From: a virus | Length of the DNA stretch: 22,043 bases | Reading direction: 5' to 3' (one strand) | Virus record (IMG/VR): IMGVR_UViG_3300042691_044806 | Location: 1 to 22,043 of that record | Shown here: piece by piece, positions 1-22,043 of the stretch | How positions within the stretch are numbered: position 1 is the stretch's first letter | Layout of the letters: the number at the start of each line of letters is the position of its first letter | The notes under the pieces: generated by a model | The model's database searches: none | What the model saw: the letters and a program-made list of their open reading frames with translations, nothing else | What the model was told of the DNA's origin: nothing | Translations under genes and position numbers: made by a program

Positions 1-805
1 TTTTATTATCTAATGCAGAATTCCATTGTTTATATAATATCTGTGATACTTTATAACCTGCATAAATACCGCTACTAATAACTTCGTTGCTTTTTGACAA
101 TTGATTAGCTTCAATATCACGAACACTGCTTTCTGCATAATTTACCTCCTGCTCAGCATCTAAATTTGACATTTGGTTGACAACATTTTCAACAAATTTT
201 CTTTGAAAAAACTTTGCTATGTAATTTTGTTTTGCATTTTTGTATTTTTCTATTTCTTGCTGCGCAGTTGTTATCTGTTTTGATAAATCTTGTATTTTAG
301 CATTATTATTTGTTAATAGTCTGTTTTGTGTCAAATTAGTAATTGTGTTGTTTAGATTGTCAATATGCTTGTCAAAATCACTATAAGAATTGTCTTTATG
401 AAATAATATTTTTGTTGCCAGTGTATCTGCAATATAATTAGCTTGTTTTTCTGATTTGTTGTTTATAAACAATGTAATATCGTGGTCAATTTTTGCATTA
501 ACAGAATTTTCAAAATCAATTTTTGCTTTTTGAACTGTATTATCTGTGTTGAGTTGGCTACGAATATTGTTATCAAATTTTTCAGCCGTCATCCTATAAG
601 CCATTCTAATAATTGAGGTTATATCAGGCTTGTAATTGTTTATAATATCTTGTTTGGCAATAAATGTATTGTTTGCAATAAGTTTTGACATATCGTTGCC
701 AACTCCATTATATAATTTAGCAAACTCTTTTTTGATATATTTTATAATTGGTTGTTTTTTGTTATAGATTGACAATGCTATTTTATTTGCCTCTTGCTGA
801 TTCAT
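1..805 (-). CDS. Minor head protein, SPP1 gp7 / Mu F-like family (partial, C-terminus beyond left edge)
   Basis: The reading frame is open from the ATG at 805 to the left edge of the window, giving 268 residues without a stop. It begins MNQQEANKIALSIYNKK and has a long, lysine- and asparagine-rich helical middle. It ends with a segment typical of the SPP1 gp7/Mu F family: an IEANQLSKSNEVISSG stretch, then AGYKVSQILYKQWNSA. In that family this precedes the D-x-R-x-R...H motif, which would lie just outside the window. These proteins are a few copies per capsid, bound near the portal, and help head assembly or DNA ejection. The start lies 4 bases after the portal stop, the usual order terminase-portal-minor head. 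The family call rests on the C-terminal pattern and the position; without the missing end it is probable, not certain. Confidence 0.75.
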   Translation of the reverse strand, partial: MNQQEANKIALSIYNKKQPIIKYIKKEFAKLYNGVGNDMSKLIANNTFIAKQDIINNYKPDITSIIRMAYRMTAEKFDNNIRSQLNTDNTVQKAKIDFENSVNAKIDHDITLFINNKSEKQANYIADTLATKILFHKDNSYSDFDKHIDNLNNTITNLTQNRLLTNNNAKIQDLSKQITTAQQEIEKYKNAKQNYIAKFFQRKFVENVVNQMSNLDAEQEVNYAESSVRDIEANQLSKSNEVISSGIYAGYKVSQILYKQWNSALDNK

Positions 806-809
806 TTAT

Positions 810-2225
810 CTATAATAGATTATCTTGCGAGTTTTGTTGTTGCAATGAATTTGCATTAAAGAAAGCCTCCCCGCTGTCGTTGTCAAGTGGCGGTAATCCA
901 ATTTTTGCCCTAGCTTCGTTTCTTGTAATTACATTATTTTTAAATAAATTTATGCTAACATCAGCTTCCGCTTGTTTATATTCTTGTATCGAACTTAAAT
1001 CAACATCTAAAAAATAACCCTTATCTTCAACATCAAATACATTAAATAAAAAGCCACCTAGATGTTGTAAAATTTTATTTAACATTGGTAAAATCTGTTC
1101 TTTATACAACTGCATATTAGTTATATTTAACATATCACCAGATGTATTACTATCTTTTGAAGCTTCAATCATTTTTAACGGTATGCCAAGACCTAACATT
1201 AATTTTTTTTCAATATCATTTAACAACATTTCAAATTGATCGTATTCTAATTTATTCAATGGTGAAATATTAAAATCGGCATTTACATTTTCCATAGTTG
1301 TAATACTTCCAGAATTTGATGTTGAATTTATTATCCTTGACAATTCTACTTTAGAATCATTAATAGCTTTTTCATTCAATATAATGTCGCCATTATTTCC
1401 ATTTTTATGATTGACTGTCAAAACACTATTATTTATTGCTTTTGATGAAATATAAAACAAAGCATTTTGCACATTTTCATAAGTAGTAATATTATGAATA
1501 TTTTGCGAGATTTTAGATTTTCTATATTGATTATCTAAATATCTATTTTGTATATCTTGAAAAACAAATAATTTATAGCACGGCAATGGTGTTATACCAT
1601 CTTTTTTATATAATTTATCATATTGCATACAAGATTCATAATATTGCTCTACGGGATTATATTTAAAATTAAGTTGTGTTGTATCTGTATTTGTATTTCT
1701 TGTATCATAATTTCTTGTTGCATAATTTGTAATAACATATTCTGTTACAAATGAATTATTGTTTTTAAAATCTTTTGGTGCAATATTTGTTGATTCTATA
1801 ACTTCTAAAATTTCCGAAACTTCATCATATAATATATAATATTCTCCATTTACCATATATTCAAACAATAGCTTTTTGATAAAATCTATTTCTGTTTTAT
1901 CATATAAACCGTTTGGATTGTTTAGTAAATCAACGACTGGATGCTTTGTTATAACATTTATTTCGTTGCCAACCCTTTGTTTTAAAACAATGTCTACATT
2001 TGATGTATGATTTAAAATAATATCAAATGCTTTTGAGACTATTGCATGGTTTTTTGCTATATTATATCTTGTTTCTTTTACTAAAATCTTTTGATTTATT
2101 AGAAAATTATCAGTATGTTTTATACCAAAAAGATTATTAAATAGGTTTGTATAGCTTCTTGTTTGTTGAGGTGAATCAGGTGTTCCGCCCCAACTTTTTT
2201 TAATAAAATTTGCTATGCCAAACAT
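810..2225 (-). CDS. Phage portal protein, HK97-type
   Basis: At 471 residues this has the usual length for an HK97-type portal. It forms the ring at the unique capsid vertex through which DNA enters and leaves and to which terminase docks. Visible marks are the basic, Trp-containing N-terminus, VVDLLNNPNG around residue 97-106 followed by a YMVNGEYYILYDE strand segment, and an acidic Gln/Asn-rich C-terminal tail with RNEARAKIGLPPLD, a very typical portal ending. The ATG used is at 2225; the ATG three codons' width further upstream is in another frame. The gene follows a 59-base gap containing a perfect hairpin and is followed 4 bases later by the minor head gene. It lies about 5 kb downstream of terminase, farther than usual, because clamp and methyltransferase genes sit between. 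Confidence 0.88.
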   Translation of the reverse strand: MFGIANFIKKSWGGTPDSPQQTRSYTNLFNNLFGIKHTDNFLINQKILVKETRYNIAKNHAIVSKAFDIILNHTSNVDIVLKQRVGNEINVITKHPVVDLLNNPNGLYDKTEIDFIKKLLFEYMVNGEYYILYDEVSEILEVIESTNIAPKDFKNNNSFVTEYVITNYATRNYDTRNTNTDTTQLNFKYNPVEQYYESCMQYDKLYKKDGITPLPCYKLFVFQDIQNRYLDNQYRKSKISQNIHNITTYENVQNALFYISSKAINNSVLTVNHKNGNNGDIILNEKAINDSKVELSRIINSTSNSGSITTMENVNADFNISPLNKLEYDQFEMLLNDIEKKLMLGLGIPLKMIEASKDSNTSGDMLNITNMQLYKEQILPMLNKILQHLGGFLFNVFDVEDKGYFLDVDLSSIQEYKQAEADVSINLFKNNVITRNEARAKIGLPPLDNDSGEAFFNANSLQQQNSQDNLL

Positions 2226-2235
2226 TCATTTTAAG

Positions 2236-2256
2236 TTTATCTATATAATAGATAAA
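2236..2256. repeat. Perfect 9-bp inverted repeat in the portal gene leader
   Basis: TTTATCTAT and ATAGATAAA are exact reverse complements separated by ATA, lying 11 to 31 bases before the portal start. A shorter relative (ATCTAT-A-ATAGAT, around 808-820) precedes the minor head gene. The hairpin could affect translation or RNA processing in the leftward transcript, or be a protein-binding site. No T-run follows, so it is not a standard terminator. Confidence 0.55.
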
Positions 2257-2284
2257 TGTTATTTTATAATAATCAATTATGATT

Positions 2285-2698
2285 TTAAATTATATTACAC
2301 AATTTTTTAACTCTTTTCATATATTCGTTTGCTTTTGTTTCTGTATAAAAATAACAAGAAAAGCTATAAGATAAATCACCTATTTTAACACAATATTTTT
2401 CTCCGCATTCTCGATTAACATTTTCAAGCACCACATACAAAAAAACAGTGCCAAATGAACGACGATTTTCATTATCTTTTATATGAGTAAATACAGTGCC
2501 AGTTGTATCAATTTTGTGCATACTATCAAAATTTGATAAATAACTTTCTTCGTCTATACATAGATGTAAATCTAAAATTTGCTTATCTGTTAGCATATTA
2601 TGTAAATGCTTAGCAAGTTGCCTTAATTTTTTTATTTCGCTTAGCAGTTCTTGTTTTTCAAGAAAAGCAATCTTTATTTTGTTTATAAATTTTATCAT
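2285..2698 (-). CDS. Hypothetical protein, 137 aa
   Basis: Not recognised. The first 40 residues (IKFINKIKIAFLEKQELLSE...) are basic and likely form an amphipathic or coiled helix; the rest looks like a small alpha/beta domain with aromatic-rich strands such as SFGTVFLYVVLENV and YSFSCYFYTETKA. There is no signal peptide or membrane segment. It is the last of three small genes between the clamp and the portal, starting two bases after the stop of the gene at 2701 through an ATTTAAAATAATTATG junction. Its place in the clamp operon gives no clear role. Confidence 0.7.
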   Translation of the reverse strand: MIKFINKIKIAFLEKQELLSEIKKLRQLAKHLHNMLTDKQILDLHLCIDEESYLSNFDSMHKIDTTGTVFTHIKDNENRRSFGTVFLYVVLENVNRECGEKYCVKIGDLSYSFSCYFYTETKANEYMKRVKKLCNII

Positions 2699-2700
2699 AA

Positions 2701-3054
2701 TTATTTTAAATTGTTTATATCAAAGTTGTATTCTTTTTTGCAATATTGTATTAGCTCATCATCACTCAAGAAATCGTCCCACGGAACACTGTTTGCGATA
2801 TATTCATATAATTTAAATAATGTCAACATTTCTTTTTTATCGCAAAAATGATCTAAAAGATTAATCATATTATGAACACAATCACCTGTAAATCGCAAAT
2901 GAAATGTAATATATGGTTTATTTATATCTATGTTTTCTGTTTGCTCTTGCCAAACTTTTACTTTAAAACTACATCCATCATAATAATATTTTAACAAAAA
3001 ACAATATTCATTTATTGCTATTGTTCTTTCTTGCATTAATGTTTCTGTTATCAT
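2701..3054 (-). CDS. Hypothetical protein, 117 aa
   Basis: Not recognised. The sequence has alternating strand-like segments (FLLKYYYDGCSFKVKVW, YITFHLRFTG) followed by a helical, acidic C-terminal half (NMINLLDHFCDKKEMLTLFKLYEYI). It is probably cytoplasmic, with no signal or membrane span. It starts 2 bases after the upstream gene and ends in NNLK followed by TAA, which also builds the start context of the next gene. Co-transcribed with the clamp-like gene; function unknown. Confidence 0.7.
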   Translation of the reverse strand: MITETLMQERTIAINEYCFLLKYYYDGCSFKVKVWQEQTENIDINKPYITFHLRFTGDCVHNMINLLDHFCDKKEMLTLFKLYEYIANSVPWDDFLSDDELIQYCKKEYNFDINNLK

Positions 3055-3056
3055 AA

Positions 3057-3305
3057 TTATTTTAAATTATTTTTAATATTATCAATCTTTTGCATAACTT
3101 CCGTTATATCATATAAACTTTTACCAGTCGTGCCATCTTGACATAATCTAACAAAATCAAAGGCAGTTTTATTCAAGCCTCGTAATATTTTCTTATTATG
3201 CTTTAAATTGCACATCTCAACATTATATGTCCCCCTTGTTATGTTGCCCCAGACTAAACTTAATTTTAGTAATATACGGTATGTTTTTTTATCTTGTTCG
3301 TTCAT
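3057..3305 (-). CDS. Hypothetical protein, 82 aa
   Basis: Small basic protein, not recognised. Residues 1-30 are helical and lysine-rich, with a WGNITRGTYNVEMC stretch in the middle and a helical end (LYDITEVMQKIDNIKNNLK). There is no Cys motif convincing enough for a zinc site. It follows the clamp-like gene after a hairpin-containing gap of 58 bases and leads with a 2-base gap into the next gene. Function unknown. Confidence 0.65.
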   Translation of the reverse strand: MNEQDKKTYRILLKLSLVWGNITRGTYNVEMCNLKHNKKILRGLNKTAFDFVRLCQDGTTGKSLYDITEVMQKIDNIKNNLK

Positions 3306-3326
3306 AATTATTGCAAATTAAATTAA

Positions 3327-3360
3327 AATGTCCTAGAATTAAAAATAATCCTAGGACATT
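3327..3360 (-). terminator. 10-bp perfect inverted repeat after the clamp-like gene (possible terminator or attenuator)
   Basis: AATGTCCTAG and CTAGGACATT are exact complements with a 14-base A+T loop, beginning 4 bases after the stop of the DnaN-like gene. On the minus strand the stem is followed by an interrupted T-rich stretch (TTTAATTTAATTT), not a clean U-run, so termination may be partial. Three same-strand genes follow at once, so the hairpin could reduce or process readthrough between clamp and downstream structural genes. Confidence 0.5.
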
Positions 3361-3363
3361 GTC

Positions 3364-3981
3364 TTATTTACTCATAGGCATAATTACATATACAACATCT
3401 ATATTAAATAATATATGTGATGATTTAATAGAAACTGGTGCCATTGATAATGCCCCTGATGGTGTATTTAGTAAAAACTCAACCGAGTTGCATTTTTCAA
3501 ATATTTTGCTACAATTTGCAAGATAATTTGCATTCAATAAAACATTGTTTGGTAAAGTATCATATTTATGCAAAGGAATTACTCTTGTGTAATTAGGAAA
3601 TGTGTCTGCATCCATCAAATTATAAATAGCTTTGTTGCCATTCAATTCAAAAGTAATTGTTATACCTGCAATTTCTATATTAACAACTTGCAAAACCATT
3701 TTTTTTTGCAAGTTATTTTTCAAGAAAGCAATCAAATGATTAACATCAATTCTGTTCAACAAAAACTTTACATCGTTATTATTTTCTAAATTATAATAAT
3801 CAGTGTTAGTGATTGTGTTCAAAACTAATCTATTGCCATCTGTTGCAATAATTTTTGCCTCTCGATTATTAAAATCAAAAAACATAGATTGCAAATTGCT
3901 TCGTTCTCCTTGTTTTGACATAGCATAAGAAGTAGATTTAACGGTGTCAAATAAGACAGCATGTTCTATAATTAGCTTCAT
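3364..3981 (-). CDS. DNA polymerase III beta sliding clamp-like protein, shortened (205 aa)
   Basis: Clear relative of bacterial DnaN, the ring that holds polymerase and other enzymes on DNA. Marks in order are ATDGNRL (residues 46-52, usual ATDGHRL), FPNYTRVIP (128-136, usual FPDYRRVLP) and the C-terminal VYVIMPMSK (197-205, usual YVVMPMRL). DnaN is normally about 366 residues in three domains. Here there is a complete domain 2, no domain 1, and only about 69 residues where domain 3 normally has about 120. In the E. coli clamp these three motifs line the peptide-binding pocket (G174, H175, R176, L177, P242, R246, V247, M362, P363, M364), and most are kept. The start is the ATG at 3981: the longer frame needs a TTG and would overlap the -10 box, while this ATG has the TAATCT-N8 context. 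It has its own strong promoter. How it could form a closed ring is unclear. Confidence 0.85.
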   Translation of the reverse strand: MKLIIEHAVLFDTVKSTSYAMSKQGERSNLQSMFFDFNNREAKIIATDGNRLVLNTITNTDYYNLENNNDVKFLLNRIDVNHLIAFLKNNLQKKMVLQVVNIEIAGITITFELNGNKAIYNLMDADTFPNYTRVIPLHKYDTLPNNVLLNANYLANCSKIFEKCNSVEFLLNTPSGALSMAPVSIKSSHILFNIDVVYVIMPMSK

Positions 3982-4024
3982 AGTAAAAAAGATTAAATTA
4001 ATGCAAAATGAATTGCTTATATTA

Positions 4025-4052
4025 AATATAACAACCAAATTTTAATTGTCAA
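4025..4052 (-). promoter_or_regulatory. sigma70-type promoter for the clamp-like gene
   Basis: On the minus strand TTGACA (4047-4052) and TATATT (4025-4030) are 16 bases apart, with TG one base before the -10 (extended -10). The upstream flank makes ATAGTTGTTGACAATTAAAA, shared almost exactly with the promoters at 15734-15761 and 21140-21168. The start codon at 3981 is about 44 bases downstream of the -10. Confidence 0.8.
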
Positions 4053-4059
4053 CAACTAT

Positions 4060-4107
4060 TTTAATTGTAGTTAATCTTTTTATCGGTGGGGGTTTAATTG
4101 TAGTTAA
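4060..4107. repeat. Two 15-bp direct repeats upstream of the clamp promoter
   Basis: TTTAATTGTAGTTAA occurs at 4060-4074 and again at 4093-4107, 33 bases apart, close to three helical turns. On the minus strand the repeats read TTAACTACAATTAAA and share ACAATTAAA with the -35 region itself. They sit just upstream of the -35 and may be operator or activator sites. A G-rich stretch (GGTGGGGG) lies between them. Confidence 0.5.
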
Positions 4108-4109
4108 AA

Positions 4110-4334
4110 TTATGATTTTTTAACAATTCCATATATTGACAATCCAAGCCACATAACTTCACTAACAATAGCACCTTTGTTAAAAAAGCCAAATGCTGAT
4201 ATCAAAAACAAAACCGAAGTGCATAATGTTAGCATAGCATACTGTTTTGTATTGATTTTTGCTGAATGCAATAAGTAGTTGGCAATAAAACAGATTATGG
4301 AAGCAAATAATGATAAAAGCTCGTAGATATTCAT
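4110..4334 (-). CDS. Small membrane protein, 74 aa
   Basis: Not recognised by family. Three hydrophobic stretches are visible: residues about 5-22 (ELLSLFASIICFIANYLL), about 32-50 (YAMLTLCTSVLFLISAFGFF) and about 54-70 (AIVSEVMWLGLSIYGIV), so two to three membrane spans with a basic C-terminus (KKS). It starts 3 bases after the methyltransferase stop and is the last gene before the clamp promoter. Similar small proteins in phages include holins and exclusion proteins, but nothing here points to either. Confidence 0.7.
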   Translation of the reverse strand: MNIYELLSLFASIICFIANYLLHSAKINTKQYAMLTLCTSVLFLISAFGFFNKGAIVSEVMWLGLSIYGIVKKS

Positions 4335-4337
4335 ATA

Positions 4338-5384
4338 CTATTTTTTAAAATATTGTAAATATATTTGATGTGATATTTGCGCTATCATCACAGGCGGAAC
4401 TGACATACCAATTAAATATCCTGCATTTAAATTGCCAAAATTATAATCTAACGGATATGAGCCAGCTAATAAAAATTCTCTATTAGTTAAATGTCTAGGG
4501 TAATCATATAAAACATGTTGAACACTACTATGTGCTGTTAAGGTTGGCAATATTCCTGATTGCTTAATAAGGCAATGGCTAAAATAATTGTTTTTATTTT
4601 CTACTCGCATACAAATATCAGCCAAAGATTTATCACTAGGAATTTTTTTATTCCATAACAATAATTGTTTTGGCTCTAATTTACCTGTTATAATTTTATT
4701 ATCAAAAATTTCTTTAAATAAAATAGGTTTTTCATTAAAACTCAACTTTAACTCTGGCAACTGCAAATCTTTTCTTTTTGCAATAAAAAACACCCTCTCC
4801 CTCCTTTGCGGAACCCCCATTGTCGCAGCATTTAATAAAAATAATTGCACTTCATAGCCAGCATCTATAAAAGCATCTTTTATTTTTTTACAATAGATTT
4901 TTGCATTGCCAACCAACATTCCTTTTACATTTTCTGCAATTACTATTTTTGGTTGCAATCTTTTAGCTAATGCAATATATTCAAAAAATAAATCATCTAA
5001 TGATTGTTTTGCTTGCCCTTCTTTAAATGTTTTTTCAACACCCCAGCCTTCTTCTCTTTTACCTGCCATAGAAAATACACTACACGGCGGGCTTCCGTCT
5101 AAAATATCTAATTCAAAAAGTTCTTGCGGTAAATCATTTCTTATTCTAAAATCTCTTATGTCTTCGTTGTAAAGATATTTTGGGTTATGATTTAATTTAT
5201 AAATTGGTGCAATTTGTTTATCTATCTCAACACCACCTAAATGATTAAATCCTGCCAATTTATAGCCCATTGTTGAGCCACCTCCGCAAATAAAAGTGCC
5301 AAATACTTTTAAATTATGTTTTTCAATATTTTTTGCAGGATAACTATCTTTTAAATGCCAATTGTAGGGAAATTTATGATCCAT
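4338..5384 (-). CDS. DNA (cytosine-5) methyltransferase
   Basis: Transfers a methyl group from S-adenosylmethionine to carbon 5 of cytosine in a specific DNA sequence. Motifs in family order: motif I FGTFICGGGSTMGYKLAGF (28-46, a GGG variant of the usual FxGxGG), motif IV GSPPCS with the catalytic Cys at 101, motif VI ENV (151-153) and motif VIII QRRERVFFIA (193-202). Then comes a short target-recognition region of about 100 residues, motif IX-like RHLTNREFLLAGSYP and motif X-like GMSVPP near the end. At 348 residues it is a normal, apparently complete enzyme. It overlaps the ParB-like gene upstream by 11 bases, so the two are coupled. No matching restriction enzyme is seen, so protection of phage DNA from host restriction is the likely role. 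Confidence 0.95.
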   Translation of the reverse strand: MDHKFPYNWHLKDSYPAKNIEKHNLKVFGTFICGGGSTMGYKLAGFNHLGGVEIDKQIAPIYKLNHNPKYLYNEDIRDFRIRNDLPQELFELDILDGSPPCSVFSMAGKREEGWGVEKTFKEGQAKQSLDDLFFEYIALAKRLQPKIVIAENVKGMLVGNAKIYCKKIKDAFIDAGYEVQLFLLNAATMGVPQRRERVFFIAKRKDLQLPELKLSFNEKPILFKEIFDNKIITGKLEPKQLLLWNKKIPSDKSLADICMRVENKNNYFSHCLIKQSGILPTLTAHSSVQHVLYDYPRHLTNREFLLAGSYPLDYNFGNLNAGYLIGMSVPPVMIAQISHQIYLQYFKK

Positions 5385-6051
5385 AATTTTCTAATAATTC
5401 AAGTAATAAAACTTCGTTTGTTGAAAAATTGTTGTCTGCTTTTATTTTATTCATTCTGCTATTGACACTTTCATACATTAAAGCATCAAATTTAAAAATA
5501 ATTTTGCATTCACTGGTGTCAATATTATCAATATTAATCTCTTCGTTTGTATTTTTTAATTCTGTTTGTTCCCCACTATTATCAATCAATTCAACATCAT
5601 TCAAAACATTGTTTAGTTTTTCAATCTTGCCAACCTCCAATGCTTTAAATTCGTAAGTTTCAAATTCTGCCAACTCAACTTCATCTACTGCAATCAATTC
5701 AACATTTTTTTGATATTGCAAAGCATTAAACCCAGTCTCTTGTTGTATTGCATTATTTTTCAATCCGTAGGCAATCCTGCTGGCATCCGTGCGGAAGTCT
5801 TTTTTAACAAATGGAATTTGTGTAGCACCTAGCATTTTCATAGCTTCAACTCTACCATTCCCACAAATAACAACTGGGTCAGCATTTTTTACCGTGCCAA
5901 TTGTTATAGGTTCGTTAAAACCCTCGGTTTCAATAATCCGTGCTAATTTTTCTAAATCAGGCTCAGTATGTATTTTTGCATTATGTTTGTCTAATACAAG
6001 CTCATCTATATTGATAAACTCTGTTAATTGTGCTGGGAAGTTTATTGACAT
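5374..6051 (-). CDS. ParB-like N-terminal domain protein
   Basis: Residues about 8-95 match the ParB/Srx N-terminal fold found in many phage genes: FINIDELVLDKHNAKIH, DLEKLARIIETEGFNEPI, then the signature CGNGRVEAMKMLG (63-75), equivalent to the G-x-x-R nucleotide-binding loop, and a VKKDFRTDASRIAYGLKNN segment. The remaining residues are acidic and lack a clear ParB helix-turn-helix, so this is not a partition protein. Such proteins are typically found directly next to phage DNA methyltransferases, as here, where its 3' end overlaps the cytosine methyltransferase start by 11 bases. Proposed roles are DNA binding or CTP/ATP-dependent nuclease activity; which applies cannot be read from the sequence. 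Confidence 0.88.
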   Translation of the reverse strand: MSINFPAQLTEFINIDELVLDKHNAKIHTEPDLEKLARIIETEGFNEPITIGTVKNADPVVICGNGRVEAMKMLGATQIPFVKKDFRTDASRIAYGLKNNAIQQETGFNALQYQKNVELIAVDEVELAEFETYEFKALEVGKIEKLNNVLNDVELIDNSGEQTELKNTNEEINIDNIDTSECKIIFKFDALMYESVNSRMNKIKADNNFSTNEVLLLELLENYGS

Positions 6052-6055
6052 ATAT

Positions 6056-6850
6056 TTATAAATTATTATTTAATTTTTCAAAAGCTAATCTACTATTTTC
6101 ATTCTGTTTGGCAGTTAAATATGGATTGTATTTATATTCATCAACACTACAATCGTGAAATTTATGCAAAATCTCTCTAAAATATGCTAAGCCTTTGGCA
6201 GTGATATATATGCCATATGCAATATTATCATTCAATATTGTTTTTGTTGTAAATAAACCATTATCGATATATTTTTGATATGAATTGTATTTACCGTTGT
6301 TATTGTATATATATTTTAATTTGCATAATCTATCAATAGCTTTGTTTGGTTTTAAATGCAACATTTTCATTGCATCTTGCAAACTAAAATTGCCTTCAAT
6401 ATTATGCAATTGATTATATTTTTCAATCTGTGGGGCTTGTTTTTCTAATAACTCTTCGGCAACAACAAGGGCTTTTAAGGCTTCAATATATGTTGTTGGC
6501 AGTTGTGGTTGTTGAATTGCATTGTATGAACCAGTCTTGCGAATTTGTGGCAATACATCTTTACAAACCCAGTCTTGAAATGCTTTTGCTTTTGGCATAG
6601 TTGACTTCATTATCAATCTGTATAGATTTGCTTCGTTAAGAAATGTTGTCTTTTGTTGTCTACCAATTGTATCTATGATATAGCCCGCAGTTAATCCATC
6701 TTGGTCGCAATTATCTTGTATTGCTTTTGTATGGTTTTTATATTCTAAAATATTACAAATATCAATTGAACAGAAATAAGCCTCGTTGTTTATATTTTCA
6801 ATTCGTATTTTTTTGTTGTTAAATTCAAAAATTTTTAAGTTGTTTTGCAT
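6056..6850 (-). CDS. Phage antirepressor, Bro-N plus KilA-C/ANT domains
   Basis: Two recognisable domains. Residues about 1-108 form a Bro-N domain (KIFEFNNKKIRIENI, AYFCSIDICNILEYKNH, TTFLNEANLYRLIMKSTMP, FQDWVCKDVLPQIRKTGSY), the last phrase being a hallmark. Residues about 140-255 form the ANT/KilA-C domain (EGNFSLQDAMKMLHLKPNKAIDRL, then YITAKGLAYFREIL). Related proteins (P1/P22/N15 types) bind DNA or repressor and switch lysogeny off. Length of 264 is normal and both domains appear whole. It lies between an unknown gene and the ParB-like gene in the leftward operon, not next to a repressor; no repressor gene is present in this window. Confidence 0.94.
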   Translation of the reverse strand: MQNNLKIFEFNNKKIRIENINNEAYFCSIDICNILEYKNHTKAIQDNCDQDGLTAGYIIDTIGRQQKTTFLNEANLYRLIMKSTMPKAKAFQDWVCKDVLPQIRKTGSYNAIQQPQLPTTYIEALKALVVAEELLEKQAPQIEKYNQLHNIEGNFSLQDAMKMLHLKPNKAIDRLCKLKYIYNNNGKYNSYQKYIDNGLFTTKTILNDNIAYGIYITAKGLAYFREILHKFHDCSVDEYKYNPYLTAKQNENSRLAFEKLNNNL

Positions 6851-6854
6851 TGTT

Positions 6855-7196
6855 TTATTTATTAATTTGGTTTAAAAAGTTGATAACATTATTTTCGTTT
6901 GGCTCTTGTAATATGTTAATAAAACTGTTATACATCTCGGCTGTAATTGTTTTTCTATCAATAACATATTGTTTGTATTTTAGATATTGACTATCATTTA
7001 ATAATTTTTCTTTAATTGGCAACAGATTATCAATTATTTGTTTGTATTCTAAATTATCATTAGAAAATGTAATATCATTTTTATAAATATCACAATCAAA
7101 CAGAAAATTTATAAAATAAATAAAAGGCGATAATTCGTTAAAAGATACACTACAAGCATTATAATCGTCAATACTGTTTTTACAAGGTTTAACCAT
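6855..7196 (-). CDS. Hypothetical protein, 113 aa
   Basis: Not recognised. Largely alpha-helical, acidic and asparagine-rich, with a central SPFIYFINFLFDCDIYK segment that is hydrophobic but interrupted by acidic residues, so more likely a buried helix than a membrane span. It is the first gene after terminase and has a likely promoter of its own (7225-7253) just inside the terminase-gene boundary. The antirepressor starts 4 bases downstream, suggesting joint expression. Confidence 0.7.
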   Translation of the reverse strand: MVKPCKNSIDDYNACSVSFNELSPFIYFINFLFDCDIYKNDITFSNDNLEYKQIIDNLLPIKEKLLNDSQYLKYKQYVIDRKTITAEMYNSFINILQEPNENNVINFLNQINK

Positions 7197-7224
7197 AATA
7201 TTTTTTATTTGTTAATTACAATCA

Positions 7225-7253
7225 AACATAAAACATACTATTTTAATAGTCAA
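7225..7253 (-). promoter_or_regulatory. Probable sigma70-type promoter upstream of the 113-aa gene and antirepressor
   Basis: Minus strand TTGACT (7248-7253) and TATGTT (7225-7230) with the optimal 17-base spacing, immediately after the terminase stop. ATTAAAATAGT follows the -35, resembling the ATTAAAA that follows TTGACA in the stronger phage promoters. This would allow the antirepressor and methylation genes to be expressed apart from terminase. Confidence 0.55.
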
Positions 7254-7255
7254 CA

Positions 7256-8806
7256 CTAAACCATACTTACCCTAGCATTAGACATTCGCAGGCTTTCAAT
7301 ATACCTGATGCACTGTGTAAAACTATCAACTTGATCGTCGTTTTTACCATTTGGGAACTGTAATAGCTCACTGTCAAAATCAACTCGCCACGGGGCAGAC
7401 TTTGGCAAGAAAAATCGTTTGGCATCCAACAAAACACCAGAATTATGTGCTCGTTCAATCTTGCTTTTTATTGGCGTTATACCTTTCGCAACTAATCTTA
7501 ACGGCTCGCCTGTATTGTTATTTATTAACTGTCCTCTATTAATTCTATCTAATAGTGGACTTCCGTTTGCCTTGTTTTCTACCAAAACTAATCTTGGATT
7601 CCATTTGACACATAAATCAGCAGTTAATTTTTCTAATTCTGTATAAGCTATTTTTTTTCTACAAACATCTATTAAAAATAATGTTCCGTCGGCAATATCG
7701 TAAGCAAAAAATAATATTGCAGTGTAATCGGCAGTTGTTTTTTCGCTTATGGCGGCATCTATTGACATTATAGTTAAAATGTTTGGTCTTGTTAAAACGG
7801 ATTGTATTTTATTGTTATCTACTTCTTGCAACCATTCTCGCTTAAATTGATTGCCAACTATACAATCAACATTACCTAAATATTGAATCTGCCAAACAAG
7901 GTTTTGTTCATCATTATTTTTAATAGTATCATAATCTCCACTTTTTGCAAACATATCCCACAAATAACCAGCCTCTTTTTGCAACACAACTTTATTACCA
8001 TCAATAAGCGGTATCTCAATATTAAACCCATCTTTGTCTTCGGCTTTTAATGTTAAATGAAAATAATCTTTTCTGCTTGACCTTAGTATAAAACCAGTTA
8101 AATCGTCCTGAGCAACTCTTTGCTGTATAAGTAAAAAACCATTATTTCTTTTGCCAACCCTAAGTCTTCGGCTGGCTTTTTTTTGAAACCAATCATTTGT
8201 TTTTTCTAATTCATGCTGGCTTGTAGTTGTATCGTTCGGGTCGTCTATGATTAGCTCATCGGCATCTCCACCAGTAAACCTCATTGCAATATTTGTTGTA
8301 ACGGCACGGCGACCGCCTCTAAAATTTGTTGTCAACCAAGTCTTTTCTTCGTTTATCAATTTTACATTTGGAAAGATTTTTTTATAAATATTTGTTTGCA
8401 TAAGCTCCCTAATCTCCATATTTCTTTTATTTACCTCATCTTGGTTATTACCGCCACATATAAATCTTGTCTGTGGAAACCTGCCAAATACCCAAGCCGT
8501 ATATAAAACATTGCAAATAAGGGTTTTAGTATGCCCGGGTGGAATTGTTATAATAACATTTTTATATAGTAATTTTCTATCTGCTTTTAATTGACATATT
8601 GCTATTAAAACATCAGTATGGAATGATTTTTGAAAATTACAGCTGGCAGTTGTTTCGCCAAACATCAACTCAATAAATGATTTAAAATCTGTCCGTGCAT
8701 TTTGTATTTTTAATTCTTTTATTTTATTTACAGCTATTAATTGACTTTTTAGCATTAATATCTTTTTTTGAAGCAAATCTTTATTTTGGTTCATATGAAA
8801 TTGCAT
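7256..8806 (-). CDS. Terminase large subunit
   Basis: ATP-driven motor and nuclease that cuts concatemeric phage DNA and pumps it into the prohead. The N-terminal ATPase has an unusual Walker A, IPPGHTKT (residues 88-95), and a Walker B LIIDDP (185-190). The C-terminal RNase H-like nuclease shows MSIDAAISEKTTADY (348-361; Asp350), LVLVENKANG (Glu410) and NDDQVDSFTQ (490-499, acidic cluster D490/D491/D494). Length of 516 is normal. The ATG at 8806 overlaps the upstream gene by 26 bases; a second ATG at 8794 (residue 5) is equally possible. The small-terminase candidate precedes it and portal follows about 5 kb later on the same strand. Confidence 0.96.
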   Translation of the reverse strand: MQFHMNQNKDLLQKKILMLKSQLIAVNKIKELKIQNARTDFKSFIELMFGETTASCNFQKSFHTDVLIAICQLKADRKLLYKNVIITIPPGHTKTLICNVLYTAWVFGRFPQTRFICGGNNQDEVNKRNMEIRELMQTNIYKKIFPNVKLINEEKTWLTTNFRGGRRAVTTNIAMRFTGGDADELIIDDPNDTTTSQHELEKTNDWFQKKASRRLRVGKRNNGFLLIQQRVAQDDLTGFILRSSRKDYFHLTLKAEDKDGFNIEIPLIDGNKVVLQKEAGYLWDMFAKSGDYDTIKNNDEQNLVWQIQYLGNVDCIVGNQFKREWLQEVDNNKIQSVLTRPNILTIMSIDAAISEKTTADYTAILFFAYDIADGTLFLIDVCRKKIAYTELEKLTADLCVKWNPRLVLVENKANGSPLLDRINRGQLINNNTGEPLRLVAKGITPIKSKIERAHNSGVLLDAKRFFLPKSAPWRVDFDSELLQFPNGKNDDQVDSFTQCIRYIESLRMSNARVSMV

Positions 8807-9689
8807 CTAATTCTTTTGTTAAATTCTGTTGCAATATGTCAATTTGTTCATCAAGTCCATAGCCTTCTATTTGTTTTTCAATATTATTATTTTGATTAAT
8901 TCTTTCTTTCTCAGACTGTCTTTCGCTTTGTTTATCAGAAGCTTCGCATAAAATAGCAAAACTTTCAACACTTAACTTAGTGGCTTTGCATAAATCACTT
9001 ATTGCAGTTATCTTGTCTGTAATTGTTATATTGTGATTTAATCTATATAACGAACTCAATACTTTTATTTGCTCTTGAAGATATTTAATTTGGTCAATGT
9101 GTAGCTTATTGTTTGGGACTGTTAATTCGTTATTGCATTCTGCCAGTTTATTCAATATATTGTTATTAAATGTATCTTTTGTATCTTGTATTTGTTTTTT
9201 TATATCTCCTATATCTTTGGTGTTATCACCAATCCGATTCATTAAATTATTTGCAGTATTAAATGTTATATTATCATCATCTGCTAATTCATTATTGTTT
9301 GGTGATTGTGGAGGTTGATTATTTTTTGGTGATTGTGGAGGTTGATTATTTTGCTGTGTTTCTAATTTAACAAATATATCATTTATCATATTTTCAATAT
9401 ATTCGTTCTCAGTATTGGATTGTATAGCCTTTTCTTTTATTGCATTTAATTTTTCTTTATTATTTTGAACAGCTTTTTTAACTATTTCATTGTTGTTTAA
9501 TTTTCTATTAATTTGATATTGTTGGTTTTTAATATAACAATATAACTTATCATCTACATTGCCCATATATTCTTTTAAATCTGGACGGAGGATTTTAATC
9601 TCTGCAATATGATGTGGGAAATATTTAATAAAATCACCAGTTGTATGTTCTTGCAAAGCCATTATAATTTCGGTAGAATATTTTGCCAC
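8781..9689 (-). CDS. Probable small terminase subunit / terminase-associated protein
   Basis: Directly upstream of, and overlapping, the large terminase, the normal place of the DNA-recognition small subunit. The GTG start gives MAKYSTEIIMALQEHTTGDF, a short helix pair of the kind that opens many small terminases; the ATG at residue 10 (9662) is an alternative whose AT-rich context resembles other starts here. The middle (about residues 115-133) is a proline-rich linker made of the duplicated NNQPPQSP, followed by coiled-coil-like Asn/Lys/Gln-rich helices (ILNKLAECNNELTVPNNKLH, KYLQEQIKVLSSLYRLNHN). At 302 residues it is longer than most small subunits. The assignment rests mainly on position and is moderate. 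Confidence 0.5.
   Translation of the reverse strand: MAKYSTEIIMALQEHTTGDFIKYFPHHIAEIKILRPDLKEYMGNVDDKLYCYIKNQQYQINRKLNNNEIVKKAVQNNKEKLNAIKEKAIQSNTENEYIENMINDIFVKLETQQNNQPPQSPKNNQPPQSPNNNELADDDNITFNTANNLMNRIGDNTKDIGDIKKQIQDTKDTFNNNILNKLAECNNELTVPNNKLHIDQIKYLQEQIKVLSSLYRLNHNITITDKITAISDLCKATKLSVESFAILCEASDKQSERQSEKERINQNNNIEKQIEGYGLDEQIDILQQNLTKELDAISYEPK
9301..9354. repeat. 27-bp tandem duplication within the small-terminase candidate
   Basis: GGTGATTGTGGAGGTTGATT followed by ATTTTTT (or ATTTTGC) occurs twice in a row, at 9301-9327 and 9328-9354. The copies are identical except for their last two bases. They encode the repeated NNQPPQSP linker on the minus strand in frame. Confidence 0.9.
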
Positions 9690-9809
9690 TATACAATATA
9701 TTTATGTTTTTCTTATAACAATCATATTTCTTAATATTGTTAAATATAATTGTCAACTTTTCTTATTATCTGTTATTTTCTGTTATCATCTTTTTATGAT
9801 TTCTTATGT

Positions 9810-9864
9810 TGCATTTTTTAAGCCTTATAAAACTTATAAAATATATGTTTCTTAAAAAATAGCA
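9810..9864 (-). terminator. Imperfect inverted repeat downstream of the methyltransferase gene
   Basis: TGCATTTTTTAAG (9810-9822) pairs with CTTAAAAAATAGCA (9851-9864) except for one bulged base. The loop carries two tandem CTTATAAAA units (9824-9841). On the minus strand this lies 13-67 bases past the methyltransferase stop, with a run of six T in the first stem arm. It could terminate the leftward transcript before the terminase genes, but the stem is mostly A-T and therefore weak. Confidence 0.35.
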
Positions 9865-9876
9865 TTTTTCTTAATT

Positions 9877-11475
9877 TTAAAATAAATCAGTTTGTTTATC
9901 AACCTCAGGCTCACTATCAACTTTTGCATTCTTTAAATCTTGCCAGTATTTTACCCTTGCCTCCGTGATGTCGCAATATTCTTTTGACATATCGATTCCT
10001 ATGTATTTTCTGTTAGTCAAAACAGATGCAATACAAGTTGCACCGCTACCACAGAAAGGGTCAAGTATTATATCGTTTTCTTTTGAACTAAATAATGTGA
10101 TTAGATAGCTAAAAAGGGATATTGGTTTTTTCGTGCAGTGTGTGTTTGCTCTTGGCTTACCAAGTGCATTTTGTCTCCCCTCGGCAGGTTGACTTCGTGC
10201 AGATGCTGGTGCTTCGCCTTTATCAAAACTATCTAAACCTGCATTAGCTTCCGCCTGCGATGGCTTGCTAGTATTCAAAAATGGATATATGATTTCTGTA
10301 TCGTGTTGCAATTCAAGTGCTTTCTGTGATAATTTATATAATTCAGGCTGATTCTTTTTTACCCAAGCATCCAGTGAGAAGTATCGTGAAAGGTCGCCTT
10401 GGTCTGCCGGTGTTGTTCCTAGTGGGTGATTAATGTTAAATTTACCATATATATCATTTGGTGAACCATCGGTGTGTCTTGTATTTGATGAATCCATTTT
10501 ACCACTTTTTGTTGTTCTAAGAACATCCATTGCATTATTTGACACCAAAATTGTGGCTGGAAATCTTCCGTTTTGATTTGCCTCAATTGGTTTATTATCT
10601 TTTTCTGTTGAAAAACTGTTCCATTGTTTTGCATTGCTATTGTTTTTTTGATATTCGTGAGAATATACGCCACCTGCTCCATTTGGATAATTCCATTTAT
10701 CATTTTCATTCTCAATGGGAATTCGTGCCAAGTCTATACTAATTGCCCCGCTACTATTCTTTGTATATAATGATAAATCCTCTTCTGCAATACCACTGTC
10801 TAATAATGCTTTTCTTTCGTTATACCAAGTTGTTATGTGGTCTATCTTAGATTTTTCTTTATATCGCTTCTGTGCTATGATTATAGGCTCGTAGGCAGGC
10901 TTTAATTGGCAACTATACAAGCCTTCCATATATTTGGCTTCGTCTGTGGTTGGTTTTAATATTCTTTGTTTTGTTTCTGTTTGCTCTCTATCAAATGGAT
11001 TTCCGTTTGGTTGTTTTGTTCTGTTTTGCCTGCCAAAGTGTTCATATTCGCCACAATCTTCAAAATCAACCCCACTTCGTTTTTGCGAAATCTTGCTAAA
11101 ATTGGCAGCCTTTGGAAACCCTGTTTGATAATTCCAGATTATAGATGAAAATGATATATCAAAACCAGCTTCCAGTAATCTATATTGCAAAACACATTGT
11201 AAATCTTGACGAGCGGTAAATGTGGTCACAAAAAAGCCACCGTCTTTTAATACACGATTAAATTCTGTTAGCATTTTGGTTGTTGGAATTACATCCCACT
11301 GACAATTCATAAAGCCACGAGTATTATTTGCATTTTCTTTAATCAATTTTAAAGCATCTATATCTTGCAATCCGTAAGGAACATCTGTTATTAATGCCGA
11401 TACTGAATTATTTGGTAATTTTGCGATTAAATCCATATTATCGCAATTATGTATTTTATTTATAAAATTATGCAT
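9877..11475 (-). CDS. DNA methyltransferase, beta class (N6-adenine or N4-cytosine)
   Basis: Methylates an exocyclic amino group in DNA. Motif order is that of the beta class: catalytic motif IV ITDVPYGL near the N-terminus (DVPY at residues 31-34, variant of DPPY), then a long recognition region, then SAM-binding DPFCGSG (472-478) followed by RKYIGIDMSKEYCDI near the end. The stretch FSSIIWNYQTGFPKA after motif IV is typical of phage enzymes. The ATG at 11475 gives 532 residues; the longer frame needs TTG and runs into the homing endonuclease. The protein ends in QTDLF, which fits the beta-clamp-binding consensus QL[S/D]LF. The start codon overlaps the homing endonuclease 3' end by 8 bases, and broken copies of related sequence lie at 12139-12272. 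No restriction partner is visible. Confidence 0.93.
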   Translation of the reverse strand: MHNFINKIHNCDNMDLIAKLPNNSVSALITDVPYGLQDIDALKLIKENANNTRGFMNCQWDVIPTTKMLTEFNRVLKDGGFFVTTFTARQDLQCVLQYRLLEAGFDISFSSIIWNYQTGFPKAANFSKISQKRSGVDFEDCGEYEHFGRQNRTKQPNGNPFDREQTETKQRILKPTTDEAKYMEGLYSCQLKPAYEPIIIAQKRYKEKSKIDHITTWYNERKALLDSGIAEEDLSLYTKNSSGAISIDLARIPIENENDKWNYPNGAGGVYSHEYQKNNSNAKQWNSFSTEKDNKPIEANQNGRFPATILVSNNAMDVLRTTKSGKMDSSNTRHTDGSPNDIYGKFNINHPLGTTPADQGDLSRYFSLDAWVKKNQPELYKLSQKALELQHDTEIIYPFLNTSKPSQAEANAGLDSFDKGEAPASARSQPAEGRQNALGKPRANTHCTKKPISLFSYLITLFSSKENDIILDPFCGSGATCIASVLTNRKYIGIDMSKEYCDITEARVKYWQDLKNAKVDSEPEVDKQTDLF

Positions 11476-12055
11476 ATTTCCAAATATAACTTTTATGAGA
11501 ATTTCTTTCGCCACGACAACATTTTGCAATTAATTCAGGTATTGCACCAGTTATTCTACCAGCTTCACGGGTTCCACCAAATCTTGCAATTTCGTTTTTC
11601 TGTAAATCATATTGAATAACTGCTTTTGAACGATTATGTTCTGCACCAAATTTACCAAGCATTGATTTTGTATTTTTATGGCAAGACGGTTTCCATCTAT
11701 CATTTTGCATAGTATGTAAAAAATTTTCTCGCGGTGTGCACCATTCAAGATTTTCTACACAATTATTTTTTCTATTAAAATCTTTATGATTAATCCAATT
11801 TTTACCTTCAATTCTTTGCAAAAAAGCCTCTGCTACAAGTTTATGAACTTTTATTGATTTTTTATTACCAGCTTTGCCTATTATAATATTTGCATATCCA
11901 CAACTATCACTTTGTTTTAATATTTTTCCAGTATAAGGAACTTTTAATCCGTCTTTATATGTAATAATTCTATCAAGACTGCGAACATTACCAAAATTTG
12001 ATACCTCGTAATAATCAACACTTATATTTTCAATTTTTTTCCAAACTTCTTTCAT
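11468..12055 (-). CDS. HNH homing endonuclease with NUMOD4 and NUMOD-type DNA-binding module
   Basis: A 195-residue free-standing homing enzyme. Residues 4-60 are a NUMOD4 module (VWKKIENISVDYYEVSNFGNVRSLDR). Residues about 65-115 are an HNH_3-type nuclease (IKVHKLVAEAFL, WINHKDFNRKNNCVENLEWCTPREN) with the His, Asn and His positions present. Residues about 142-195 form a NUMOD1-like recognition module (VIQYDLQKNEIARFGGTREAGR, CCRG, SYIWKYA). Such enzymes cut a related phage genome lacking them and are copied into the break. Its last codons overlap the start of the intact methyltransferase, and a stub of a methyltransferase start lies just upstream, so the target was very probably the methyltransferase gene front. 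It appears intact. Confidence 0.95.
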   Translation of the reverse strand: MKEVWKKIENISVDYYEVSNFGNVRSLDRIITYKDGLKVPYTGKILKQSDSCGYANIIIGKAGNKKSIKVHKLVAEAFLQRIEGKNWINHKDFNRKNNCVENLEWCTPRENFLHTMQNDRWKPSCHKNTKSMLGKFGAEHNRSKAVIQYDLQKNEIARFGGTREAGRITGAIPELIAKCCRGERNSHKSYIWKYA

Positions 12056-12084
12056 AAAAAAACTTTATTAGTAATAATTTATTA

Positions 12085-12112
12085 TTCATAAAATCTATTT
12101 TGTAAAAGTCAA
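12085..12112 (-). promoter_or_regulatory. Possible promoter for the homing endonuclease, with direct repeats
   Basis: Minus strand TTGACT (12107-12112) and TATGAA (12085-12090) are 16 bases apart, about 30 bases before the endonuclease ATG. The 14-base sequence CATAAAATCTATTT occurs at 12087-12100 and 12114-12127, so one copy covers the -10/spacer and the other lies upstream of the -35. Confidence 0.4.
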
Positions 12113-12138
12113 GCATAAAATCTATTTATTTTTTTTAT

Positions 12139-12222
12139 TTACAACCCATAAACCAACGCATAATTATCAGGCATTGTTTTTAACAACTCCATATTATTAC
12201 AATTGTGTATTTTGTTTATCAT
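12139..12222 (-). pseudogene. Remnant of a methyltransferase N-terminus (27 codons)
   Basis: The ATG at 12222 opens a 27-codon frame ending at a TAA (12139-12141). Its product begins MINKIHNCNNMELLKTMPDN and ends YGL. The intact methyltransferase downstream has INKIHNCDNMDLIAKLPNNS followed by a segment ending VPYGL. The first 20 positions match closely; the remnant lacks about 8 residues before YGL and then stops. At the DNA level ATACACAATTGTAATAATAT matches ATACATAATTGCGATAATAT. This is the displaced or degraded front of a related gene, cut off at the homing endonuclease locus. Confidence 0.85.
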
Positions 12223-12224
12223 AT

Positions 12225-12272
12225 TTAAAATAAATTAGTTTGTTTATTATTATCATTCACATTAAAAGGCAT
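12225..12272 (-). pseudogene. Remnant of a methyltransferase C-terminal tail (15 codons)
   Basis: A 15-codon frame from ATG 12272 ends KQTNLF and TAA. The DNA CAAACTAATTTATTTTAA matches the end of the intact methyltransferase (CAAACTGATTTATTTTAA at its stop) with a single difference, and the upstream ATAAA also matches. It lies 2 bases before the N-terminal remnant, giving the order tail-of-copy then head-of-copy. The short frame could still be translated into a peptide carrying a clamp-binding-like QTNLF, but decay is the simpler reading. Confidence 0.7.
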
Positions 12273-12274
12273 AA

Positions 12275-12544
12275 CTATAATTTATCAATAACATTCATTG
12301 CAACTGTATCTTTATGGTAAAGACTTTCGTAAAATTCAACATCTAATAAACAATGTATAGCTTCAAAAAGATATTTATGATTTTTTTTAGTCTTTTTGTT
12401 TATTGCAATCAAAAGATTATCATAAAAAACTTTATATAGATTATTTCTTAGCATTTGTTTTTGTTCACACTCAAAACTATCTGTTAAGCCCTTTGGTGCA
12501 TTGTAAAATTTATAATACAATTCTTTTAATTCTTCTTTATTCAT
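12275..12544 (-). CDS. Hypothetical protein, 89 aa
   Basis: Not recognised. All-helical appearance, Lys/Glu-rich (NKEELKELYYKFYNAPKGL, MLRNNLYKVFYDNLLIAINK), with a central basic KKTKKNHKY patch and an acidic C-terminal helix. No membrane span or zinc motif. It starts 5 bases after the membrane-protein gene and its TAG stop is followed 2 bases later by the ATG of the methyltransferase-tail remnant. Confidence 0.68.
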   Translation of the reverse strand: MNKEELKELYYKFYNAPKGLTDSFECEQKQMLRNNLYKVFYDNLLIAINKKTKKNHKYLFEAIHCLLDVEFYESLYHKDTVAMNVIDKL

Positions 12545-12549
12545 ATAAT

Positions 12550-12750
12550 TTAAAATATTAATTTTAACAAAAGACCTAGTATGACTGCATATACAAGAAA
12601 CATCATATTTTTTTTTGTTGGCAGTATTCTACATTTCCAATAACCAAATATGCAAGCTATTGAAAATCCAATCAACATAAATAATATATTTTTTGTATCA
12701 TAATGAATAAATACTGCTAATATAAGTGTGTTTAATGTTATTTTATTCAT
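12550..12750 (-). CDS. Small membrane protein, 66 aa
   Basis: Hydrophobic protein with probable spans at residues about 5-17, 21-36 (NILFMLIGFSIACIFGYW) and 46-66 (NMMFLVYAVILGLLLKLIF). A basic KCRILPTKKN loop separates the last two. I use the ATG at 12750, four bases after the preceding stop; the longer frame from 12804 would overlap the upstream gene by 50 bases and add a basic extension. Function unknown. It is one of three small membrane proteins in the leftward region (with 4110-4334 and 14842-15111). Confidence 0.65.
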   Translation of the reverse strand: MNKITLNTLILAVFIHYDTKNILFMLIGFSIACIFGYWKCRILPTKKNMMFLVYAVILGLLLKLIF

Positions 12751-12754
12751 TTTT

Positions 12755-13339
12755 TTAAAGATTAATCCAATTAAAGCTTTTTTCAAGTGTATTCTTAAAA
12801 ACATCTATTTCTGTGTCAATTTTACTATACATATCTTGAATTTGTTTTTTTGTTTTATCATAAGATGTTATAAGTGATAGACATTCTTTCATTAATGTTG
12901 GCATAACATTAGAAAATCTTTCGCCATTTTTCTCAATATCATCGCGAATAGTAAATAAAAAAGTAGCATTTCTGATTGATGTTAAGCCTTTATCTAAATC
13001 AACTTGTGGTATATTATAATTATCATTTTTTTCTATCATTAAATTAAAATTATTACCATACAATGCCGTTTCTTGTGCGATTGTATAACAAAACATTAAT
13101 TCAGTTTGCTTGATATATAATTCTGTTACAGGTAATTCTTCTTGAAAAACACGCTGAAATGTTTGTAGAAAAAATATTTGATCCTTTATAAATTGCTTTT
13201 TGGCATCATATAAAATATGTAAATTATAAAAACATATAGTGTCAATAGATTTATTTAATATGTAAAGTGTTTTTTTAACTTCTAATTTGCCTTCATATGT
13301 TGATAAATATTTTATTAGTTTTTTTATTTTTGTTGTCAT
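12755..13339 (-). CDS. Hypothetical protein, 194 aa
   Basis: Not recognised. Predominantly alpha-helical with regular heptad-like leucine/isoleucine spacing (KIKKLIKYLSTYEGKLEVKK, KKQIQDMYSKIDTEIDVFKN), probably cytoplasmic. It has four widely spaced Cys residues with no zinc-type arrangement. It lies between the zinc-finger gene (gap 11 bases) and a membrane-protein gene (gap 4 bases) in the leftward operon. No functional hint beyond phage accessory status. Confidence 0.7.
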   Translation of the reverse strand: MTTKIKKLIKYLSTYEGKLEVKKTLYILNKSIDTICFYNLHILYDAKKQFIKDQIFFLQTFQRVFQEELPVTELYIKQTELMFCYTIAQETALYGNNFNLMIEKNDNYNIPQVDLDKGLTSIRNATFLFTIRDDIEKNGERFSNVMPTLMKECLSLITSYDKTKKQIQDMYSKIDTEIDVFKNTLEKSFNWINL

Positions 13340-13350
13340 ATATTATTAAA

Positions 13351-13803
13351 TTAAAATTTTATATCTTTATCAAGCCCACTAAGTTTAGCTTCGCTACAAT
13401 TTGACGAAACAAATGATGCAAAAACCAACATAGGTATTTTACCGCCACACTCAGCTATTTTTTTATTGCACATATCTACATATTCAGGTTTTTTATTTAT
13501 ATGCGGAATCCATGTTTTTAATTGACTTGATATAGCCCCCTTATCTTCATAACCAATTATAAAATTTGAAAAATGTTTAAATAAAACAGAGTCTTTTATT
13601 TTGTTGACTGATTTTACTTTTTTTGTATAAACTTTGTTTTTTTCTGCTAATTCTTTGGCAAGGTTTTTGGCAAGTTTTTTATCTGCTGTATGGCTTTTCA
13701 TACAAGACATTAAACAATATTTTCTAATATGTGTTTTGCATCCTACATCAAACCTGCCATCAACCAGTGTGCAATTTGGGTTTTTACATATTAATTCTAT
13801 CAT
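13351..13803 (-). CDS. Zinc-finger protein, 150 aa
   Basis: The N-terminus shows C6-x4-C11, C22, then RKYC30-x3-C34, a small treble-clef/zinc-ribbon-like knuckle; residues 35-65 are strongly basic and helical (KKLAKNLAKELAEKNKVYTK), followed by a mixed domain with SQLKTWIPHINKKPEY. The Cys spacing and the RKYC-x3-C phrase recur in the protein at 17443-17922. Likely DNA- or RNA-binding. Its start has the motif TAATCT 9 bases upstream, within the last codons of the thymidylate kinase gene 5 bases away. Confidence 0.7.
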   Translation of the reverse strand: MIELICKNPNCTLVDGRFDVGCKTHIRKYCLMSCMKSHTADKKLAKNLAKELAEKNKVYTKKVKSVNKIKDSVLFKHFSNFIIGYEDKGAISSQLKTWIPHINKKPEYVDMCNKKIAECGGKIPMLVFASFVSSNCSEAKLSGLDKDIKF

Positions 13804-13808
13804 ATATT

Positions 13809-14426
13809 TTATAGATTATTTTCAATTATTTTAACAATGTTTGCAAAAACCTCATCTTCGTGCAATGTTGCATCTATAATATGTGTTCGGTTTTTACCTA
13901 CACCATCTTTTGCGTTATGCAAAAATACTTGTCTGATAGCTTCCATATTCTCAACCTTCATACTATCAAATTTATCTAGCTCTCCACGAGTAATCATTCT
14001 ATTAATTGTATTTTCTGCTGGCAAATCCAATAATATTGTCAAGCTTGGCATCAAATTATCTGTGACTGATTTATGTAAATCTAATACTGTATCAGATAGT
14101 TTTTCATAATCTTTTATGTCTCTAACATAATATGCAATAGATGAATCAATATATCTGTCGCAAATAACAATTTTATTGTCTGCAAGTGCTGGCTTTACTA
14201 TATTGTTAATATGAAAACTTCTTAAAACCATACAAAGCAATAAATCTGTTGTGGGGGTCGGTGATCCATTTTTTAAAATATTATAAAGATTTTTTTCAGT
14301 TTCGCTATTTTGAGACGGTTCGCTTGTTACTAAAATAGGTTTATTTAAGTCTAAAAAATAATCATTTAGTCTTTTAACTTGCGTTGATTTGCCTGAGCCG
14401 TCAATTCCTTCAATTGTTATAAACAT
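13809..14426 (-). CDS. tmk: Thymidylate kinase (dTMP kinase)
   Basis: Phosphorylates dTMP to dTDP with ATP, supplying dTTP for phage DNA synthesis. P-loop GIDGSGKST at residues 7-15; TSEP substrate segment at 34-37; DRY motif CDRYIDSSIAYY (89-100); TRGELDKFD lid region about 149-157. At 205 residues it has the standard length and seems complete. The start ATG lies 4 bases after the upstream stop, with TAATCT exactly 8 bases before it. An A+T-rich genome has a high demand for dTTP, which makes a phage-coded copy reasonable. It sits in the first half of the leftward operon, consistent with early or middle expression. Confidence 0.95.
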   Translation of the reverse strand: MFITIEGIDGSGKSTQVKRLNDYFLDLNKPILVTSEPSQNSETEKNLYNILKNGSPTPTTDLLLCMVLRSFHINNIVKPALADNKIVICDRYIDSSIAYYVRDIKDYEKLSDTVLDLHKSVTDNLMPSLTILLDLPAENTINRMITRGELDKFDSMKVENMEAIRQVFLHNAKDGVGKNRTHIIDATLHEDEVFANIVKIIENNL

Positions 14427-14430
14427 AGTT

Positions 14431-14829
14431 TTATAGATTAATGTTGTTAAAAATTTTGTTGTGTATTTCTTTTAGTTTATCAATATCGTGGATTGCGAAT
14501 ATATCCTGTGATATAACTTCTTGCAATTTTCTAATTTCCATTGCATCATTACAAGCTTCTTGTGATGAATAAAGACAATCGTTTACAGTAAATGTTGGGT
14601 TGCTAATATCGTCTGTTATTAAATAATAATCTTTGTTTAAAAACCCGCCACAATCTTTATAAAAAATACCAATATCTTGCACTTTGCAAGATTTAACAAT
14701 ATATTCAACATCTTTTGCAACAAATGGAATTGCAACGGAAGGCTTATTTTTATATTCAATATGATAAAAATAAAAAACATCACCAACTTTTATTTCTTTG
14801 CCAGTGTCTTTAAATGTAAATTTAGCCAT
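14431..14829 (-). CDS. Hypothetical protein, 132 aa
   Basis: Not recognised. Opens with MAKFTFKDTGKEIKVGDVFYFYHIEYK, a beta-rich pattern reminiscent of small SH3-like barrel proteins in phages, though this is only a resemblance. The second half is helical (CLYSSQEACNDAMEIRKLQEVI, KLKEIHNKIFNNINL). Soluble, with no signal peptide. Its final codons (ATT AAT CTA TAA) also form the TAATCT start signal of the thymidylate kinase gene. Confidence 0.7.
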   Translation of the reverse strand: MAKFTFKDTGKEIKVGDVFYFYHIEYKNKPSVAIPFVAKDVEYIVKSCKVQDIGIFYKDCGGFLNKDYYLITDDISNPTFTVNDCLYSSQEACNDAMEIRKLQEVISQDIFAIHDIDKLKEIHNKIFNNINL

Positions 14830-14841
14830 AGTTTTATAAAA

Positions 14842-15111
14842 TTATAATTTATCAATATAGTCTTTTAATTCTTGTTTTGTTAATGTTTTTGATTTAGTTT
14901 TGCCAAAAAGAAAAAAACCACTTATTGCAATAAAGCCACAAACAAAACTACAAATAAACGAATCACCAAAATAATTATGGTTCAAATAGAAACCAATAAA
15001 CCCAAATGTAATAAAGCAATATGTTATTAAATCTGTTATAAGACTCATTTTTGACGATTCATATATAATCCTAGTATTATCACTGCCTTTAATTTTAAAA
15101 TGTATTGCCAT
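14842..15111 (-). CDS. Small membrane protein, 89 aa
   Basis: Two hydrophobic segments: residues about 24-44 (ITDLITYCFITFGFIGFYL) and about 50-69 (DSFICSFVCGFIAISGFFLFG), followed by a basic tail (KTKSKTLTKQELKDYIDKL). A two-span hairpin with a soluble N-terminal IHFKIKGSDNTRIIYES strand segment. Not recognised; the layout does not distinguish holin, exclusion or other roles. Part of the leftward operon driven from 15734-15761. Confidence 0.68.
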   Translation of the reverse strand: MAIHFKIKGSDNTRIIYESSKMSLITDLITYCFITFGFIGFYLNHNYFGDSFICSFVCGFIAISGFFLFGKTKSKTLTKQELKDYIDKL

Positions 15112-15135
15112 TGTGTTAAAAGTTAATTAAATTAA

Positions 15136-15360
15136 TTATTTTTTATTATTTTTGTTATTTTCAATATCTTGCAATTCTCTAAACAATTCTTGCACTGCCA
15201 AAAAGTTGCTAGTTCTTGCCCATTCAACAATCATTGATGAAAATGCACCCGTGCTTTTATCGTGCTTTTGTCTAGTAAAAAATTTAATATATTTTGCAGA
15301 TATTAAATTATGTTTTGCTAAATATTCTGCTAATACTCTTTTATTAGATTTGTTTTTCAT
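15136..15360 (-). CDS. Hypothetical protein, 74 aa
   Basis: Small, very basic, helical protein (MKNKSNKRVLAEYLAKHNL, IKFFTRQKHDKS) with a Lys/Asn-rich C-terminus (IENNKNNKK). The charge suggests nucleic-acid binding, but no family is recognised. Second gene of the leftward operon, 8 bases after the first. Confidence 0.62.
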   Translation of the reverse strand: MKNKSNKRVLAEYLAKHNLISAKYIKFFTRQKHDKSTGAFSSMIVEWARTSNFLAVQELFRELQDIENNKNNKK

Positions 15361-15368
15361 AATATATC

Positions 15369-15707
15369 TTATTTTAATGTTAATCCTAAAAATAGCACTT
15401 CAATGTCGTCTATTAAATTTATAATATAAAGCAAATCTTCTTGTATTTTTTCAGCAGAACATCTTATATGTCCGCCAAAATTAGATTCAACATTTACTAA
15501 CTTATTTTTGATTGTAAAACGTAATGTAATAGCATCAGAGTAAATAGATATTTCATTACTAGTATCATTATCATTATAATATTCGCCAACGATTGATGTA
15601 AATTTATATTCTAAACAAAAAGCCTGTTTTTGCTCTTTATCCATTAACGATATTGCTTTGGCAGTTTTATTAAATAAGTAATTGCTAATAATTATTTTGT
15701 TTATCAT
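15369..15707 (-). CDS. Hypothetical protein, first gene of the leftward operon, 112 aa
   Basis: Not recognised. N-terminal helices (MINKIIISNYLFNKTAKAISL, KEQKQAFCLEYKF) then strand-rich text (ISIYSDAITLRFTIKNKLVN) and a helical end. Soluble. It is the first gene behind the strong leftward promoter, whose -10 lies about 27 bases before the ATG, so it should be among the earliest leftward products. TAATCT lies 12 bases before the start. Confidence 0.68.
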   Translation of the reverse strand: MINKIIISNYLFNKTAKAISLMDKEQKQAFCLEYKFTSIVGEYYNDNDTSNEISIYSDAITLRFTIKNKLVNVESNFGGHIRCSAEKIQEDLLYIINLIDDIEVLFLGLTLK

Positions 15708-15733
15708 AAAATTATATTTAGATTAATTAATTT

Positions 15734-15761
15734 AATATAACAAGCTAATTTTAATTGTCAA
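15734..15761 (-). promoter_or_regulatory. Leftward promoter of the divergent control region
   Basis: Minus strand TTGACA (15756-15761) and TATATT (15734-15739), 16 bases apart, with TG one base before the -10. The flank reads ATAGTTGTTGACAATTAAAA, as at the clamp promoter, and the region after it (TTGTTATATT) is also shared with that promoter. It faces away from the rightward promoter at 15826-15857. Confidence 0.85.
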
Positions 15762-15772
15762 CAACTATTATT

Positions 15773-15814
15773 ATAATATTATAACTATTCATCGTAAAAA
15801 AGTTATAATATTAT
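15773..15814. promoter_or_regulatory. 14-bp inverted repeat between divergent promoters (operator candidate)
   Basis: ATAATATTATAACT (15773-15786) and AGTTATAATATTAT (15801-15814) are perfect reverse complements with a 14-base loop. The centre is about 32-33 bases from each -35 box, so a dimeric regulator bound here could control both directions. Each arm also contains its own short palindrome (TATAATATTATA type). Confidence 0.6.
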
Positions 15815-15825
15815 CATTTTTCTAC

Positions 15826-15857
15826 TTGACAATTAAAAAATGTGTGTTGTTATAGAT
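15826..15857 (+). promoter_or_regulatory. Rightward promoter of the divergent control region
   Basis: TTGACA (15826-15831) is followed by ATTAAAA as in the other phage promoters. The -10 is TATAGA (15851-15856, 19-base spacer) with TG one base before it, or TTATAG with an 18-base spacer. The spacing is long, so basal strength may be lower than the leftward partner. The first ATG is at 15880. Confidence 0.65.
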
Positions 15858-15879
15858 ATATAAATTAATCTTTTAATAT

Positions 15880-16056
15880 ATGAAACACTATTGCAGAATG
15901 TGCCTTGAAGAGATAAAAAACCAAGATATTTTTTATCACAGCCAAACAACACAATGCTTACAAGAGTGGGCTGATAACAAAAATGTGCATTTAAGACATT
16001 GTGATGAAAACGAATTGTTGATAGATGAAAATGAACATAAAGAACTAATTAATTAA
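15880..16056 (+). CDS. Small Cys/His protein, 58 aa
   Basis: First gene behind the rightward promoter. MKHYCRMCLEEIKNQD gives a C5-x2-C8 pair and the sequence later has C26 and H40-C41, so a small zinc-binding fold is plausible. The C-terminus is acidic (CDENELLIDENEHKELIN). The start has the phage signal TAATCT exactly 8 bases upstream (15866-15871). Short early proteins at this place often alter host functions, but no family is recognised and the role is unknown. Confidence 0.65.
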   Translation: MKHYCRMCLEEIKNQDIFYHSQTTQCLQEWADNKNVHLRHCDENELLIDENEHKELIN

Positions 16057-16063
16057 TTTAACT

Positions 16064-16525
16064 ATGATAATATATAACTATACACATTTAAGCCATATAT
16101 TAACAAAAGACGATATTAAAATTTTTTCACAACTATTTTTTTGCTGTAAAGAAGACCTTGACAATGAATATTACACTAATGATTACGGAGATAAAAACAT
16201 ACCAAAGTTGACATTTCACAATATGTATTCTGTTGTTAATTATACCAATCATTACGGAGATAGAAATATAGCAGAGCATACATTTCACCATATGGATTCT
16301 GTTATGAATAACAATGTAGATTATCTTTTTGGTATTAAAGAAAAACGAGAATATATTTTATATTATAATAATATGCACCTGTATTTGGAAGAAATATTGA
16401 ATAAATCAAAAGAATTATTATCAACCAACACATTAAAAAATGTTACAGAGTTTTTTGATTTTATAGTTGAGATACAAAAAGAATGTCGCAATAACAATAT
16501 AGATATGCTACTTATTAGCATTTAG
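16064..16525 (+). CDS. Hypothetical protein with a duplicated 23-residue block, 153 aa
   Basis: Not recognised by family. Residues 37-59 (YTNDYGDKNIPKLTFHNMYS...) are repeated in tandem at 60-82 (YTNHYGDRNIAEHTFHHMDS...) with 14 of 23 positions alike by eye. The rest is helical and Asn/Leu-rich. The phrase YGDxNI...FHxM recalls leucine-rich-repeat-like or pentapeptide-like surface repeats only vaguely. Starts 7 bases after the 58-aa gene. Confidence 0.68.
   Translation: MIIYNYTHLSHILTKDDIKIFSQLFFCCKEDLDNEYYTNDYGDKNIPKLTFHNMYSVVNYTNHYGDRNIAEHTFHHMDSVMNNNVDYLFGIKEKREYILYYNNMHLYLEEILNKSKELLSTNTLKNVTEFFDFIVEIQKECRNNNIDMLLISI
16172..16309. repeat. 69-bp in-frame tandem duplication
   Basis: Two 69-base units, 16172-16240 and 16241-16309, share blocks such as CATTACGGAGATA / GATTACGGAGATA, ACATTTCAC and GATTCTGTT / TATTCTGTT. 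They have drifted clearly, so the duplication is not recent. The length is a multiple of three, which keeps the frame. Confidence 0.85.
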
Positions 16526-16548
16526 TTTACAATTTATTACTTTTTTAT

Positions 16549-17061
16549 ATGAAAATATTTTTATTACTACTATTACTAACAACAAATGCTTTTGCTAGGG
16601 AGAAAATAGCTAATGATTGCAAACGACCAAACTGGGATAATCATCAGTGGATTAAAAATGCCAAAGGTGAGCTATGTATAACAAATACAAGGCACTGGTT
16701 ATTATATGTTGAAGGCACGGATGTTGTTGTTAATCATAAATGCCAAGTTGTTGCTGGAAAATGGAAATCGTTTTATTCTGGTGTTGAGATAACAGACCCT
16801 GCAAATATTCAAATTGACCACTTGTTTCCGTGGGCGGAAATGAAAAGACGAGGTGTTTGCAAATTAAAAACAAATGATATAATAGATTTTTATAATGATA
16901 GAAATAATCTTGTTATAGCAACCATCAGTGAAAATCAAAAAAAGAGTGATAAACTTGAATTGCCTTTTGAGGTGAGTGAGGCAGTCAAAAAAGAATATAA
17001 AGATAGACTGTTTATGTTTTGTTTATCTCGTTTTGGCAATTGCGATATGTTTATGCAGTAA
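16549..17061 (+). CDS. Exported HNH-type nuclease (DUF1524/GmrSD C-terminal-like)
   Basis: The first 16 residues, MKIFLLLLLLTTNAFA, form a classic Sec signal peptide with AFA before the likely cleavage site. The mature part has IQIDHLFPWAEMKRRGVC (88-104) and FYNDRNNLVIATISENQKKSD (114-134), the D-H...N-L...N-x-x-K pattern of secreted HNH nucleases of the DUF1524/GmrSD-C group. Six Cys residues (24, 43, 65, 104, 158, 165) would suit disulfides outside the cytoplasm. Length of 170 is usual for such single-domain nucleases. It stands in the rightward set behind an early-type promoter, away from lysis or tail genes. A role in degrading host, competing or incoming DNA at the cell envelope is an inference. 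Confidence 0.85.
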   Translation: MKIFLLLLLLTTNAFAREKIANDCKRPNWDNHQWIKNAKGELCITNTRHWLLYVEGTDVVVNHKCQVVAGKWKSFYSGVEITDPANIQIDHLFPWAEMKRRGVCKLKTNDIIDFYNDRNNLVIATISENQKKSDKLELPFEVSEAVKKEYKDRLFMFCLSRFGNCDMFMQ

Positions 17062-17076
17062 TTTATTTGTTTTTTT

Positions 17077-17376
17077 ATGGTTTACTATGTTTTTGTTGAT
17101 AATATACATAATGCGTATTTAATTTATAAGTTTTATAATAAAAATGATTTTATTGAATATTATTTAGAAAAAAGATTGGAATGCGAGAAAGATTATGTTT
17201 ATAAAAATATTAAATATGATATTATGAAGTTGCCACTTAAAATATTTTTCTTTAAAAAGAAAATGATAACAGTTTATATTGATAATGAAACAACTTTGAC
17301 ATATTATGTTATGAAGTTGCCAAACTTTTGCAATAAATTTTTTGAAAAAATATTTTGTAGTTTTATAAAATTATAA
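17077..17376 (+). CDS. Hypothetical protein, 99 aa
   Basis: Not recognised. Aromatic- and Lys-rich (MVYYVFVDNIHNAYLIYKFY, LPLKIFFFKKKMITVYI), beta-strand-like in the middle with a repeated MKLP phrase (residues 50 and 84 regions: DIMKLPLKI, YVMKLPNFC). No clear membrane span. Starts 15 bases after the nuclease gene. Confidence 0.62.
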   Translation: MVYYVFVDNIHNAYLIYKFYNKNDFIEYYLEKRLECEKDYVYKNIKYDIMKLPLKIFFFKKKMITVYIDNETTLTYYVMKLPNFCNKFFEKIFCSFIKL

Positions 17377-17381
17377 AATAG

Positions 17382-17408
17382 TTGACAAGTATTTATTGTT
17401 AATATAGC
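17382..17408 (+). promoter_or_regulatory. Weak promoter candidate before the zinc-finger gene
   Basis: TTGACA (17382-17387) preceded by AAAATAG, like the strong promoters, then TATAGC (17403-17408) after only 15 bases. The short spacing makes it uncertain; the 34 bases that follow lead to the ATG at 17443. Confidence 0.35.
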
Positions 17409-17442
17409 AGGCGGATTATCATATCATTTTTATTTATAAAAA

Positions 17443-17922
17443 ATGGAACAGATAGTTTGCCTGAATGAAGGCTGTTGCAATCCTGTAAAGCAGACATCAA
17501 AATATACAAAAAGAAAATATTGCAGTTTAGAATGCACCAAAGAAGCTAACAACAAAAAACACCAAGAGTTAAGAAAAACTGAGCGAAAACTAGGTTTAGT
17601 CAAAAAAAAATATGTTGGCGGTAAAATTAAAATGGGAAATGAAAATGAGCATATTGACTATTATATGCCAACAGATTTACAAAAAGAATTAAATATAATC
17701 AATGCAATTGAGAATAAATTGCAACATAACTATATCAAAACAGAACCACCGATAAAAAAAGAAAGTTTGGCTGTTATCTATAATAAGCCAACAAAACCGA
17801 TAGTAAAAAAACAAAAACAATTATTTGATTACATTTTTGATAAATGGATTTTTTATAAGCCAAGCCAACATAAAATGAAAAAAATCATAACTATATCGGC
17901 TATGCAACTTTGTTTGTTTTGA
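17443..17922 (+). CDS. Zinc-finger protein with clamp-binding-like C-terminus, 159 aa
   Basis: N-terminal C6-x4-C11-C12, then RKYC27-x3-C31 make a treble-clef-like zinc knuckle similar to the protein at 13351-13803. The following region is strongly basic (NNKKHQELRKTERKLGLVKK), then a linker with Pro/Lys repeats (KTEPPIKKE, KPTKPIVKKQKQLFDYIF). The last residues are MQLCLF, fitting the beta-clamp-binding consensus QL[S/D]LF with Cys at the variable place. Probably a DNA-binding factor. Last gene of the rightward set: its TGA touches the stop of the convergent gene with no base between. Confidence 0.72.
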   Translation: MEQIVCLNEGCCNPVKQTSKYTKRKYCSLECTKEANNKKHQELRKTERKLGLVKKKYVGGKIKMGNENEHIDYYMPTDLQKELNIINAIENKLQHNYIKTEPPIKKESLAVIYNKPTKPIVKKQKQLFDYIFDKWIFYKPSQHKMKKIITISAMQLCLF

Positions 17923-18348
17923 TTACAAAAATGTTTTGAATGTATCAACTGCATTATCAATAGTAGTTTGATTTATAGCATTGTTTATATTATCAATTGC
18001 CTTTGCTAATTCTATGTCAATAGTATCTAATTTTACATCTAAGGCTTGTATAATTTCAATATCGAGCGGGCTGTTGTTTGCAAGAACTTTTATACTTATT
18101 GCATAATTATCAGCTCGTAATTTATCAATCGTGGTTGTTTTTAATGTTTGCAATTGATTTATAGCAGTTGTTTTGCTATTTGCAAGTTGCAATGTGTTTT
18201 GTTGTTTGATATAATCAGCTTCTTGTTGTGGTGTTGCTTTTATAAAATGATAATCAGGGTCTTCCATAAACCATCGCATATCAAATTCTGTTGAACTTAA
18301 TTTGTCTGAGTCTAAGATTTCTTTTGTTATTTTGTTGTATATTATCAT
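17923..18348 (-). CDS. Protein downstream of the tail fibre, possible tail-fibre assembly/accessory protein, 141 aa
   Basis: Starts at ATG 18348, 11 bases after the tail-fibre stop; the longer frame needs a TTG. The opening MIIYNKITKEILDSDKLSS and a DPDYHFIKATPQQEADYIKQQ segment, followed by long Ala/Thr/Leu/Gln-rich helices (QTTIDNAVDTFKTFL), resemble the small proteins encoded right after tail fibres in many phages, some of which act as chaperones. No specific family is recognised, so the function is inferred from position. Confidence 0.55.
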   Translation of the reverse strand: MIIYNKITKEILDSDKLSSTEFDMRWFMEDPDYHFIKATPQQEADYIKQQNTLQLANSKTTAINQLQTLKTTTIDKLRADNYAISIKVLANNSPLDIEIIQALDVKLDTIDIELAKAIDNINNAINQTTIDNAVDTFKTFL

Positions 18349-18359
18349 ATTTTTATAAA

Positions 18360-19574
18360 TTAATAATTTCTTGTTACAGTTAAACGATAGAAACAAGGGG
18401 TAGACACAAGAGTTGTACCTGCTCCTGTTGCCTTCATAATATTTGTTGATTGAACATTTCCAGTAGTTATATAAGTCGTATTCATTTGATTTTCTATTCC
18501 AGCACCATCATTTAAAGTAGAATTACTATAAGTATCAGCAATAACTGGTGCTACAGCTGTTGGTGTAGCAGAATTTGATACTTGTAAATTATTTACTACA
18601 TTTAGTGTTCCTAAATTGGTTTCTAATGAAAAATTTGTATTTATCGGTGCAGAGAACCAACCTGAGTTGTATATGCCGTTGAAACCATAACACCTAATCG
18701 TCCCAACAACACCGCTTGCAGAAGTAGGATATTCGCCTAGTTTGACAAATCTTGTGAGAGTCCAAACACCACCTATTCTTTTATATGTTTTTAATGGATT
18801 AGTTTGTATCCAGTAATTCCCGTCAACACCGCCAGTTGGTGGTAAATGGCTTTCTGTTATAATAGAATCTAACACATTAAAATTGATTATGCCCTCTTCA
18901 ACTATAATAATTCGTGCAGTTGCTAAATTCAATGCACTTGTATCAAAAGATTGACTATTGCTTATGATAACAGCACTGCCTTCATAATAAGTTCCTTGAA
19001 TTGGCACAGCTGAACCATCAACCGTTATTTCTTTTGTGCCAGTTGCAGTTATAAAGTTTGGCTCGGCAGTTATTGCATCTTGACTTGCATCATTTACTGC
19101 GAATTTTACAATAGATGTAGGTCTTGGGGTTATTTTTGTTAAAAATGAAATTCCGTTATAAAAAGCAGTTATTAAGTCGCCAGCTACTATGTTGCCAGCT
19201 ACTAAATCAGCATTTGCTAAATTTTTCAATGATTTAACACCCAGTCCGTCAATGTTAATCGTGCAAGCATTAGTATTTGAAAATGGGGCAATAAATGCTA
19301 TTTCCATATAATCATAATATGCTTTTTGTGAGTTCCGTGGGGCTGGTGTTGATAATGTTATTGCATTTGCACCGCCAGTTGCTGCAAAAAATCTGTTTGT
19401 CTGTGCATAAAATTTTATTACTTTATCCATTTGATTATCACCGCCAGTATTAAAAGCACCGCTTGGTGATATTTGAGTAAAATCTATAATATTTGCTGTT
19501 TCAACCACAATTCCGTTAAATTCGTTAGCAGTTAAATTTGTTGTAAAATCGATTTTTGACTGAACTTTTATCAT
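18360..19574 (-). CDS. Tail fibre / phage tail adhesin-like protein
   Basis: 404 residues from the ATG at 19574 (the longer frame uses TTG). Low in charge and rich in Ser, Thr, Asn, Ala and Gly, as fibres are. The part with FFAATGGANAITLSTPAP...YYDYMEIAFIAP...CTINIDGLGVKSLKNL is the standard N-terminal fibre pattern (Thr/Leu strand, then N-T-x-x-x-L-N-I-D-G-L-G) shared by many tail proteins. The middle has PPTGGVDGNYWIQTNPLKTYKRIGGVWTL, similar to carbohydrate-binding-type modules of fibres. The C-terminal half is beta-rich. It would bind the host surface. No capsid-attachment or chaperone-cleavage domain is visible. Confidence 0.85.
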   Translation of the reverse strand: MIKVQSKIDFTTNLTANEFNGIVVETANIIDFTQISPSGAFNTGGDNQMDKVIKFYAQTNRFFAATGGANAITLSTPAPRNSQKAYYDYMEIAFIAPFSNTNACTINIDGLGVKSLKNLANADLVAGNIVAGDLITAFYNGISFLTKITPRPTSIVKFAVNDASQDAITAEPNFITATGTKEITVDGSAVPIQGTYYEGSAVIISNSQSFDTSALNLATARIIIVEEGIINFNVLDSIITESHLPPTGGVDGNYWIQTNPLKTYKRIGGVWTLTRFVKLGEYPTSASGVVGTIRCYGFNGIYNSGWFSAPINTNFSLETNLGTLNVVNNLQVSNSATPTAVAPVIADTYSNSTLNDGAGIENQMNTTYITTGNVQSTNIMKATGAGTTLVSTPCFYRLTVTRNY

Positions 19575-19645
19575 TTTATATAATATATAATTACTCAATA
19601 AGTAATAGTATTATCATTATATAAAATCAATTTTGTTGTAAATTA

Positions 19646-20164
19646 TTACAATAAATCATTTATTGTTTCCAAAACAATTTTTCTAAAATAAAGTTTATTG
19701 TTTGTAATAATGCCTTTGCAATTATATTGCTGTTGCCATTTTAATTGAAAATCTTTTTGTTTATTAAGATGTATTTGTTTTTTACTATCTTTAAAAGTGT
19801 CAATTTGCGACGGTGTGCCAATTCTTTTAAATTCGCAGTTTATGATTTTTACCTTGCCAGTTTTTATATTTGCAAACCATAATTGGGAATCACTTGCACC
19901 AGATATCGTGCCTTCGCATTTTTTTTTCATTTTGTTTGCAAGTCCGCCTCCGTTGTCTATTTGCATAAAGTCCATATATATTTTATCATAATGTTGGCTT
20001 TTTATTATATCAAATTCTTTTTTGCAATCTTGTTGAATATATGTCTCCACTGTTTTTTTTGTTGGCATTTGCAAAAAATACAATAACTCACTGTGGCAAA
20101 ATGTTTTCAATAAATTTATGTCTTTATTGTAGATAATTGGTGTATTTGTAAAGTATTCTATCAT
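19646..20164 (-). CDS. VRR-NUC-like PD-(D/E)xK nuclease
   Basis: 172 residues. The core has QIDNGGGLANKMKKKCEGT (68-86), GASDSQLWF (89-97, in place of the usual G-x-P-D), then INCEFKRIGTPSQ with the E-x-K pair at 111-113, and NKQKDFQLKWQQQ with the Gln of motif III. This order (N-x-x-G-G...G-x-x-D...E-x-K...Q) is that of VRR-NUC proteins, often Holliday-junction or flap nucleases in phages. The N-terminal 65 residues are unfamiliar. The start overlaps the previous stop as ATGA. Activity is likely because the E-x-K is whole; the exact DNA structure cut is unknown. Confidence 0.7.
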   Translation of the reverse strand: MIEYFTNTPIIYNKDINLLKTFCHSELLYFLQMPTKKTVETYIQQDCKKEFDIIKSQHYDKIYMDFMQIDNGGGLANKMKKKCEGTISGASDSQLWFANIKTGKVKIINCEFKRIGTPSQIDTFKDSKKQIHLNKQKDFQLKWQQQYNCKGIITNNKLYFRKIVLETINDLL

Positions 20165-20484
20165 ACATTTTTGCTAATAATTTCTAAAATTGCATTACAA
20201 TCTTCCTTTTTCCATTCTTTTATTTTAGTCGGGCTTCCATCTTCGTTTAGTGTTTTGCATTCTATTATATAGCTATAAAAAGCACTTGGCGAAGAAATAT
20301 CACGGCGACCAACGCTATAACCAATTCCATAAGATATAAAACCATCATTTGACATAGCAACTTGACTATAAAACGGCTTCAACAAAAACAAAACATCAGT
20401 TGACACGGGTTCATATAATTTTGCATCGTTATGCTCGCCAAATCTTGTTTTTATGATAATCTGTATTAATCTTTCTTTTGACAT
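20161..20484 (-). CDS. Hypothetical protein, 107 aa
   Basis: Not recognised. Mixed alpha/beta (LIQIIIKTRFGEHNDAKLYEP, SYGIGYSVGRRDISSPSAFYSYIIECKTL), with a basic RFGEH and a GYSVGRRD loop. Soluble. It is translationally coupled to the VRR-NUC-like gene by a 4-base ATGA overlap, so the two may act together. It starts one base after the upstream stop. Confidence 0.7.
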   Translation of the reverse strand: MSKERLIQIIIKTRFGEHNDAKLYEPVSTDVLFLLKPFYSQVAMSNDGFISYGIGYSVGRRDISSPSAFYSYIIECKTLNEDGSPTKIKEWKKEDCNAILEIISKNV

Positions 20485-20485
20485 A

Positions 20486-20797
20486 TTATTTTAAATTATT
20501 TTCATATTGTTTTTTGGCATATGTAATATTGTCTATATAGTTTTGTTTGATAGGGCTTGTGCTATCTATATTCAAAATACTATATAAATCTTGAATTATA
20601 ATAATATCTATATCTTTAATTTTATTTTTATCTTGGGTGCAACGAACACTAAAATAATTATTTCTTTGTGTTTGTTTTATTGTTTTAATTAATTCTATTT
20701 TATAGATATCATAAACTTCTCTTTTGCCAAACACTGCAATCATTTTGTCTTTTGTTTGCTGTATAACATCTTGTTTATTTTCTGTTTTTTTTGCCAT
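20486..20797 (-). CDS. Hypothetical protein, 103 aa
   Basis: Not recognised. Lys/Gln/Ile-rich (MAKKTENKQDVIQQTKDKM, KIELIKTIKQTQRNNYFSV), with a central strand-helix part (IKDIDIIIIQDLYSIL). It ends YENNLK followed by TAA and the junction ATTTAAAATAATATG of the next gene. It is the first gene after the 402-base non-coding stretch and therefore the first of the leftward tail-fibre set. Confidence 0.65.
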   Translation of the reverse strand: MAKKTENKQDVIQQTKDKMIAVFGKREVYDIYKIELIKTIKQTQRNNYFSVRCTQDKNKIKDIDIIIIQDLYSILNIDSTSPIKQNYIDNITYAKKQYENNLK

Positions 20798-21139
20798 ATA
20801 TTATAATAAATTTTAAATTAAGTGGAGGGAAAAACCTATTATTCCTTCTATCTTAACACGAAGTCAAGCATACCACACACATTTTCTGCATAAGCCATAT
20901 AGGTGCAAGGTTACGGCTGTGTTGCCGATATTTGTATTACTATTCTGTAAGCAACAAATATAAATGCTATCTTTATTGTTTAGTAATTTGTTAATCCAAA
21001 TTATTAAATTAATTCAATATAGATAATTAAAATAAATAACCTAAAAAATAAATGTCAAGTGTTTTTTTAATATTATTTATTTTTTTTATATGTTATATTA
21101 TATTAAAAAAACATAATATATTTTTTTTTAAAATAGTTG
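20798..21139. other. Non-coding stretch with a structured, more G+C-rich core
   Basis: No ATG-initiated frame of useful length on either strand. The part 20820-20960 is clearly richer in G and C than its surroundings. It holds CGGC-TGTGTT-GCCG (20914-20927), an 8-base perfect pair ATATTTGT (20928-20935) with ACAAATAT (20954-20961), and an alternative pair GTTGC (20921-20925) with GCAAC (20951-20955) that excludes the first. On the minus strand it would form the leader of the 20797 gene. On the plus strand it is upstream of the 21140 promoter. From 20960 to 21139 the sequence is nearly pure A and T and holds TTGACA on the minus strand (21054-21059) without a convincing -10. Confidence 0.5.
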
Positions 21140-21168
21140 TTGACAATTAAAAAATAGATGTGTATATT
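21140..21168 (+). promoter_or_regulatory. Rightward promoter of the right-edge gene set
   Basis: TTGACA (21140-21145) and TATATT (21163-21168) with the optimal 17-base spacing, preceded by a T-rich/A-rich tract. The flank ATAGTTGTTGACAATTAAAA is identical to the clamp promoter. The first start codon is at 21200, giving a leader of about 25 bases that carries TAATCT at 21186-21191. Confidence 0.85.
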
Positions 21169-21199
21169 AATTATAGAAATTTAATTAATCTTTTTTACT

Positions 21200-21406
21200 A
21201 TGAATAAAATAAACAAAATAGCAAAAGAAATTGTTTATGATTATAAAAATGATACAAAAGTAAAAAATGCAACAGACGAGTTGTTGGATGCAATAAAACA
21301 GACATTTACAAAAGTAGAAAATTGTGCTTTTACTGATTCTGTTATAAATGTTGTAGCTAATATTAAATCTGTTAAATACAATTCTAGGGAAACAATTATT
21401 TTTTAA
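21200..21406 (+). CDS. Hypothetical protein, 68 aa
   Basis: Small helical protein, not recognised (MNKINKIAKEIVYDYKNDTK, NATDELLDAIKQTFTKVENC). First gene behind the promoter at 21140-21168 and with the perfect TAATCT-N8-ATG start context (TAATCTTTTTTACTATG), identical over the last 17 bases to that of the clamp-like gene. Likely highly expressed early; role unknown. Confidence 0.68.
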   Translation: MNKINKIAKEIVYDYKNDTKVKNATDELLDAIKQTFTKVENCAFTDSVINVVANIKSVKYNSRETIIF

Positions 21407-21409
21407 TAT

Positions 21410-21586
21410 ATGAAAATTTTACAAATATCTATTATAGCTTTTGCTTTAAAAGTAATGCACTCAGCACTTGACGGTTGGAGTTGCCCGAATGCTTATTATG
21501 ATACCCCGACTATGGCTTGCTATATGTTGGTTGGCTTTGGAATTATGGCTTTTGGTTTTAGTTTAAAAAGAATTATTAATAATTAA
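21410..21586 (+). CDS. Small membrane-associated protein, 58 aa
   Basis: ATG at 21410, 3 bases after the previous stop. Two hydrophobic stretches: residues 1-16 (MKILQISIIAFALKVM) and 37-52 (CYMLVGFGIMAFGFSL), divided by a polar loop with Cys (LDGWSCPNAYYDTPTMAC). The two Cys (25 and 37) could pair on the outer side of the membrane. The basic C-terminus KRIINN would stay inside. Not recognised. Confidence 0.62.
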   Translation: MKILQISIIAFALKVMHSALDGWSCPNAYYDTPTMACYMLVGFGIMAFGFSLKRIINN

Positions 21587-21592
21587 TTTGGA

Positions 21593-21904
21593 ATGAATAT
21601 GAAAGTAAAAGAATTGGTTGAGTTTTTAATAAATTGTGACCAAGAAAGTGAGGTAGGAATTTATGTCCACGATAAAATGATAAAAGATTTAACAGCTGAT
21701 AAATTTGAGAATATTTTATATACCCCAAAGTATAAATTATATAGATCAATCACCCAAGAAGAATTAGACAAAGAAATATTGCGTAGAAAAAAACTACTAG
21801 ACGAATGTATGGCTAGAAAAAATAGTAATGAATATAAATCTCACCTACAATCTTATGAAAAATTAAGTAAAATAAAACTTATACCTTATATTATTTTAAA
21901 TTAA
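21593..21904 (+). CDS. Hypothetical protein, 103 aa
   Basis: Not recognised. It starts MNMKVKELVEFLINCDQESEVGIYVHD; a helix followed by a short strand pattern that resembles small phage proteins of the KxVxELIexLkxxxpDxxV type, then a Lys-rich helical half (KEILRRKKLLDECMARKNSNEYKSH). ATG 21593 and the in-frame ATG 21599 are both possible; the latter gives MKVKELVEFL, the more usual beginning. Confidence 0.68.
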   Translation: MNMKVKELVEFLINCDQESEVGIYVHDKMIKDLTADKFENILYTPKYKLYRSITQEELDKEILRRKKLLDECMARKNSNEYKSHLQSYEKLSKIKLIPYIILN

Positions 21905-21915
21905 TCTATAAATAT

Positions 21916-22043
21916 ATGACAACAAATAGCACAATAGAAATGTTAAATCCATTTGCAGAGTTGCTTAAAAAAGATGAATATCAAAACTTTGTTGCAAGAG
22001 AAAAAGAAGCAATAGAAATTGCAAATAATGTCCTGTATGTTGA
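21916..22043 (+). CDS. Unknown protein, partial (continues past right edge)
   Basis: ATG at 21916 with TAATCT exactly 8 bases upstream (21902-21907), then 42 codons to the edge: MTTNSTIEMLNPFAELLKKD..., followed by an acidic/lysine-rich helix (FVAREKEAIEIANNVLYV). Too short to assign. The gene is the fourth in the rightward set from the 21140 promoter. Confidence 0.6.
   Translation, partial: MTTNSTIEMLNPFAELLKKDEYQNFVAREKEAIEIANNVLYV

Follow-up and report, generated by a model that had tools for sequence, protein, structure and literature searches.

The window, by which we mean the whole 22,043-base IMG/VR phage record analyzed here, has a G+C content of 27.6% and carries a short gene for a homolog of the beta sliding clamp DnaN. 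This gene encodes a protein of 205 residues, with its ATG at 3981-3979 and its stop codon at 3366-3364. A sequence-only reading of this DNA had given its coordinates correctly, to which we add, as a correction, that it lies on the minus strand. The features on which the analysis depends are as follows.

810-2225, minus strand: portal gene
3364-3981, minus strand: short beta-clamp gene
3574-3981, minus strand: complete domain 2 (2a and 2b) with the FPNYTRVIP linker, residues 1-136, aligning to E. coli beta 127-249
3826-3846, minus strand: ATDGNRL, residues 46-52, retaining pocket residues T172, G174, R176 and L177, with N in place of H175
3574-3600, minus strand: FPNYTRVIP, residues 128-136, retaining pocket residues P242, R246 and V247
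3538-3573, minus strand: 12-residue joint, residues 137-148, in place of the lost first half of domain 3 (E. coli residues from about 257 to 313)
3367-3549, minus strand: second half of domain 3 (3b), about residues 145-205, ending in VYVIMPMSK and aligning to E. coli beta at about 317-366
3367-3393, minus strand: VYVIMPMSK, residues 197-205, retaining pocket residues V360, M362, P363 and M364, with S in place of R365
4338-6051, minus strand: genes for a ParB-like protein and then a C5 cytosine methylase, lying a little way upstream of the short-clamp gene
7256-8806, minus strand: terminase-like gene

Along the minus strand the order of genes is antirepressor, ParB-like protein, C5 methylase, small protein, and clamp. 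No Rfam or tRNA features were found at the clamp locus. An exact 14-bp direct repeat, TTAATTGTAGTTAA, occurs at 4061-4074 and 4094-4107, 80-126 bp upstream of the clamp start, and nowhere else in the window. Two or more matches to it appeared in 1 of 100 shuffles, and it is possibly an operator. Elsewhere in the window, the end of a NUMOD4/HNH endonuclease gene (11468-12055) overlaps the beginning of a gene for an N6/N4 DNA methylase (9877-11529, minus strand). A sister IMG/VR contig of 29,430 bases matches the window with 99.98% identity over 18,479 bp, with 3 mismatches and zero indels, and the identical, intact short-clamp gene is present in both. Because the gene is intact in this second contig, its shortness is not the result of a local frameshift. 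A pattern search of GTDB genomes found no relatives of the clamp or of the antirepressor.

The 205-residue protein is a DnaN homolog, with a similarity that is beyond chance. It matches the NCBIfam dnaN model TIGR00663 over dnaN positions 126-253 (E=9e-13), with a score of 47.9 bits that lies far below the equivalog cut-off of 137.65, and Pfam PF02767 with an E-value of 5e-6, just above the cut-off. Comparison with solved beta clamps by phmmer gave a best E-value of 6.5e-9, and the profile of PHROG 3007 aligns residues 13-204 of the protein with its positions 9-185 of 190 (E=4.5e-12). An AlphaFold2 model built from an 81-sequence alignment (pLDDT 87.2, pTM 0.86) has the topology beta-alpha-beta-beta-beta twice over, followed by alpha-beta-beta-beta. 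With Foldseek, this model superposes on E. coli beta with a TMq of 0.78 and an rmsd of 3.5 Å, and the 50 PDB matches listed are all beta clamps, free or in complexes. Structure prediction thus returns a clamp-like fold. A RusA Holliday junction resolvase was also considered and rejected, with no RusA match in Pfam or NCBIfam and with structural matches to clamps.

Joint L-INS-i alignment with full-length clamps and pairwise comparison with E. coli beta show that the protein consists of domain 2 and the second half of domain 3 of DnaN. In the model, residues 1-136 form a strand (2-6), a helix (7-18) and strands spanning 32-58, then a second strand (71-76), helix (77-89) and strands spanning 99-121, while the 3b part forms a helix (151-160) and three strands (164-172, 177-185 and 193-200). 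Between the proline of RVIP, at the position of P249, and the 'LLNANY' strand, counted to the position of F319, there are 12 residues, compared with 69 in E. coli beta. The loss of half of domain 3, which had been noticed from length alone, is thus specifically a loss of the first half, with the second half present. Domain 1 had likewise been called absent, and PF00712 has no match in the window or in the 29-kb sister contig. The protein therefore lacks domain 1 and the first half of domain 3 and does not have the three complete domains of DnaN. Nor does it have the two complete domains per protomer of PCNA or gp45, since it holds one and a half.

What the shortened protein keeps is the client-binding pocket. 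The motifs ATDGNRL, FPNYTRVIP and VYVIMPMSK stand in the order that had been described, and with a list of pocket residues taken from the literature (PMC11139829), 15 of 18 pocket residues are identical to E. coli beta, compared with 23 of 150 other aligned residues (Fisher p=8e-9). The exceptions are H175N, V344S and R365S, and the protein has S/N at positions Y153/Y154. By residue identity, therefore, the pocket is retained, and peptide binding is predicted. The same pattern extends to related phage proteins, in which the pocket columns average 3.31 bits compared with 1.39 elsewhere (permutation p<=5e-5). The corresponding values for full-length clamps are 3.63 and 1.70 bits. Because full-length clamps conserve these columns too, the short forms have retained the pocket rather than raised its conservation. 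In one short clamp, BcepC6B gp31 (locus L067), the C terminus departs from the V-I-M-P-M motif and the cleft may be altered.

The window protein belongs to a large family. Scanning IMG/VR with the window protein as a single query returned only the sister contig, and the first phage matches from tblastn were full-length clamps; the family surfaced with alignment queries. Scans of IMG/VR with short-clamp alignments gave at least 475 confirmed stretches with one alignment as the query and 345 with another, of which the best 80 each were used, and tblastn against INPHARED gave 137 records for one query, 125 of them at 80% coverage. These searches show that the short form is common among phages of proteobacteria. 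Models in BFVD add further short proteins with a clamp fold from Rhodococcus, Gordonia and Brevibacterium phages. The fetched loci encode 154 distinct complete short clamps of 166-279 residues and 47 long clamps of 351-491 residues, so that the two length ranges are disjoint. One of these 47, a 380-residue frame at L109 (4494-5636), was counted as long although it is a short clamp with about 165 in-frame upstream residues that have no Pfam match, and it reflects either a fusion or an upstream start.

The same two segments are absent from all 154 short clamps. Occupancy is 0-1% at E. coli beta positions 1-126 and 259-300 and about 100% at the segments that bear the pocket, and the deletion of 3a is bridged by 9-16 residues, compared with 64-72 in full-length clamps. 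Rather than an oddity, then, the window protein has an architecture common to at least 154 distinct phage proteins, in a family already catalogued as PHROG 3007, and a frameshift with full-length relatives elsewhere, which the sequence-only reading had named as its own refutation, is ruled out together with assembly error by this architecture and by the second intact copy. It matches the PHROG 3007 profile over its full length, lies within the length range of the family, and has domain 2 plus 3b, the pocket motifs and a 12-residue bridge. It differs from its relatives in its long branch, its retained 2b helix, S/N at Y153/Y154 and N at H175; its highest identity to any other protein in the tree set is 31%. 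Short clamps are under purifying selection, with a median dN/dS of 0.08 over 154 same-length pairs that are not independent of one another. A single origin of the short forms has the higher likelihood and is not rejected (p-AU 0.887), with the placement of the long-branched window protein unsure.

Members of PHROG 3007 include Shigella phage EP23 gp8, Sodalis phage SO-1 gp7, Bcep781 gp15 and Escherichia phage TheodorHerzl gp07. The product name of the PHROG is 'RusA-like Holliday junction resolvase', which recurs in RefSeq (e.g. NC_016566, NC_004333 and NC_054653). Because the profile also matches genuine DnaN genes, and because GenBank members are often named DNA polymerase III beta subunit, this name appears to be a propagated annotation error. 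The family is thus already catalogued and apparently uncharacterized, with the window protein as a divergent member; a search of mostly open-access literature found no paper about PHROG 3007 short clamps.

Sliding clamps are known as closed rings. The dimer interface of E. coli beta is formed by I78, R103 and F106 in domain 1 and by I272, L273, E298 and E304 in 3a (PMC11139829), and all seven positions fall in segments that the window protein lacks. In addition, positions 317, 328, 331 and 340 of 3b are hydrophobic in nearly all full-length clamps and small or polar in the short family, and these positions probably once faced the missing half. The 2b helix region has only 7-10 residues in at least 54 of the 154 short clamps, compared with 19 in E. 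coli, and about a third of short clamps are without this channel-lining helix. In the model of an EP23-type protein (pLDDT 96.2, pTM 0.90), the 2b helix is absent and superposition on solved clamps is poorer (TMq 0.5-0.67). In the window protein itself the 2b helix is present and positions 331 and 340 are still hydrophobic; the argument from a lost core therefore applies to it with less force than to the family. Because the deletions coincide with the dimer-interface regions of beta, and the 2b helix is lost in about a third of members, a canonical DNA-encircling ring is, as judged from sequence, excluded. A split clamp with the missing parts encoded elsewhere was also considered and rejected: PF00712 is absent from 12 short-clamp phage records, ten of which are named isolates, and on the domain-3 side PF02768 recovers only the 3b half of KpV2811 gp36.

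Taken together, conservation of the cleft, loss of the surfaces that close the ring and purifying selection argue for a cleft that works outside a ring. We therefore favor a reading, to which we assign a probability of about one half, in which the phage half-clamp mimics the clamp cleft as a soluble protein that forms no ring and binds the clamp-binding motifs of host replication proteins. The piece that bears the cleft, domain 2 plus 3b, would have been cut out of the beta ring and, with no ring around DNA, would bind the QLxLF-type peptides that replication proteins carry. It could then compete with the host clamp or deliver clients to phage DNA, and likely clients would be the delta subunit of the clamp loader, Pol III alpha, Hda, MutS/MutL and Pol IV/V. 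We infer each of the following: that the protein is monomeric or at any rate does not encircle DNA, that it binds peptides, which clients it would bind, and whether the effect is shut-off or recruitment. Of the three possibilities offered by the sequence-only reading, a non-ring pocket that captures or redirects clients is the best supported. Against this reading, phages that rely on host Pol III would harm themselves by blocking it, and the window protein is without H175, R365 and Y153/Y154, which may count against cleft mimicry by this member.

The genes found beside short clamps bear on a second possibility, a polymerase adaptor, in which a non-ring piece would link a phage or host polymerase to a phage replication protein or to DNA, draw that polymerase to phage forks as an aid to processivity or hand-off, and leave the host uninhibited. 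In BcepC6B (Burkholderia) and Acinetobacter phage 4316 the clamp gene directly follows the gene for DNA polymerase and precedes those for a nuclease and a helicase, and polymerases, helicases and O-like or DnaD-like initiators recur among family neighbors, as do ParB-like proteins. The helix near the channel is also often basic, with K/R at position 140 in 78% of members and K at 148 in 60%. However, no single partner gene is linked to the clamp across the family, the clamp gene of Dhillonvirus, Bcep781 and Henu15 sits among head genes, and C-terminal QLxLF is not enriched in neighboring proteins, with none among the 2058 ORFs around other short clamps. On balance, we consider an adaptor possible but clearly less probable than the cleft mimic, noting that replication-gene neighbors are as consistent with a part in replication as with shut-off of the host. 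Klebsiella phage KpV2811 (locus L068) has the order ParB-like protein, C-specific methylase, endonuclease VII, small protein and clamp. The order of ParB-like protein, C5 methylase and clamp is not general: with the window's own proteins as phmmer queries, relatives of the C5 methylase lie near 2 of 84 short-clamp loci and relatives of ParB near none, and PHROG profiles find ParB-like neighbors near a few short clamps. Among the ORFs scanned on the window and sister-contig fragments, which were part of the total in a genome that may be incomplete, no DNA polymerase was recognized.

One protein of the window carries a consensus clamp-binding motif. The 159-residue product of 17443-17922 (plus strand) ends with the five residues QLCLF, the sole strict match to Q[LM]xLF among the predicted proteins of this phage. 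Its N-terminal segment is rich in cysteine and weakly matches a CGNR zinc finger (E=3e-4), and no relative was found in the phage collection. Judged by this motif, it is a candidate partner of either clamp, the short one of the phage or that of the host.

A ring of a new type, either a tetramer of three half-domains per protomer or a dimer closed through its 3b halves, could provide the phage with a sliding clamp of its own. The tetramer is arithmetically possible, since 4 x 3 gives the 12 half-domains of known clamps, and the window protein keeps both domain-2 helices. Nevertheless, geometry implies that 3b would have to touch 2b in a way that no known clamp shows, both regions of the established interface are deleted, the 3b core positions of the family have turned polar, and at least 54 of 154 members have no 2b helix, which together make such a ring unlikely. 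A trimer like PCNA or gp45, which the sequence-only reading had put forward, is disfavored, because 3 x 3 gives 9 half-domains rather than 12 and the interface parts are gone. Its suggestion that the protein mixes into the host ring fares poorly as well. In that case, the half-clamp would cap an opened beta protomer and poison or change the ring, and docking on host beta is conceivable in that the edges which 2b and 3b leave exposed are like those of a ring. However, the residues that close the ring, in domain 1 and 3a, are the deleted ones, the 3b positions are polar and a third of members are without the 2b helix, so we consider this very improbable. Finally, the idea that the gene is a remnant of a captured dnaN, in decay or without function, or else an assembly artifact, is scarcely credible and for the family is refuted: although database notes label Bcep781 gp15 'DNA Pol III b subunit fragment', the identical gene is intact in two contigs, the architecture recurs in 154 proteins, dN/dS is 0.08 and the AU test does not reject a single origin of the short forms.

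E. coli beta*, an internal translation product of dnaN of about 26 kDa, is a natural clamp without domain 1. It is host-encoded and retains the whole of domain 3, hence one half of the dimer interface. The phage proteins Twort gp168, G1 gp240 and N4 gp8 target the host clamp or its loader, gp168 and gp240 acting on DnaN and gp8 on HolA (PMC3594737). Their likeness to a cleft mimic is in working only: to our knowledge they are not clamp homologs, and they attach to the clamp or loader instead of imitating the cleft. E. coli beta itself resembles the window protein in homologous sequence, in the predicted fold of the retained parts and in the client pocket, and differs in having domain 1, the first half of domain 3 and the canonical dimer interface. 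The closest functional analog of the proposed cleft mimic is engineered monomeric beta (I272A/L273A), which has an intact cleft and cannot close a ring but, in contrast to the phage protein, is a full three-domain protein (PMC3022782, PMC11139829). Compared with dimeric beta, this mutant shows about 50-fold stronger binding to delta, and it cannot sustain processive synthesis by Pol III (PMC11139829). Attempts to clone plasmids that express monomeric beta with the cleft intact failed, and the authors interpret this as a dominant-negative effect (PMC3022782). Given this precedent, a natural non-ring cleft could compete strongly for the clamp loader and other clients.

Taken alone, the window gene is one more divergent member, and it is the pattern at the level of the family that is striking. 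A large phage family that is under strong purifying selection and has only the cleft suggests that the cleft alone is useful to a phage. We tentatively propose, as somewhat less probable than the cleft mimic itself, that these proteins are a widespread phage class that seizes the host replisome with a copy of the cleft alone, as a natural, ring-free decoy that diverts the loader or polymerases from the host clamp or delivers them to the phage. The apparently mistaken name of RusA resolvase hides this family in databases. Because one member is found in phage TheodorHerzl (Bas14) of the BASEL collection of E. coli K-12, the question is directly testable. If the half-clamps bind host clamp-binding motifs, they would be a naturally occurring equivalent of the engineered beta monomer and would offer both a new route for takeover of host replication and a ready template for inhibitors of the clamp cleft.
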